Shown: in pieces, positions 1-64,000 of the stretch | How the letters are laid out: each line of letters begins with the position of its first letter | How positions within the stretch are numbered: the first letter of the stretch is position 1 | Assembly: GCF_034092465.1 (NCBI RefSeq) | Contig: NZ_CP139303.1 | Span: 772,865 to 836,864 of the forward strand | Source: Prochlorococcus sp. MIT 1223 | GTDB lineage: Bacteria; Cyanobacteriota; Cyanobacteriia; PCC-6307; Cyanobiaceae | DNA length: 64,000 bases | Direction of reading: 5' to 3' | Translations under genes and position numbers: made by a program | Notes under the pieces: generated by a model | Databases searched by the model: none | What the model saw: the letters and a program-made list of their open reading frames with translations, nothing else | What the model was told of the DNA's origin: nothing

Positions 1-243
1 ATTATTCGCGGCGCTAGAAGCCATGAAGAATAACACCAACTCTCCTATAAAAGCTGCAAAGAATAGTGGCTGAAATAACGCGGGATTAGAAGACATTATT
101 GAGAGTCCTCCAATAACGCCTAATGCCGTAACTACCATCCCGCCTCCAACGTACGGGAGGGCTTTATTTACTACATTTGGACCAACGAGTGCACTCGATT
201 GTGCATCTCGTATAGCCTGCTGAAAATTACTGCTGGCTGGCAT
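1..243 (-). CDS. BI-1/YccA-like integral membrane protein (N-terminal part, cut by window edge)
   Basis: An open minus-strand frame starts at ATG 241-243 and runs off the left edge, giving 81 residues. It begins MPASSNFQQAIRDAQ and then shows hydrophobic stretches at about residues 33-50 and 58-75, consistent with membrane helices. The N-terminus resembles the cyanobacterial Bax-inhibitor-1/YccA family, often described as FtsH-interacting membrane proteins; that assignment rests on recall of the N-terminal pattern, not on a conserved catalytic motif. It lies 71 bp downstream of phoH on the same strand and may be part of the same minus-strand run. The C-terminal part is outside the window. Confidence 0.6.
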   Translation of the reverse strand, partial: MPASSNFQQAIRDAQSSALVGPNVVNKALPYVGGGMVVTALGVIGGLSIMSSNPALFQPLFFAAFIGELVLFFMASSAANN

Positions 244-314
244 AGTAAACCGTCTAACTAGTAATACTTTGCCAGAAAAATCTTAAATAATGCAGTTTAT
301 TAGTGCGGATCTCC

Positions 315-1286
315 TCATTGCTTAACTCTCTTTTCGTAAGCATCTACAACTTTTTGAACTAAATGATGGCGAACAACATCGGAAGAAGTCAACCTACAAA
401 TAGCTATTCCATCAATATTATCAAGAACTTTTATTGCCTCAACAAGGCCACTTAATTGCCCAGAGGGTAGATCAATTTGAGTAATATCTCCAGTAACAAC
501 CATTCTGGATCGTTCACCCAATCTTGTAAGAGCCATCCTCATTTGAGCCGAAGTGGTGTTTTGAGCTTCATCCAGAATTACAAAGGCGTCATCAAGAGTT
601 CTTCCTCGCATATAAGCTAAAGGTGCGACTTCAATAGTTCCTTTCTCAAGCAAATTTGTAGTTTTTTCTAATCCAAATAACGTATGTAAAGCGTCATATA
701 AAGGTCTGAGATAAGGGTCTACTTTTTGCTGTAGGTCTCCTGGCAGAAAACCTAATCTTTCTCCAGCCTCTACAGCAGGTCGTGTAAGGATAATTCTTTG
801 AATCTTTCTTTCAGTCAGCATTCTGACTGCAAGAACAGTTGCTAAAAAGGTTTTCCCTGTGCCTGCTGGTCCTAATGAAAAAGTTAGATCGTTTTTTTCC
901 ATAGCGTCCAAATAAGCCTTTTGCCTAAGTGTCCTTGGACGCAATAATTTACCTCTATCTCCGCGCGCAATTATCTGATTCCCTAATTCAAGATGGTCTT
1001 CCTTTTTTCCTGTATCAAGAGAAATTAAAGCAGCTTCTAAATCAATTCGAGAAATAGTTTGTCCTTCTGCCCAAAGAGGTCTAATAAGCTCAATCAATCC
1101 AGCTGCTCTCTCTAATTTAGAAGAAGGTCCGCTAATTTCTAGCTGTAATCCTCTCATTACAACACTTGCACCAGTTAGTGCTTCAATTCTTTTTAGTGTC
1201 TTTTGTCCAGCTCCTGCTAAAGCATTTGCAGCATCAGAATCAGGAAGAGGTAGTTGGAAGCGACCAGTTGAGGTGGCTTCAAGCAT
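315..1286 (-). CDS. phoH: PhoH-family P-loop ATPase
   Basis: 323 residues. A Walker A motif GPAGTGKT lies at about residues 139-146 and a Walker B-like VILDEAQNT near residue 238, both classical for the PhoH/PhoL family; an N-terminal KH-like segment (about 15-75) precedes the ATPase domain. The family is associated with RNA metabolism and, in some bacteria, with ribosome maturation and phosphate starvation; which applies here is not visible. The gene follows rpsP by 5 bp on the same strand, suggesting cotranscription with rpsP and possibly ffh, which fits a translation-related role. Length is normal for the family. Confidence 0.93.
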   Translation of the reverse strand: MLEATSTGRFQLPLPDSDAANALAGAGQKTLKRIEALTGASVVMRGLQLEISGPSSKLERAAGLIELIRPLWAEGQTISRIDLEAALISLDTGKKEDHLELGNQIIARGDRGKLLRPRTLRQKAYLDAMEKNDLTFSLGPAGTGKTFLATVLAVRMLTERKIQRIILTRPAVEAGERLGFLPGDLQQKVDPYLRPLYDALHTLFGLEKTTNLLEKGTIEVAPLAYMRGRTLDDAFVILDEAQNTTSAQMRMALTRLGERSRMVVTGDITQIDLPSGQLSGLVEAIKVLDNIDGIAICRLTSSDVVRHHLVQKVVDAYEKRVKQ

Positions 1287-1291
1287 CGATA

Positions 1292-1672
1292 TTATTCAGC
1301 TGAAGCATCTTTTGAAACGCTTGAATCATCAACCTTTTCTTGAGAGTTTTTTTCTCCCAAAGTTTTTTGTTCTTTAGCAATTTGCCTGGCCTTTTCCTGA
1401 TTAGCTTTACCAACAATTTCGGCTGGACGAATTTTCTTTTCCAGCAATCCTCCCTTCTCTAAGAGAGTTCTTACGGCTTCTGTTGGCTGAGCTCCTTGGC
1501 TCAATCTCAATCTAAGCGCTTCTGTATCAAGTCTTGTTTCTTTAGTTCTTGGATTATAAAAGCCCAATTCTTGCAGAGGGCGTCCATCACGACGAGAAGT
1601 ACTGTTACAAGCAACTAAACGGAAACTCGCTTCCCGCTTCTTCCCAAACCGCTTTAGGCGGAGCTTAATCAT
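1292..1672 (-). CDS. rpsP: 30S ribosomal protein S16
   Basis: 126 residues. The first roughly 80 residues are the S16 core, with the typical start [13 protein letters not shown] and the motif ELGFYNP. The rest is a charged, Lys/Glu-rich tail ending in acidic residues, a lineage-specific extension often seen in cyanobacterial S16. S16 binds 16S rRNA early in 30S assembly. It sits 84 bp after ffh and 5 bp before phoH on the minus strand, so ffh-rpsP-phoH may form one transcript. The Met start is the only reasonable one for the conserved N-terminus. Confidence 0.97.
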
Positions 1673-1756
1673 CTTTGCTTATCTTATAAAAGGACTGAAG
1701 TTAGTAGAAAGTGGATTAATTCCACTTACTATTTTTAATTTTAGCTTGCTAAGGGA

Positions 1757-3208
1757 TCAAAGGTCACCAAATCCCTTTTTTTTCTTGACTGGACGTTTCC
1801 TCCTAGAAGATCCTCCTCCACCTCCCCTAGATTGAAATTGATTTGCACCCATACCTCCCATGCCAGGCATTCCTCCCATGCCAGGCATCCCTCCCATGCC
1901 AGGCATTCCTCCTCCACTAGAAAGCTGCTTCATAAGTCCTCTCATTTTCTGAAAATCAGCTAAAACCTTTTCTACATCTGCAGATTGATGGCCACTCCCA
2001 ATTGCGATTCGCTTTCTTCTAGAAGGCTGAGCCGCAAGAAGTTCAGGTTTATTACGTTCTTCCTGAGTCATTGAGCCAATCATTGCCTCAATACGCTTTA
2101 ACTGATCCTCACCACTCTTAATCATTCCATCGTCAATTTTATTCATTCCAGGAATCATTTTGACTAAGCCACCTAACGAGCCCATTCTCTTTATTAACCT
2201 CATTTGCTTAACAAAATCTGAAAAGTCAAAAGATGCCTCCTGTAATTTTTTCTGCATCAACTCTGCATCAGCTAGCTCTACTTCCTTTTGAGCTTTCTCA
2301 ACAAGAGTCAGCACATCTCCCATTCCAAGAATGCGGCTAGCCATTCTTTCTGGATGAAACGGTTGAAGTGCCTCTACCTTTTCTCCTGTTCCAATAAATT
2401 TAATAGGCTGGCCACTTATTTTTTTTATTGATAAAGCAGCTCCTCCTCTTGAATCTCCGTCAAGCTTTGTTAAAACCGCTCCTGTAATGCCTACTTTTTC
2501 ATGAAAAGAGCTCGTTAAGTTGGCAGCCTCCTGGCCAATCATCGAGTCAACGACTAAAAGTACTTCATGAGGTTCAACAGCATTTCTTATTCGAACCATT
2601 TCATCCATCATTGCCGTATCTATTTGCAGTCTTCCAGCCGTATCAACTAATACTGTGTCAAAACCTTCTTCTCTAGCTTTTTTCAACCCTGCCGAAGCGA
2701 TTTCCTCAGGCTTAAGGTCTATGCCTAGACTAAATACATCAACATCAATCTGAGCTCCCAAAGTAATTAATTGATCAATAGCTGCAGGTCTATAAACATC
2801 TGCTGCCACCATAAGTATTCTTTTTCCTTGATCTTTTAAATAAAGTCCAAGCTTTGCTGTGGCTGTTGTCTTTCCAGCTCCTTGCAATCCAGCCATCAAA
2901 ACCACTGTGGGAGCATCTTTAATGCTCGCAAGTGGAGCATTTTCTCCTCCCATAACATCAACAAGTTGTTGATGTACAACTTGGATGAATTTCTGGTCTG
3001 GATTTACACCTCTTACGACCTCTTCTCCTATGGCTTTCCCCCTAACTTCCTCTACAAACTCCTTAACAACAGAAATACTTACATCTGCTTCCAAAAGGGC
3101 TCTTCTAACCTGCTTAAGAGCATCTTCAACATTATTCTCATTAATTTTAGCTTCTCCTCTTAATGCTTTTACGGCATCTTCAAATCGATTGGAAAGTTCA
3201 TCAAACAT
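1757..3208 (-). CDS. ffh: Signal recognition particle protein Ffh (SRP54)
   Basis: 483 residues. The N domain (1-90) is followed by the SRP GTPase G domain: GLQGAGKT at 107-114, DTAGR at 189-193, TKLDGDSRGG near 250. The C-terminal M domain carries the Met-rich signal-sequence/4.5S RNA binding region. Ffh with 4.5S RNA recognises signal peptides on translating ribosomes and delivers them to FtsY at the membrane. The tail after about residue 430 is unusual in its regularity: Met-Pro-Gly-Met-Gly-Gly units encoded by 18-bp tandem repeats (listed separately), then a Gly/Arg/Lys-rich end KKKKGFGDL. Upstream of rpsP on the same strand. Confidence 0.97.
   Translation of the reverse strand: MFDELSNRFEDAVKALRGEAKINENNVEDALKQVRRALLEADVSISVVKEFVEEVRGKAIGEEVVRGVNPDQKFIQVVHQQLVDVMGGENAPLASIKDAPTVVLMAGLQGAGKTTATAKLGLYLKDQGKRILMVAADVYRPAAIDQLITLGAQIDVDVFSLGIDLKPEEIASAGLKKAREEGFDTVLVDTAGRLQIDTAMMDEMVRIRNAVEPHEVLLVVDSMIGQEAANLTSSFHEKVGITGAVLTKLDGDSRGGAALSIKKISGQPIKFIGTGEKVEALQPFHPERMASRILGMGDVLTLVEKAQKEVELADAELMQKKLQEASFDFSDFVKQMRLIKRMGSLGGLVKMIPGMNKIDDGMIKSGEDQLKRIEAMIGSMTQEERNKPELLAAQPSRRKRIAIGSGHQSADVEKVLADFQKMRGLMKQLSSGGGMPGMGGMPGMGGMPGMGGMGANQFQSRGGGGGSSRRKRPVKKKKGFGDL
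1857..1910. repeat. Three 18-bp tandem repeats inside ffh
   Basis: Three direct copies of an 18-bp unit (cccatgccaggcatTcct, with one T/C change in the middle copy) at 1857-1874, 1875-1892 and 1893-1910. On the coding strand each unit encodes Met-Pro-Gly-Met-Gly-Gly-type residues of the flexible C-terminal tail of Ffh. Such repeats can change copy number by slippage without breaking the frame. Confidence 0.9.
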
Positions 3209-3291
3209 CTTATTTTAAATAAGCAAAGAATCTTTTAAACCAATACTAAGTAATAACTGGGAGAACTTATTATAAAAAAAAATAAAGAAAC

Positions 3292-5403
3292 CTAAAGCCC
3301 ACTAACATAATCAACTAATTGCCATAAATCTTTTTCTCTGCCAAGAATATATTGAACTTTTAAAGAAGGTATAACCGTTTCCGAGATACTCTCTCCAGAG
3401 CGATTTATTCTCTTATCCTCATAATTTAAGTCGACTTGAACGGCTATTCGCTTATTCGAGCGTGAAACAATTTTAATTGATTTAACAGAAGCATTTATAA
3501 TTTGCTTTTGCCCTAAAGAAATATCTTTAGAGCGCTCCATATCAACTCTTTTTGCAAGATTTTCCCTTGCAAACTTAGAAAAATCTACATCTTTTCCACC
3601 TGAAAGTATAGTTGATTTAGCATAGAGCCATTCTTCTATTAATTTCTTTACTTGCTCAACAGATGGGGTTTCACTTATTAAAGGTTTAAATTTTTGATCA
3701 TTAGTTTTAATTTTGACTTGAGAAGGATTTAATGTTTCTCCTTTATTCTTAATTTTACTCTTATTAATAATAAGATCCTCTTTTAAGGTGATCTTATTAT
3801 TAATTTCCTTATCAAGTGATTTCATAACTTTTGTTTTTGAAAATTCCTTGATATTCGAACCATTATTTGACTTTAGATTTAGATTAACTAACCCTATTAA
3901 TGTTCCTGCAAAGAATAATGCAAAAAATACAATGACAGAAGTTGAACGGGGATTACGAATAAGTCTTGATCTAATTTCAGCAACACTTAAATTCGAAATA
4001 TTAATTCTAATTGAATCAACTAAATCAGTTAGATCAAAAACCTTTTCTAACAAGCCATTCTCTGAGGTTTCATCCAATGAAGAATTTAATTCCTCTACTG
4101 TATCTGTTAAGCCTCCTGGCATTGGCAAGGAACCTTCTGATTCACTAGTTTCTTGAAGTGAGATTGATCCTGATTTTTCAGGTGTTAAAGATGAAATAAA
4201 AGTTCTTCCTGCTCTAGCTAATCCCCTTGCTCCTTTTGAATCTAATTGTTCTAGATATTCCTGAACATTCTGATCAGAAAACCAGGCATCCAAGTCTGGG
4301 TAAATATTCTGAATATCTCTAAAACTCCTTAAGACATCATTTTGAAGCCAATTTCTACAATAATGACAAAATGCTGCTAACTCTTCGCCAGGGTAATTAT
4401 CAAGCCATTCTTTTAATTCAGGATCATTACTACTTCTAAAACGTGCCTGAGCTTGTTTAATGTCGCCTAAAAGCAAGTCAATACAACCAATTAAAGGCAT
4501 CGGGTCTAGGCCCTCATAATTAAGAGCTTTTAAATATTTCCTGGCTTCTTGCAAATGGTCAGGTCTTTTAAACGTAAATCCTGAGGCAACTAAGGAGATT
4601 GACGATAAGAACCCTGCATCTACAGAGCCCTGCCTATATAAATTAATAAACAAATCAATTTGCTCTTGTACTGTTAAGAAGGATCTGATTTGTTGAAAGA
4701 AGAGCTCAAAGTCTCCTTGTTTCAAACCTCCAAAGTTTCTAATTTTTCCTCTCCCCTCAAGCCCGCCTCTCTTAGCAATAAAAGACTCTAATAAATTCAG
4801 TCCTACTTGATGCGAATGAGTATCATCAAGCTCTCTGCTTAACAAGTCTAGGATTCTAAAAGGAAGAAGCAACTCAAGATCCTCCTCTAGCAATTGTTGC
4901 TGCTCAGGAAGTTTTCCCATCCTTTGAAGCAACTGGATACCTTCCTGCAAAATTTCTGCAGCAAATTCATAATGCCTTTGTTCTTGTTGATGCATTGATG
5001 CATCACGACAAGACAAAGCCGCTAACAGGGCTAAGTCAGCCTCTCTTCCGCTCCCTAGAGCTGGAGTTTGAGGGGGTTGCAAAGATTTTCTCGCAAGATT
5101 AAACGCCTCTTGTGGGAAATCAGCTTCCCAAAGAAGAATTAATCCAGCCACCTCTCTGTTGGAAGACAAATCCAAACCAGAAGCACCAAGAGAAATTGCA
5201 TTCTCGTATTCCTTTCTCTGAGATCCATCCGAAAGGAGGTCTGCAGACAAACGAAGGAGCTCAGATCTTTGAGATAGAACTTCATTTGTGAAGTCCTGAT
5301 CTGGGATGCGATCTAATCGCAGTTGAAAAACTCTCAGGATTTCTTCCGCCTCAGCAGAGGGGGAAACACCCAGCAAGCGGAAATGATCGATCGGTAATTC
5401 CAA
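3292..5403 (-). CDS. ftn2: Cell division protein Ftn2/ARC6 (ZipN)-like
   Basis: 703 residues. The N-terminus has a degenerate J-like domain (about 1-70, starting MELPIDHFRLLGV), then a long helical region to about 400, a linker rich in Ser and Glu, one membrane segment at about 488-508 (IVFFALFFAGTLIGLV) and a C-terminal IMS/DUF4101 domain at about 580-703 ending near LWQLVDYVSGL. This is the architecture of cyanobacterial Ftn2/ZipN and plant ARC6, which tether FtsZ to the inner membrane and organise the divisome. The conserved start only 33 bp from the divergent pdhA frame suggests a shared promoter region. Another FtsZ-associated gene, sepF, lies at 34.5-35.1 kb. Confidence 0.9.
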   Translation of the reverse strand: MELPIDHFRLLGVSPSAEAEEILRVFQLRLDRIPDQDFTNEVLSQRSELLRLSADLLSDGSQRKEYENAISLGASGLDLSSNREVAGLILLWEADFPQEAFNLARKSLQPPQTPALGSGREADLALLAALSCRDASMHQQEQRHYEFAAEILQEGIQLLQRMGKLPEQQQLLEEDLELLLPFRILDLLSRELDDTHSHQVGLNLLESFIAKRGGLEGRGKIRNFGGLKQGDFELFFQQIRSFLTVQEQIDLFINLYRQGSVDAGFLSSISLVASGFTFKRPDHLQEARKYLKALNYEGLDPMPLIGCIDLLLGDIKQAQARFRSSNDPELKEWLDNYPGEELAAFCHYCRNWLQNDVLRSFRDIQNIYPDLDAWFSDQNVQEYLEQLDSKGARGLARAGRTFISSLTPEKSGSISLQETSESEGSLPMPGGLTDTVEELNSSLDETSENGLLEKVFDLTDLVDSIRINISNLSVAEIRSRLIRNPRSTSVIVFFALFFAGTLIGLVNLNLKSNNGSNIKEFSKTKVMKSLDKEINNKITLKEDLIINKSKIKNKGETLNPSQVKIKTNDQKFKPLISETPSVEQVKKLIEEWLYAKSTILSGGKDVDFSKFARENLAKRVDMERSKDISLGQKQIINASVKSIKIVSRSNKRIAVQVDLNYEDKRINRSGESISETVIPSLKVQYILGREKDLWQLVDYVSGL

Positions 5404-5506
5404 TCATTATTAAGCCATTAGATAAAAACTCTAGGCATTGGAAGGGGTTCTGCCCATTTTTAATCCATATGCGCTTACAGTCGTATACGGAATAAGAAGA
5501 TTTGAC

Positions 5507-6598
5507 ATGAGTCAGACATCAACAACAGCCCCTAACGGGGCAGCCAACATCCCTTCTGCAGCAGGGGATCACGCCGAAAGAATAAGCGGAATAAAGTCAC
5601 AAAAGTCCTCAGATCTCAATCGTGAAATTGGTCTAAATCTTTTTAAAGATATGACTCTTGGAAGAAGATTTGAAGATAAATGTGCAGAAATGTATTACAG
5701 AGGAAAGATGTTTGGGTTTGTTCATCTTTACAACGGTCAAGAAGCTGTAAGCACAGGCGTAATTGGCGCAATGAAAAGACAGCATGATTGGTTTTGTAGT
5801 ACCTATCGAGATCATGTCCATGCTTTAAGTGCAGGAGTTCCTGCTCGTGAGGTCATGAGCGAACTTTTTGGAAAAGAGACTGGATGTAGTAAAGGACGTG
5901 GTGGATCTATGCACCTTTTCTCTAAAGAACATCACTTATTAGGTGGCTATGCATTTATAGGAGAAGGTATTCCAGTAGCGCTTGGAGCAGCATTTAGCAG
6001 TAAATACAAAAGAGATGCTCTTGGTGAAAAATCCAGCGATTCTGTCACTGCAGCATTCTTTGGTGACGGGACTTGTAACAATGGTCAATTTTTTGAATGC
6101 TTAAACATGGCCCAACTTTGGAAACTGCCGATCATTTTCGTCGTAGAAAATAATAAATGGGCTATAGGAATGGCTCATGACAGAGCTACTAGTGATCCTG
6201 AGATCTGGAGGAAGGCAGATGCTTTTGGGATGAAAGGAGAGGAAGTGGACGGAATGGATGTTCTTGCTGTCAGAGGAGCTGCTCAGCGAGCTCTTGAGAG
6301 AGCAAGAGCCGGCGAAGGACCTACTTTGCTCGAATGCTTAACTTATAGATTCAGAGGGCACTCACTTGCTGATCCAGACGAACTTAGATCAGCAGAAGAG
6401 AAGGAATTCTGGGCAACTAGAGACCCTTTAAAAAAGCTCGAGTCTGATCTAATAGATCTTGGAATAGCTTCATTAAATGATTTAAGAGAAATAGAAAAGG
6501 AAATCGATACCGAAGTCAAAGACGCTATTGAATTTGCTTTAAGCGCACCCGAGCCAAAGCCAGAAGAACTAACAAATTACATTTGGGCAGAGAGTTAA
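5507..6598 (+). CDS. pdhA: Pyruvate dehydrogenase E1 component, alpha subunit
   Basis: 363 residues from the ATG at 5507; the frame is open to 5438, but the part before MSQTS is not like the family, so the inner Met is chosen. The thiamine diphosphate fold is clear: FHxY-type N-terminal segment [26 protein letters not shown] near residue 145, and the TPP/Mg motif GDGTCNNG...ENNKW near residues 185-220. With E1 beta and the E2 encoded at 25.2 kb it converts pyruvate to acetyl-CoA. It is convergent with the sigma factor gene, with only 4 bp between the stop codons. Confidence 0.95.
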
Positions 6599-6602
6599 AA
6601 AA

Positions 6603-7544
6603 CTAAATTCCACTAGGAAGCTTTCTTGTTAAATTTCTCAATTTTCTAAGCGCCTTTAGCTCAACTTGACGGACCCTTTCTCTAGATACTTGCAATAATC
6701 TGCCTATTTCAGCAAGGGTATGTCTCTCATTACCTTCGAGTCCAAACCTAAGCCTAATAACATGTTGTTCTTGTTCACTTAAGTGACTTAACCAACGACC
6801 CAATTGCTCTTGGTGAATCCTCTGTTCAACTTTGTCTAGAGGCTCCTCTAAAGAACTATCAGCAATTAAATCCCCCAAAAAGCTACGACCTTCATCACCA
6901 TTTACTGGCGCGTCAAGGCTACTTGTAGTTAAAGCTTGTCTAAGGATTGAATCAAGCTCTTCTACCTCTATCTCCATAGCTTCTGCAATCTCTAACCGGC
7001 TTGGCATTGCCCCTAATTTATGGGCCAAATCCAAACTAACCTTTCTAATAGTTGCCAATCTTTCACTTAAATGAACAGGTAATCGAATTGTTCGTGATTG
7101 ACAGGCTATTGCTCTAGTCATACTTTGCCTTATCCACCAAAAAGCATAAGTCGAAAACTTATAGCCTCTGGTTGGATCAAATTTCTCTACCGCTCTCTCC
7201 AATCCTAAAGATCCTTCTTGAACAAGATCAAGCAATTCAAGCCCTTTACCTTGATATTTTTTAGCCACACTTACAACTAAACGAAGATTTGCCTTCATCA
7301 TTCTTTCTTTTGCTCTTCTGCCAAGTCGAATTAATCGACGTTGGTGAGAAGTAAATTCATCACTTTTTTCATCCTTCGTTCCATCTTCAGTTAAACCCAT
7401 CATTGTCTGGACCTGGTTCCCTAATTCAATTTCCTCAGCAGGGGTCAATAACGGTACCCTTCCAATCGTCGATAAATACCAACTAATTGGGTCACTACTC
7501 CGGCGTTTTTGAGATACAACCGGCTTGGGAGCTGATGAGACCAT
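6603..7544 (-). CDS. RNA polymerase sigma-70 family factor, group 2
   Basis: 313 residues, too short for the primary sigma factor and lacking region 1.1. Region 1.2 is seen as DPISWYLSTIGRVPLL (about 18-33), region 2 as KYQGKGLELLDLVQEG and YKFSTYAFWWIRQSM, and region 4.2 as the helix-turn-helix with SRERVRQVELKALRKLR near the C-terminus. Cyanobacteria carry several such group 2 factors for stress, light and nutrient responses; the sequence does not show which of them this is. The gene is separated from the NAD(P)HX repair gene by 132 bp. Confidence 0.93.
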   Translation of the reverse strand: MVSSAPKPVVSQKRRSSDPISWYLSTIGRVPLLTPAEEIELGNQVQTMMGLTEDGTKDEKSDEFTSHQRRLIRLGRRAKERMMKANLRLVVSVAKKYQGKGLELLDLVQEGSLGLERAVEKFDPTRGYKFSTYAFWWIRQSMTRAIACQSRTIRLPVHLSERLATIRKVSLDLAHKLGAMPSRLEIAEAMEIEVEELDSILRQALTTSSLDAPVNGDEGRSFLGDLIADSSLEEPLDKVEQRIHQEQLGRWLSHLSEQEQHVIRLRFGLEGNERHTLAEIGRLLQVSRERVRQVELKALRKLRNLTRKLPSGI

Positions 7545-7676
7545 ATTTTTCTTCGCTCCATTTAGATGACAGTGACTCTCCTACAAAAAATCGAAAAGAC
7601 GTCATAGCTTCAAAAAGGCTTCAGATTCATGATAAAAAAACTCAACATTTGGCCCCAAATAGGCCATTTAAGGCCC

Positions 7677-9254
7677 TTAAATGTCTCTTTCAAGATATTT
7701 AGTGAAGTTGAGGTCTCTTACATAACTTGCTAAAAAGCTCGTTATTGAGTTTGCATTTGATCCTTCAGGACAATTTTTTGCAGCTTCTGCGTGAACAAGA
7801 ATTGAGGCAGCAATGATATCCCAATCAAACTTTTTAGAGCTTGCATATTCAATAGAGCCGACTCCTGCTAAGAATCCAGCCAAAATGTCTCCTAAGCCTG
7901 CTCTGGCTGTCCATGGGGCTGTACCAATTATTTGCCAAGTTTTTCCAGATGGGGCCGAAAAAACAGAATGAGCACCTTTAAGTAAAACTCCTGCACCACT
8001 ATTTAATGCGACTTGCCTAGCAGCATCAAGAGCATCAGAATAATCTAAACTTCCAAAAAGCCTTCTGAATTCATATATATGAGGAGTAATTAATGATGGG
8101 CCCTTTCTTTTCTGAAACCATTCAAAACTTTTATTTAAAAGTGCTATTTGATTTAAAGCATCTGCATCAAGAACAATTAAGCCCAAAAATTCCTGCAATT
8201 TTTCTGATAAAACATCCCAACTATCTTCTGTAGAAATTCCCAATCCCGGTCCTATAAGCAAGGCATCGAATTGATCTATATTTATTTGCTCAATAAAATT
8301 TCCTATAGAAGAAGATTTATTCGAAGACTCCTCCAATACCCCTGCTAAAACAACTTCAGGCATATAAGGAGCAAACATATTAGCAATAATTTCTGGTAAA
8401 GCCGCTTGAATACTCCCAGCACCGCTAGCCAATGCTCCTCTCATTGATAGAAAAGATGCACCCATATATTTTCTGCTCCCAGAAATAACTAAAACCCTTC
8501 CTCGTTGATATTTCGATGCAGTTGGAGAAGCAAATGGCCATGCAAGCTCAACAAGATCCGAAGAAGAGATTTTTAGAGGTAATTGATCAAATAATTTATT
8601 TATAGATTTGCTATCAATTCCAATGTCAATTCTCTTCAAAATACCTACATAAGGAACGGCTTGATCTTGAAGCAAACCTCTTTTCAATAAACCAACAGTC
8701 AAGGTAAAACGTGCACATGCCGCGCCACCTTTGAATGGCTTTCCAGTATCTGAACAAATTCCAGAAGGGATATCCAGACTTACAAGTTTATTAGGACATT
8801 CTTTTTCTCTAGCTTTAAATAAATCAGCAAGATCTTTAGGCAAATCTCTTGATTGCCCCAAGCCAAAAACAGCATCAATCCATAAAGATTGATTAGAAAT
8901 CTCTGGGGGGGTTTTTAAGCATCTAATACCAATAGATAAAGAATAAGAAAGCAGATTCTTGGTTAATTTTTTTTTCAATGGTATAGGGCACCAAATAGAT
9001 ACATCTATTCCGGCTAAGTGCAATTCTCGAGCAACAACTAAACCATCACCTCCGTTATGCCCTGGGCCAATCAAAACAAAAACACCATTAGAAAGAAGGT
9101 TAGGATTTTTTAAAAACCATCTAGTCATTAACTGTCCGACTTTCTCCATTAAAGATTCTTCGGGAAGTCCGCTAGATAGGATTTGATTCTCTAAGATCTT
9201 CATCTGTTCTGCAGACACAATCAAATGATCAGAATCTCTTTTAGGCCAATTCAC
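7677..9254 (-). CDS. nnr: Bifunctional NAD(P)HX epimerase/ADP- or ATP-dependent dehydratase
   Basis: 525 residues with two fused domains. The N-terminal YjeF_N epimerase domain (about 1-215) has GPGHNGGDGLVVARE and a catalytic Asp region WIDAVFGLG. The C-terminal YjeF_C dehydratase domain (about 235-525) has LLIGPGLG, VLDADALN, TPHIYEFRRL and the nucleotide-binding ARAGLGDILAGFLAG. The enzyme repairs hydrated NADH and NADPH formed by heat or by side reactions of GAPDH. It ends 132 bp before the sigma factor start and is divergent from mnmA. Confidence 0.95.
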   Translation of the reverse strand: MNWPKRDSDHLIVSAEQMKILENQILSSGLPEESLMEKVGQLMTRWFLKNPNLLSNGVFVLIGPGHNGGDGLVVARELHLAGIDVSIWCPIPLKKKLTKNLLSYSLSIGIRCLKTPPEISNQSLWIDAVFGLGQSRDLPKDLADLFKAREKECPNKLVSLDIPSGICSDTGKPFKGGAACARFTLTVGLLKRGLLQDQAVPYVGILKRIDIGIDSKSINKLFDQLPLKISSSDLVELAWPFASPTASKYQRGRVLVISGSRKYMGASFLSMRGALASGAGSIQAALPEIIANMFAPYMPEVVLAGVLEESSNKSSSIGNFIEQINIDQFDALLIGPGLGISTEDSWDVLSEKLQEFLGLIVLDADALNQIALLNKSFEWFQKRKGPSLITPHIYEFRRLFGSLDYSDALDAARQVALNSGAGVLLKGAHSVFSAPSGKTWQIIGTAPWTARAGLGDILAGFLAGVGSIEYASSKKFDWDIIAASILVHAEAAKNCPEGSNANSITSFLASYVRDLNFTKYLERDI

Positions 9255-9343
9255 TGCAAGTCAGTCTTCATAGATACTTTCAAGTCAATCAGGAACTAAG
9301 TCCAATGCCAATATTCAAATAGAATCCTATATATATTTAGTAC

Positions 9344-10513
9344 ATGAATAATGTCAAAACCACCAATTCTGAAGCAATCAAAAGATTAGAACGTTTGCAA
9401 GGAGAGCATTTAATTGCTGTTGGACTTTCAGGAGGAGTTGATAGTTCTTTAACTGCAGCGCTTTTAGTCGAAGCAGGATGGGAGGTAGAAGGTTTAACAC
9501 TATGGCTTTTAAAAGGACAAGGCTCATGCTGCTCAGATGGTTTAATTGATGCTGCTGGCATCTGTGAACAACTAGGAATTAAACATCATGTAGTGGATGC
9601 AAGAGAAACTTTCAAAAGAGAAATTATTGAAAGACTTATAAATGGCTATCAAGAAGGAATAACTCCATCACCTTGTTCACAATGCAATCGATCAGTAAAG
9701 TTCTCTGAGATGCTTCATTGGGCTAAATCAAATTTAAATTTCAAAAGAGTCGCTACTGGGCATTATGCAAGAATAAAATATGCAAATGATACTTATAACT
9801 TTTCATTTAAATCTGGAAATAAAAAGCATAAGCTTTTAAGAGGACTAGATAGGAATAAAGATCAAAGTTACTTTTTATATGATCTCTCTCAATCTGTTCT
9901 AGAAAATGTTGTTTTTCCTCTTGGTGAGTTAACAAAAGAAGAAACAAGGGAGATGGCTTCAAAGTATGGATTACGTACTGCGCAAAAGCCAGAAAGCCAA
10001 GATCTATGTCTTTCTGAGCACCATGGTTCGATGAAAGCTTTTCTTGACAATTATCTACCTGAAAGGAAAGGAGAAATAGTACTCAAAGATGGAACACTCG
10101 TTGGAGAGCATGATGGGATTGAACATTTCACAATTGGGCAAAGGAGAGGGCTTGGAGTGTCTTGGAAAACACCACTTCATGTAATAAAGCTAGACTCTTC
10201 TATGAATAGAGTTGTTGTAGGTCCAAGAGCTGAAGCCGGGAAATCAAGCTGCACTGTTGGGAAAGTTAATTGGGTATCAATTTCCCCTCCAGAAGAATCA
10301 ATTGATATTGAAGTTCAATTACGTTATAGAAGCCTTCCTATACTTGCATCCTTAACCCCTATAAAGCCATTAGAGAAAGATATCGAAGATAGTCGGCCAT
10401 ACCGTTGTGAAGTTTTTTTTAAAGAGGAACAGTTTTCAATTACACCTGGACAAGCAGCGGTTTTTTATTCAGGCGAAGTTCTTCTAGGAGGAGGTTTAAT
10501 TGAAAAAGATTAA
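9344..10513 (+). CDS. mnmA: tRNA-specific 2-thiouridylase MnmA
   Basis: 389 residues. The PP-loop SGGVDSS lies at about 30-36, the first catalytic Cys in SPCSQCNR at about 110, and the second in QDLCLSE at about 222, as expected for the enzyme that makes 2-thiouridine at the wobble position of tRNA Lys, Glu and Gln. The ATG is followed by a normal family N-terminus ([19 protein letters not shown]). It is convergent with lnt, with 17 bp between stops, in which a small hairpin (10525-10541) could end transcripts. Confidence 0.96.
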
Positions 10514-10530
10514 TAACTTATTTCTAAGAG

Positions 10531-12039
10531 TTAATCTCTTAATTCTAAATAAATAACAGTAATTAGACTCACTAAAAAAATAATTATCAAGAGTGCATCA
10601 CCATGCCTTGAATATAGTGTTTTAACCTTTCGTAAAGAAACTTTAGTAACAGCAACTTCATCCTTAAAAGGTTGAGATATATATTGTACTTTTCCAGAAC
10701 TTTGAATTAAAGAAGTCGGTCCTGTATTAGATACGCTTATTAGATCTCTAGCAGTCTCAATACTTCTTACTTGTGCTAAAGAAAGATATTGCTTCTGAAG
10801 AGATATTGGAAAAGGATCAAGATTTGCCAAAGCTATTATCCATTCGCCTCCTTCATTAGAAGCTTTTGCTAAGGCTTTTCCATCACTTAACTCATAACAA
10901 ATTGCGCCTGCTGCAGAAGGACCATTCCAAATGAATAATCTAGAAGAACCTCCAGGATCCAATCCTCCAACAGCCGACAAACCAGTCTGAGAAAGGAATG
11001 GCAAATTTGGCACCCATTCTCCTAAAGGAACTAAACGATGTTTATCAAGAGATTTCGAGAATTTCGTGTCTCCTTTATCAATAGCGAGTAATGAACTTCT
11101 CTGACTACCTTCTATTAATCTAAAACCGCCTGTTAAAAAATCAATTGGTGCTGGAGCAATCAAATTTTGATTTAAAGGCAACGTACCTTCTGGGGCCAGT
11201 AAAATGGAGGCACCAAGGCCTTCAGCAGTTGCTAAAGATGATTGAATGTCTTGAGGAAGGCGCGCAAGATTGTTTTTACTGAATTTATCTCTAATGGGAA
11301 TATCAGTTTGCCAGGTAGCGACAGAAATTGATTTACCAATAATTTCTTGATTCAATAAGCTCCATCCCAAAAAATGGCCCATAAATAAAGAAATCATTCC
11401 AAAAACTATTAAATTTTTAGCTCTTCTTAAATTTTGAAAACATAGAATTATTTGCCATAACCACCAACCAATAAGAAGTTGCAGAAAAGCCAGCCCACCA
11501 GATCCAATCCATCTAGATAAGCCTGCTAAAAAAAGATCACCCGGGAGCAGACTTGATCCAATCCCTATCCAAAACAAAGGAGATTGAGAAAGCAAAGTCT
11601 CTGTAATTCCCCAAATACTTGCAAAAAAAGTCGCATAGAAAATTTGTTTTTTAAACGGCAGGTATAAATTTGGCTCGCGGTATATTTTTATCCTTAAAAA
11701 CGACCAAGAACATACAAGAGCCGCTCCGCACAATCCACAAAAAAGCCAAATCAGAATTGCAATTAGCAAGCTAAGGAAAGATGGTATGCCTATCCAAGAG
11801 AGTGGGTGCAATGCTAATAGCCATTTATGACTAATAAGGACTGCAAAACCACCCCATAAAAAACCAGAAGAAGAGTATTTTGTAGCCGCCCAAAGAGAGG
11901 TAATAGCAAATGGCATAAAAAAGCCATAAGGTGAGCCAAGAATCAAACCAGCGAGAATCCCTCCTATTGAGGCTTGAGCAGAAGAGAAAAAACGTTCTTT
12001 GGAAATATTAATTTTATAAAACATTAATAACTGGAACAT
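10531..12039 (-). CDS. lnt: Apolipoprotein N-acyltransferase
   Basis: 502 residues. The N-terminal half (about 15-235) has several hydrophobic segments; the second half is a nitrilase-like domain. The Glu of the catalytic triad is in APEGTLPL (about 280) and the Cys in AICYELSDG (about 380); a final hydrophobic helix ends the protein. Lnt adds the third acyl chain to lipoproteins in the periplasmic leaflet of the inner membrane. The Met start gives a plausible N-terminus, with a second Met at residue 6. Divergent from the FKBP gene with 39 bp between starts. Confidence 0.9.
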
Positions 12040-12078
12040 TCTCTGAGAGAATTACTTTGGTATGAAACATGGATTACT

Positions 12079-12678
12079 ATGAAAGACATTTTTATAAGTT
12101 TTTCAATCTTTATAGGTTGCTTGATTATTGCTGTTATCAGTCAAGTAATCACTCCTTCAACATTAGACGCTACCGAATTTAAAACAAGTATCCTCCAAGA
12201 TCTACAAACCAGCCAAAGTAACTCTGTTATTACCAATCCTTTTGAGCTGGATCCAGAAGAAACAAACCCTACTCTTTTCATCATGGCAACTAATAATCAA
12301 ACTAAAAAAGTATCGCCTTTGGGCGAGCCTCAAAAGGCTGAAACTTTCCAAGTCACATCAAGTGGTTTGAAATTTTCAGAGCTAGAGGTAGGCAGTGGCT
12401 CAGAAGCTTCGGCAGGCAAAAATGTATCCGTCAATTACAGAGGCACCCTTGAGAATGGCAAAGAGTTTGATAGCAGCTATGGCAGATCTCCTTTTACTTT
12501 TCCTCTTGGAGCAGGACAAGTAATAAAAGGTTGGGATGAAGGAGTTTCTGGAATGAAAGTCGGTGGGAAGAGAAAGTTAATCATTCCACCTGAACTAGGT
12601 TATGGGAGCAGAGGCATTGGACCTATTCCTGCTAATTCAACTTTGATATTTGAAGTTGAATTATTAGAGGTCAATTAA
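12079..12678 (+). CDS. FKBP-type peptidyl-prolyl cis-trans isomerase, membrane-anchored or exported
   Basis: 199 residues. Residues about 5-25 are hydrophobic ([18 protein letters not shown]), a signal peptide or anchor. After a variable linker, the FKBP domain covers about 95-199, with [17 protein letters not shown], the active-site-like [18 protein letters not shown] and [11 protein letters not shown]. It should act as a folding catalyst facing the periplasm or thylakoid lumen. It is followed after 100 bp by sodN on the same strand. Confidence 0.92.
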
Positions 12679-12778
12679 TTTCCTAAACGATAATTTGAGC
12701 GAAACAAGAAACTATTCAACAGATATGGCGATAGTCCTAATTGACCAGTAATGTGATATCAAGTTTTTTCTGTAACAG

Positions 12779-13252
12779 ATGTTCCGTAAGGTTCTCTCAG
12801 CAATTTTCAATAAAATTCCTGTTCAAACAGTTCATGCTCATTGTGATGGACCTTGCGGGGTATACGATCCTGCTTCTGCAAGAGTTGCAGCAGAAGCAGT
12901 TTTGTCTATGACTAAAAAGATTCTTGCACTCGAACTACCAACAGGTAACGATGCAAAAGCATGGGCCAATTACAACAACACATTTTCTAGATACGTTGCA
13001 ATAAAAGAAGATCAAGCTAAAGAAACAAAAAAAGAACTTTTAATTCTTTGGACTGATTATTTCAAGCCTGAGCATCTAGCAACTTTCCCAGACCTACATG
13101 AAACTTTCTGGCAAGCTTCTAAACTCTGCAGTGCGACCAAGGTAAATGTTGATCAAGACAAGGCAGAAGAATTAATGCAATCAGTAGAGAAGATACACAA
13201 TATGTTCTGGCAGTCGAAAGGAAGATCTGATAAATGGGTTACTGCGAGCTAA
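12779..13252 (+). CDS. sodN: Nickel superoxide dismutase precursor
   Basis: 157 residues. The nickel hook His-Cys-Asp-Gly-Pro-Cys-Gly is at residues 21-27 after a 20-residue propeptide ending in VHA; after cleavage the new N-terminal His and the two Cys bind nickel. The remaining helical region matches the four-helix Ni-SOD fold. Marine picocyanobacteria use this enzyme in place of iron SOD, which lowers iron demand. The next gene, sodX, encodes the peptidase expected to remove the propeptide, and a nickel-type transporter lies just beyond. Confidence 0.97.
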   Translation: MFRKVLSAIFNKIPVQTVHAHCDGPCGVYDPASARVAAEAVLSMTKKILALELPTGNDAKAWANYNNTFSRYVAIKEDQAKETKKELLILWTDYFKPEHLATFPDLHETFWQASKLCSATKVNVDQDKAEELMQSVEKIHNMFWQSKGRSDKWVTAS

Positions 13253-13319
13253 TTACAAGATAAAAATAAAAAAAGCAAACTTATACCATCTTTTACTTCT
13301 GATAATTGGCAAAAGGTTT

Positions 13320-13643
13320 ATTTGCCGAGTTAAAGGTATCTCCATGCTTCCTACTCTGAAGCATGGAGATTTAGTAATTTATAAAGCTATCAATATAAAT
13401 TACATAAATGATTGTTTAGAAAAAGGGAGTATTGTAATAAGCAAGCATCCTTTAAAAGCTAATTATTTAATAGTTAAACGTCTAGAAAGGAAAGAAAAAG
13501 ATAAATATTTTATAATTGGTGATAATAAGGATTTCAGTAAAGATAGCAGACATTTTGGTTTTATTCAGAAACAAAATCTAGTAGGTATAGCAGAATCTTT
13601 CTTATCTTTACCAATATTAAATAAAAGTTCAGATGGAAAATAA
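13320..13643 (+). CDS. sodX: Nickel-type superoxide dismutase maturation peptidase SodX (non-standard start)
   Basis: S26 signal-peptidase-like protein. The motif GISMLPTL contains the catalytic Ser just before the ATG at 13344, so starting there would remove the active-site residue. Upstream in frame the reading frame stays open into sodN, but no ATG, GTG or TTG occurs. The start at 13320 (ATT, preceded by AAAAGG) is my choice; CTG 13299 and ATT 13305 are alternatives. Downstream, YLIVKRLE contains the likely general-base Lys and GDNKDFSKDSRHFG is the S26 box. It should cleave the SodN propeptide. Gap to sodN is 67 bp. Confidence 0.85.
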   Translation: MCRVKGISMLPTLKHGDLVIYKAININYINDCLEKGSIVISKHPLKANYLIVKRLERKEKDKYFIIGDNKDFSKDSRHFGFIQKQNLVGIAESFLSLPILNKSSDGK

Positions 13644-13653
13644 AATCATTTAA

Positions 13654-14319
13654 TCAGCCAATTATCGGATTTTTCTGAAGCCAAAACAAACCGGTTACAA
13701 TTGAAAGACCACCTGTAAATCCTAATAACCTTGGAGATATTTTCTGTCCCGCCTTCATAGAAGTAAATGAAATGCCCAATACAACTGAGGCCATTGCAGC
13801 CATAGAACCAAGAAGATAGGCAAATATATAAGAAATGGCTCCTAATGTTGGTAAAGCTAAAGCTGGGATTACAGCAAGTAGATGACTTGCACCAGCCATT
13901 CCATGAATAAGACCCAATCCAGTAGAGGCATGGGTATGACGTCCATGAATCTTTCTACCTAATAAATGCAAGTGAACATGATGATGCTGATTAGCACTTC
14001 CATGTTGATGATTATGAATATGAATATTCAACCCAAGAGATGTTTTTATTGCAATAGTACCAACAATTAAAAGAGTTATTCCAACTATAGATTCAGCAAC
14101 TGAAGATAGCTGCTCAATATTCACTAAGTCTTTGGCAACAACAGCCAAAGAGGCAAGCAAAACAACACCTGTCGAATGCCCTAAACCCCAAGCAAGGCCA
14201 TCCCTTAAAGCTAGTCTTGGCTTATTTATTGCAGTTGGAGCCATGGCGACCAAGTGATCAGCCCCACCAACCACATGGATAGCTCCCGCCGCAAAACCAG
14301 TCAAAATACTTATAAGCAT
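13654..14319 (-). CDS. NiCoT/NicO-type nickel or cobalt transporter
   Basis: 221 residues, largely hydrophobic, with about six membrane segments. Near the N-terminus HVVGGADHL resembles the HX4-5DH metal motif of nickel/cobalt transporters, and GLGHSTGV resembles their LGHSTVV motif. A cytoplasmic-type loop at about 104-135 is very His-rich (HIHNHQHG, HHHVHLHLLG, HGRHTH), as in NicO/RcnA proteins. The gene is convergent with sodX, 10 bp between stops, so import of nickel for the dismutase is the likely role. Related proteins are sometimes misnamed hydantoin utilisation protein. Confidence 0.8.
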   Translation of the reverse strand: MLISILTGFAAGAIHVVGGADHLVAMAPTAINKPRLALRDGLAWGLGHSTGVVLLASLAVVAKDLVNIEQLSSVAESIVGITLLIVGTIAIKTSLGLNIHIHNHQHGSANQHHHVHLHLLGRKIHGRHTHASTGLGLIHGMAGASHLLAVIPALALPTLGAISYIFAYLLGSMAAMASVVLGISFTSMKAGQKISPRLLGFTGGLSIVTGLFWLQKNPIIG

Positions 14320-14478
14320 TTCATGGTAACCAAACCATAACCAGGGCCTAAGCTTTGGATTGCTTCCATTATTTTCAAATAATAAAATTAGTCCCTTATA
14401 AACTTTAGTTCTTTACAAGGCAAAAATTGAAAATAAACCCGTCCCAAGAATAAAAAAGTACTAAAAGAGAAATAAAAA

Positions 14479-14519
14479 CAACATAGATTGAGAATCTCAA
14501 TAGTTCTCAATCTATGTTG
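14479..14519 (-). terminator. Rho-independent terminator of the PsbN-like gene
   Basis: A perfect 16-bp inverted repeat (14479-14494 and 14504-14519) with a 9-nt loop. Read on the minus strand it is followed by TTTTTATTTC, a U-rich tail, and lies 76 bp past the stop of the gene at 14595. Confidence 0.75.
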
Positions 14520-14594
14520 AAAAGCAAGGTAAGCATGTCTTATATTTAAAGATATATACCTTTAAATATATTGGTAATACTGAATAGTTGTACT

Positions 14595-14822
14595 TCAGAA
14601 AAGAGACCTTGCAGGATTATGCTTATCCTTAGGACTATGCCCATGTGCAATTCCTAACTCATGCATTCTCGCATGCTCATCAATTGTGTCTCTTAGATCC
14701 TTTTTGCCAGGCCCAAAAGAAGCATATATACCATAAGCCAAAGATCCAAACACTACTAGCAAAATCCCTCCAATAATTGCATTAAGAGCAGGGTCTTGAG
14801 TCGCAACTTCCATACCTATCAA
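14595..14822 (-). CDS. PsbN-like small membrane protein
   Basis: 75 residues. One membrane segment lies at about 14-34 (AIIGGILLVVFGSLAYGIYAS), followed by FGPGKKDLRDTIDEH, which resembles the PsbN signature (TAFGxPSxxLRDPFEEH). Unlike normal PsbN of about 45 residues, it has a further tail rich in His, Lys and Asp (HELGIAHGHSPKDKH). PsbN is needed for photosystem II assembly; whether this protein replaces or parallels the canonical one cannot be decided here because psbH and its neighbours are absent. A start at the second Met (14813) is possible. Confidence 0.6.
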   Translation of the reverse strand: MIGMEVATQDPALNAIIGGILLVVFGSLAYGIYASFGPGKKDLRDTIDEHARMHELGIAHGHSPKDKHNPARSLF

Positions 14823-15108
14823 TAATAATTTCGAATTACTCTACATCAAAATTATCTATTTCGAGACTTTTTAATCCAGCTCTGATACTGAATCATGAAG
14901 GGGGAAATATTCTAATGAATTTCATTAGATGAACTATTATTTGAAAATCTAATACATATTCATATTTTATTGAAAAATTTGGTCTAATGAATTGTAAAAA
15001 TTTTATCTAGATAGAGTTATTCAGTAAAAAAAAGGTAGGCTGATAAGAATAAAACTATAAAATATAAATTGCTAAAGGAATGGCATTTTAAATGTGCTAT
15101 TCGTAAGC

Positions 15109-15157
15109 AGTAATAATGCATTAAGGCTTGGGGCAAAGTCTTAATGCATCATTACTT
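15109..15157. repeat. Long imperfect inverted repeat
   Basis: Arms 15109-15125 and 15140-15157 pair over 17 bp with one mismatch, around a 14-nt loop (gcttggggcaaagt). Nine base pairs next to the loop are perfect (TGCATTAAG/CTTAATGCA). There is no clear run of T on either side, so it is not a standard terminator. It lies downstream of the small minus-strand frame ending at 15229 and could protect or end that transcript. Confidence 0.7.
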
Positions 15158-15228
15158 TAAAAATTAAACACATGAAGGAAACTATTAAATCTATTAGATT
15201 TACTTTGCTTTTATTAACTTTATGCAAT

Positions 15229-15357
15229 TCAAAGAGTTGAGTTATAGAAGAGCAAAGCAAAGAATCCTAATATTAGCAATACACTCATAAATCTACTGAA
15301 GGTAAAATCACCCAAATCAAACTTAAGTGGGCCTATATCGAATTTCATGCAAGTCAT
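15229..15357 (-). CDS. Possible small membrane protein, 42 residues
   Basis: A minus-strand frame of 42 residues from ATG 15355-15357, or 39 residues from the second Met (15348). The N-terminal half is polar with repeated Phe/Asp/Gly (KFDIGPLKFDLGDF), the second half is a single hydrophobic segment (FMSVLLILGFFALLFY). Size and shape resemble the single-helix photosystem or cytochrome b6f subunits common in cyanobacteria, but I recognise no family. A long hairpin lies downstream. Confidence 0.5.
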   Translation of the reverse strand: MTCMKFDIGPLKFDLGDFTFSRFMSVLLILGFFALLFYNSTL

Positions 15358-15443
15358 TGTCAAATAAACTTCTTTTAGTATAAATTAAAGTCTGTTAAAT
15401 TAAATAATTGTTGATTTTTTTTAGCATCCATAAACTTTATTTA

Positions 15444-15767
15444 CTACATTACGGAAAGCGCAATATTTACTGTCCAATCTTCGTTAATTGAAAGATCCTC
15501 AAGAAACTCATTTATTTCAACATTGAATATCTCCCTATCCGGACAGCTATGAATAACAACAAGATTTCCTTCCTCATCTAATTTATATTCCCCCTCAATA
15601 GGCTTATGCCAATTCTCCTCGAGACTCTGCCTCTTATAACCCAAAGATTCTAGTTCCGCTTTGAATTGAGGAGCAATAGTTATATGAAGCATATTTCGCT
15701 CATCAAACTTTCCATCATAACTCTCATAAAAATCATCCCAAGATTTCTTAGATGAGTCACGAAACAT
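15444..15767 (-). CDS. Hypothetical protein, 107 residues
   Basis: An acidic, soluble-looking protein with no membrane segment. It begins MFRDSSKKSWDDFYESY and contains a central segment ALYKxx-like LESLGYKRQSLEENWHKPIEGEY and a strand-rich part NLVVIHSCPDREIFNV. The single Cys is in HSCPD. I do not recognise a family. It stands alone between two long AT-rich spacers and uses ordinary codons for this genome, so it is probably real. Confidence 0.6.
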   Translation of the reverse strand: MFRDSSKKSWDDFYESYDGKFDERNMLHITIAPQFKAELESLGYKRQSLEENWHKPIEGEYKLDEEGNLVVIHSCPDREIFNVEINEFLEDLSINEDWTVNIALSVM

Positions 15768-15910
15768 TTAACAAACTCCAAATCCTTCAGGTTATTGAAA
15801 GTTTAATTCAAAATCTAATCTCAATTTAGACTAAATATAAAGACAAACGTCGTAGAATTTATAAATTATAATAATAAAGTATTCTAAAATATAATTAAAT
15901 AGCTCGTTGA

Positions 15911-16042
15911 CTACTTGGATGATTGTTTTAAATTTTCATGATATTCTTGAGTATCAATAATTTCTTCAGATTGTTTAATTTGACCATCAAATCTAACAAT
16001 CCACTCCTGGAGTTTAATTTCACTTTTTTCAGGAGTAGTCAT
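15911..16042 (-). CDS. Small hypothetical protein, 43 residues
   Basis: Minus-strand frame from ATG 16040-16042 to a TAG at 15911-15913. The product (MTTPEKSEIKLQEWIVRF then DGQIKQSEEIID) is charged and predicted helical, with no membrane segment. It is divergent from the class V aminotransferase gene, with 40 bp between starts. No family recognised; coding is supported by the amphipathic pattern and normal codon use only. Confidence 0.5.
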   Translation of the reverse strand: MTTPEKSEIKLQEWIVRFDGQIKQSEEIIDTQEYHENLKQSSK

Positions 16043-16082
16043 ATGGAATTGGAGAAATTATTTAAGACATTTTCATTATACA

Positions 16083-17306
16083 ATGCGTTTAGGAACTAGC
16101 TCAGATAAAGAGCAGGCATTAAATCTAAGAGATCTAATGCCTGCTCTACAAAATAAATCATATTTTAATTATGGGGGGCAAGGACCACTTCCTTCACCTT
16201 CTCTTGACTCAATAGCAACTAGTTGGGAGGAAATTCAAAAACTAGGACCTTTTACAAATAATGTATGGCCCTATCTAATGAACGAAGTTAAAAAAACCAA
16301 AAGGTATTTAGGGAGACTTTGTGGCGTAAGTAGCAATCAAATAGCTTTAACTGAAAATGTTACTAGCGGATGCGTACTCCCACTTTGGGGATTACCTTTC
16401 AAAGCTGATCAAAGAATATTAATAGGCGATTGTGAACATCCTGGCGTTATAGCTGCATGCCGAGAAATAGCTAAAAGAAACTCTTTAAAAATTGACATCT
16501 TGCATGTACAGCAACTTAGAGAAGGTCTCAATGAGAGAAACACCGTCGATGAATTAGTTCTAAAAGAATTAAAAAAAGCAATTCGTTCAAATACAAAACT
16601 TGTTGTTCTTTCTCATGTTTTATGGAATACAGGCCAAATAATGCCAATTAATCTCATAGCGGAAACACTTCAAACTTATCCTGTCAAGCCATATTTATTA
16701 GTAGATGCAGCTCAAAGCTTTGGACAAATACCTATTCGTGATGCCGCACAAACAGCCGACATATATGCTTTTACAGGGCATAAATGGGCTTGTGGGCCAG
16801 AAGGACTTGGAGGAGTAGCTGTATCAAAAAGAGTTCTTCAAGACTCAAGTCCAACACTGATTGGATGGAAAAGTCTTCAAAAAGAAGAAGGTATTCATTT
16901 TGCGAACCCCCATCCCTTTCAGAAGGATGCTCGTCGCTTTGAGATTGCAACCTCATGCATACCTTTATTGGCTGGACTGCGTTGTTCACTTGATCTTCTT
17001 GAAACCCAAGGTGATGTACATAGCAGACTTAAAAGGATCCAAACTCTTAGCATGAGACTATGGACAGGTCTAAAGTCAATAGAAGGGGTTACAACTATTT
17101 TGGAAGGCCCTCCACCGACAGGATTAATTAGCTTTACAACAACAAGCAATAAATCAGCAAATACTTTAGTCAGGCATCTAGGCAAGAAAGCTCTATGGAT
17201 TAGAGTATTAGAAGATCCAGAATGGCTACGTGCATGTGTCCATATAACTACTCAAGAGAGTGAAGTAGATACTCTTATAAAAGAAATTCAAACTTCCATT
17301 ACTTAA
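16083..17306 (+). CDS. Class V aminotransferase (NifS/cysteine desulfurase-like)
   Basis: 407 residues with the fold type I PLP pattern of class V enzymes. FNYGGQGPLPSPSL near residue 30 replaces the usual N-terminal phosphate-binding start; VLSHVLWNTGQIMP (about 178) and VDAAQSFGQIP (about 208) carry the cofactor-facing Asp and Gln, and FTGHKWACGPEG (about 230) holds the PLP Lys. Members include cysteine desulfurases and isopenicillin N epimerase-like enzymes. I see no typical SufS Cys loop, so sulfur transfer is not assured. Convergent with murE, 8 bp apart. Confidence 0.85.
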   Translation: MRLGTSSDKEQALNLRDLMPALQNKSYFNYGGQGPLPSPSLDSIATSWEEIQKLGPFTNNVWPYLMNEVKKTKRYLGRLCGVSSNQIALTENVTSGCVLPLWGLPFKADQRILIGDCEHPGVIAACREIAKRNSLKIDILHVQQLREGLNERNTVDELVLKELKKAIRSNTKLVVLSHVLWNTGQIMPINLIAETLQTYPVKPYLLVDAAQSFGQIPIRDAAQTADIYAFTGHKWACGPEGLGGVAVSKRVLQDSSPTLIGWKSLQKEEGIHFANPHPFQKDARRFEIATSCIPLLAGLRCSLDLLETQGDVHSRLKRIQTLSMRLWTGLKSIEGVTTILEGPPPTGLISFTTTSNKSANTLVRHLGKKALWIRVLEDPEWLRACVHITTQESEVDTLIKEIQTSIT

Positions 17307-17314
17307 AAATATTT

Positions 17315-18841
17315 TTATTGACTTAGCTTTTCCCTCAAAGCTTTTTGAGCAAAGATTTTATCGTCAAAAAACCTTGTTTCATTACCTATGATCTGATAAT
17401 CCTCATGTCCTTTTCCTGCAATTAGAATTAGGTCACCAAAAGAAGCCGTAGAGACGGCAATCTGAATAGCTTGCTCTCGCGCAACTTCAACGATCAACTC
17501 CTTATAAGTAGGTATTCCATTTAAGATATCATCAATTATTTGCATTGGCTCTTCATTTCGAGGGTTATCAGATGTCACTATTAACAAATCAGCATATTTA
17601 GCCGCGATACGACCCATTTGAGATCTTTTTCCCCTGTCTCTATTTCCACCACAACCAAATACACAAATAATACGACGAGAGGTGAAAGGCCTGAGTTCGA
17701 TCAATACTTTGCCCAAGGCATCTGGAGTATGCGCATAATCGACAATAACGGTAGGCATCTCAGGATTATGATCTATCTCTTCAATAGTTATTCTTTCCAT
17801 ACGGCCTGGAACACCTGGAAAAGCGAAGATTGCATCTAACATGCTCTTCAACGGCAACCCTTGTTGAACTAAAGCACCAACAGATTGGAGTAAATTCATT
17901 AAATTAAATTTTCCAATCAGAGGAGAAATAAAGCGGCCTTTCCCTACTGGAGTGTTTAGACAGCCAGTGACTCCATCAGCAGTTATTCTCAGATTATCAA
18001 TAAATAACTCGACATTATCAGAGCCATATTTATTCTGATCCAATGAACAACGCCAGCACTGCTTATCAAGCTCTTGAGCTAAACTAAATCCATAGTCATT
18101 GTCAATGTTTACAACAGCGTTTGGAGTGTCTGAGTCAAGATATGGTTTTTGGAACAAACGAGTTTTAACACTAAAATATTCATTCATTGATCCATGATAA
18201 TCAAGGTGGTCATGTGAAAGATTTGTAAAAACAGCTCCAGAAAAGTGACAACCTGCAATTCGACATTGAGCTATTGCATGAGAACTTACCTCCATCGCAG
18301 CAATTTCAGCTCCAGCACCCGCTGCTAAAGAAAGCTTTTCTTGTAACAATTGGGCCGAAGCAGTTGTATGAGTTGATGTCTCTGTATACGAAGGCCAACG
18401 ATTAACTAGTGTTCCGAACAAAGCAGATGGCCTACCTACTGCTGAACTTAAATAGTCAATTAAATAAGTTGTCGTAGTTTTACCATTAGTTCCCGTTACA
18501 CCTATCAATGACAACTGTAATGAAGGCCTATTACAAAAAGCTGAAATTAGCTCGCCAATCCATTTACTAACGGGGTCAGGGACAACAACAACAGTTTCAT
18601 TTGGATTTGAAGGTTTCGCCTCCGAAGCAGCTGAGCTAATAACTGCAGCGACTGCTCCAGCTGAAAAAGCTTCTTGCCAAAACAATCCTCCATCGCATGT
18701 CTCCCCTGGTAAGCCCAAAAACAAAGCACCTTTATTTACGTACCTTGAGTCACACGTAACACTATTAATAGAGGGATTCTCAAGACCTTCAGGTACTTCA
18801 AGCCCAACCGAATGCATTAAAGAATGAAGTGATCTTTCCAT
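17315..18841 (-). CDS. murE: UDP-N-acetylmuramoyl-L-alanyl-D-glutamate--2,6-diaminopimelate ligase
   Basis: 508 residues. The ATP-binding loop GVTGTNGKTTTT lies at about 118, the Mur ligase core includes SHDHLDYHGSM, and the motif DNPRNEEP (about 425) is the DNPR box that selects meso-diaminopimelate. The enzyme adds this residue to the peptidoglycan stem peptide in the cytoplasm. It is the last gene of the minus-strand cluster yidD-glutaredoxin-murE, 12 bp after the glutaredoxin-like gene. Confidence 0.97.
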   Translation of the reverse strand: MERSLHSLMHSVGLEVPEGLENPSINSVTCDSRYVNKGALFLGLPGETCDGGLFWQEAFSAGAVAAVISSAASEAKPSNPNETVVVVPDPVSKWIGELISAFCNRPSLQLSLIGVTGTNGKTTTTYLIDYLSSAVGRPSALFGTLVNRWPSYTETSTHTTASAQLLQEKLSLAAGAGAEIAAMEVSSHAIAQCRIAGCHFSGAVFTNLSHDHLDYHGSMNEYFSVKTRLFQKPYLDSDTPNAVVNIDNDYGFSLAQELDKQCWRCSLDQNKYGSDNVELFIDNLRITADGVTGCLNTPVGKGRFISPLIGKFNLMNLLQSVGALVQQGLPLKSMLDAIFAFPGVPGRMERITIEEIDHNPEMPTVIVDYAHTPDALGKVLIELRPFTSRRIICVFGCGGNRDRGKRSQMGRIAAKYADLLIVTSDNPRNEEPMQIIDDILNGIPTYKELIVEVAREQAIQIAVSTASFGDLILIAGKGHEDYQIIGNETRFFDDKIFAQKALREKLSQ

Positions 18842-18853
18842 AAGGATCTTTGA

Positions 18854-19159
18854 TTAAATCAATTTATTCAATGTTTTTTGCATCCAAGCCAATAATTCTC
18901 TTCCTTTAAGCCTGGGAGAAACCATTGGCAATTCAATAATTAAGTTTTTATCTTTACTTGAAAGAACTAACACAGGAACTCTAAGGTCAAAACTAGCTTT
19001 AACATCTTTAGGGATCAACTCACTATCAATATCTATAACCTTCAAGACCAAAGAGGGCTCTATTTCACTCAAATCAACATTTTTTAACCGCTGTTCTAAT
19101 CCTTCGCATAAACAACAGCCAGTTCTACTATAAAGATATAGGGATGCTTCTTTCATCAA
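18854..19159 (-). CDS. Glutaredoxin-like protein (DUF836)
   Basis: 101 residues. The thioredoxin-like start LYLYSRTGCCLCEGLEQRL contains a Cys-x-x-Cys-type redox site (CCLC), and VPVLVLSS (about 65) provides the cis-Pro. This pattern is that of the small DUF836 glutaredoxin-like family; the partner is unknown. The gene starts directly next to the end of yidD (stop at 19160) and is followed by murE, so the three are almost surely cotranscribed. Confidence 0.85.
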   Translation of the reverse strand: MMKEASLYLYSRTGCCLCEGLEQRLKNVDLSEIEPSLVLKVIDIDSELIPKDVKASFDLRVPVLVLSSKDKNLIIELPMVSPRLKGRELLAWMQKTLNKLI

Positions 19160-19396
19160 TCAATCAGGTACTGGGTCACATCCACATGGAGTACAAGGAT
19201 GACAACGAGCAAGTCGCCTAATTGTTAGCCAAGAGCCTCTCCAAGGTCCATGCCTAGAAATTGCTTCAAGCCCATATTCACTACATGTTGGAATGAAGCG
19301 ACATTGAGGACCAAAGAAGGGAGAAAGCCATCTACGGTAAAAATTAATCATGGCCATAAGGCACCATTTTAAAACCCGATTCATTATTGAGAGCAT
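19160..19396 (-). CDS. yidD: Membrane protein insertion efficiency factor YidD
   Basis: 78 residues; a second Met at residue 5 is an equally good start. The family core is clear: [33 protein letters not shown] and the Cys-rich end [15 protein letters not shown]. YidD is a small amphipathic protein that helps YidC insert membrane proteins. First gene of a minus-strand cluster that continues with a glutaredoxin-like gene and murE; divergent from rpsD. Confidence 0.95.
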
Positions 19397-19497
19397 CTTT
19401 AGAGATAGAATATAAAATCAGTGAATAGAAGGCACCATTAAGGATTTACTTCCAGCATGGCGCATCTAGTCCACATTTGTCCTCTAATTTCTAAGTT

Positions 19498-20106
19498 ATG
19501 TCTCGATACCGTGGGCCTCGTTTGAGGATCACGCGTCGCTTGGGAGATCTTCCAGGTCTCACCCGGAAGGCCGCTAAAAGGTCTCATCCACCAGGTCAGC
19601 ACGGCCAAGCCCGTCGCAAGCGCTCTGAATACGCGATCCGTCTAGAAGAAAAGCAAAAACTTCGTTTCAATTACGGGATTTCTGAACGCCAACTCGTTCG
19701 TTATGTAAAAAAAGCCCGTGCTCAAGAAGGATCTACTGGAACGAACTTATTAAAGCTTCTTGAAAGTAGACTAGACAATGTTTGTTTCCGCCTTGGTTTT
19801 GGACCAACAATTCCTGGCTCCAGGCAATTTGTTAACCATGGTCATGTAACTGTAAATGGGCGAATCACTGATATTGCAAGCTACCAATGTAAACCTAATG
19901 ATGTAATTGCAATTCGAGAAAGGAAAGGAAGTAAGAAATTAGCCGAGGCTAACCTTGAGTTTCCAGGACTTGCAAACGTACCTCCCCATCTCGAACTAGA
20001 TAAACAGAAACTGTCTGGCAAAGTAACTGGAAGATGTGAAAGGGAATGGGTGGCAATAGAAATCAATGAATTACTTGTAGTTGAGTACTACTCACGTAAG
20101 GTTTAA
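19498..20106 (+). CDS. rpsD: 30S ribosomal protein S4
   Basis: 202 residues, normal length. Starts [20 protein letters not shown]; the S4 RNA-binding domain is at about 90-155 with [20 protein letters not shown]4 nucleates 16S rRNA folding and can repress its own translation. GC and codon use are visibly higher than in neighbouring genes, as expected for a highly expressed ribosomal gene. A strong terminator follows at 20169. Confidence 0.98.
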
Positions 20107-20168
20107 AATCTGAGCCTAAAAGTTCAATTTTCAAACAAGTCAAGCGTAGTATTTCTAGGTAATCATTA

Positions 20169-20207
20169 CTTCTCTTTCCCTTATCAGAGGGAAAGAGAAG
20201 TTTTTTT
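20169..20207 (+). terminator. Rho-independent terminator of rpsD
   Basis: Perfect 12-bp stem (20169-20180 with 20189-20200), 8-nt loop and a run of seven T at 20201-20207, 62 bp past the rpsD stop. Confidence 0.93.
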
Positions 20208-20355
20208 ATGAATCTAAAATTAAAAAATTAAGTACCTAAGTAATAATTCTTTCCTTTATATAAATAAATCACAGAAGACTCTTCCAGTTCTTTTATTTAT
20301 AGTAACTTTTGCCTTTAATTATATATTCTTAAGATTATCAACTTATAAACAAGCG

Positions 20356-21525
20356 GTGTCAAAGGAAAAAAGCAAAAACCATCTAAACCCTAGAGTAAGT
20401 ACACGAGTTATTCACCATGGCGATACTTTTGCTAAGGGAACTGGAACTGTAATGCCACCAATATATCCAAGTTCAACCTTTGCTCATGGGAATGAAGGAG
20501 GATTTGACTACACCCGTTCTGGCAATCCTAACTTCAGGATTTTAGAATCAGTCCTCTCATCTCTTGAAGATTGTAAGTATGCAAGTGTTTTTGGATCTGG
20601 AGTGAGTGCAATAACAGCAATTGCTTCAACAATGAAAACAGGAGACCTTATACTATGTGAAGAAAATCTTTATGGGTGCACAGTCAGATTATTCGATAAA
20701 GTTTTTCAAAAATTTGGATTAAGGACTGCATGGTTGGACTTCACTGACCCTTTGTCTCTCAATGAAATCAGCAACCTTAATCCCGCAATGATATGGCTTG
20801 AAAGTCCAACAAATCCACTCCTTAAAATAATAGATTTGCATGAAGTTTGTGGTAAAGCAAAGAGCAAAAATATTCCTATTGTTGTAGACAATACTTTCTC
20901 AACAGCCTTAATTCAAAGACCACTTGATTTAGGAGCAACGTTATCACTAACAAGCACCACCAAGTACATCAATGGTCACTCAGACGCTCTAGGAGGAGCC
21001 ATCTGCACAAATAATTCCGAATGGCATGACCGAATGCTATTTGCACAAAAATCTCTTGGCTTACAGCCTTCCCCATTTGATTGTTGGTTAATTACTCGTG
21101 GAATTAAAACATTGCCCTTACGACTTGAAAAGCAAATTAAAAATGCAAGTGCCATAGCAGATTTTCTTTCAGAACATCCCTCCATAGAATGGGTTAGGTA
21201 CCCTTTAAGAGCAGATCACCCTCAACACAAAATTGCAATTAAGCAGATGAATGGAGGTGGGGCAATTATCACAGTCAGTCTTAAAGCAAACCTTTCTCAA
21301 ACATATTCAGTCTGCAAAAATCTTAATTACTTCACATTAGCCGAAAGCCTTGGAGGAATTGAAAGCTTAGTTTGCCATCCAGCCACTATGACTCACGCAT
21401 CTGTTAAGGAAGAAACCAAAACCAGTTTAGGAATTAACGAATCGCTAGTACGATTTTCTGTAGGATGTGAAGACTTGGACGATCTGAAAACAGACCTCAA
21501 CCAAGCACTAAATCAATTAAATTGA
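20356..21525 (+). CDS. PLP-dependent trans-sulfuration enzyme (cystathionine beta-lyase/gamma-synthase type)
   Basis: 389 residues from a GTG start. The Cys/Met metabolism PLP fold is clear: RVSTRVIHHGD at the start, PPIYPSSTFAHG, YTRSGNPNFRILE (about 58), ESPTNPLLKIID (about 150) and the PLP Lys in TSTTKYINGHSDALGG (about 205). The sequence alone cannot separate MetB, MetC and related lyases. Its stop overlaps the TTG start of the next trans-sulfuration gene by 4 bp, and cysK follows, so the three form a sulfur amino-acid operon for cysteine to homocysteine flow. Confidence 0.85.
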   Translation: MSKEKSKNHLNPRVSTRVIHHGDTFAKGTGTVMPPIYPSSTFAHGNEGGFDYTRSGNPNFRILESVLSSLEDCKYASVFGSGVSAITAIASTMKTGDLILCEENLYGCTVRLFDKVFQKFGLRTAWLDFTDPLSLNEISNLNPAMIWLESPTNPLLKIIDLHEVCGKAKSKNIPIVVDNTFSTALIQRPLDLGATLSLTSTTKYINGHSDALGGAICTNNSEWHDRMLFAQKSLGLQPSPFDCWLITRGIKTLPLRLEKQIKNASAIADFLSEHPSIEWVRYPLRADHPQHKIAIKQMNGGGAIITVSLKANLSQTYSVCKNLNYFTLAESLGGIESLVCHPATMTHASVKEETKTSLGINESLVRFSVGCEDLDDLKTDLNQALNQLN

Positions 21526-22991
21526 GACAACGTAATCTTCTAATTGACCCTTGCTGGAGCGCAAGTGAATTAGGTAAAGCTATTCCTAACAGTCCACATG
21601 CTGTATCTGTAGCGCTACCCAGATGGCAAGACGTCATCAATTATGAAGAGAAAGAAGCAAACTGTATGCAATCTCTTAAGGCAATTTATCCACGATTTGG
21701 TCTAAACCCACTTGTAAAAGAAATAGCCTCAAGAGCAATCTATGGCTGTGAATTCAAGAAAAGTCATGGATGGCCATTCCCTAATTTAAAAGTCGCAGAA
21801 AAAGCAAAACTGTATTGCGAGAAAAAAATCAATGGCAAAGTAATTATTAAAGAAATTTCAGGTCTCTATTGTCTAATCACGAACGAAGACGCTACTCCCT
21901 TTGCTAAAGCTTTTTGGCAACATACTGGACTTGGAGCATCCTCTCGCCAAGCAGCTATCGCATTAAAGCAAGAACATTCACCTTCAAAAAAACAAGGGGA
22001 AAATGCAAGAATTGCTTTGGCTCAAAGATTGTCTGATATCTACAAGTGTCATCCAAGTCTTATTGATCTTCATCCATCTGGCATGAGTGCTCTATCAACC
22101 GCATTAGGAGCAATAAAAGCAATACACCCTAAAAAAACATTCATTCAAGTAGGTTTTCCTTATGTTGATGTTCTTAAGTTGCCTCAAGAAATTTTTGGTG
22201 GTAGTGAGCTTTTCATAAACACAAATCTAGAGGTATTAGCAAAAGAATTAAGAATCAGAAAACCAGCCGCTGTGATTGTTGAATTACCTAGCAATCCCAT
22301 GCTTCAATGCATCGATCTTCCTGCCATTAGTAAATTAGCCCACGAGAATGGAGCTTTAGTAGTTGCCGATGACACAATTGGCTCAGCATTAAATATTGAC
22401 CCACTACCTTATGCGGATTTAATTTTTAGTTCGCTAACAAAAAGTTTTGCTGGTAGAGGAGATATTCTTGCAGGATCTTTAACAATTAGTCCTCAATCTA
22501 GATGGAGGAAAGAGCTTTCTGAAATGGTACCTCAAAATGCATTGGCCCCATTATCAGATGCTGATGCAATTGCACTTGAAGAAAGTAGCCGAGATATCAA
22601 GGTCCGCATTCCACGTCTTAACCAAGCATGTCTTTCATTAAAAAGAAAATTGGAACAACATCCTCAGGTAGCAAGAGTCCTTCATCCTGAGTATTGTCAA
22701 AACTTCAAAAAAATTATGAGGGCAGACGCAGGATATGGATGTCTCCTTTCTTTTGAACTTGTAGAAGGTCTTTCAAAAGCTCAGCATTTTTATAACTCAT
22801 TAAGAGTATGTAAAGGACCAAGTCTTGGAACAAAATTTACTCTTGCTTGTCCATATGTACTTTTGGCCCACTATGAAGAATTAGATTGGGCAGAGAGATG
22901 CGGTGTTCCATCTCATCTTTTAAGGGTTTCAGTGGGACTAGAAGAGCCAAGGTCTCTTTGGGCTAGATTTAAAAATGCTTTGGAATCATAA
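21522..22991 (+). CDS. Cystathionine gamma-synthase-like PLP enzyme with N-terminal extension
   Basis: 489 residues from a TTG that overlaps the previous stop by 4 bp. It is about 100 residues longer than normal family members. The extension contains PHAVSVALPRWQDVINYEE, a pattern I associate with the fungal-type cystathionine gamma-synthase (STR2-like) group. The PLP domain follows, with VELPSNPMLQCIDLPA (about 248), VVADDTIGSALN and the PLP Lys in FSSLTKSFAGRGD (about 308). Probably cystathionine gamma-synthase, paired with a lyase-type paralogue upstream; specificity needs assay. Confidence 0.8.
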   Translation: MRQRNLLIDPCWSASELGKAIPNSPHAVSVALPRWQDVINYEEKEANCMQSLKAIYPRFGLNPLVKEIASRAIYGCEFKKSHGWPFPNLKVAEKAKLYCEKKINGKVIIKEISGLYCLITNEDATPFAKAFWQHTGLGASSRQAAIALKQEHSPSKKQGENARIALAQRLSDIYKCHPSLIDLHPSGMSALSTALGAIKAIHPKKTFIQVGFPYVDVLKLPQEIFGGSELFINTNLEVLAKELRIRKPAAVIVELPSNPMLQCIDLPAISKLAHENGALVVADDTIGSALNIDPLPYADLIFSSLTKSFAGRGDILAGSLTISPQSRWRKELSEMVPQNALAPLSDADAIALEESSRDIKVRIPRLNQACLSLKRKLEQHPQVARVLHPEYCQNFKKIMRADAGYGCLLSFELVEGLSKAQHFYNSLRVCKGPSLGTKFTLACPYVLLAHYEELDWAERCGVPSHLLRVSVGLEEPRSLWARFKNALES

Positions 22992-23079
22992 TTTAAAAAA
23001 AGAGATAAACATTATCAAACGAGCTCATTTCCTCTAAGCAGACTAAATTTTAGCTAGTGAATAAAAATTCATTTTCAAC

Positions 23080-24066
23080 ATGGGAAGAATTTACGAAGAC
23101 AACAGTTTTGCTATTGGTAAAACACCTTTAGTGAAGCTCAATTCAGTTACTAAGAATGCAAAAGCAACTGTATTAGCAAAGATCGAAGGACGCAATCCTG
23201 CCTATAGCGTTAAATGTAGGATTGGCGCAAATATGATCTGGGATGCTGAAAAGAAAGGGTTACTTTCCAAAACTCAAACCATCGTAGAGCCCACTTCTGG
23301 CAATACTGGTATTGCCCTTGCATTTACCGCGGCAGCAAGAGGCTACAAACTAATTCTGACAATGCCAGAATCTATGTCTCTGGAACGCAGAAGAGTGATG
23401 GCAGTTCTGGGAGCAGAATTAATTCTTACTGAAGCTGCAAAGGGAATGCCAGGGGCTATTGCTAAAGCAAAAGAAATCGCTGATAGCAATCCAAAGAAAT
23501 ATTTTATGCCTGGTCAATTTGATAATCCCGCCAATCCCGAGATCCATTTCAAAACTACTGGTCCAGAAATTTGGGAAGATACTGATGGTCAAATAGATGT
23601 TCTTGTCTCAGGGGTAGGAACAGGTGGAACTATTACAGGTATATCTAGATACATAAAACAAGAGAAAGGGAAAAATATTATTTCTGTCGCTGTTGAGCCG
23701 AGTCATAGTCCAGTAATAACACAGACCTTGAACGGAGAAGAAGTAAAACCAGGGCCACATAAAATCCAGGGTATTGGAGCAGGTTTTATCCCCAAGAATC
23801 TCGACTTATCAATTGTTGACAAGGTTGAACAAGTTAGCAATGAAGAATCTATAAATATGGCACTTCGTTTAACAAAAGAAGAAGGTCTCCTGGTAGGTAT
23901 CTCCTGTGGAGCCGCGGCAACAGCTGCGATACGCCTAGCAGAAAAAGATGAATTTGCTGGAAAAACAATTGTAGTTGTACTTCCAGATCTTGCGGAACGC
24001 TATCTATCCTCAATCATGTTTGAAAATGTTCCAACTGGAATTATTGAGCAACCAAATAAAGCCTAA
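23080..24066 (+). CDS. cysK: Cysteine synthase A (O-acetylserine sulfhydrylase)
   Basis: 328 residues. The PLP Lys is in [11 protein letters not shown] (about 46), the substrate-binding loop is TSGNTG (about 74-79), and the phosphate loop GTGGTITG is at about 182. Makes cysteine from O-acetylserine and sulfide. Last gene of the sulfur amino-acid cluster, 88 bp after the second trans-sulfuration gene. Its last 4 bp overlap the end of convergent queA. Confidence 0.95.
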
Positions 24067-25184
24067 GAGCGCACTGAGGTAGATACTGCCTCAGGTTTAA
24101 TTAACATTGCATCTCCATAAGAGAAAAAACGAAACTGACTCCGAATAGCTTTTCTATAAAGAGTCAGCAATCGTTTCCTACCAATAAAAGCAGACACAAG
24201 TAAGAGTAATGAGCTTCGAGGCAGATGAAAGTTTGTCAACAAACCATCAACGACACCAAATTGATACCCTGGCTTAATAACTAGACTTACTTTTGTGTTT
24301 ATAGGCTTAAGGTTTCCACCACCTAATTGATAAGCACTCTCTAAAGCTCGAACACAAGTTGTTCCAACTGCAAAGACACGCCTACCTTTTGAATGGCAAT
24401 CTTTGATTGCCTTTACCACCTCTTCTTTAACCTCAACCCACTCACTATGTAAAGTCAAATCATTTAGATCTTCATTTTTCAATGGTCTAAAAGTTCCAAT
24501 CCCCACATGAAGAGTAATTTTCACTGATTGAATACCTTTATTGATCAAGGCTTTTAGCAACTCATCGCTTAAATGAAGTCCCGCCGTAGGAGCAGCAACA
24601 GCTCCTGGATTTTGCGCATAACGTGTTTGATATCTCTCTATATCATTTGAATTACTGCTTTTAATATATGGAGGTAAAGGAACTTCTCCATAATCTTCCA
24701 ATAAATTTTGAATATTTTTCCTATCGCAATACTTTTCTGGGAATTTAATTATTCGACCACCTGTGTCTGAGTGAAGGCTAATAACCTCTAGTTGTATTGA
24801 CTGTTTTCCTTCCGCCACTAAAAGTACATGGTCCCCTGGCTTCATAGATTTTGCTGGTTTTGCAAGACATAGCCAGCATCCATTATTCAACGGTTCAAGA
24901 ATTAATACCTCAACTTCCCTTCCTGAAGATAAGACAACTCTTAATCTTGCTTTGAGAACACGCGTGTCATTTAAAACCAATAAATCACCCTCCTTTAATT
25001 CGTTTTGAATATCCCAAACTTTATGATGAGTAGACACCTCATCATCTTGTCCTTCTTCAGACACAAGCATCAATCTCGCCTCATGACGAGGTTCTAAAGG
25101 CTTTTGAGCAATCAAGTTAGGATCTAACTCATAGTCGTAAGAGCTTAATGAGAAATCCTTAGGGTCTAACACAACAGGAGACAA
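24063..25184 (-). CDS. queA: S-adenosylmethionine:tRNA ribosyltransferase-isomerase
   Basis: 373 residues. Family motifs: [20 protein letters not shown] near the start, [28 protein letters not shown] (about 195), [12 protein letters not shown] and [17 protein letters not shown] near the end. QueA transfers the ribosyl group of SAM to preQ1 in tRNA, a step to queuosine. The true start may be this Met ([10 protein letters not shown]), the only Met before the conserved part. Overlaps cysK by 4 bp at the 3' ends. Confidence 0.96.
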
Positions 25185-25241
25185 GCGATCAATTTACAAA
25201 ATTTTTAAACGACAATTAATTGCAAATAAATTTCATCACAT

Positions 25242-26645
25242 TCAGGCTCCAAGAGACTCAGGAGATTCTTCTATCAAAAGAGCAAGGTCCTTTAAAAAAG
25301 AAGCTCCATCTGCACCATAGATAACCCTATGATCCGCGGTTAGATTTACCTGCATTTGCCGTTTAACCATAATTGAGCCATCCTTACCAGCGATGACGTT
25401 TGGGCGTGAGGCTGCTACTGCAAGAATTCCCCCAGTACCAGGGGGGAGAATTGCATCAAACCTATCCACCCCAAACATACCTAGATTTGAGAGTGTAAAA
25501 GTACCTGTACTGTATTCATCTGGTTGAAGTTGTTTACTTCTTGAACGCTTAACTAAATCTGACCACTGACGTGACAATTCAAAAAGATTAGTTTTATCAG
25601 CATTTTTCAGGACTGGTGTAATTAGGCCTCCCTCCTCCATCGCAACAGCAACCGCCACATTAACTTGGGAGGGATAGGCAATTCCCCCAGAGCTCGTTGC
25701 GGCATTGACCTGTGGGTGTTTTGCTAATGTTTTCCCTACTGCTTTTGCCAACAAAGCAGTCATAGTAACCCCATCAGGCTTGACTTCCTTATAAAAAGAC
25801 TCAAGTTTATCCGTATTTATTGTGTATCCCACTCTAAAACAAGGGAACGCCAAGCTGGCCTCCATATTTCTATTTACGGCCTGCTGCAAAGTATTAAAGG
25901 GAACAGTCTCTCCTGGTGATCCAAAACTATTGCCTGAGAGCTCCTGATCTCGAGAACCTTTGGGTTTAGCAAGAGATTCTGTGGCCTTTACTTCTCGAAC
26001 TGTTGTTGCAGAGGGTTGAGCCTCTGATATTGAACTGTGAGCTGGCGCATCACTTTCGGCAATCCAAGGGACACTAATTGGTTGACCTTTAGTCCGTTGA
26101 ACATCATCAGCTTGAATACGTCCATGAGGCCCAGTACCTTTTACTACAGACAAATCAACGCCTAATTGAGAAGCGAGTTTTTTTGCTCTTGGAGAAGCAA
26201 CTATACGACCAACATTTATAAAATCAGGTTCTTTTGTTTCAGTAACTATTGACTTTTTTTCTTTAATTGAAGGTTTTATATGTGGTTCAGATTGCTGCTT
26301 TATTTCTTCAGGAGAATTTTCTTTCGAAGTAGTTAAAGTTGGTTTCTCACTTTCTTGGCTTGATAAAGAGGAACTCTTTTGTTGAACTTCAATAATTTCA
26401 TCTTTATTTTCTACTATCAAGCCAATCGTTTCACCAACAGGTGCTGAACTCCCGGCAGGCATAAGTATTGCACCCAAGTAGCCTTCTTGGAATGCTTCTA
26501 CATCCATATCAGCCTTATCGGATTCAACAACTAATACCGATTCGCCACGACCTACTTTGTCTCCAGGCTCTTTAAGCCATTCAACAATTTTGCCCTCAGT
26601 CATAGTGGAGCTAAGTGCAGGCATAAAGATGTCGTGTGTCGCCAT
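25242..26645 (-). CDS. pdhC: Pyruvate dehydrogenase E2, dihydrolipoamide acetyltransferase
   Basis: 467 residues in three parts. The lipoyl domain (1-80) has the lipoyl Lys in VESDKADMDVEAF (about 44). After a Ser/Glu/Lys-rich linker, the E1/E3-binding domain lies at about 148-185 (ASPRAKKLASQLGVDLS, GPHGRIQADDV). A second linker leads to the catalytic acetyltransferase domain with FTLSNLGMFGVDRF and the catalytic His in TADHRVIYGADGA near the end. It forms the core of the complex whose E1 alpha is encoded at 5.5 kb. Upstream of queA with 57 bp between. Confidence 0.95.
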   Translation of the reverse strand: MATHDIFMPALSSTMTEGKIVEWLKEPGDKVGRGESVLVVESDKADMDVEAFQEGYLGAILMPAGSSAPVGETIGLIVENKDEIIEVQQKSSSLSSQESEKPTLTTSKENSPEEIKQQSEPHIKPSIKEKKSIVTETKEPDFINVGRIVASPRAKKLASQLGVDLSVVKGTGPHGRIQADDVQRTKGQPISVPWIAESDAPAHSSISEAQPSATTVREVKATESLAKPKGSRDQELSGNSFGSPGETVPFNTLQQAVNRNMEASLAFPCFRVGYTINTDKLESFYKEVKPDGVTMTALLAKAVGKTLAKHPQVNAATSSGGIAYPSQVNVAVAVAMEEGGLITPVLKNADKTNLFELSRQWSDLVKRSRSKQLQPDEYSTGTFTLSNLGMFGVDRFDAILPPGTGGILAVAASRPNVIAGKDGSIMVKRQMQVNLTADHRVIYGADGASFLKDLALLIEESPESLGA

Positions 26646-26804
26646 TATCTTGTCTTTACAAGAGGTTTAGTGAATTTTGTTAGGCCTTTTGAAACTTGTC
26701 TTCAATTAATGAAGATAGTTAATTGGGATAACTTTATGAATGTTAATTCCCTATTCAAAACTCTCCAACATTAATTTATTTATGAATTAATAAAGTAAGA
26801 GTTG

Positions 26805-27260
26805 TTAAGAGTGATCATTTACTCCATCAATTGCTTCTACGACACCGTCTCTGACAAGAATAGATACCCCCATTTTTTCTACCAAATTGTCACCAACCTT
26901 TAAATCAAAGAAGCTTTCCATTTGTCCCTGTTCCACGATCTGCTCCATCTCAAGCTCTCTAACTTGTGATTGCTGTTGGAGCAAATTTCTCTTTTGTTCT
27001 TCTAATTCCGCTCTCTTGGCTGCTACTTGTTGCTGAATTTGAGAAACCTGTTCTTGAACTCTGGGGTCCAAAGGATTGGCACTTTGATTACGAACATCAC
27101 TAATAACCTGTTGTCCCTCTTTCTCTAACTGCGCTAATTGCTCATCAGTAGAAGAGATAGCACTACTGATTTCTTTTTCTGCCTCTTCTTTCCAAGAAGG
27201 AGTAACAACAGCTCTAACTGTTATTGAACGTTTAATGGAAATGGTTTTACCTTCTGACAT
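26805..27260 (-). CDS. YlqD-like coiled-coil protein
   Basis: 151 residues. The start has a short strand-rich segment (TISIKRSITVRAVVTPSWKEEAE), the middle (about 30-105) is a Gln/Glu-rich coiled coil (QIQQQVAAKRAELEEQKRNLLQQQSQ), and the end is a small beta-like part (VGDNLVEKMGVSILVRDGVVEAIDG). This matches the conserved YlqD family found in Bacillus and cyanobacteria, whose function is not known. It lies between the acyl-CoA synthetase and E2 genes on the minus strand, with gaps of 73 and 159 bp. Confidence 0.8.
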   Translation of the reverse strand: MSEGKTISIKRSITVRAVVTPSWKEEAEKEISSAISSTDEQLAQLEKEGQQVISDVRNQSANPLDPRVQEQVSQIQQQVAAKRAELEEQKRNLLQQQSQVRELEMEQIVEQGQMESFFDLKVGDNLVEKMGVSILVRDGVVEAIDGVNDHS

Positions 27261-27333
27261 TTTATTTATTGTCTGAGTTACAAGAATCTCAGTGAAAGAG
27301 GATTAGGTCAACTAAATTTCTCGCTTCAACAAA

Positions 27334-29322
27334 TTATCTCTCATAAATCATTGAAATCACAGATTCATCTCGCTCGTAAATCTTATCCCGTCTTTGCTTG
27401 AGAGTCTGAGTTAAAAGGCCATTTTCAATTGTAAATGGCTCAACAAATCCCACTCCAAAGACTCTTTCTTCAGAGCGAGAACCTACACGAGCTGAAAGAA
27501 TTCTATTAATTTCACTCCTAAACAAAGTTCTCAATTCTTTATTACCTGAAGATCCCAGCAAATTTCCTGATGTAAATAATCCATTTTTCTTAGCCCAATT
27601 TAAAACCATCTCATTGTTGGGAACAACCAATAAGCCTAGCTGTCTCTCATCTTGACCAACCATCATTACCTGTTCAATTAATGGGCTTGCTACCAAGCAC
27701 TCCTCAAGGGGACCGGGCTCAATATTTTCTCCATTGCTTAAAACAATCGTGTCTTTGCATCTGCCCGTAAGGACTAAAGATCCATCACTTAATAGCATTC
27801 CTAAATCCCCAGTGTTAAACCATCCTTCTGCATCTAGAACTTTTTGAGTCTCTTGAGGACGACGTAAATATCCCTTCATCACTTGAGGCCCCTTAACTAG
27901 AACCAAACCCTTCTCATAAAGATTCTTCAATACTTTTGTTTCTTGATCTATGATTCGAAATTCTGTTTCTGGCAATGGAAGACCTGCAGATCCTCTTATA
28001 TTTCTCCATGGCCTTCTACAGCTCACTACTGGACTAGTCTCTGTAAGGCCATAACCAACTAATAGTTCCAGTCCTATGGACTCAAAAAAAAGATCTACAT
28101 GAGGAGCTATTGCACCACCACCACTTATAGGGAAAAGTAATCTTCCTCCGCAAAGCTGATTCAAGACCTTAGGCCATAAGAACAAAGCTGAGATTTTATG
28201 TAGTGGGAATCTAAAAACAACTTCCAAAACTGCCTGAAATCTTTTTAAAAGACTCACCTTATAGATTAATAAATTTCTGGTTTTTCTTAATGCAACTTTA
28301 TAAGCAGAGCTATTTTTAAGAGCTGCTTTAATTAATTTTTGCTTATTTGCAGGCATTAATTTAACTGCATCGTCAAAACCAATTTTTATTGCTTCCCAAA
28401 GCCTTGGGACAGTAGCCATAACAATTGGTCGAACCCTAGGTAAATCAAATTTTAATTTTTTAATTGTTGTATAACTCTGCGAACATGCACAAGAGAAAAA
28501 GTAATACTCAGCGCTCCTTTCATAGGAATGCCAAATAGGTAAAACACTTAAGACAGGAGCTCCAGGGGAGGGATCAGCGACACAAGCAAGTGATCTGATT
28601 TGATGCAAGAGATTTGCATGACTTAAAGGCACACCTTTTGGCTTCCCTGTGGTGCCAGATGTATATAGGATTGTTGCTATAGCAGTGTCAGTATTTTCAA
28701 CTAAAATTTGATTTGCTATTTGATTAGTTGAAGTATTCAATGACTTATTAAGACCTTTCTGTAGAAAGTCCTCCCAGGAAGTCGCACAACTTGTCGCTTC
28801 ACCTTCAAGTTGTAAAACAAACTTAAATCTTCTTTGTTCTTCTTCGGAAAGCTCCAGTTTATGCAATAAGTCTGCAGATTGAATGACAAGTCCAATTGCT
28901 TTTGAATCTTCCAGTATGTATCTAAGCTCTTCAATTGGAGCAGATGCACCGCGAACAGCATCTATAGCATTTACACGCATTATTCCCTGATCAATAACAA
29001 GCCAACGCGGGCTGTTTTCTGAAAAAATTGCTACTACATCACCGTTTCCAATACCAAAACTGGAGATTCCTGCTGCTGCTGCACTAATCAGATCTGAAAG
29101 TTCTGAGTAATTAAATCTTTCAGGAGGGGATGCATGAGGCGCATCTACAGCTAAAACATTTCCATAATGGGCCTTTAACCATGGCCACATTTGATCAACA
29201 CGCTCAAGATTTTCCACATAATCATGTAATAATCTTGCTCTTTTCTCTTGTTTTGTAGGACGCCATTTCGATTCAGCAAAAATCAAATCATTGCTTAAAT
29301 AGCGCATTTTTTTTAAATTCAT
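27334..29322 (-). CDS. Long-chain fatty acid-CoA/ACP ligase (AMP-forming)
   Basis: 662 residues. The adenylate-forming motifs are ILYTSGTTGKPKGVPLSH (about 218-235), VGYGLTETSPV (about 420) and the hinge region FNTGDLGML with LTGRCKDTIVLSNGENIEP (about 525). The insertion between the first motifs is typical of long-chain enzymes. In cyanobacteria the single such enzyme (AAS) activates free fatty acids to acyl-ACP for recycling of membrane lipids, so that role is likely. The start at the first Met (MNLKKMRYL) or the Met at residue 6 are both possible. Confidence 0.92.
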   Translation of the reverse strand: MNLKKMRYLSNDLIFAESKWRPTKQEKRARLLHDYVENLERVDQMWPWLKAHYGNVLAVDAPHASPPERFNYSELSDLISAAAAGISSFGIGNGDVVAIFSENSPRWLVIDQGIMRVNAIDAVRGASAPIEELRYILEDSKAIGLVIQSADLLHKLELSEEEQRRFKFVLQLEGEATSCATSWEDFLQKGLNKSLNTSTNQIANQILVENTDTAIATILYTSGTTGKPKGVPLSHANLLHQIRSLACVADPSPGAPVLSVLPIWHSYERSAEYYFFSCACSQSYTTIKKLKFDLPRVRPIVMATVPRLWEAIKIGFDDAVKLMPANKQKLIKAALKNSSAYKVALRKTRNLLIYKVSLLKRFQAVLEVVFRFPLHKISALFLWPKVLNQLCGGRLLFPISGGGAIAPHVDLFFESIGLELLVGYGLTETSPVVSCRRPWRNIRGSAGLPLPETEFRIIDQETKVLKNLYEKGLVLVKGPQVMKGYLRRPQETQKVLDAEGWFNTGDLGMLLSDGSLVLTGRCKDTIVLSNGENIEPGPLEECLVASPLIEQVMMVGQDERQLGLLVVPNNEMVLNWAKKNGLFTSGNLLGSSGNKELRTLFRSEINRILSARVGSRSEERVFGVGFVEPFTIENGLLTQTLKQRRDKIYERDESVISMIYER

Positions 29323-29390
29323 ACTTAAATTCTGCTTTTTAATAATTAAAACTATTACCCAAATAAATCCATAGAAATCTAAAAATTGAA

Positions 29391-30089
29391 TTAATTCAAA
29401 TACTCAAATTTAAAACGGTCCATTAAACATTTTTTTATTAAAGGCTTAACTTCATTAACGGTAATCCCTGGAATCCAGTAATCAAGCTTTCCAACCAAAT
29501 CACTGTTTAGGCCACAAGGTAATATTTTTTTGAATCCATTTAAGTCACAATTGACATTGAGAGCAATTCCATGCTGAGTAACCCAGCGACGACAGCCTAT
29601 TCCAATTGAAGCAATCTTAAAGTTATTGCACCAAACACCTGTTAATCCCGGAACTCTCACCCCCGTAAGATTTAGAGCTTTGAGTACATCCATTAGAACC
29701 TCCTCAAGCTGCCGTAGATACCATGCTAAATCAGTTTTATATCGATGAAGGTCAATTACCAAATAAACGACCAACTGTCCTGATAAATGATGAGTAACCT
29801 CTCCTCCACGATCAATGCGGAACAATTCTGAAGGTGAGGACTCAATGTTGAAAAGAAGATTCTCTTGACTTGATCCTCTCCCAAGGGTGTAACAAGAAGA
29901 GTGTTCTAATAGCCAAATCGCCTGCGGAGCTTGAGGATCCCGAAGAAGCCTGCCCCTCCATTCCCTCTGCCAGTCCCAGGCTGTCTCAAATTGGACTAAG
30001 CCTTTTGGCTCAAAAATGCAAGCAGACGAACCGTTCTCTGTTACATAATTAGTATCTACTCTTCCAGTATTACCTGGCGCCGGAGGCAT
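29391..30089 (-). CDS. lipB: Octanoyl-[acyl carrier protein]:protein N-octanoyltransferase
   Basis: 232 residues from ATG 30087-30089. The family pattern is clear: LLEHSSCYTLGRGSS (about 70), RGGEVTHHLSGQLVVY (about 102), the Lys in NNFKIASIGIG and the Cys thiol in LNVNCDL near 185. LipB moves octanoyl from ACP to lipoyl domains, such as that of the E2 encoded 3.4 kb downstream. An ATG 21 bp further upstream (30108-30110) would overlap the divergent hpf start by 18 bp, so I prefer the inner one; the true start may be later still, as family members begin near EPKGLVQFETAWDWQ. Confidence 0.93.
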   Translation of the reverse strand: MPPAPGNTGRVDTNYVTENGSSACIFEPKGLVQFETAWDWQREWRGRLLRDPQAPQAIWLLEHSSCYTLGRGSSQENLLFNIESSPSELFRIDRGGEVTHHLSGQLVVYLVIDLHRYKTDLAWYLRQLEEVLMDVLKALNLTGVRVPGLTGVWCNNFKIASIGIGCRRWVTQHGIALNVNCDLNGFKKILPCGLNSDLVGKLDYWIPGITVNEVKPLIKKCLMDRFKFEYLN

Positions 30090-30092
30090 TAA

Positions 30093-30680
30093 ATGAAGCT
30101 GCTTATTCATGGGCGAAATCTTGAACTAACACCTGCACTGCGTGAATACACACAATTAAAAATTGAAAAAGCTACACATCATTTTGAAGAAATAGTACAG
30201 GAAGCTGATGTTCATCTTTCTGTAGCAAGGAACCCAAGAGTTCCACAACAAATTGCTGAAGTGACGGTTTTTGCGAATGGAACTGTCATCAGGGCCCAAG
30301 AACGAAGCGAAAATTTATACGCAAGTATCGATTTGGTAGCAAGCAAATTATCGCGACAGCTAAGAAAGTATAAAGAAAGACATAATCATCATCATCCAAA
30401 TAATAGTAATAAGGACTCTAATAATTCTGAGACAGAAGATATTTTCGTTGACAATTCTATTAATGATTCACTGACAAAAGGGAAAGAACCTTATCTTCCT
30501 AATCCTGGCATCAGAAGAAAGTATTTTTCAATGAGGCCAATGAGTATTGAAGACGCGAGACATCAGCTTGATTTAATTGATCACGATTTCTACTTGTTCA
30601 GAGATAAAGATAGCAAAGAGTTACAAGTAATCTACAAAAGGAATCATGGAGGCTATGGAGTTATACAAGCCAAGGACTAA
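30093..30680 (+). CDS. hpf: Ribosome hibernation promoting factor, long form (LrtA)
   Basis: 195 residues, the long form. The N-terminal domain (1-98) binds the decoding region of the 30S subunit: MKLLIHGRNLELTPALREY, EADVHLSVARNPRVP. A His/Asn/Ser-rich linker (HNHHHPNNSNKDSNN) leads to the C-terminal dimerisation domain (about 140-195, starting KYFSMRPMSIEDA). Long Hpf dimerises 70S ribosomes to inactive 100S particles in the dark or stationary phase; in cyanobacteria it is known as light-repressed LrtA. It is divergent from lipB with 3 bp between start codons. Confidence 0.96.
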   Translation: MKLLIHGRNLELTPALREYTQLKIEKATHHFEEIVQEADVHLSVARNPRVPQQIAEVTVFANGTVIRAQERSENLYASIDLVASKLSRQLRKYKERHNHHHPNNSNKDSNNSETEDIFVDNSINDSLTKGKEPYLPNPGIRRKYFSMRPMSIEDARHQLDLIDHDFYLFRDKDSKELQVIYKRNHGGYGVIQAKD

Positions 30681-30697
30681 TTATTTCTTCTCTTGAA

Positions 30698-31393
30698 ATG
30701 ATTAACAATCCTGATCAATATAATCAAATCGAGACCTCAGAGCTTGCTCAACTAATACATCAAGCCGCTTTAGGCCCGCATCTTTCAGAAGAAGCTCTTT
30801 CTCAAATTTGCAATGCCACTAAGCATTTTGATTTTTCAGGATTATGTACAAATTTAATTCGATTAGAAAAAGCAAAAATATTTATGGGAGCAAAGCATCA
30901 AGCAAAGTTAATTGCAGTTATAGCTTTCCCTTTTGGAAACATCCCTGGAGACTTAAAAAAACAAGAAGCAGAATGGGCTGCTAATCAAGGCGCCAATGAA
31001 TTAGATGTTGTTCCAAATTTCTTTGCTTTACAGCAAGGAGAAGCAAATAAGTTTGCCGAAGAGCTTGCAGAGATATGTGAGATAGGACTTCCTGTAAGAG
31101 CTATTCTTGATAGTAATTATCTATCAAAGGAAAAGTTATCATTAGCTATTTCAGCGTCTATAGATGCTGGGGTATCTGGGGTGATAAGCGGAAACGGATT
31201 TGGGCAACCAATTTCCAAAGAAATAATCAAAGAAATGTCCAAGCTAGTTAAAGGGCAATGTGAGCTCAAAGCAGTTGGGGGAATAAAAACTCTTTCTCAT
31301 GCAACAGAAGTCCTGCAAGCAGGAGCAACTCAAATAGGCACTAGTTTTGGGATGGAATTAATGCAAGAGATAAGGAGGGGACATAAAGATTGA
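30698..31393 (+). CDS. deoC: Deoxyribose-phosphate aldolase
   Basis: 231 residues. TIM-barrel class I aldolase with AVIAFPFGNIPGDLKKQEAEW (about 80), GANELDVVPNF with the proton-relay Asp (about 100) and the Schiff-base Lys in ELKAVGGIKT (about 198). Cleaves deoxyribose 5-phosphate to glyceraldehyde 3-phosphate and acetaldehyde. The gene is 17 bp after hpf and overlaps the TTG start of recO by 4 bp, so hpf-deoC-recO look like an operon. Confidence 0.93.
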   Translation: MINNPDQYNQIETSELAQLIHQAALGPHLSEEALSQICNATKHFDFSGLCTNLIRLEKAKIFMGAKHQAKLIAVIAFPFGNIPGDLKKQEAEWAANQGANELDVVPNFFALQQGEANKFAEELAEICEIGLPVRAILDSNYLSKEKLSLAISASIDAGVSGVISGNGFGQPISKEIIKEMSKLVKGQCELKAVGGIKTLSHATEVLQAGATQIGTSFGMELMQEIRRGHKD

Positions 31394-32196
31394 CTTCATC
31401 TGAATACCTCAAAGGTCTCTCCCTAAAAGTTAGTCCACTTGGTGAAAACGATAGATTACTAACTTTCCTAAGCGATTCAGAAGGCATCACACGCTTAGCA
31501 ATTCCTGGAGCACGGAAACCCAAAAGCAGTCTTGCCGCAGCAGCACCTCTGACATTTCTAGAGCTACAGGTAGTCGGAAAAAGAGGGCTTAAAAGAGTCA
31601 GACAAATGAAAATTATCAAAAGTTTTAGTAATTTAGGAAAACAATTAGAGACCTTAGCTGCAGCACAAGTCCTGAGCGAACTATGTCTATTGTTAATAGC
31701 CAATAATGATCCTCAGGCAAATTTTCTAAGCACAGTCTTAATTCATCTCGAACGTCTAGAAGAAATAAGTTATAGCCATCAAAAAGATATATTAATTTTG
31801 GCCAATTGTGTCCAGTCTTGTGCTCACCTACTTGCTTTAGGTGGTTATTCTTTACCTATTCAAGTCTGCTCTCAAACCGGCAGGGAGCTAGTGCCACCCA
31901 TCGGAAATTGGGAATGGAGATGTAGTTTCATGCCAGACGAAGGTTTTATCATCGGGTCAGTCCCAAATGCTTTAATTCAATTAAACCCATCTGAATTAGC
32001 CCTACTTCAAAGACTTCTTCATCCCGATCTTCCTAGAAAAAAAAATGGAGAGATAATGGGACCCAAAGAAGTTTGGTTAAAGCTATTAAGCGTCATAGAA
32101 GGATGGACAAATAATCACCTGCCCTATAGAGTTCGTTCACTAAAAATGCTAAAAGAGATTCTTACTTCTCATCAAGATGTAGACACTAATAAATAA
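31390..32196 (+). CDS. recO: DNA repair protein RecO
   Basis: 268 residues from a TTG that overlaps the deoC stop. The N-terminal OB-fold contains GLSLKVSPLGENDRLLTFLSDSEGI and LAIPGARKPKSSLAA, followed by helical domains. RecO loads RecA onto SSB-coated gaps with RecR. The zinc Cys cluster of many RecO proteins is only partly present here (single Cys near 175-190), which is common in cyanobacterial members. Last gene of the hpf-deoC-recO group. Confidence 0.88.
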   Translation: MTSSEYLKGLSLKVSPLGENDRLLTFLSDSEGITRLAIPGARKPKSSLAAAAPLTFLELQVVGKRGLKRVRQMKIIKSFSNLGKQLETLAAAQVLSELCLLLIANNDPQANFLSTVLIHLERLEEISYSHQKDILILANCVQSCAHLLALGGYSLPIQVCSQTGRELVPPIGNWEWRCSFMPDEGFIIGSVPNALIQLNPSELALLQRLLHPDLPRKKNGEIMGPKEVWLKLLSVIEGWTNNHLPYRVRSLKMLKEILTSHQDVDTNK

Positions 32197-32519
32197 TAAA
32201 GTTTCAATGATTAATATAGCTACTAGAAGTAGATAAAGTATAAAAGATTTAAGTTCAAATTACGTTGAATCGAAACATGAAGGCTTTAGCCTAAGAAAAG
32301 GTGAAAGGTAAGCAGCAAGATGCTTCAAAAAAATTAGCTGGACAAGATTCTTTGTATTTGAAAACTGAATGAATATTTATATAGACATCTCTCTCTTATG
32401 CAATTAAATCTCTGATTATCGACCTTAAGATTTTGCCTAAGCAAACATAATTAGAAAATTTTCTAGAAAAACCACTAATAGGCTGCTAATTTACATATAT
32501 AATTTGCATCCTACAGCTA
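32197..32519. other. Intergenic region recO to glycosyltransferase, no gene seen
   Basis: 323 bp, AT-rich. It contains a possible 23-codon frame from GTG 32301 (MKGKQQDASKKLAGQ) with little support, and a promoter-like TATAAT at 32496-32502 about 20 bp before the glycosyltransferase start. No hairpin with a T run was found after recO. Confidence 0.5.
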
Positions 32520-33794
32520 GTGGCGCATATCGCCTGGCTGGGCAAGAAAACGCCATTCTGCGGAAATGTTAGCTACGGCCTAAGCACCACAAAGGCGCTT
32601 AGGGAAAGAGGTCATAAAACAAGTTTTATTCACTTTGACAATCCAAGTAACCCAAATAACAAGCAAACTTCTTTACTAGCAAATGATCCAGATGTAAGTC
32701 TTCCTTATCTCATTAAATCTCAGGTTTATACAATTCCTTCTCCGCGAGCACAAAGAGAACTAAGAGAATCTCTTGAAAGACTTAAACCTGACCTAATACA
32801 TGCAAGCCTTACTTTGTCTCCACTGGATTTCAGATTACCTGAGCTTTGCCACCAACTTCATGTTCCAGTAATAGCAACATTCCACCCTGCCTTTGATTCA
32901 GGGATGAGGAGCTTAACTGCGAGCACACAACAGCTGACCTATCAACTTTATGCGCCATCGTTAGCGAAGTATCACAAAGTGATTGTTTTCTCTGAAATGC
33001 AAGCAGAGGTGCTCGCCAAACTAGGTGTAAAAGAAACTCGAATTGAAGTAATTCCCAATGGAGTAGACCCAGACTTATGGCTACCTAAAGACGCAAATAA
33101 TGAAACATATGTTCAACGCAAAGTAAAAGAGCGCATAGGGAATAGCCGTATCTTTCTTTATATGGGAAGAATTGCTTCAGAAAAAAATGTTGAAGCCCTT
33201 CTTAGAGCATGGCGTCAAATAGAAACAAAGAACTGTCGGCTTGTAATTGTGGGAGATGGTCCACTTCGACCAACCTTAGAAAATAATTTTCTGGCAAATG
33301 ATGATGATGATGTCCTTTGGTGGGGGTACGAATCAGATTTAGAAACAAAAATAGCACTACTTCAATGTGCCGAAGTATTTTTACTCCCCAGCCTAGTTGA
33401 AGGCCTTTCAATAGCTTTACTTGAAGCAATGGCAACTGGTACTGCATGTATTGCGACTGATGCAGGAGCAGATGGAGAAGTTCTTGAAGATGGCGCAGGA
33501 ATAATCATGAGCACTGACAATGTAACGGCTCAATTACGCACTCTTATTCCAGTACTTAAAGATCAACCTGTTCTAACTACAGAGTTAGGTAGACGTGCAA
33601 GGTTAAGGATTCTTGAAAGATATACTCTCAAACAAAATATCGATGTTCTAGAAGAACTTTATAAAAAACTTCTAAAAAGAAAAGAAGGGAACTCCCTCAA
33701 GCCAATTCACGACTTCTCTCAGCAGCGACAACAACAGCCTCTATCAAAGCAGATCGCACGCCTGCCATTTCAAGATGTCTTAGAGCAGCAATAG
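32520..33794 (+). CDS. Family 4 (GT-B) glycosyltransferase
   Basis: 424 residues from a GTG start. The N-terminal Rossmann domain begins HIAWLGKKTPFCGNVSYGL, an unusual form of the acceptor-side Gly-rich loop, and the C-terminal domain has FLYMGRIASEKNVEALL, VIVGDGPLR and the donor-binding EGLSIALLEAMATGTA (about 305). Donor and acceptor are unknown; lipid glycosylation such as glucosyl- or galactosyl-diacylglycerol synthesis is possible but not shown. The 3' end overlaps convergent proC by 98 bp, including a Gln-rich tail (QQRQQQPLSKQ). Confidence 0.82.
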   Translation: MAHIAWLGKKTPFCGNVSYGLSTTKALRERGHKTSFIHFDNPSNPNNKQTSLLANDPDVSLPYLIKSQVYTIPSPRAQRELRESLERLKPDLIHASLTLSPLDFRLPELCHQLHVPVIATFHPAFDSGMRSLTASTQQLTYQLYAPSLAKYHKVIVFSEMQAEVLAKLGVKETRIEVIPNGVDPDLWLPKDANNETYVQRKVKERIGNSRIFLYMGRIASEKNVEALLRAWRQIETKNCRLVIVGDGPLRPTLENNFLANDDDDVLWWGYESDLETKIALLQCAEVFLLPSLVEGLSIALLEAMATGTACIATDAGADGEVLEDGAGIIMSTDNVTAQLRTLIPVLKDQPVLTTELGRRARLRILERYTLKQNIDVLEELYKKLLKRKEGNSLKPIHDFSQQRQQQPLSKQIARLPFQDVLEQQ

Positions 33795-34515
33795 TTGTTC
33801 CACCAGGTGAAGCGACCATTTCTCTTAACTCGCTTGGATGTATTTTTTGCTCATTTAGCAATAAAGCAGTTCCAGCTAAAGTTCTATTAGCTAAATAATT
33901 AGCTCTTTGACGTGGCAGCCCAGCAGCAACGGCTCCATCTGCTAAGGCTTCTATCATCAAAGCAACATATGCTGGGCCTGAAGAAGTTAATGCTAAGAAA
34001 GCATCTAATTGTTTCTCAGGTAATTCAAAAACCTCACTAATCGGAGTAAAGATATTTCTGACTAATGTTTTCTGTTCCATCGTAACTTCTTTTCCCCACG
34101 CCAAGCCAGTGAGGCCTGCTTTGGCCAATACTGGAGTATTAGGAACAGCTCGGACACAACTATGTTTTGGGAAAGATTCCTGAAGTCTTCTTAAAGTGAT
34201 GCCAGCAAGCAAAGAAATCAATAAAGGTTTTCCAGAGCTATGTGTATTAATCGTTGGAAGTTTAATTTCATTTAGTTGCTGCGGCTTAATTGCCAACAAT
34301 TGAACTGGTGCAGTCCAAACTTCTTTAGCTATAGGATCTGACGATGCGACAACTTTTAATTCTTTAGGAAAATCCTCTAAAGCGACCTCCACACTTTTTT
34401 GTTGACCTACAACAGCTAAAACACTATCAGGCTTAAAATCACCATTTTCTATTAAAGGGGTAAGAAGAGCTTGAGCCATCCGACCAAACCCAATTACGCC
34501 AAGAGATAAAAGCAC
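33697..34515 (-). CDS. proC: Pyrroline-5-carboxylate reductase
   Basis: 272 residues. The NADP fold starts with LGVIGFGRMAQALLTPL; the family box includes PNTPVLAKAGLTGLA (about 122) and TSSGPAYVALMIEALADGAVAAGLPR (the substrate loop, about 178), then ASPGGTTIAALRHLE. Last step of proline synthesis. Final gene of the minus-strand run starting at der, 5 bp after sepF. The last 98 bp overlap the glycosyltransferase gene. Confidence 0.96.
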   Translation of the reverse strand: MLLSLGVIGFGRMAQALLTPLIENGDFKPDSVLAVVGQQKSVEVALEDFPKELKVVASSDPIAKEVWTAPVQLLAIKPQQLNEIKLPTINTHSSGKPLLISLLAGITLRRLQESFPKHSCVRAVPNTPVLAKAGLTGLAWGKEVTMEQKTLVRNIFTPISEVFELPEKQLDAFLALTSSGPAYVALMIEALADGAVAAGLPRQRANYLANRTLAGTALLLNEQKIHPSELREMVASPGGTTIAALRHLEMAGVRSALIEAVVVAAERSRELA

Positions 34516-34520
34516 TTAAA

Positions 34521-35099
34521 TTAGAGAGCCGCTGCCAGAGAATCTCCCCAAGCCGGCTCAGGGGCCGGAACGACTTCTTTAGATAACGATGATTCATTAT
34601 CCTTATTTACGACTGTGGAAGGAGAGGCTTCTTCTTGAAAAGAGTTGGTAACGTTGACACAGCTTGGGGCGAATAAAAAGATACTCTCACCAACTCGCTC
34701 TTGATGACCATCAATTGCAAAAGTGCCACCTGCAACAAAATCAACTGCTCTTTGAGCTTGATCAGGCTCCATCATTGTTAAATTAAGTATGACTGTCTTC
34801 CTTTCTCTCAAAGCTTGGATTGCTCTTGGCATCTCATCAAAACTTCTTGGTTCCATGAGATTAACTTCAGAACTTGTAGAAGAAATACCTGGCATACCAA
34901 TCACATTAGAAGATGCTGAATTGTCTTTTGAGGAAAAAGGATTCGAATGAGCTAGAGGAGCAACCTGCTTACCATAATCTCTCGGGTTCCTATTCCCAGA
35001 ATCAAACTCATCTCCTGTTTCGTAATCGAGCTCATCAAAATCACTATCTAAATAGTCGTCACCAGCAACGACAGCACGAAGACGGGAAATAAGCGACAC
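34521..35099 (-). CDS. sepF: Cell division protein SepF
   Basis: 192 residues. The N-terminal amphipathic membrane-binding part starts [18 protein letters not shown], followed by an acidic linker and the conserved SepF core at about 82-160: [42 protein letters not shown]. SepF anchors FtsZ filaments to the membrane and aligns them. It lies between pipY and proC, the common cyanobacterial order (yggS-sepF-proC). Works with the Ftn2/ARC6 protein at 3.3-5.4 kb. Confidence 0.95.
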
Positions 35100-35258
35100 C
35101 TGTTAATTCCTCACGAGAAATTGTGAATTAAGTTGGGATTAATCCCAATTAAAGGAAGATCTTCTAAAAAAGACATAATCCTCATACTTAAATAACGTTC
35201 CTTTAAGTCTGGGGCAAGGTTTTTAATTACTTTTTTTGATATCTCGAAGAATATTGAA

Positions 35259-35900
35259 TTATTTAACACGATCTCCAAACAAAAACGAACCAACGCGCAC
35301 CAAAGTAGATCCAGCTTCTACCGCTTGTCTCCAGTCTTGACTCATTCCCATTGAGCAATCTTTTAATTTAAGTGAATTCGCTAATTCCCTACACTCACAA
35401 TACAGTTTTTTTCTCCCTTCTAAGTCAAGGTCAAAAGGGGTGATTGTCATTAATCCGCAGATTTCAAGATTAGGTGAATTTGATAATTTTTTCCAAGAGA
35501 CCAGAAGATCTTCAACTGAAAATCCAACCTTTGCTGGGTCTTCTCTAAACTTGACTTGAAGCATTATTTGAGGAAATCGATTTTCTTCTTTAGAGATTCT
35601 TGCAATTCTTTCTGCCAGCTCTAATGAATGGACAGAATGAATTACATCAAAATGTTGTACTACGGACCTGACTTTATTGGACTGCAGGTGACCTACAAAA
35701 TGCCATCTGATCTTATTGATATCAGATAAGTTTTTAATTTTAGGTAAAGCTTCTTGAAGCCGACTCTCGCCAAAGTCAAATTGGCCATGCTCTGCAAAAA
35801 TTCGAATGATTGAATCAGGATGACCTTTACTGACAGCAAGTAAGCCAACCTTTGGAGGCAAAAGCCTTTTAATTTGATTTAGTCGATCAGCAAAACTCAC
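35259..35900 (-). CDS. pipY: PLP homeostasis protein PipY (YggS/PLPBP family)
   Basis: 213 residues. The TIM-barrel PLP protein has its Lys in LAVSKGHP (about 25), then FGESRLQEALPK, WHFVGHLQSNKV, and near the end MGMSQDWRQAVEAGSTLVRVGSFLFG. It keeps the balance of PLP and amino/keto acids and is not an enzyme. The gene is 3 bp after pipX, the classic pipX-pipY operon of cyanobacteria, in which PipX enhances pipY translation. A 159-bp spacer separates it from sepF. Confidence 0.94.
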   Translation of the reverse strand: MSFADRLNQIKRLLPPKVGLLAVSKGHPDSIIRIFAEHGQFDFGESRLQEALPKIKNLSDINKIRWHFVGHLQSNKVRSVVQHFDVIHSVHSLELAERIARISKEENRFPQIMLQVKFREDPAKVGFSVEDLLVSWKKLSNSPNLEICGLMTITPFDLDLEGRKKLYCECRELANSLKLKDCSMGMSQDWRQAVEAGSTLVRVGSFLFGDRVK

Positions 35901-35903
35901 TAG

Positions 35904-36170
35904 TTAAATAAAAGTTTGTTTAAATAATTTTTGCCAAGACTCAAGTTCAATTGACCTATCTCTTCTACATTTTGAGATATTCACTTCAGCATGATGTCTT
36001 GCATCCATATATGGAATAACTTCAAACTGAGCTCCTCTTGGTTGAAGAGTAACTAGAAAAAACATTTTTTGGGCATATAAAGTTGCATATACATCTCTTC
36101 CTTGCCCAGCAGGAGAAACCAAATAAAGCATCCCAAAAGTAGGATGATTTAGATATCGCTCAGCATTCAA
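35904..36170 (-). CDS. pipX: PII-interacting protein PipX
   Basis: 88 residues. The Tudor-like start ERYLNHPTFGMLYLVS and VYATLYAQKMFFLVT match PipX, followed by the two C-terminal helices with CRRDRSIELESW. PipX switches between binding PII (nitrogen-rich) and co-activating NtcA (nitrogen-poor), linking nitrogen supply to transcription. Directly upstream of pipY (3 bp). Length is normal for the family. Confidence 0.95.
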   Translation of the reverse strand: MNAERYLNHPTFGMLYLVSPAGQGRDVYATLYAQKMFFLVTLQPRGAQFEVIPYMDARHHAEVNISKCRRDRSIELESWQKLFKQTFI

Positions 36171-36245
36171 TGTCTGAAAAATAATTCATTAACCAAAACC
36201 TTACATCTTTACGTAGTCAAATAACACTGGAAATGTTTTTTATCA

Positions 36246-37121
36246 TTAATTGCCTATTTGACTTCTTAATATCAATCCCACTCCAAAAGCAAGTGCTGAG
36301 AATAGATTGATACCTGAAATCTTAACTATTGATCTTTTTGGTCTGAAATACTTCGAGGGGAGAAAATTACCATTTCTTGCAACAAGAGCATCTGCACCTT
36401 GTTGAGATCTTAAAAGAATATTTGATAGCAAGCGTTCACCTACAGACAATAAGATTCCAAAAGATGATTTCACCCCAAGCTTCTTAAAGTTAACTGCTCT
36501 TGTCGACAAAGATCTCAAAAGGTTTTGAAATTCTTCTTGAATTAGAGGAATAAATCTTAAAGCCAAAAGCATTTGAAAGCTAATTTTCTCCGAAGGGAAA
36601 CCTAATCGCTCTAAAGGAGTGAGAAACCAATTCAATGACCAAACAAGATCTTCAGGAGTTGAAGTTATCAACATTAAATTCACGCTATGAACCACTGTGA
36701 AAATTAACGTTGAGCTATTCAATCCCAATTGTGCAGAGCGTCTGTTAATCAACAAAGGGCCTATTTTTATCTGCCAACTAGGGCTATCAGGGATGAGAAC
36801 TTCTAATTCTTGAGGGTCTCTAATTGGTATCACCGATGATGGTTCACCTGTTGGTAGAAGGATTGCAAATATGCCTATAAATGAAGCCAATAGAACTAAA
36901 AAAACAAGTGGTTTAATCCAAATTCGACGAGGTAGGCCACTGACAAAAGTTATAAATAAAAGCGCTAATACTAATCCCATTCGCCAAGAGACAGGAGCAA
37001 GAATAGGACTTAACAAAAAGAATAAAACCCAAACGATTTTCATTCGTGGGTCTATTAAACGTAACCACCCCTTTTCTCCAGATACATATTGACCTATTGG
37101 GACCTTGCGTAACCAATCCAT
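36246..37121 (-). CDS. Energy-coupling factor (ECF) type transmembrane protein EcfT/CbiQ-like
   Basis: 291 residues, with about five to six membrane segments (for instance VWVLFFLLSPILAPVSWRMGLVLALLFITF at about 30-60, which is written here only as VWVLFFLLSPILAP). The cytoplasmic coupling loop has ALRFIPLIQEEFQNLLRSL and RSQQGADALVARNG, similar to the Ala-Arg-Gly boxes of EcfT. It would join an ECF ATPase and a substrate-binding S component, neither of which is nearby, so it is probably a shared-module type. Located 3 bp after der and upstream of pipX. Confidence 0.85.
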   Translation of the reverse strand: MDWLRKVPIGQYVSGEKGWLRLIDPRMKIVWVLFFLLSPILAPVSWRMGLVLALLFITFVSGLPRRIWIKPLVFLVLLASFIGIFAILLPTGEPSSVIPIRDPQELEVLIPDSPSWQIKIGPLLINRRSAQLGLNSSTLIFTVVHSVNLMLITSTPEDLVWSLNWFLTPLERLGFPSEKISFQMLLALRFIPLIQEEFQNLLRSLSTRAVNFKKLGVKSSFGILLSVGERLLSNILLRSQQGADALVARNGNFLPSKYFRPKRSIVKISGINLFSALAFGVGLILRSQIGN

Positions 37122-37124
37122 AAA

Positions 37125-38492
37125 TCAAGGAGAAGATTCTATTTTTTGTTTAGCCAAGTCCTTCTCCGCATCTCTTTGAGGCTTACCCCTCCAAAATAAT
37201 CTCAAAGGGGTACCTTCGAAGCCTAATCCTTCTCTCAAGTGTCTTTCAACATATCTACGATATGTTTCCCCAAATAGTTTTGGATCATTTACAAAAAGAG
37301 TAAAACTAGGAGGGCTAGTCGCGACTTGTGTTCCATAATAAAGACGTCCTTGTCTTCCACCCCTACTAGTTGGAGGACTTCTCCAACTAGTAGCCTCCTT
37401 GAGCACCTCATTAACAACTGAAGTACTTACTCTTCGACGATGTTGCTCTATCGCCAATGCCGCAACAGCAAAGATTCCTTCTACTCTTTGGCCTGTCAGA
37501 GCAGAAGTAAATAACATATTTGCCCAATCAAGGAAATAAAGTTTTGCTCGAAGCTCTTTTTCCATCTTTGTCATCGTGTGACTATCTTTTTCAACAGCAT
37601 CCCATTTATTTACGACTAAGACACAAGCTCTCCCATCTTTCTCGATTTTGCCAGCCAAGCGCTGGTCTTGTTCAGTCACGCCATCCAAAGCATCTATTAC
37701 TAAAATACAAATATCACTTCGTTCTATTGCTTTTAAACTCCTATTGATCCCAAAGAATTCGGGTCCATAATTAACACTTTTCCTTCTACGTATTCCTGCT
37801 GTATCAATTACTTTCCATAATTTATCATTTTTAAACAAACTTGCATCAACAGAATCTCTAGTTGTTCCGCTAATGGGACTAACAATCGAACGTGATGATC
37901 CACATATTGAATTCAAGAGACTCGACTTCCCTACATTAGGTCTGCCTACAATTGCTAATTCAATAGGTTCTTCTTGTTCAAAACCTTCTTGAGCTACAGG
38001 GAGAAGGGATATAACTCGATCAAGTAATTCACCTGTCCCAACCCCATGAATTGCTGAAATTGGATAAGGTTCACCCAATCCAAGTTTCCAGAATTCCGCG
38101 GCCATTGATAATCCTTGCTCAGGAGATTCACATTTATTAACTGCCACCAACGTTTGGCAAGGATGAGATCTTAGCCATTCAGCAATCGATTCATCCGCTG
38201 AAGTAATTCCTTGTTGCCCATCAACAATTACTAGTGCAACAACTGCTTCGGTTAAGGCTAAATCAACCTGTTCTCTAATCTCTGGTAAGAACTCACTGTC
38301 ATCATCAAATAAAAGTCCCCCCGTATCGACAACCTTAAACTCTCTATCTCCCCAGTATCCATCTTGATAAATTCTATCCCTTGTAACACCTGGGATATCA
38401 TGAACAATAGCTTCACGACTGCGGCACAAACGATTAACTAACGTCGATTTTCCAACGTTAGGGCGACCAATTATTGCGACAACAGGACGCAT
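37125..38492 (-). CDS. der: Ribosome biogenesis GTPase Der (EngA)
   Basis: 455 residues from ATG at 38490-38492; the open frame extends 15 residues further, but the family begins with [15 protein letters not shown]. Two GTPase domains in tandem are seen: GRPNVGKST (about 9-17) with DTGG, and GRPNVGKSS (about 186-194) with DTAGIRRR, followed by a KH-like C-terminal domain near [10 protein letters not shown]. Der helps assemble the 50S subunit. First gene of the minus-strand run der-ecfT-pipX-pipY-sepF-proC. Confidence 0.97.
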
Positions 38493-38590
38493 CAAATCTA
38501 TTCCCCTACATAAGAGTATTAATCCTTTATAGACCAATTGGGTGAATGATTCTGCATACTGGTTTCAGGAAATAAGAATTTCTGAAAACA

Positions 38591-38800
38591 ATGCATAAAA
38601 AATCAGAAGGTCCATTTAGAAGAAAATCCATTGATAAAACAAGGGATTTTAGTATTCATGCGCCATGGGTAGGAGCGGCTATAGCCTTAATTGCAATTGC
38701 TCAATTGCCAATTGCAATTAAGACTAGTTTAGATCTTATCTGTATTACGAAAGGAGTTAATGAGAACAACCCCACAATCTTGTTATGCAAAGATCTTTAA
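38591..38800 (+). CDS. Small hypothetical membrane protein, 69 residues
   Basis: A Lys/Arg-rich N-terminus (KKSEGPFRRKSIDKTRDFSIH) is followed by one hydrophobic segment at about 28-50 (WVGAAIALIAIAQLPIAIKTS) and a short tail with two Cys. Family not recognised. It is divergent from der and ends 28 bp before the dus gene, so it may share a promoter with it. Confidence 0.6.
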   Translation: MHKKSEGPFRRKSIDKTRDFSIHAPWVGAAIALIAIAQLPIAIKTSLDLICITKGVNENNPTILLCKDL

Positions 38801-38828
38801 AGCTCTTTCAAGAAATACATGAAAGAGA

Positions 38829-39824
38829 ATGAACCGTACTCTTAATGAAATACACCTTCCAGGCAGAGGTACTCAAAGAATTCTTAAATCTATAGTTTTA
38901 CAATCACCTTTGGCTGGAATAAGCGATCAAATTTTCCGGAAATTAGTTAGGAAATGGGCCCCGGAGGCTTTACTGTTCACGGAAATGGTAAATGCTAATA
39001 GCTTAGAGCTGGGTTACGGAAGAGAAAAGATTAAAGAGCTTTCTAAGGAAAAAGGACCAGTAGGCGTTCAACTTTTTGATTTCCGTATCAAACCAATGAT
39101 TGAGGCAGCAAAGAGAGCAGAAGAAGCCGGCGCATATTTAATTGACATAAATATGGGGTGTCCCGTGAAAAAAATAACTAAAAAAGGTGGAGGGAGCGGG
39201 CTCCTCAGAGATTTAGATTTGGCTGCAGAAATTATTAGTGAAATCTCAAATGCCGTCAAAATTCCTGTTACGGTAAAAACTCGTCTTGGATGGTGCAATA
39301 AATCATATGATCCTATTGGCTTAGCTCTGCATCTTCAAGACGCTGGGGCTCAACTCCTTACTTTTCATGGTAGGACAAGACAAGAGGGCTTTTCAGGCAA
39401 ATCCAACTGGGTTGCAATTGCAGAAATAAAAAAAAGATTATCAATTCCAATAATAGCTAATGGAGATATAAGCACCCTGGAAGATGCACGTAAATGCTTG
39501 AAAATAACTGGCGCAGATGGTGTCATGATCGGGCGCGGAAGTTTAGGAACACCTTGGTTTGTTGGACAAATTGATTCTTTTCTTAAGTCTGACAAAACAT
39601 TCAATGAACCAACTACAAAAATGAGACTCGAGATTGCTCTTGAGCATTTAGAAAGTCTTTTGCAAAGCAAAGGTGAACATGGGCTTTTGATTGCCCGCAA
39701 ACATTTGAATTGGACATGCAAAGATTTCGAGGGTTCTAAAGAGTTCAGGAAAGATCTTTTAAAAGCAAATTCATCCAAAAAAGCAATATCACTAATTAAA
39801 GAAAAAATAAAAACTTTAGATTGA
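38829..39824 (+). CDS. dus: tRNA-dihydrouridine synthase
   Basis: 331 residues. FMN barrel with LQSPLAGISDQIFR near the start, the Cys and GCP motif in DINMGCPVKKITKKGGGSGLLR (about 105, written here as NMGCPVKK), VTVKTRLGWCN and HGRTRQEGFSG (about 178), and GADGVMIGRGSLG near 235. Reduces uridine to dihydrouridine in tRNA D loops. It is convergent with cobI, with 3 bp between stops. Confidence 0.93.
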   Translation: MNRTLNEIHLPGRGTQRILKSIVLQSPLAGISDQIFRKLVRKWAPEALLFTEMVNANSLELGYGREKIKELSKEKGPVGVQLFDFRIKPMIEAAKRAEEAGAYLIDINMGCPVKKITKKGGGSGLLRDLDLAAEIISEISNAVKIPVTVKTRLGWCNKSYDPIGLALHLQDAGAQLLTFHGRTRQEGFSGKSNWVAIAEIKKRLSIPIIANGDISTLEDARKCLKITGADGVMIGRGSLGTPWFVGQIDSFLKSDKTFNEPTTKMRLEIALEHLESLLQSKGEHGLLIARKHLNWTCKDFEGSKEFRKDLLKANSSKKAISLIKEKIKTLD

Positions 39825-39827
39825 TTT

Positions 39828-40583
39828 TTATAAATAAGCTTCAGGCAAAACATCTGGCCAAGTCTGTCGAATAATCAATAAAGAGAAATAAGGACACTCG
39901 CTTTGAGGAACATCTCTTGCTTTCATCACTTTTTGATCATCAAAACCTATCCTTTGGGCAAAGACGGAATCCTCCAAAAGATTCATTTCATCAAGTAAAG
40001 GTCTAACCCAAATCCATTTTTGACCGAGCTTGAGTAAAACAAGAATTCTTCGTTTCTCTACCACCTCTCGCAATAAAGTTTCTAGAGTCTCTTTTTTACT
40101 AGGTATAGGCACTATCAATAATTGCTCTTGTTGAAACCCTAAAGGAAGTTGACTGACTGCTGCTGCTGCTGAAAAAGAATTTATCCCGGGAATAATGTTT
40201 ACAGGGCAGTTAGGGTAATTAAATTTGAGCGCCAATAATAAGTAGGAGCTAGTCGCAAATAAAGAAGAATCTCCCTGACATAAAAAAACCACCTGCTCAC
40301 CTTTACTTACTTCCTTCGCTAATTGATCACTAGATAAACTCCAGGCTATCTTTCTTAACTCAACATCAGCAACCATCGGAAAAGTAAGAGGTATTTTCTT
40401 CTGTCCTGTTGTAATCCAATCTGACGCAATCTTTAACGCCAAGCTTTCTCCACCAGTAGCAGATACTGGGAAAGCCACAACAGATGCTTCTTTAATAGCT
40501 TTTACCGCCGCCAGTGTAAGTAAAGAGGGGTCACCTGGACCTAAGCCCACTATTGTTAATTGGCCTTTTGTATATGATGACAA
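39828..40583 (-). CDS. cobI: Precorrin-2 C20-methyltransferase
   Basis: 251 residues. The tetrapyrrole methylase fold begins LTIVGLGPGDPSLLTLAAVKAI and includes VVFLCQGDSSLFATSSYL (about 100) and IIPGINSFSAAAA (about 135). The pattern fits CobI/CbiL, which methylates precorrin-2 at C20 in cobalamin synthesis. Prochlorococcus makes its own pseudocobalamin, so this is expected. Convergent with dus and followed upstream by a 120-bp spacer with a long hairpin. Confidence 0.9.
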   Translation of the reverse strand: MSSYTKGQLTIVGLGPGDPSLLTLAAVKAIKEASVVAFPVSATGGESLALKIASDWITTGQKKIPLTFPMVADVELRKIAWSLSSDQLAKEVSKGEQVVFLCQGDSSLFATSSYLLLALKFNYPNCPVNIIPGINSFSAAAAVSQLPLGFQQEQLLIVPIPSKKETLETLLREVVEKRRILVLLKLGQKWIWVRPLLDEMNLLEDSVFAQRIGFDDQKVMKARDVPQSECPYFSLLIIRQTWPDVLPEAYL

Positions 40584-40645
40584 TTAAATGCTCCAAAAAT
40601 CTAAAGATTTAGATAACAGTAATTTAGCTATATATTAATGTTTAA

Positions 40646-40690
40646 TATAATATGAATCTTTGGATTTAAAATCCCAAAATTCATATTATA
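40646..40690 (-). terminator. Long hairpin downstream of the MiaE-like gene
   Basis: Perfect 12-bp outer stem (40646-40657 with 40679-40690), continued inward by about eight more base pairs with one bulge. On the minus strand it starts 14 bp past the stop of the gene at 40704. It lacks a strong T tail, so it may protect or weakly end the aroQ-miaE message. Confidence 0.65.
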
Positions 40691-40703
40691 GGTAGTAAAT
40701 TAT

Positions 40704-41318
40704 TTAGCTATGCATTCTTGGATAGGGATGTAAATCATCAAGAATTCTAGCCTCTTTCTCTCCTAATTCTGCCATTCTTGAACGAATATCTGAATTTTTA
40801 AATCGTGCTTCTGAAAGACTCCAATATAAACCAAAATGTCGTGCTTCACTCCTCAACAAATCTGCATACAAGTCTCTTATTTCAGAATCATTAGAATGAA
40901 TTGCTAATAAAGACATTCTTTCGTGACTTCTTGCTTCGATTAATCCTGCAACCAAAAAACTATCGAGCATTCGAAAAGGCTCTTGTTTCCTAATTTCTTT
41001 AGCTAAAAGTGAACCATAAGGAGGCGCCGCTAATAATTTCAAGCATTTTCCTTTTGACTTTAGAAGAGTTAAAACTCTTTCAAAATGCTCTAGTTCTTCT
41101 CTAGCTAGAGGACTTAAAATCTCTGAAAGGCCATCTTCGCAAACGTATCTAAACATTAATTGCATTGCAAATCCAGCCGCCTTTCTTTCGCAATGGGCAT
41201 GGTCTATAAGAATTTCAATTGGATTCTTTAATGCTTGATTTAACCAGGAATCACTAGTTGAGCTTAATAGCCATTTGATTCTTAAATTTGATTTATCTAA
41301 CTTTTTTAGATATTCCAT
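40704..41318 (-). CDS. miaE: MiaE-like tRNA (ms2io6A) hydroxylase, diiron
   Basis: 204 residues. A ferritin-like four-helix protein with two diiron boxes: HCERKAAGFAMQL (about 40) with LEREELEHFER (about 84), and VAGLIEARSHERM with EARHFGLYW near 140. MiaE hydroxylates 2-methylthio-isopentenyl-adenosine in tRNA using O2. It is 2 bp after aroQ on the same strand. Similar proteins occur in many cyanobacteria. Confidence 0.88.
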   Translation of the reverse strand: MEYLKKLDKSNLRIKWLLSSTSDSWLNQALKNPIEILIDHAHCERKAAGFAMQLMFRYVCEDGLSEILSPLAREELEHFERVLTLLKSKGKCLKLLAAPPYGSLLAKEIRKQEPFRMLDSFLVAGLIEARSHERMSLLAIHSNDSEIRDLYADLLRSEARHFGLYWSLSEARFKNSDIRSRMAELGEKEARILDDLHPYPRMHS

Positions 41319-41320
41319 TT

Positions 41321-41776
41321 CTACTTTTTAACTTTTCTTAGAACATTCAAAAGTCCTCGCATTGCAAGTTCATAGCTAGTTTCTCCAAAACCACAAACCA
41401 AACCAATTGCTTTATCTGAAATAAAAGAATTATGACGAAATTCTTCTCTTGCATAAGTATTGCTTAAGTGTAATTCCACATAGGGTATATGAACACTAAG
41501 CAAAGCATCTCTTATCGCTATTGAGGTATGGGTATAGGCTCCAGCATTAATCAAAATACCATCAATCTTATTAATAGCATTATGAATGCAGTCCACAATT
41601 GCACCTTCCGAATTGCTCTGAAAACATTCCAAAGAAACATTTTCGTCCTTTGCTTTGATTTGTAAATCTCTCTCTATAGAATCAAGTGTTGCCGAACCAT
41701 ATATATCTCGTTCACGCTGTCCAAGAAGATTAAGATTTGGACCATTAATTAAAAGCAAATGCATGGGCCAAACCAT
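41321..41776 (-). CDS. aroQ: 3-dehydroquinate dehydratase, type II
   Basis: 151 residues. [20 protein letters not shown] carries the catalytic Tyr and Asn; [30 protein letters not shown] and [18 protein letters not shown] complete the family pattern. Third step of the shikimate pathway. The start could be Met 1 or Met 5. First gene of the aroQ-miaE pair, 98 bp upstream of the tRNA Tyr gene. Confidence 0.97.
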
Positions 41777-41874
41777 CGTTAACTTCTAAATTTTATCCAG
41801 AAGTGGCCATAACGCACAACAATACTCATGACGGTCTCCCTCTTAACTGATAATCTCCAGTAGTGGAATGTATT

Positions 41875-41956
41875 GGGTCGGTGCCCGAGTGGTTAAAGGG
41901 GGCGGACTGTAAATCCGCTGGCTATGCCTACGTTGGTTCAAATCCAACCCGGCCCA
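41875..41956 (+). tRNA. tRNA-Tyr (anticodon GTA)
   Basis: 82-nt class II tRNA with a long variable arm. Acceptor stem GGGTCGG pairs with CCGGCCC, anticodon loop shows GGACTGTAAATCC (anticodon GTA), T arm GTTGGTTCAAATCCAAC. The 3' CCA is not encoded. It lies 11 bp before tRNA-Thr on the same strand. Confidence 0.96.
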
Positions 41957-41967
41957 TTTCCATAAAA

Positions 41968-42039
<72 letters not shown>

Positions 42040-42657
42040 TCGTCGGAAAGGCATCAAAGAGATTCGATATAAATTAGTTACTGTTGGAGGGCAGTAATTT
42101 TTTCAGAAGAGATGATGATGTTTAGCAGCACAAAGCAAATAAAATCTTCGATGCTGAAATAATAAGCACCATCAGAGGTGGTTATGCAAGGTCGAGATAG
42201 ATAAAAATATAATCAAGTAAAGACAATCAATAAAAGTTTATTTATAACTCTAATAGACTATAGATATAGTTTATTATTGAGGTATTTAACTCTAAAATAT
42301 TAAAGTTTGTTGCTTGAATGGTATTAATTAAATTAGCTGATATTAAACCATTTTTTCCCTTCGAAGAAGAATAAAGAAATTCCAATATGCGAACAAATTT
42401 TGATGGACACTTATCTCTTCTTATTTCAATATCCTTTATTTATGATTTGGAATTAGCCTTGTAAAACTTGTATTGAAAGAATTTGCTTATCTCCGATAGT
42501 ATTGGAAAGGAAAAATCTTTTATATGAACTACCTTGGAAATATTCTAAACTATCAAAAAAGACTAAATAATTTATATGAAACCCAAGAGATAAAAAGCAT
42601 CATCAAAGAATAAGGCTGGTTTCCATTATTCCTACTCTTTTTTTATTAATAAAACTA
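42040..42657. other. Spacer after the tRNA genes, no intact gene seen
   Basis: 618 bp, AT-rich. The first 150 bp keep a reading frame broken by one TAG (about 42090-42198; the second half ends with IISTIRGGYARSR), which might be a worn gene or chance. The rest holds only frames under 26 codons. No tRNA-derived repeat or integrase seen. Confidence 0.5.
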
Positions 42658-43608
42658 TTAATAGTCTTCAATAGATTTTTTAATTAAGTTAGTAATCATA
42701 TCAGAAAACGAAAGGCCTCTAGCTTTTGCTTTTTGATTAATTATATCTCTTAATTCTGGACTAATAGATTCTAATTTACCATAATACCTTGAATACATTG
42801 AGCCACCTCGAGGACTATTATGCACAACTTTAGAATTAATATGTTCTTCTTTAAAAGTATTACCAAAACTAATTTTATAAAAAGAATTTTGAACTATCCA
42901 CTCTAATTTAACATTGGAAGCCTCTTTAGGTAATAATTTAATAGGGCATTTAGCTGCATATAAAGAATTATTTTCCATGATCATTTTACCTATATCATGA
43001 TCCCTTAACCAAGGTGCAACTGACTCATCCGAAAACATTACTCTAGAAATTGAGGAATTTTTCAAAACCCTGGACATTTCCGAAACCGCAAGTCTGATAG
43101 AATGGAATCTGTTGATACCTCCAAAATGGTGGCAATAGTCAAAGACATTATCTAATAAGGGTAAATTACATGCGTCACCATTAAAAAGAATAAGTTTTAA
43201 ATTAGATTTATTAGAAATGAAAACATTATTTTTTTTAATTCTGTTAAAAATGTAATCAACAAATAAATCTGAATGATCTTGAGCAACTATAGTGATGTTT
43301 TGTAAATCTCTCGTTAGAATACGATCAATTAAATATTCGATCTCGTGACCCAAGCCAACGCCTGTTATCAATATTTTTATATCATTGTTTAATGATAACT
43401 CGGAAAAGAGTTCATTTCTTAAAGAAGTCTCAGTAAGATTAAATGTATCATAAAACCAAGAAAGATAATTCCTATAAAATTGAATACTGGATTCTAGAGT
43501 ATATTCGTTTTGACCTTCAGAATTTTTCTCTTTTGAAGTTTCATGTTTGAAATAGCATCTTTCTAAGGGTCCTATTGATTCAATTGAATCGAATTGAATT
43601 TTAAACAT
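42658..43608 (-). CDS. SAM-dependent methyltransferase-fold protein with ribbon-helix-helix-like C-terminus
   Basis: 316 residues. The middle is a class I methyltransferase fold: motif I ILITGVGLGHEIEYL (about 77-91), an acidic strand end in TIVAQDHSDL (about 107), NGDACNLPLLDNVFDYCHHFGG (motif for SAM adenine and motif IV) and a post-IV helix EMSRVLKNS. The last 50 residues (YYGKLESISPELRDIINQ, then KARGLSFSDMITNLIKKS) fit the strand-helix-helix pattern of CopG-type DNA-binding tails. Substrate unknown. It starts an AT-rich block after the tRNA genes. Confidence 0.65.
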   Translation of the reverse strand: MFKIQFDSIESIGPLERCYFKHETSKEKNSEGQNEYTLESSIQFYRNYLSWFYDTFNLTETSLRNELFSELSLNNDIKILITGVGLGHEIEYLIDRILTRDLQNITIVAQDHSDLFVDYIFNRIKKNNVFISNKSNLKLILFNGDACNLPLLDNVFDYCHHFGGINRFHSIRLAVSEMSRVLKNSSISRVMFSDESVAPWLRDHDIGKMIMENNSLYAAKCPIKLLPKEASNVKLEWIVQNSFYKISFGNTFKEEHINSKVVHNSPRGGSMYSRYYGKLESISPELRDIINQKAKARGLSFSDMITNLIKKSIEDY

Positions 43609-43999
43609 TGTACTCTGCTTTTATTTAACATAGCATCTCTTTTATCTTTCTGGCTAACAATAGTCTAGTAATAGATAAACTCAACTTTCCATAAAGACTC
43701 CTATTTAAAATATACTTCTTATGGTTGTCAACAAATGACTTAAAATTATTATAGGTTAAATCTTTCTTAATAAAAGATTTAATTTCAGATTCAATCTGAA
43801 ACCTTTATTAGCTTTATGGTTTATTGAATCCGAATTTAGAATAAATAGAGGTTTTTAGAAAAAGATAGTCGGATTTAACTAATGTTCTTGAAAGTATGGG
43901 AACATAACTAATTATAATTAATCACAGATGATAGTAAGTTGAATTTATAAAAAATACACCTTTAATTCTTTTCCCTTTTTGAAGTCTCCTCTTCATTCA
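43609..43999. other. AT-rich spacer, no gene seen
   Basis: 391 bp between two minus-strand genes. It contains a 9-bp perfect inverted repeat (43784-43792/43794-43802, TTTCAGATT with a 1-nt loop) and no credible reading frame on either strand. Confidence 0.5.
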
Positions 44000-44818
44000 T
44001 CAATCTTTTTGCAGTGAGTGGACTGCCATCCAATGCCCATGCCCATTGAAAGAAAGAGGCTTAAATACATCACAAGGAGATACACAATGATCAATACCAA
44101 AGTCGAATATCAATAGGTCGCCCGTATCAATTAAACCATCTGTTGAAATAATTATATCATCCTTATCTCTAAACATCATTTGTCCTTCATTCATAGAAGC
44201 ATAACTAATTTCTTGTGGTGAAATTTCGCGACTCTTTGAATTTACTTTTGAGACTTCTGATAGACACAAGCACATACCATAATTTGTAGGAAGCTTAGGG
44301 TGACTATGCCAATCAAAGTAACCACCACCTTGAGGATAATATATAACCTGAGGAGCTGATTTGTATTCTATTGGAACATTGTCTACCCTAAGATTAATAT
44401 TATAAAATTCAATTAATTGTTTAAAGATCTTAGATGTAAATAAAAACTTATCAAGATTTCCTCCCAATAATATATCTAACATTATTCTCTTTGTATCTGA
44501 AAAGATAGGATTATAATCAACTGTGTAGAATATATCCTTATGCCTATCTAACATCTGATCTTGATTTATTGCTGGATATTGATTTTGAATTAGACCAATC
44601 ATTTCTTTAACCATATTCTTAATAGTATTTCTATCTTGAATGAAGGACTTAATAATAGTTATAGGCTTTTCAGATGGTGTGAATGAAGATTGGCTATTGG
44701 GTATTATTTGTATATAGTCTGATATGTCGCCATTTTTACCTTGATTAGAAATAGAATTAACTCTATCGTTTATTAACATATCTACTCTCTCTCCTCTTAC
44801 TTTAATAGATGAATTCAT
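44000..44818 (-). CDS. 2OG-Fe(II) oxygenase-like protein
   Basis: 272 residues. The C-terminal half looks like a double-stranded beta-helix oxygenase: YYPQGGGYFDWHSHP (about 160-174) matches the strand with the first metal ligands, GLIDTGDLLIFDFGIDHCVSPCD (about 225) contains the distal His, and HGHWMAVHSL closes the fold. The first ligand pair reads His-Ser-His rather than His-x-Asp, which is unusual. The N-terminal 100 residues have no recognisable domain. Substrate unknown. It stands alone, between long spacers. Confidence 0.6.
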   Translation of the reverse strand: MNSSIKVRGERVDMLINDRVNSISNQGKNGDISDYIQIIPNSQSSFTPSEKPITIIKSFIQDRNTIKNMVKEMIGLIQNQYPAINQDQMLDRHKDIFYTVDYNPIFSDTKRIMLDILLGGNLDKFLFTSKIFKQLIEFYNINLRVDNVPIEYKSAPQVIYYPQGGGYFDWHSHPKLPTNYGMCLCLSEVSKVNSKSREISPQEISYASMNEGQMMFRDKDDIIISTDGLIDTGDLLIFDFGIDHCVSPCDVFKPLSFNGHGHWMAVHSLQKD

Positions 44819-45184
44819 TATTTTTAAGATTAAAGATATTTTCTACCAATTTTATCAAAATCAATCCTCAATGTCGAATATTTGTAACTATAATCATTTA
44901 TTAAGTATTAAAATTCCTATAAGTAAAACGTCTGTGTAAGGTTAAGATACGTTCTTTAAAAAGTTTGATATTAGGTTTAATTACTATTGAACATATTATT
45001 ATTAAAGGGAAGTTTAAACAATAAGTAAACAGGAAATATCCGAACAAATCAGAACTCAAAAGGTAACATTTGTGTTGAATAGCTCCTATCCTTTTCTTAC
45101 TTTTTATAAGACACATTATGGTTAATACTTAACAGGTTAAAGATGGCGGATTAGGCCTGCTATTTTGTTATAAAGAATTACTTA
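44819..45184. other. AT-rich spacer, no convincing gene
   Basis: 366 bp. A 71-codon minus-strand frame (44901-45116) exists but its composition (many Cys, Phe and Ile from random AT-rich sequence) does not look like a protein. No hairpin with a T run seen. Confidence 0.5.
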
Positions 45185-46123
45185 TTAGATTAAATTTGTA
45201 GCTCTAAGCAATTCTGTGGTTATACCTCTTTCCCTCATAGAGTGTCCTGCATCATCAACAATAACAAGCTTACTATTAGGCAAGGCTTTCCTTAGGTCCC
45301 ATGCACTTCTAACAGGGCAGACAACATCATATCTACCTTGAATAATTGTAGTTGGGATAGATTCAACAGCAGAAATATATTTAAGTATAAAGTTCTTTTC
45401 TAAGAAAATATTATTTATAAAATAATGGCATTCAATTCTAGCGAAGGCGTCTGAAAATAAAGTGTTACCTGATTTAATCAAATACGAATTATCAGGGATA
45501 AGATGACTAGTAGCCATTTCCCATCTAGTCCAAGCTATTGAAGCCTTTTCTCTTATCAGCTTATTCTTGCTTGTCAACATTTTATAAAAAGCTCTAATCA
45601 AGTCTTCTCTTTCTTCAATGGGAATAAGAGATTCATATGCCTCAAACTCCTCTGGAAAGATCTCACTTGCTCCCTTCTGATAAAACCAAAGCAACTCAGA
45701 CTCTCTACATAAAAATATACCTCTAAGAATAAGACTTTTAACTCTATTAGGGTGCTTAATTGAATACACAAGAGACAGTGTTGAACCCCATGAACCGCCA
45801 AACAAATGCCAATCTTTAATCTTTAAAAAATCTCTTAATTTTTCCATATCATTAACTAAATCTTGAGTCGTGTTTTCTTGCAGTTCTGAATGAGGGATTG
45901 ATCTACCACATCCTCTTTGATCGAATTGAATAATATCAAATTTTGCGGGATCAAAATATCTCCTATAACTCTTTTGACTTCCCCCACCTGGACCACCATG
46001 AACAATTAAAATAGGTATTCCTAAGCAATTGCCACATCTTTCCCAATAAATAGAGTGTAATTCACTTACTTTTAATAAACCCGTTTCCCTTGGATCAATT
46101 TCTGGGTATAAAGAAAAATTCAT
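45185..46123 (-). CDS. pip: Proline iminopeptidase (alpha/beta hydrolase)
   Basis: 312 residues. The oxyanion loop HGGPGGGS is at about 42-49, FDQRGCGRS (about 70) and the nucleophile elbow GGSWGSTLSLVYS (about 109, Ser in GGSWGS) are classical for the S33 peptidase family; the catalytic Asp is in GRYDVVCP (about 262) and the His in DAGHSMRE (about 290). Removes N-terminal proline from peptides. The gene is isolated in the accessory region; a small membrane-protein gene lies just upstream. Confidence 0.92.
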   Translation of the reverse strand: MNFSLYPEIDPRETGLLKVSELHSIYWERCGNCLGIPILIVHGGPGGGSQKSYRRYFDPAKFDIIQFDQRGCGRSIPHSELQENTTQDLVNDMEKLRDFLKIKDWHLFGGSWGSTLSLVYSIKHPNRVKSLILRGIFLCRESELLWFYQKGASEIFPEEFEAYESLIPIEEREDLIRAFYKMLTSKNKLIREKASIAWTRWEMATSHLIPDNSYLIKSGNTLFSDAFARIECHYFINNIFLEKNFILKYISAVESIPTTIIQGRYDVVCPVRSAWDLRKALPNSKLVIVDDAGHSMRERGITTELLRATNLI

Positions 46124-46162
46124 TATTAGAAATTTCTATATAAATAGCAACATCCTTCTTTA

Positions 46163-46408
46163 TTAGAAGTTTCTTATACTGTCAACTTGAGCATCCTGAA
46201 TAGCTCTTACTGGAAATCTCTTTGCTTGCCGCCAAATTGCCGTAACTATAAGTGCTACAAATGCAATAACAGGAATTAAACTAAGAAATTTTGTAGAGAG
46301 AGGATCTGTAGGCAATGACTGCAAAGCCTTAAAAGGAAGATTGACTAAATCTCTTAGGTCAAGAATTTTTATAGTAAAAGAAAGCAAATACAGCATTTCA
46401 AAAACCAA
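46163..46408 (-). CDS. Small hypothetical membrane protein, 81 residues
   Basis: Two hydrophobic parts: residues about 4-14 and a clear membrane helix at about 43-60 (FLSLIPVIAFVALIVTAIW), then a basic tail (RQAKRFPVRAI). The first ten residues may not belong: a start at Met 5 is plausible. No family recognised. It precedes the proline iminopeptidase on the same strand by 39 bp. Confidence 0.5.
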   Translation of the reverse strand: MVFEMLYLLSFTIKILDLRDLVNLPFKALQSLPTDPLSTKFLSLIPVIAFVALIVTAIWRQAKRFPVRAIQDAQVDSIRNF

Positions 46409-46521
46409 CTTAATTTCTAAACCTTAGGACAAAAAGTTGATATATTTTTTCTTTAGCAATAAACCATAAACAGCGAAGGCTTTTGGCCCAGGTAAAACAC
46501 AAAAATAGTTTCCAAAAGAAC

Positions 46522-46644
46522 ATGAAAGGAAATCAAAAGTTACCATCCCAAGTCTTTTTAACTTTTATCAAGTTATTCCAATTACTAATATCAATCAGCA
46601 AACCAATTGAGAATAATCCAACATCAATATCTCATCAAACCTAA
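46522..46644 (+). CDS. Possible small protein, 40 residues
   Basis: ATG 46522 to TAA 46644 encodes a product starting MKGNQKLPSQVFLTFIKLFQ, with a Lys-rich start and a hydrophobic middle. A bidirectional terminator follows 18 bp later, which fits a short plus-strand message, but there is no other evidence that it is translated. Confidence 0.3.
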   Translation: MKGNQKLPSQVFLTFIKLFQLLISISKPIENNPTSISHQT

Positions 46645-46662
46645 TAGTTAAAAGTCTATGGC

Positions 46663-46695
46663 AAAAAAAAACCTGCCTTATGGCAGGTTTTTTTT
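46663..46695. terminator. Bidirectional terminator
   Basis: AACCTGCC/GGCAGGTT stem (46670-46677 with 46682-46689, extended by A/T pairs) with a 4-nt loop, flanked by nine A on the left and eight T on the right, so it can work on both strands. It ends the Yfr2-like RNA and any plus-strand message from 46522. Confidence 0.9.
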
Positions 46696-46752
46696 GAGAT
46701 CAAGAGGTCGTGTTTCCTTGTTTCCACTCCTCAGAGGATCTCAGCTCCTCAC
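46663..46752 (-). ncRNA. Yfr2-family-like small RNA
   Basis: Minus strand, about 90 nt, no reading frame. A promoter is visible just upstream (next entry). The 5' part folds as GAGGA/TCCTC hairpin, followed by a second stem GAGG...CCTC whose loop contains the repeated GGAAAC element (plus-strand complements at 46712-46717 and 46720-46725), and it ends in a strong terminator (46663-46695). The doubled GGAAACA in a large loop with a 3' terminator is what I recall of the cyanobacterial Yfr2-5 regulators. Antisense to no known gene; targets unknown. Confidence 0.65.
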
Positions 46753-46758
46753 CCAGGT

Positions 46759-46787
46759 ATTATTACTCATTATTCAGCATTTAGCAA
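46759..46787 (-). promoter_or_regulatory. Sigma-70-type promoter of the Yfr2-like RNA
   Basis: Minus strand: TTGCTA (plus 46782-46787) as -35, 16-bp spacer, TAATAAT (plus 46759-46765) as -10, giving a start near 46752. Just upstream is a run of G (minus strand) from plus-strand CCCCCTCCCCCCTCC. Confidence 0.6.
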
Positions 46788-46882
46788 CCCCCTCCCCCCT
46801 CCTTTTTTTGATCAATCAATCAATTCAAGAATATATATAGATTTTAAAACCACAAAAACGACCTGCCTTGAGAACTTTCTTC

Positions 46883-46990
46883 TTAGCTCAACTCTTCTGA
46901 ATAAACATACTTGGCATACTGCAATGATGCCATTGAGTATGAATAGTTTTGACAGCAGCGATTAGGGTCAGGTATTGAATACTGATTCAT
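46883..46990 (-). CDS. Possible small protein, 35 residues
   Basis: Minus-strand frame from ATG 46988-46990 (or TTG at 47026, giving 47 residues). The product contains SIPDPNRCCQNYSYSMASLQ, polar with a Cys pair and several Tyr. The composition is more protein-like than random AT-rich sequence, but no family is recognised and no ribosome-binding site is clear. Confidence 0.35.
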   Translation of the reverse strand: MNQYSIPDPNRCCQNYSYSMASLQYAKYVYSEELS

Positions 46991-47026
46991 CAGTGCAAGC
47001 TTCTCATCTGCTTTTCCTTCAATCAA

Positions 47027-47313
47027 ATCAATATTTCAAATGTACCGAACAAGGTACTCACAAAAATTGATATTTAATAAGACCCATTCTCATTTCTTTA
47101 GCATTACATACTAAAAGCTAAGAAGTCGATTAAACAACGAATCCCATACCTATAAACAAATTAAGAGTGAAAATCCATTTGAACTTTATATCCTTCAAGA
47201 TACGGATCATCTAAATACTCTTGCTTAGAAAATAACGCGAGAACTACAGCAAAAAGTTTTAATTGTATCTTCCTGAACAACACGAACACACAACTATTAG
47301 CTATAAAAGTTCT
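47027..47313. other. AT-rich spacer, nothing recognised
   Basis: 287 bp between the small frame at 46883 and the structured leader at 47314. No reading frame of useful size, no hairpin with a T run, no repeat. Confidence 0.5.
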
Positions 47314-47413
47314 GTAGCGACAGCTACAAAAACGTTCAACTCGCTACATTTGCGAGCCGCATTACGACTTAAGCCAAGGAACGGGGACTTAGGTCAATAT
47401 TCGGAGTGAATTC
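47314..47413 (+). promoter_or_regulatory. Structured leader upstream of the DUF4278-type gene
   Basis: Two perfect stems stand close together, GTAGC/GCTAC (47314-47327) and CTCGC/GCGAG (47340-47356), followed by a region with CTTAAG/CTTAGG pairing around AAGGAACGGGG, then the start codon at 47414. This part is clearly richer in G and C than its surroundings, which suggests a constrained RNA. Confidence 0.45.
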
Positions 47414-47587
47414 ATGACTACTCTTCTTTATCGCGGACATAACTATGTTCAGCACAAAAAACCAGTCGCTCAATCAAACTGCATTGAACTGACCTATAGG
47501 CGAGAGCATTACAATACTTGCAGAGATGAAGCCATAAGGGCAATGGATAATCAGCTTGCATATCGCGGTATTAGCTACTCGAAGTAG
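47414..47587 (+). CDS. DUF4278-type small protein, 57 residues
   Basis: ATG 47414 to TAG 47587. The product has the family pattern with YRGHNYVQHK near the start, ELTYRREHYNTCRDEAIRA in the middle and a C-terminal LAYRGISYSK; the paired YRGxxY elements are typical of cyanobacterial DUF4278 proteins. Function unknown; members are often induced by stress or light in my recollection of cyanobacterial expression studies, which I cannot check here. A structured leader precedes it and a 25-bp hairpin follows. Confidence 0.8.
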   Translation: MTTLLYRGHNYVQHKKPVAQSNCIELTYRREHYNTCRDEAIRAMDNQLAYRGISYSK

Positions 47588-47591
47588 TAAT

Positions 47592-47646
47592 TAGGATCAC
47601 AATAAAAAAAGCCCTCTTTAGGAGGGCTTTTTTTATTGTGATCCTA
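47592..47646. terminator. Bidirectional terminator with 25-bp perfect arms
   Basis: Arms 47592-47616 and 47622-47646 are perfectly complementary with a 5-nt loop. The GC-rich top AGCCCTC/GAGGGCT is flanked by seven A and seven T, and the pairing continues for ten more bases beyond the T run. It ends the DUF4278-type gene, whose stop is 4 bp upstream. Confidence 0.95.
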
Positions 47647-47737
47647 GTTCTTGAGCTTATAGAACAACTCTAAAGGTGATATCAAGTAGACATCAAGACT
47701 ATATTTATATTTTGAAGAATACTTTTCACTTAATCCT

Positions 47738-48199
47738 ATGGGACAACCTTTAAAGAAAAAACCATGGTTACTTAGGAAAACTGTTTTACCTCAACACACA
47801 GATCATGCAGGTATAATGTGGCATGGTTCTTACTTGAACTGGTTAGAAGAGTCAAGAATAAATGCTCTATCTCAAGCGGGGTTGTCTTATTCAAATATTT
47901 CTGAAAATGGTTATGAGATGCCAGTTGTTGAAGTAAGCATTAAATATCAGAGCTCGCTAAATCATGGAGATGAAGTTATTCTAAAAAGTTGGCTATTAGA
48001 TTCAGAAGGAGCCCGTTTACCTTGGAAAACAGTCTTTATCAAAGAGTGTGGCAAGCCTTCAGCGGAGGCAATAGTTCATTTAGTCACCTTAAAACGGATT
48101 GACTCAGGTCTTCGTATAGTTAGAAGATTTCCAGATGAAATTTCAAAAGCTCTTGAGAACTTAAGGCAAGGACCGACGAAAGACAGTCTTGATATCTGA
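47738..48199 (+). CDS. Acyl-CoA thioesterase, 4HBT/hotdog fold
   Basis: 153 residues. The active-site segment LPQHTDHAGIMWHGSYLNWLEESR (about 18-41; key part TDHAGIMWHGSYLNWLEE) carries the catalytic Asp of the 4-hydroxybenzoyl-CoA thioesterase family, followed by strands VVEVSIKYQSSLNHGDEVI and AEAIVHLVTLKR. In cyanobacteria a similar protein acts on dihydroxynaphthoyl-CoA for phylloquinone, an electron carrier of photosystem I; which acyl-CoA is used here cannot be told. Stands alone after the strong terminator. Confidence 0.82.
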   Translation: MGQPLKKKPWLLRKTVLPQHTDHAGIMWHGSYLNWLEESRINALSQAGLSYSNISENGYEMPVVEVSIKYQSSLNHGDEVILKSWLLDSEGARLPWKTVFIKECGKPSAEAIVHLVTLKRIDSGLRIVRRFPDEISKALENLRQGPTKDSLDI

Positions 48200-48292
48200 T
48201 TGACCGTATGAATTAACAAAAATCAACTATTGGGAAATAGCCAAGAAAAAATAACTACGCTTTGAGAAGAAATAATTCAAATTCCTTCATCC

Positions 48293-48457
48293 ATGAATTG
48301 GGATTCCGCCAAGAAGCATTGTACTGAACGCAATTGGCAATGGACATTGGACCTAATCAACCAAGCTGAACAAGAAATGCAAGAACTAGAACAGAATGTA
48401 AAAAGACTAGAGGATCAGCAAAAAGCTCAAAGGTTATATAACGCTTGCAATTTCTAA
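48293..48457 (+). CDS. Small coiled-coil protein, 54 residues
   Basis: ATG 48293 to TAA 48457. The product begins MNWDSAKKHCTERNWQW and continues as a long amphipathic helix (LINQAEQEMQELEQNVKRLE) with heptad spacing, a coiled coil, and ends in YNACNF. The regular pattern and Trp/Cys content make it a likely real protein. No family recognised. Confidence 0.6.
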   Translation: MNWDSAKKHCTERNWQWTLDLINQAEQEMQELEQNVKRLEDQQKAQRLYNACNF

Positions 48458-48495
48458 TATATGCCAATACTAATTAAAGCTTTTAGAGATTCAAC

Positions 48496-48630
48496 ATGGG
48501 GATAGAAGATCCAAAACTTCGTTTTATAGTTCTTATCCTGATTAATTTATTAGTCTTAATTGGATTGAGATATTGGATTTTGAATGGAGAATCTTTTGTA
48601 TGGTTGTTAAATGGATTACCTTCTGGGTAA
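48496..48630 (+). CDS. Small hypothetical membrane protein, 44 residues
   Basis: ATG 48496 to TAA 48630. A hydrophobic helix at about 8-27 (LRFIVLILINLLVLIGLRYW) is followed by a short polar tail with two Trp. It lies 38 bp after the small coiled-coil gene and 42 bp before the SRAP gene; the three could be cotranscribed. Confidence 0.5.
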   Translation: MGIEDPKLRFIVLILINLLVLIGLRYWILNGESFVWLLNGLPSG

Positions 48631-48672
48631 AAGGTACTTTAGAAGAGTCGTAACAACCAAAAATATTTTTTC

Positions 48673-49320
48673 ATGTGTAGCAGATATCAACTAACAAGTG
48701 ATTTTAAAGATTTACCAGACCTTTTAAAGAGAAGCTTGCCTAAAAACCTGGAAGCAAACTACTCGAAACAAAACCTGATCAAACCCGATGCACCTGTACT
48801 GGTATTAAAAAATGAAGGCAAGGCAATGACATCAATAATGCTTTGGGGTTTTATTTCAGAGTGGGCAAATGATCCTTTCTCAACCTCAAGACCAAGACCA
48901 AGACCATTTAATGCAAGAGCGGAAACTGTTAAAGAGAAAAAATTATTTCGAAACAGCTGGAGACACAAAAGATGTCTTTTACCTGCCAATGGGTTCTTTG
49001 AAAAAAAACATCTCATCAGAAGAAAAGATTCTCGGGACTTTTGGTTAGGAGGTATTTGGAGTAAATGGATGTCTCAAGAAGGAAGTGAACTCGAAAGTTG
49101 CTGTGTTCTAACAACAACACCAAATAAATTAATTCGGCCACTACATAATCGAATGCCTGTAATCATTCCATATGGATTAGAAGAAGAGTGGATTGAGCCA
49201 GTTAAAAGTACAACTGAGCTTCAATCACTCGATTCTCTACTCATGGAGTGGGATCCTGATGACTGGATATCTGAACCAATAAATCAAAAGTTTTCCACTC
49301 AATTAACTTTCTTTGAATAA
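48673..49320 (+). CDS. SOS response-associated (SRAP/HMCES-YedK) protein
   Basis: 215 residues. The catalytic Cys is residue 2 (MCSRYQL), exposed after Met removal; NARAETV (about 78), LPANGFFEKK (about 100) and the His in PLHNRMPVI (about 156) complete the SRAP active site. The protein forms a thiazolidine crosslink with abasic sites in single-stranded DNA and protects them. The start Met is fixed by the Cys at position 2. Confidence 0.95.
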   Translation: MCSRYQLTSDFKDLPDLLKRSLPKNLEANYSKQNLIKPDAPVLVLKNEGKAMTSIMLWGFISEWANDPFSTSRPRPRPFNARAETVKEKKLFRNSWRHKRCLLPANGFFEKKHLIRRKDSRDFWLGGIWSKWMSQEGSELESCCVLTTTPNKLIRPLHNRMPVIIPYGLEEEWIEPVKSTTELQSLDSLLMEWDPDDWISEPINQKFSTQLTFFE

Positions 49321-49417
49321 AGCATTGAAAGTTGACCTCTTCAAATAATGTTTATAAAGAGACAAACATATCTCTACAGGTTAGGTATTAAGACTCACCT
49401 TGAAAAGTTTTTCTTTA

Positions 49418-49570
49418 ATGCATATTTTTTTTATAACTTGTCCTTGTCTATTAAGCTCAATAGCATTCAACAATCTTACTAATACGGACTATAGAGACAC
49501 AGTCTCTCCTTGTGAAATCCATCGCACAAATAACAGACAAATACAGTTGATTTTATGCACCCTGACATAG
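49418..49570 (+). CDS. Possible small protein, 50 residues
   Basis: ATG 49418 to TAG 49570. The start MHIFFITCPCLLSSIAF is hydrophobic with two Cys, followed by a polar part (NNLTNTDYRDTVSPCEIHR). It could be a short exported protein, but there is no clear ribosome-binding site. The rest of the 400-bp spacer 49321-49720 shows no other frame. Confidence 0.3.
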   Translation: MHIFFITCPCLLSSIAFNNLTNTDYRDTVSPCEIHRTNNRQIQLILCTLT

Positions 49571-49720
49571 TCACAACCAGTCAAGGGAGTAGTAAAAGAG
49601 CTTAACTGAAAAGTATTCTTCTAAGTCTATTGAGAATAGACAACAAAAAGTTTTAATAAGCAATATATAGACATTAGAAAAAGCTTCGTTACTTTTCAAA
49701 TATCTACACTTCTAGAGTTA

Positions 49721-49993
49721 ATGTGTACCACTAATTTGTGTATCGCCTTTTATGTTCTTACTTTTTGTATCCTTGGATGGTTTGGTGCTTTAGCTTTGAT
49801 TTTGATTAAAAGCACCAAAGATCAAGGAAATGTCTATGTTGTAGATCCAATAGCGTGTTGGATAAATAGTGAATTAGTCAATCCACTAAACTGTTTTAAA
49901 GGTGAAGTAATCAAACCTTTACTCAATGATTTATCTACTGCCGCAAGAGAGTGGAATGCAATTGTTGGATCAAAACCAAAAATGAATTTCTAA
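49721..49993 (+). CDS. Hypothetical membrane-anchored protein, 90 residues
   Basis: A membrane segment at about 7-28 (CIAFYVLTFCILGWFGALAL) follows a short start, and the remainder is soluble with WINSELVNPLNCFKGEVIKP and a helical C-terminus. No family recognised. A rho-independent terminator follows at 50038. Confidence 0.6.
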   Translation: MCTTNLCIAFYVLTFCILGWFGALALILIKSTKDQGNVYVVDPIACWINSELVNPLNCFKGEVIKPLLNDLSTAAREWNAIVGSKPKMNF

Positions 49994-50037
49994 TCCTTAT
50001 AAGAAAACGCCTTATCGAACTTAATCAATTTCTTAAA

Positions 50038-50073
50038 TGCGCTTCCCTCTTAAAATGTTGGAGGCGCAAATTT
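50038..50073 (+). terminator. Rho-independent terminator
   Basis: Stem TGCGCTTCC (50038-50046) with GGAGGCGCA (50060-50068), including one G-T pair, 13-nt loop, followed by AATTTTTATT. It ends the gene at 49721. Confidence 0.8.
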
Positions 50074-50100
50074 TTATTCAATTTTACAAAAGAGTAATTA

Positions 50101-50202
50101 ATGAACTTTTTTACAAATTCACTTAGAGACAATTATTTAAAGATAGAAGCACTCTATGAAAAAACTTTCTGCATACATGGATTAATTAAAATCAATTCTT
50201 AA
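50101..50202 (+). CDS. Possible small protein, 33 residues
   Basis: ATG 50101 to TAA 50202 (start MNFFTNSLRDNYLKIEALYE), with AAAAGAG 8 bp before the ATG and a hairpin terminator downstream. The product looks soluble and helical. Weak evidence. Confidence 0.3.
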   Translation: MNFFTNSLRDNYLKIEALYEKTFCIHGLIKINS

Positions 50203-50238
50203 ATAGGCGTCAGTATTCCTTCTTGTGTTGGAGCTTTA

Positions 50239-50277
50239 CTTCTGCAAACAGGAATTTCTTTAATGCAGGAGTTTTTT
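50239..50277 (+). terminator. Probable rho-independent terminator
   Basis: CTTCTGCA (50239-50246) pairs with TGCAGGAG (50264-50271), one G-T pair, 17-nt loop, followed by six T. It suggests a short transcript between the terminator at 50073 and here. Confidence 0.6.
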
Positions 50278-50423
50278 CTTCTACTAATTACTAAGGCCAA
50301 AAAAAGTCAAGCTATTTTTAAGAAATGATTTTAAGTAGCATTCACTTTCAAATCAGCGTATAGATACAAAGGATTGCATTTCTCCTAATTAAAGAGATAT
50401 TTAAATCATTAGATTTTTATACT

Positions 50424-50633
50424 ATGTCCTTTGATAATTTAGTTCTGTTATATGCATCTATTTCTCTTGTGATGACTCCTTGTCTAATAGTACTTAACAA
50501 TATTCGTGAGGATGCTGAAAGAGAAATGAATGAGCCTATTGATTTCAATAGTTATATTAGAAGAAAAGAGCAAGGAGATGTAGTCGACAAATTAATAGCT
50601 GAGCATATCACAATCAATAAAATAGCTGCTTGA
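50424..50633 (+). CDS. Small hypothetical membrane protein, 69 residues
   Basis: The start MSFDNLVLLYASISLVMTPCLIVL is a membrane helix, followed by an acidic, charged part (REDAEREMNEPIDFNSYI) and a C-terminal helix. Family not recognised. It ends 17 bp from the stop of the convergent HhH gene. Confidence 0.55.
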   Translation: MSFDNLVLLYASISLVMTPCLIVLNNIREDAEREMNEPIDFNSYIRRKEQGDVVDKLIAEHITINKIAA

Positions 50634-50650
50634 TACTTTTTATGAAACTT

Positions 50651-50926
50651 TTAAAGTCTCCCCACTTTAGTTCTTAATTTTTTTATAAATCCAATTCCTA
50701 CTCCTGAGAGCTTCATTAAATCAGCATCGTCAGCAGATATTATTGATTCAGGTGTTGTATAACCCGCATCATAAAAAACTCTACAGTTATTAATGCCTAT
50801 ACCTGGAAGTGACGTCAAGTTTTCACATCTAGATGAATCTTTTTCAGTATCATTATCAGTTGAACTAATTTGAATTAACCTTTTAAGGCGTCCTTTTAAG
50901 CCAAAAAAGAATTCTTTGCCTAGCAT
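50651..50926 (-). CDS. Helix-hairpin-helix protein, 91 residues
   Basis: The second half has two HhH-like units, LTSLPGIGINNCRVFYDAG (about 37) and LMKLSGVGIGFIKKLRTKVG (about 71), with the GIG and GVG hairpins that bind DNA backbones non-specifically. The first 30 residues are basic (GKEFFFGLKGRLKRL). It resembles DUF4332-like helix-hairpin-helix proteins. A perfect 18-bp palindrome lies 7 bp upstream of the ATG. Confidence 0.7.
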   Translation of the reverse strand: MLGKEFFFGLKGRLKRLIQISSTDNDTEKDSSRCENLTSLPGIGINNCRVFYDAGYTTPESIISADDADLMKLSGVGIGFIKKLRTKVGRL

Positions 50927-50932
50927 TTTAAA

Positions 50933-50950
50933 TGAGTATATATATACTCA
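50933..50950. promoter_or_regulatory. Perfect 18-bp palindrome before the HhH gene
   Basis: TGAGTATATATATACTCA equals its own reverse complement. It sits 6 bp before the start codon of the minus-strand gene at 50926, in the position of a ribosome-binding site or operator. Confidence 0.6.
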
Positions 50951-51339
50951 CTATGCAACTCTAAAAAAAAAAAGCAAGGATTAGGATGAATCGCGAATCT
51001 ATGCTTAGCATTATATGTAATGAATAATACAATAAGTTCCTATTCTTGATTAAACAAGATTTTTGTTTAGTTCTAATATCAATTTTTAAGTACCCTCAAT
51101 TACTCAAAATTGAGGCAAGGGAAAGAACCTAATAACCTTCTATTTGACTCTCGAGTTTAAATAGAATTAAATTTTTATGATAATGCAAGCAAGATCGTAC
51201 AAAAAAACATCTCATTTATGTCTTATGAACATATTGTTTAGATGGAATACCCAATCTCCTTATGTGGCAAAAATAAACTTAAATTTATCTAGTTAGAATC
51301 CTGGATTCTACATCCTTATAAATTTTCCATTCCTGGGGC
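50951..51339. other. AT-rich spacer, no gene seen
   Basis: 389 bp between two divergent genes. Besides short repeats (CTCAAT/ATTGAG near 51098-51115, AGAATCC/GGATTCT at 51295-51309), nothing is recognised. The latter lies 30 bp upstream of the next gene. Confidence 0.5.
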
Positions 51340-51690
51340 ATGATCGAAACCAAAACTATTGCTTGGATCGGTGGCGCATTGGTTGTTTTTTTTCTGTTTG
51401 TTTTTCTCTACGTTATTCAAGTAAGGATTCAACGATGGAATCAAGAAAAGATTTCCCCTCTACCACTTGAAGGATTTTTATCAGTTAGTAGCTATATAGC
51501 TTCTTTAACAGGATTAACAATTATGTTTACTGGGGTTTTTGAAGTTTTTTTCTTTTCTCCAAGAAATTCATTAATTGCATCCTTAGTAATAGCTTTCTCA
51601 ACTGGCCTCCCTATGTGGGGAGTAATTAAAGGGTTATTGAAAGAAGTGGAAGCAGGCGAATTAAAAGAAATCGTTCCTGGGAAATTCTAA
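51340..51690 (+). CDS. Hypothetical membrane protein, 116 residues
   Basis: Three likely membrane helices: about 8-27 (IAWIGGALVVFFLFVFLYVI), 47-70 (SSYIASLTGLTIMFTGVFEV) and 75-95 (SLIASLVIAFSTGLPMWGVI). The middle loop is basic and ends in a Glu-rich tail. The sequence is well formed for this genome, but I do not recognise the family. Confidence 0.7.
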   Translation: MIETKTIAWIGGALVVFFLFVFLYVIQVRIQRWNQEKISPLPLEGFLSVSSYIASLTGLTIMFTGVFEVFFFSPRNSLIASLVIAFSTGLPMWGVIKGLLKEVEAGELKEIVPGKF

Positions 51691-51874
51691 AAGACTCCAT
51701 GGCTGAATAAGCAGCAAGATTAAATCAACCTCTAATCTTAACCATCTTTATCAGAGATTTACTTTCCTAATAGGTCTCATAATTTCTGCTTACCAAAGCC
51801 AACCCCCAAAAGCCACAGTCGTTTAAGAATTGTTTTATATTTCAAATATCAATTCCATCAATTCAATTAATTCC

Positions 51875-51982
51875 ATGACTCCTGAAGCAGAAAAGTTCAA
51901 TGGCTGGGCAGCAATGATCGGCTTCGTTGCAGCCTTCGGTTCTTATGCAACTACTGGACAAATTATTCCTGGAATTTTCTAA
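51875..51982 (+). CDS. hli: High-light-inducible protein, 35 residues
   Basis: ATG 51875 to TAA 51982. A single CAB-like helix: AEKFNGWAAMIGFVAAFG then YATTGQIIPGIF. ELxx/ENGRxAM is the usual chlorophyll-binding motif; here it reads EKFNGW, so the Arg is replaced by Trp while Glu and Asn stay. Hli proteins bind chlorophyll and protect photosystems under high light or stress. A terminator follows at 52035. Confidence 0.9.
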   Translation: MTPEAEKFNGWAAMIGFVAAFGSYATTGQIIPGIF

Positions 51983-52034
51983 ATAGAATTAAAACCAGTT
52001 GAAATAAATTCTCAATTTTAAAAATAATATTGAG

Positions 52035-52072
52035 AAAAAATCTCTTGCCGGTCTGGGTAAGAGATTTTTTTT
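52035..52072 (+). terminator. Rho-independent terminator of hli
   Basis: Stem AAAAAATCTCTT (52035-52046) with AAGAGATTTTTT (52059-52070), 12-nt loop, T run to 52072; also has A run on the left side. 53 bp past the hli stop. Confidence 0.9.
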
Positions 52073-52391
52073 TCAACAATTAATCAATAAAATGGTACAT
52101 TCATATAATATTTAAGCTTATCCCGAATTTCCAAAGAGAAAGGTGAAACAATCATTACATAAAGTAACCAAGTCAAAATTTTACTTATAGGTATTAAATA
52201 ACCATCTGACTTCATTGTTCTCACTTATCTGAACAATTAAGTTAGATTGCATTAGATATGTTGTGGAGAAATATTGAAGCAATTCAATAAATTAAATAAG
52301 AAGAGATTAGTCAGTTAAAGAATTTTGATTTATAATATTGTTTATCAGTTTTAATCAAATATTTTCCATCCTTTTAGAGGTTGCAAAACTA
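52073..52391. other. AT-rich spacer, no gene seen
   Basis: 319 bp with no frame of useful size on either strand. The only sign near the next start is AGAGG at 52375-52379, 12 bp before ATG 52392. Confidence 0.5.
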
Positions 52392-52559
52392 ATGGCATTT
52401 TCAGAAGATCAAATGTTAAAAGCTATTAATCAGGAGGGAGTAGTAAAAGCTTCCGTGGATAAGATCAAAGAAGCATGCAAAGCTCTACAAAGAGAAACAG
52501 GCTGTCCAGAAGAAGATGTGGATGATTTGCTTAACTTCCTTGCAGGTAGATGGAGCTAA
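52392..52559 (+). CDS. Small hypothetical protein, 55 residues
   Basis: I choose ATG 52392, which has AGAGG 12 bp upstream, rather than the ATG at 52338; the upstream 18 residues look random. The product (MAFSEDQMLKAINQEGVVKA, then DKIKEACKALQRETGCPEED) is soluble, acidic and helical. No family recognised. A terminator follows. Confidence 0.65.
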   Translation: MAFSEDQMLKAINQEGVVKASVDKIKEACKALQRETGCPEEDVDDLLNFLAGRWS

Positions 52560-52646
52560 TACTGCTTCAAGAAATTTACAATACTATTGGGTATTATTTA
52601 CGAATGCTTTATGGCAAAAATGCGCTTATATATAAATGAGGCATTC

Positions 52647-52676
52647 AATCCCTCGCGTCTGCACGGGGGATTTTTT
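52647..52676 (+). terminator. Rho-independent terminator
   Basis: AATCCCTCG (52647-52655) pairs with CGGGGGATT (52664-52672), 8-nt loop, one G-T pair, followed by TTTT. Ends the gene at 52392. Confidence 0.85.
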
Positions 52677-52829
52677 ATTGGATTAATTCTGCAATGTGTA
52701 TTTTAATCTTGATAGTAATCAAGGAAGTATCTACTTTAACTTGATTATTACTTATGTATGTTTTTGTCAGAAAAAGCATATGGCAATCAAGCCATTAATT
52801 AAATACACCTATTAGAAGAAATTGAATTA

Positions 52830-52943
52830 TTAAATCAGCTTACCTATTATTAGTATTAACATACATAAGAAAGCAATTATAACTAGAATAGAGACGGTTA
52901 AGAAGAAATATTTCTGAGATAAGTGCAACCAATCATTTTCCAT
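52830..52943 (-). CDS. Small membrane protein, 37 residues
   Basis: Minus-strand frame from ATG 52941-52943. MENDWLHLSQKYFFLTVSI starts a polar segment, then a hydrophobic helix (about 16-34, SILVIIAFLCMLILIIG) and a Lys at the end. It resembles single-helix photosystem-type small proteins in size only. The surrounding spacer 52677-52829 shows no other frame. Confidence 0.45.
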   Translation of the reverse strand: MENDWLHLSQKYFFLTVSILVIIAFLCMLILIIGKLI

Positions 52944-53090
52944 TTCGAAATAAGGTTAAAGGTTTGCAAGCAGAAGCTCTATAGAGTTCTTCTAATACAT
53001 TAGATCTTAAATATATATTATTAAATCCGTCAAAGATATTGGAAAGATCTCTAAATTATGAAATAATCATTTTAATAGCATCTTAAAGAA

Positions 53091-53357
53091 TTAGCTATTG
53101 TGATTTTCTTCTTCTGCTTTTAAATATTCTTTTGTCTCATCAGATATTGATTCAAGCAGAGAAGTTGCACTATCGCCAAGCTCTCTTTGAGTTATTGATC
53201 TAGATGAATTTCTCTTAATAGGAAAATCCTTAGCGGACCAAGCAGTCCCTCCTTTTATAAGTGTTTTTTTTGCTGACCATACAAAAAGAAGTAATAAAGC
53301 AACTGCAAAGCAAACAAAAAGTGCAATAGCAATGAAAGTAATTAAAAATTGGTTCAT
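53091..53357 (-). CDS. Hypothetical membrane-anchored protein, 88 residues
   Basis: One membrane helix at about 6-30 (LITFIAIALFVCFAVALLLL) followed by a polar part with ITQRELGDSATSLLESISDE and an acidic end. Family not recognised. Divergent from the next gene by 111 bp. Confidence 0.65.
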   Translation of the reverse strand: MNQFLITFIAIALFVCFAVALLLLFVWSAKKTLIKGGTAWSAKDFPIKRNSSRSITQRELGDSATSLLESISDETKEYLKAEEENHNS

Positions 53358-53468
53358 GTCTCTATTAAAGCTATGAGGAGAGACCAGGGAAAGGAATCAA
53401 GCAAAAGCAGATGGAAATCGTTGTTATTAATTTCTCTCTGGTAAAATTACTGAACATTTAAAATCTTA

Positions 53469-53816
53469 ATGTCAGAGCCTGAAGCTCTTTATGTTCTATT
53501 AGCCCCTGCAGGACAACTCTGCGGAAATGGTCAATTGCGTGAATCAATATATGAACGACGAGCTAGGCGAGGTGAAGATTATCCAATGTGGTACTTAACT
53601 CCAGAATTAGTTCAAAAATTTAATCTGTATGAAAACAGCAATTATGAAGCAGTCATAGCAAAAGATTCATCTGCAATAGCTTGGCTTAAATTGAGATTTG
53701 GGGGAGAACGTACAACCACTCAAATAGATATTGATGAGTTATGGAAGCATGCCAGCTCACCACCAGAGCCTGATTTAAGAAGAGATATAGGACTTAAGAA
53801 AAATAAGCAGAACTAG
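53469..53816 (+). CDS. Conserved hypothetical protein, 115 residues
   Basis: A soluble protein with no membrane segment. The start EALYVLLAPAGQLCGNGQLRE and the core YPMWYLTPELVQKFNLYEN look like a cyanobacterial conserved family, but I know no function. It lies 22 bp before the ferredoxin gene on the same strand, so the two are probably cotranscribed and might work together. Confidence 0.75.
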   Translation: MSEPEALYVLLAPAGQLCGNGQLRESIYERRARRGEDYPMWYLTPELVQKFNLYENSNYEAVIAKDSSAIAWLKLRFGGERTTTQIDIDELWKHASSPPEPDLRRDIGLKKNKQN

Positions 53817-53838
53817 ATACAATTAAGGCATAAGATTA

Positions 53839-54234
53839 TTGAAATCGCTGAAACCCTTACATAAAATCACCATCCATCACAAGCAAAAAGGTAAGACTTA
53901 TACCTTTGAGGTGCCTGAAGGAGAATACATTCTTAGGAACTTTGAATCAAAGGATGAAAATGGGCAAATAATCGGTGAACAATTACCCTTTTCTTGTCGA
54001 AATGGTTGCTGCTCAGAATGTGCCGTAAAAATAATTTCAGGAGGGATGGATCAAACAGCCTGTATTGGATTGTCCAAAGAACTTAGAGACAAAGGTTTTG
54101 GTCTATTGTGCGTATCAAAGGCAACTGGTCCTCTTGAATGCGAAACACAGGATGCAGACGAAGTTTATGAAGAGCAATTTGGAAAATATTTCAAGGGATT
54201 AGATACTCAGGCAGGTAATCCCTTTGATATTTAA
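53839..54234 (+). CDS. [2Fe-2S] ferredoxin
   Basis: 131 residues from a TTG start (GTG and ATG are absent before the conserved part). The cluster ligands are in LPFSCRNGCCSECAVK (about 52-67, Cys at the C-x4-C-x2-C spacing) with a fourth Cys in LLCVSKAT (about 94). The C-terminal extension ending GLDTQAGNPFDI is longer than plant-type photosynthetic ferredoxin, so it is a separate ferredoxin type with unknown partner. Cotranscribed with the upstream gene in all likelihood. Confidence 0.9.
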   Translation: MKSLKPLHKITIHHKQKGKTYTFEVPEGEYILRNFESKDENGQIIGEQLPFSCRNGCCSECAVKIISGGMDQTACIGLSKELRDKGFGLLCVSKATGPLECETQDADEVYEEQFGKYFKGLDTQAGNPFDI

Positions 54235-54248
54235 AATATTGAATTTAT

Positions 54249-55352
54249 TTACTTATCTGTCCAGAAATTAAACAAATCGCTTCCATTAAATGGAACAGAT
54301 TTTTCATATCTTATTGCATTTGTCTTCTCCATAGGTAAAGCAAATTGTCTAAAGATAAGAGATACAAAACTAATTAGCTTTGCAGGCTTCTTGAGTCCCT
54401 TTGCTTCCACAAATGAACGAAATGCAGCAATTATTTTATTTCTTAATTCCCAAAATCTAGAATCATCCAAATTAAAGACCCAAGGGAAAGCATTTTTTGA
54501 AGTGTGATTTGTTCTTTTGATAACTTCTTCGTCAAATTCTTTAGGGTCAATTCCTAATAGTTCATAGAAATCACCTCTCTCACAAACAGTAAGTGTATGC
54601 GTTAAGAACACACTCCAAAGGAAAAAACGACTTAACAGTTTCCCTCGGAACCCCTTGGTAATACCTGGCCAACATCTCATCATTACAGTGAAACAGTCTC
54701 CATGACGGTTTTCGTCTTGGCACCAAGGTTCAAAGAAATCAAATAAAGGCGCAAAAGCTTCATCCGGATTAGCTTTTAAATGTCTATCCATCAAAATATA
54801 TCTCCAATATCCTATCTTCTCTGACAAATAAACTGAATATATTACCCAACTAATAGGGAACCAAGTTGCAGCTCTTTTACCACCTAAATGCGGCAAGTCA
54901 ACTTCTATTCCTTCTGCAACTAAAGCTCTGCTGAGAAAGCCAGCGTGCCTAGCTTCATCTCTAGCTAAAAAAGTAAATAGCTTGCTTAAATCCTTATTTC
55001 CATTTTTTTTAAGACGGTTAGAGATCTCTTTAAAGAGCAAGAAGCCTGAGAATTCAGATACAACTGACCTAACAAGATAACTCTCATATACTTCTTTATC
55101 CTTTTGAGGCAACTCTTGCAACCTATCAAGACTAGCTTTTCTATCAAAGTGAGTACAGTTATAATCTGCCTTCATTTCATTGAACATAGCCTCAAATTCT
55201 TCTCGGGCATCTTCGAGATTCGTTTTTGAAGCCTTATTAAATTCAGTCACATAAAAACGAGGGGTTAAAAGGTTCTCGTCTAAATGAGGTGGAAGCTCAT
55301 TCTTACCTCGGGTATCAACTCTTAAAGAAGGGGAAGAAGCTGTGGCTGTCAT
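54249..55352 (-). CDS. acsF: Mg-protoporphyrin IX monomethyl ester oxidative cyclase, aerobic
   Basis: 367 residues. Two diiron boxes are seen: FKEISNRLK with DEARHAGFLSR (about 120-150) and QDENRHGDCF (about 220). The start TRGKNELPPHLDENLLTPRFYVTEF and the C-terminus match AcsF/CrdI. The enzyme closes the fifth ring of chlorophyll using O2. It is convergent with the ferredoxin gene, 14 bp apart, which may supply its electrons, though no direct evidence is seen. Confidence 0.96.
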   Translation of the reverse strand: MTATASSPSLRVDTRGKNELPPHLDENLLTPRFYVTEFNKASKTNLEDAREEFEAMFNEMKADYNCTHFDRKASLDRLQELPQKDKEVYESYLVRSVVSEFSGFLLFKEISNRLKKNGNKDLSKLFTFLARDEARHAGFLSRALVAEGIEVDLPHLGGKRAATWFPISWVIYSVYLSEKIGYWRYILMDRHLKANPDEAFAPLFDFFEPWCQDENRHGDCFTVMMRCWPGITKGFRGKLLSRFFLWSVFLTHTLTVCERGDFYELLGIDPKEFDEEVIKRTNHTSKNAFPWVFNLDDSRFWELRNKIIAAFRSFVEAKGLKKPAKLISFVSLIFRQFALPMEKTNAIRYEKSVPFNGSDLFNFWTDK

Positions 55353-55380
55353 TCAATAAATCAATCCTGGAGTTGATTCT

Positions 55381-55524
55381 ATGTCCTTCTTTCGTGAAAA
55401 AGTAACTTTGATTAAGCAATTAATAGATAAAGCAATAAAAGTGATGAATGATAAAACTGCATACCGGCCAATTTTTTTCGAGGTCTCAACACGTAACCAA
55501 GAAGTCCAGAGAAACAACCAATAG
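55381..55524 (+). CDS. Possible small protein, 47 residues
   Basis: ATG 55381 to TAG 55524. The product begins MSFFREKVTLIKQLIDKAIK, is basic and helical, and lies divergent from acsF with 28 bp between starts. No family recognised. Confidence 0.35.
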   Translation: MSFFREKVTLIKQLIDKAIKVMNDKTAYRPIFFEVSTRNQEVQRNNQ

Positions 55525-55638
55525 TTCCTTTTCAGGGTTAGTGGTTTTTGTAAAGGAAAAGAAGGGATCAGGTTTGGCTTTTTAATTAGGTTTTTATAGG
55601 TAAATAAAATAAAATTGAAATATTTTGGTTCCTTTTTA

Positions 55639-56364
55639 CTAAATAATTTTAGACTTTCTAGTAAAGTATATATTTAATAGTCCTAAACAAAATGCAACTA
55701 ATACAGAGATTATTAAGATAATCAAATAAGGTCCTTTGATAATATCGAGATCTCCTTTTAAAATCGCTTGCATTCCATTATCTTTTAATTGATTAATTGA
55801 ATAGCCTCCAGCAACAAATGGAAGATCAGATATCAAAATGCTTATAATTAATGCAGGCATAAATTTTTTCCAAGGAATTTTTGTTAAACCTATCGCATAT
55901 GAGACAAAGTCAAACCAGGAAGTCATCAAGAAACCAGTCATTAAAAAGATATTCTGCTCAAAATAGTTTTTACTTAGTTGCTCGATTTTACTCATTTGAG
56001 TATTTCCCAAGATTCTTTTCAATGCATCTCTTCCTAAATTCCTCGAAACAAAGAAAGCAAATGAGCAAGCAAAAAAGTCTGCAATAAAAATAATCAGAAG
56101 TCCGTTCTTTACACCAAACAAATAGCCTGAGATAACCGAGCAATAAGTACCGGGAAGGATTGGGATAATTATACTGATTGCCCTAAGTATAAATATTAAA
56201 GTTACTGCATATAATATCGATTTCTCCAACTTAACTTGATTTTCTGAAATGAAGTAATTAATCTGATTAATATCAAAGCTCTTATATAAAATATATACAA
56301 AAGCAGAAATTATTACTAGATAAATGTAATTTAAAATTGTTTTATTTAGATATTTCTTCAACAT
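55639..56364 (-). CDS. TVP38/TMEM64 (DedA-like) membrane protein
   Basis: 241 residues with about six membrane segments. The SNARE-associated/VTT core is visible as IPGTYCSVISGYLFGVKNG and ACSFAFFVSRNLGRDALKRIL (about 105-135), and RLLTRSWFDFVSYAIGLTKIP-like text (SWFDFVSYAIGLTKIPW) near 165. Function in bacteria is linked to lipid flipping and membrane homeostasis but not settled. Isolated in a spacer-rich stretch. Confidence 0.85.
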   Translation of the reverse strand: MLKKYLNKTILNYIYLVIISAFVYILYKSFDINQINYFISENQVKLEKSILYAVTLIFILRAISIIIPILPGTYCSVISGYLFGVKNGLLIIFIADFFACSFAFFVSRNLGRDALKRILGNTQMSKIEQLSKNYFEQNIFLMTGFLMTSWFDFVSYAIGLTKIPWKKFMPALIISILISDLPFVAGGYSINQLKDNGMQAILKGDLDIIKGPYLIILIISVLVAFCLGLLNIYFTRKSKII

Positions 56365-56706
56365 AGGACCAATTCAAACCAGCTATAATGTTGACAAAAA
56401 TGGATTGGCATACCCTTAGACCAAGGAAGAATACATTAAATAAAAAGAGATCATACCATCCTAGATATCAAGATATAAAGTAACACTATTTCCCAAGTAG
56501 AGCTGATACCCGTAAATAGATGAGCAAAGAAATCACATTTTAATTGGCCAAGAAAATTCAATGTCCTCAATTTTTTAAACTCCTTATTACTTGAATAAAG
56601 AATTGGTCGGATTTTTTTACTCTGGACTCTAATAAAAAATAATTTTTAATTTTCAGCATTTACATGAAATATTTTGCTAGAAATCACCTAAATATAAAAA
56701 TGAAAT
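56365..56706. other. AT-rich spacer, no gene seen
   Basis: 342 bp between the divergent TVP38 and aldehyde dehydrogenase genes. No reading frame of useful size; T runs near 56608-56645 without a hairpin. An out-of-frame 12-codon frame begins at ATG 56700 and overlaps the next start. Confidence 0.5.
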
Positions 56707-58083
56707 TTGCAGCTAAAAGATTTTCGATTAACTGAGATGCGTCTACCAGTCCTAAAAGGCCATACCAGGTCAAAGACATGGCGCAGACTTCAACTTCAAC
56801 GTCTTGAAAAATTACTCAACGAAAATGAAAATGAAATAATCTCAAACCTTGGGAAAGACCTTGAAAAACCAGCCACAGAGGCATTTTTCGAGTTAATCGC
56901 TCTAAAACAAGAATTAAAACTTGCACAAGAGTCTTTAAATAATTGGATGCAACCTCAAAAAGTCAATGTTCCATTTTCATTAAAACCAGGAATTGCAACA
57001 ACAAAGCTTGAACCTTTAGGCTGCATCTTAATTATTGGACCATGGAATTATCCTTTTTCTTTAACTATGCAGCCTCTCATAAGTGCTTTAGCAGCAGGCA
57101 ATGCAGCGGTACTTAAGCCATCTGAAAATGCCCCACATATATCAACTCTTATAAATAGAATCATCCCTAAATATTTCTCTGAAGATATAGTTAGAGTGTT
57201 CGAAGGTAATGGTGAGATAGCTGAAGAGTTGATATCAAAGTCATTTGATCACATTTTCTTTACAGGGGGAGGGGAAGTCGGGAAAAAAGTTCTTAAAGCT
57301 GCTGCTAACCACTTAACACCGGTGACCCTTGAATTAGGAGGAAAAAGTCCAGCAATAGTTTTAGATGGAGCACGTATTGAAATCACGGCAAAAAGATTGG
57401 TCTGGGGCAAAGGTCTAAATGCTGGGCAAACTTGTATTGCTCCAAACCATATTTTGGTACAAGAGAATCTATATTCCACGCTTGTCTCTTCAATGAAGAA
57501 GGCTTCTCTTGATTTTTACGGACCGGAACCACTTCAATCAATTGACCTTGGCAAGATAGTTAATGAGCATCATTTTCAAAGGCTTAAAAAGCTTTTAGAT
57601 TATGCTAAAGATTCAAAAAGAATCATTTTCGGAGGAGAAGTAGACGAAGCCAGGCATAGAATAAGTCCGACACTTATCGAGGTTAAAAATAGAGAAGATC
57701 CATTAATGAAAGAAGAGATATTTGGTCCACTAATGCCAATTTTTAAATTAAAAAATCTTGAAGAAGAGCTAATAGAAATAAGGAAACAAGACAAGCCCCT
57801 TGCGATATATTTATTTGGTGGTTCTGATACTCAACAAAAAGCCGTAATAAATACTACAAGTTCTGGTGGGATTTGCATTAATGATGTTGTTTTGCAAGCC
57901 GGTATTCCAGAGTTACCTTTTGGCGGAGTTGGAGCAAGTGGGATGGGTCAATATCATGGTTACGCTGGTTTCGAAACGTTTTCTCACAGAAAATCTATTT
58001 TCAGAAAACCTTTTTGGCTTGATATAAATTTTCGATATCCTCCTTATAGAATTGATCCATCACTTATAAAAAAAATAATATAG
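56707..58083 (+). CDS. Aldehyde dehydrogenase
   Basis: 458 residues from TTG 56707, or 448 from ATG 56737; both leave the conserved LKGHTRSKTWRRLQLQ intact. The NAD-binding and catalytic parts are clear: GPWNYPFSLTMQPL (about 109), FTGGGEVGKKV (about 186), the Glu in TLELGGKSPAI (about 208) and the Cys in AGQTCIAPNH (about 243). The short N-terminus and length fit the class 3 fatty aldehyde type that handles long-chain aldehydes from lipid turnover. Confidence 0.93.
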   Translation: MQLKDFRLTEMRLPVLKGHTRSKTWRRLQLQRLEKLLNENENEIISNLGKDLEKPATEAFFELIALKQELKLAQESLNNWMQPQKVNVPFSLKPGIATTKLEPLGCILIIGPWNYPFSLTMQPLISALAAGNAAVLKPSENAPHISTLINRIIPKYFSEDIVRVFEGNGEIAEELISKSFDHIFFTGGGEVGKKVLKAAANHLTPVTLELGGKSPAIVLDGARIEITAKRLVWGKGLNAGQTCIAPNHILVQENLYSTLVSSMKKASLDFYGPEPLQSIDLGKIVNEHHFQRLKKLLDYAKDSKRIIFGGEVDEARHRISPTLIEVKNREDPLMKEEIFGPLMPIFKLKNLEEELIEIRKQDKPLAIYLFGGSDTQQKAVINTTSSGGICINDVVLQAGIPELPFGGVGASGMGQYHGYAGFETFSHRKSIFRKPFWLDINFRYPPYRIDPSLIKKII

Positions 58084-58187
58084 TAAAATCTTTCAAACCT
58101 TTAATATATTCTAATTCAATACATACTTTTCTCTGGCAAATGGTTTAAAAGCTATTATTATATATCAATAAAAGAATTTAAAAGGAA

Positions 58188-58877
58188 ATGATTAAAAGAC
58201 TATTTTTTACTCTTTCTTTTATATTACTAACAAATTCAGCTGGATTAGCTTCCGAAATAACTGTCAAGGAGGGGGACACTTTAACCAAGATAGCCAATGA
58301 AAATAATTTAACTATAAAAGAAATTTTAGATTTAAATAATATAAGTGATGCAAATCAAATCAAGAAAGGGCAAATAATAAAGCTACCCGAGAGATCGATT
58401 TATCAAAAGTTTCATGTCATGAAACAAGGAGAATCACTTTCTATGATATCAGAAATGTATAATGTAAAAAGAGATGATCTTATTAAGTTAAATAACATAA
58501 AAAATCCAGATTTATTGTATCTTGGGCAGAAAATATTAATTTCAGAGGAAGCAGATTTAAATGAAGAGAAAGAATTAACTACGGAGAAAGAAATGATTGC
58601 TGATAAAAAAGTAATTGATATATCAATTAATAATAAAGTACCTTTAGAATGGAAAACATATGGTCCTCTGCGAGTGAACTGGTCGAGCTTAGAGAAAAAA
58701 GATGGTAACTTTATTGCTAAATCAATGCACAAAAGTGGAAAGCCTTTGTATATAGCCGTTAAATGTTCAAGTCAAATTATTAACAGGACAGGCCTAAATG
58801 GCAATTGGAGAGAGTGGATTACGCCTCAGGAGGCTTTCGAGTATAAATTAGTAAATGATATTTGTGAAAGCAGTTAA
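58188..58877 (+). CDS. Exported LysM-domain protein
   Basis: 229 residues. A signal peptide (MIKRLFFTLSFILLTNSAGLAS) ends near residue 22. Two LysM motifs follow: ITVKEGDTLTKIANENNLT (about 24-67) and FHVMKQGESLSMISEMYNV (about 75-119), each ending in a KKGQIIKLP or LGQKILI strand. A charged linker leads to a C-terminal part of about 80 residues with two Cys (KCSSQII, NDICESS). LysM binds peptidoglycan, so it likely sits at the cell wall. Convergent with the gene at 58924. Confidence 0.88.
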   Translation: MIKRLFFTLSFILLTNSAGLASEITVKEGDTLTKIANENNLTIKEILDLNNISDANQIKKGQIIKLPERSIYQKFHVMKQGESLSMISEMYNVKRDDLIKLNNIKNPDLLYLGQKILISEEADLNEEKELTTEKEMIADKKVIDISINNKVPLEWKTYGPLRVNWSSLEKKDGNFIAKSMHKSGKPLYIAVKCSSQIINRTGLNGNWREWITPQEAFEYKLVNDICESS

Positions 58878-58923
58878 ATTATAAATGTCCAAATGATAGA
58901 TATATTAAAAGTATAAAATTCAA

Positions 58924-60006
58924 TTAATCGTAGGGGGGAGGAATACTTTCAGGATCTTCCTCTACTATTTGTAACCTGAGTTTTTTTCCACCTGCGAGCT
59001 CACCTAGAGAGACTCTAATTGTAGATCCAGTTATAACCTGAAGAGATTCAAGAACTTGCCTTAAGTAAGGAGTACTGCTTCCACTTTCAATCCAAAGTCT
59101 TTCATATAGATCGCCTAATCTTTTCCATGATAAGAATAATTTTGCAACTGATGCTTCAATTGATCTGGCTTGACCACATGCATCTGATAAAAGACCAAGT
59201 GCATCTAACCTCTGTGCCTCTTGAATAGCTTTTTCGAGATTGAGTTCTGCCTCTTGAAAACTTTTTAATGATAAAGATGCTTCTAATGATTTTCCTATCC
59301 AACGAGCAGAGCTTGTTACCTCTTTAATGCATTCTACTTCAGGGCTTTCTCTTAATTTTTCTTTCATATCAGCCTGCTGCAATTCTGGCAATTTCATCAA
59401 CTCTTTAACCAAAGGCGCCACCATTCTTGACGGCAATAAATTTGCCTGAGTTTTCTCTCTAATCTCTTCAGGAATTAAAGGACTGGTTACTGAAGTGAAC
59501 TCATCTGCAAGTCTTTTTACTTGCCTACGTGTGATCTCCTGGCCTTCATTTGCTGCTTCGGAAATCATTTGCTGCACTTCAGGTGAAGATTGAGCAGTTT
59601 CGATAAAAGCTCTTCTAGAAAATTGATTAACGCTTTTCTCTTCTAATACCCCACCCCCAACGAGGTCATCAGCCGAATCCGCAAGCTGAATTAGCTGATA
59701 AGCTCTTGTTTTACTGATTTCCATGTCCCTTAACCACTGAAGGAATCCCGCGCCTCTTCCTTCTCCTCCTCTTTTTTCTCGATCTCTAACAGTACGCAAA
59801 ATTCTTCCTCTCCAAATCTCGGTTTGCAAGTCCACCCTTTCGCAAATAGACCAAGCCTTCTCTAACTGTGTTAAAAAATCAACACTACTGAGATCATCTC
59901 TAGTGGGATCTGGTAAATCCAATTGAAGAAGAGAATTCTCTGGAGAAAGAGTTGTGCTCACAAATTTATTTAAATTTAAACAGATCCTGTCACAAGCATT
60001 TAACAA
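58924..60006 (-). CDS. Conserved cyanobacterial hypothetical protein with a possible helix-turn-helix, 360 residues
   Basis: All helical and acidic, without membrane segments. A region at about 85-110 (GFLQWLRDMEISKTRAYQLIQLAD) looks like a helix-turn-helix of the ParB/DUF3102 type; the rest holds amphipathic helices (EAELNLEKAIQEAQRLDALG). I have no function for it; a DNA-associated role is possible. It is divergent from psaE with 81 bp between starts, so a promoter pair lies there. Confidence 0.7.
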   Translation of the reverse strand: MLNACDRICLNLNKFVSTTLSPENSLLQLDLPDPTRDDLSSVDFLTQLEKAWSICERVDLQTEIWRGRILRTVRDREKRGGEGRGAGFLQWLRDMEISKTRAYQLIQLADSADDLVGGGVLEEKSVNQFSRRAFIETAQSSPEVQQMISEAANEGQEITRRQVKRLADEFTSVTSPLIPEEIREKTQANLLPSRMVAPLVKELMKLPELQQADMKEKLRESPEVECIKEVTSSARWIGKSLEASLSLKSFQEAELNLEKAIQEAQRLDALGLLSDACGQARSIEASVAKLFLSWKRLGDLYERLWIESGSSTPYLRQVLESLQVITGSTIRVSLGELAGGKKLRLQIVEEDPESIPPPYD

Positions 60007-60087
60007 CGCAGCGACATTCTGTGACGCTAAAGCAAACTAATGCGTTCTTCGCGATAATGTATTAGTAAGATCCGTCACATTGATTCA

Positions 60088-60303
60088 ATGGCCATTGCTA
60101 GAGGCGACACTGTTCGAATTAAACGACCAGAGTCCTATTGGTACAACCAAACAGGAAAAGTTGCATCTATTGACAAGTCAGATCCACCAATTAAATATCC
60201 TATAACCGTAAGATTTGACAAGGTGGATTACAAGGTTTATAGCGGCCAGGAAGGCGGACTAAATACCAATAACTTTGCTCCTTACGAGCTTGAAAAAGCC
60301 TAA
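60088..60303 (+). CDS. psaE: Photosystem I subunit IV PsaE
   Basis: 71 residues, full length. SH3-like barrel with [20 protein letters not shown] and [24 protein letters not shown] (key part [12 protein letters not shown]). PsaE sits on the stromal side of photosystem I and helps ferredoxin reduction and cyclic electron flow. It ends 5 bp before the TTG start of mutM, which is likely cotranscribed. Confidence 0.97.
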
Positions 60304-60308
60304 CTTTC

Positions 60309-61172
60309 TTGCCTGAATTACCTGAAGTTGAAACAGTTCGTTTAGGTCTGGAAAGAAAGTTAACTGATTTTATAATTAAAGAAGTAGAAGTATTATCAGA
60401 AAGAACTATTGCTAGCAATGGGGGTGGCAAAGAATTTATATCAAACATGAAGGGGTTAAAAGTATCTTTATGGAGAAGAAGAGGTAAATATCTAATAGCG
60501 TCAATGAAAAATTTAAATATCAAAAGTGTTGCAAAGAACAATGCTGGATGGTGGGCTACTCATTTAAGAATGACAGGACAATTCCAATTCCATACAGAAA
60601 GTTGTTCGCCGTGTTCTCATACTAGAGTTCGTTTTTGGGATAAAGAAAACAAAGAACTTAGGTTTGTAGATACTAGAAACTTTGCTCAAATGTGGTGGAT
60701 AAAACCAAGCAGTTCTCCTTTTCATTCTATAAATGGACTAAAGACAATAGGACCCGAACCCTTTAGCAAGGATTTCAATGCTATATATTTAAAAGAACAA
60801 TTCAAGGGAAGAAAAAGATCTATTAAATCAATATTGCTTGATCAAAGAATAGTTGCAGGGGTAGGTAACATATATGCAGACGAGAGCTTATTTGCTGCAA
60901 ATATTCTTCCGACTAGAGAATCTGGAGAATTAACAATTCATGAGCTTGAGAAACTTTGTAAATCTCTTGTCAAAATCCTAAAGATTAGTATCGGAGAAGG
61001 TGGTACAACCTTTAGTGATTTTAGAGATTTAGAAGGAGTAAATGGTAACTATGGAGGACAAGCTTGGGTATATAGAAGAGGAAATAAGCCCTGTAGAAAA
61101 TGTGGAGAAAAAATAATAAGAAAAAAGATTGCTGGTAGAGGGACTCATTGGTGTTCTAATTGCCAAATATAA
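60309..61172 (+). CDS. mutM: Formamidopyrimidine-DNA glycosylase
   Basis: 287 residues from a TTG start (the N-terminal Pro of MPELPEVETVR is catalytic and must follow the start). Further hallmarks are the Lys in KVSLWRRRGKYLI, HLRMTGQF, the helix-two-turn-helix NIYADESLF and a zinc finger with CRKCGEKII and HWCSNCQI at the end. It removes 8-oxoguanine from DNA. Cotranscribed with psaE after 5 bp. The stop codon lies inside the terminator at 61163. Confidence 0.96.
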   Translation: MPELPEVETVRLGLERKLTDFIIKEVEVLSERTIASNGGGKEFISNMKGLKVSLWRRRGKYLIASMKNLNIKSVAKNNAGWWATHLRMTGQFQFHTESCSPCSHTRVRFWDKENKELRFVDTRNFAQMWWIKPSSSPFHSINGLKTIGPEPFSKDFNAIYLKEQFKGRKRSIKSILLDQRIVAGVGNIYADESLFAANILPTRESGELTIHELEKLCKSLVKILKISIGEGGTTFSDFRDLEGVNGNYGGQAWVYRRGNKPCRKCGEKIIRKKIAGRGTHWCSNCQI

Positions 61173-61211
61173 AAAAACAGCCCCTAAAAGAGGCTGTTTT
61201 TTTATATTTGG
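61163..61211. terminator. Bidirectional terminator between mutM and the rRNA operon
   Basis: Perfect 20-bp arms 61163-61182 and 61192-61211 around a 9-nt loop. The GC-rich top CAGCC/GGCTG has seven A on one side and seven T on the other. It includes the mutM stop codon on the plus strand and lies 15 bp past the 5S end on the minus strand. Confidence 0.95.
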
Positions 61212-61225
61212 AGAATGAAATAATT

Positions 61226-61345
61226 TAACCTGGCATCGAGCTATTTTCTCAGGGGGCTGCCCCCCAAATATCGTTGCCGCTGATGCATTTCACAGCCGAG
61301 TTCGAGATGGATCGGAGTGGTTCTACATCGCCATGAACACCAGGA
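61226..61345 (-). rRNA. rrf: 5S ribosomal RNA
   Basis: About 120 nt on the minus strand. The 5' end begins TCCTGGTGTTCATGGCG and the 3' end is CGATGCCAGGTTA, which pair as helix I; the conserved CCACTCCGATCCATCTCGAA and GGCAACGATATTTGG parts of loops A-E lie between. Downstream of 23S by about 95 bp. Confidence 0.97.
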
Positions 61346-61440
61346 AAATCATTCTCAAGAAAACCTTGAGAACTGCATAGAGATAATTATTTCTAATTAA
61401 AGTCTGGATTGAAAAAGCTGATTTTTAATAATGAAAAATA
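61346..61440 (-). other. Spacer between 23S and 5S rRNA
   Basis: About 95 bp, AT-rich, with a short hairpin (TTCTCAAG/CTTGAGAA, 61353-61371) that may serve RNA processing. No tRNA is present here. Confidence 0.7.

Positions 61441-64000
<2,560 letters not shown>

Follow-up and report, generated by a model that had tools for sequence, protein, structure and literature searches.

A Prochlorococcus gene for the nickel superoxide dismutase maturation protease that appears to lack an ATG, GTG or TTG start codon

The window, a 64,000-nucleotide stretch of DNA from Prochlorococcus sp. MIT 1223, carries two adjacent plus-strand genes of the nickel superoxide dismutase (NiSOD) system. The first, sodN (12779..13252), encodes a nickel superoxide dismutase of 157 amino acids (TIGR02753, 222.7 bits; PF09055, 1.2e-49) and ends in TAA at 13250-13252. 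The second, sodX, has sodN immediately upstream, the location expected of a sod_Ni_protease gene; its open frame, including a TAA stop, occupies 13188..13643 and follows an in-frame TAG at 13185-13187 that lies within sodN. The catalytic Ser is encoded by TCC at 13341..13343 (position 7 of TIGR02754) and the next codon, at 13344..13346, is the first in-frame ATG. The first-pass annotation of this DNA described a frame that is open back into sodN and has no ATG, GTG or TTG (standard starts, below) upstream of the Ser codon, and the sequence bears this out for the 51 codons that separate the Ser from TAG 13185. It also placed the Ser codon correctly, directly before ATG 13344, and rightly warned that start-finding tools would cut off the Ser: for a gene finder, ATG 13344 is a false start. 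The best explanation, held with a probability of roughly two in three, is that sodX in the window is an intact NiSOD-maturation protease gene without a standard start, probably begun at a near-cognate codon by ribosomes that have just finished sodN.

Against TIGR02754 (sod_Ni_protease), whose NCBIfam cut-off is 63.25, the sodX frame reaches 81.1 bits; begun at ATG 13344, it scores 70.2 bits and the Ser is lost. The S26 box reads GISMLPTL, with Ser before Met, and the translation contains both YLIVKRL, the box for the general-base Lys (its Lys is the residue that we take, from knowledge of the family, to have this role), and GDNKDFSKDSRHFG, which corresponds to the box GDN...S.DSR.FG. The resemblance to TIGR02754 SodX (peptidase family S26) thus covers the score, the place of the Ser, the sodN neighbor, and a hydrophobic N-terminal stretch. 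In the genome itself, a single contig of 1.80 Mb, a search with sodX gave one match, and a scan of wider contig sets with the SodX protein gave one unrelated locus in genome contigs and none in viral contigs. Convergent with sodX, on the minus strand at 13654-14319, is a gene for a His-rich protein of 221 amino acids without a match in Pfam; its position and composition suggest that it is perhaps the nickel transporter sodT of the literature.

Of 400 genomes from the family, 220 had SodX protein matches, and 215 sodX loci that are distinct around the Ser, from the family and outgroups, were kept for comparison. Codons are numbered from the catalytic Ser (0), with negative numbers upstream. Loci were grouped by sequence motif and gap length, under labels chosen in this analysis: HL is a large low-GC genus, g17 (n=71); G56 is genus g56 and close kin (n=27); SYN comprises the marine-Synechococcus-like genera g4 and g34 (n=48); LL, to which the window belongs, is a diverse set of all other family loci (n=60); and OUT consists of cyanobacteria from outside the family (n=8). 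One locus, L203, falls outside all groups. Codon changes were counted by parsimony on trees from sodN and sodX. Many of the relatives are draft assemblies, and loci of one clade are kin, so that the counts overstate independent events.

Between the upstream stop and codon -18, an in-frame ATG, GTG or TTG is absent from 71/71 HL, 21/60 LL, and 19/48 SYN loci, and 68 of the 71 HL loci lack a standard start over the whole stretch 5' of the Ser. Outgroup sodX genes differ in this respect from that of the window: all eight have a standard start, located between codons -25 and -30. All 27 G56 loci have GTG or ATG at -37, within sodN. The same absence recurs in many genera, which is more than would be expected by chance. 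The catalytic Ser is kept in 285/285 aligned loci, so the relatives do not share a loss of the active site, an outcome that would have spoken against the first-pass interpretation. The HL Ser codon has undergone 18 inferred changes, every one at the third position and, judged from substitutions of this kind, the catalytic part of sodX evolves like a functional protein. TTG accounts for 2 of the 239 Leu codons in the N-terminal part of HL sodX versus 34 of 469 in the body, a comparison that ignores kinship and is suggestive of avoidance of TTG in the N-terminal codons.

The position at which coding begins is clearest in HL. Inferred changes at second codon positions number 11 at -26, but only 2 at -25 and 2 at -24; by this measure, codon-like constraint starts at -25/-24. 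ATT or ATC is found at codon -24 in 67/71 loci, 2-11 nt past the sodN stop, and 70/71 have an in-frame ATT or ATC no more than about 11 nt 3' of that stop, in all three relative frames. If all near-cognate codons (ATT, ATC, ATA, CTG) between the stop and -20 are considered, the sodX frame has one in 70/71 loci versus 13/71 and 5/71 for the other two frames. In-frame stops occur between codons -25 and -46, in most cases coinciding with the sodN stop or close to it. By elimination, since the start is confined to the spacer, HL sodX almost certainly starts at AUU or AUC at codon -24/-25. One low-GC locus, L091 (G348), differs in the spacer by a few bases and has no AUU or AUC at -24/-25; it has TTG at codon -17, and its frame is unlike that of most kin. 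SYN loci without a standard start have ATT or ATC at -25 in 15/19 cases, directly before the conserved GCA GCA GCA GGT, and most likely begin at this AUC or AUU.

In LL, second-position changes drop from 23 at -21 to 7 at -20, and constraint is therefore apparent from -20. Codons -20 to -12 encode a hydrophobic run in which T is retained at second positions and third positions change (0 versus 26 changes at -17, 1 versus 15 at -14), followed by Gly at -11 in 53/60 loci and Arg at -9 in 48/60. Conservation among these 60 relatives supports coding for 13275..13643 of the window, the conserved pieces being A-N-L (13275-13283), the hydrophobic run from 13281, G-x-R (13308-13316), the catalytic domain, and the stop. 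The A-N-L at -22 to -20 is shared with L003, L018, and L023; in the looser form A/x-N/S-L/W, the pattern also includes L024. Given the constraint from -20 and the shared Ala-Asn-Leu, the start in the window should lie 5' of about 13281 and probably 5' of 13275. The codons left as starts are ATA 13266, ATA 13260, and AAG 13257 in the spacer and CTG 13242 and CTG 13227 in sodN. The start is most likely AUA: ATA at 13266..13268, in the sodX frame and 13 nt past the end of sodN, is the best single candidate, since no other AUN codon upstream of the conserved part lies closer to it, with ATA at 13260..13262 as the alternative, and a CTG within sodN is possible. LL loci without a standard start show a modest excess of near-cognate codons in the spacer, with one in frame in 17/21 versus 12 and 5 in the other frames. 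No single start rule covers all loci, however, because four LL loci (L018, L019, L033, and L073) and one SYN locus (L169) have neither a standard start nor any AUN or CUG from the sodN stop to -20.

Two of the explanations offered in the first-pass annotation fare poorly against these comparisons. From the window alone, a lesion or sequencing error that removed the start of this one gene could not be excluded, but the same lack in many assemblies from many genera, together with an intact frame and Ser, leaves almost no room for it. The proposed starts, ATT 13320 (-7, the preferred one, behind AAAAGG), ATT 13305 (-12), and CTG 13299 (-14), are in frame as described and would leave the hydrophobic stretch upstream untranslated. 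The AAAAGG just 5' of ATT 13320 is compatible with such a start, as is the ATG at -13 of the sister locus L002, beside these positions; all three codons, however, lie inside the stretch conserved at the protein level, 3' of the point from which second codon positions hardly change while third positions do, and an Asp or Glu at -18 is common to low-GC, Synechococcus-like, and outgroup loci. A start at any of them is very improbable.

Initiation further upstream is harder to dismiss. If sodX started within sodN, in a +1 overlap, the codon in the window would be CTG at 13227..13229, the sodN position of the GTG/ATG site of G56, or CTG at 13242..13244. In G56, the inferred changes at this site are solely between GTG and ATG, and about 17 LL loci also have GTG or ATG at -36 to -40; on the other hand, conserved sodN residues (x-Asp) determine which codon stands there, the other mod-1 LL loci read CAG in 14/50 and CTG in 20/50 cases, and in-frame stops exclude such a start in the low-GC clade and in L004, L005, L011, L032, and L100. 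For the window, this is an unlikely reading, though the strongest of the competitors. A SodN-SodX fusion, made by +1 frameshifting or stop readthrough, would suit the window and most of LL, where sodX is +1 to sodN (50/60 loci) with about 50 codons open upstream; preserved multiples of three would be expected anyway, since the gap is mostly sodX coding sequence. The fixed frame relation and open junction of programmed frameshifting are not found among the relatives: HL uses all three frames, with in-frame stops near the sodN stop, frames 0 and +2 occur in LL too, and in L005 ribosomes would have to read through two TAA codons. Fusion is thus improbable, as is the readthrough product that the first-pass annotation listed, given the varying frames and intervening stops; the annotation's other options, a rare codon and/or coupling, are the best explanation. 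It is also conceivable, but doubtful, that the identity of the codon matters little to ribosomes that end sodN and begin again on sodX. A conserved gene would then have stayed functional in many species with no start codon in common; if this were true, L018, L019, L033, L073, and L169 would be its clearest cases.

Initiation at a near-cognate codon coupled to the sodN stop probably fits best, given the short distance from that stop and the near-cognate codon; the coupling, the codon in the window, and dosage as the reason are all inferred. Ribosomes finishing sodN would re-start a few bases downstream on sodX, at a near-cognate codon instead of ATG, GTG, or TTG. The sodN-to-Ser gap of HL falls in all three frames (8, 11, and 52 loci), and ATT or ATC is present in each of them, which favors coupled initiation at AUU/AUC over frameshifting. 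Shine-Dalgarno-like motifs with at least five matches showed no clear enrichment in the spacer (11 observed versus 6.8 expected in LL, 0 in HL). As a control for AUU use, infC was readable with the pattern in only 1/6 loci, and that infC starts with ATG, which leaves the control uninformative. Weak initiation would yield little protease beside its abundant substrate SodN, and a low dose would suit SodX because, as a catalyst, each copy can process many SodN molecules; dosage control may thus be the reason for the unusual start.

A different feature is found in the N-terminal codons of SYN sodX: 46/48 loci have a terminator-like hairpin there (energy z-score below -2, mean -4.6), and codons -25 to -12 have unusually few third-position changes. 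The stem, GCAGCAGCAGGUC / GACCUGCUGCUGC, is at most 13 pairs long, and a U run comes after it; an example is L142 1552-1602 (minus strand), with 40 further aligned loci in alignment A1. The helix pairs in 95.3% of cells versus 22-66% when slid by 1-3 columns, one pair has seven C-G to U-A double changes, and synonymous recodings give a weaker stem than the native codons (mean z -3.6 for the native stem against them). The alternation of TTG and CTG at codon -16 in SYN corresponds to a G-U/G-C swap in the stem. The hairpin resembles an intrinsic terminator of sodN embedded in sodX codons and, if so, it would also hold sodX low. The sodX start region of the window has no RNA structure (fold z = -0.22) and no terminator-like site, and HL N-terminal codons have no SYN-like hairpin; in LL, a quarter of the loci show some structure in excess at these codons. 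L012 has a hairpin of another sequence, not that of SYN, in the start region of sodX, where codons -24 to -17 are the perfect palindrome AAAGGAGUGAAUAUUCACUCCUUU.

In E. coli, infC and pcnB are examples of bacterial genes that start with AUU, and IF3 mediates the autoregulation of infC. As in sodX, a rare near-cognate start could keep expression of these genes low; however, their AUU is kept at one place, while the codon and place of the sodX start vary by lineage, and sodX follows its substrate gene. Translationally coupled gene pairs resemble sodN-sodX in the short gap from the upstream stop to conserved coding sequence, in any frame, but in such pairs the restart is usually at AUG or GUG. 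Of 61,358 ancestral AUG starts reconstructed in a survey of start switches, one had changed to AUU, an extremely rare event (PMC5622118).

The genes sodN, sodX, and sodT have been described as core in Prochlorococcus (PMC10119275), and our literature searches returned no report of a missing sodX start. Ten sodN-bearing cyanobacteria have been reported to be without sodX, four of them picocyanobacteria without any other SOD (PMC8346466). Gene finders that accept only ATG, GTG, or TTG must either truncate sodX behind the active-site Ser or miss it, and missed annotation could contribute to these reported absences. A Prochlorococcus gene described as core seems to be without a standard start across whole clades, and the three frame arrangements in close relatives offer a natural test bed for coupled AUU initiation.
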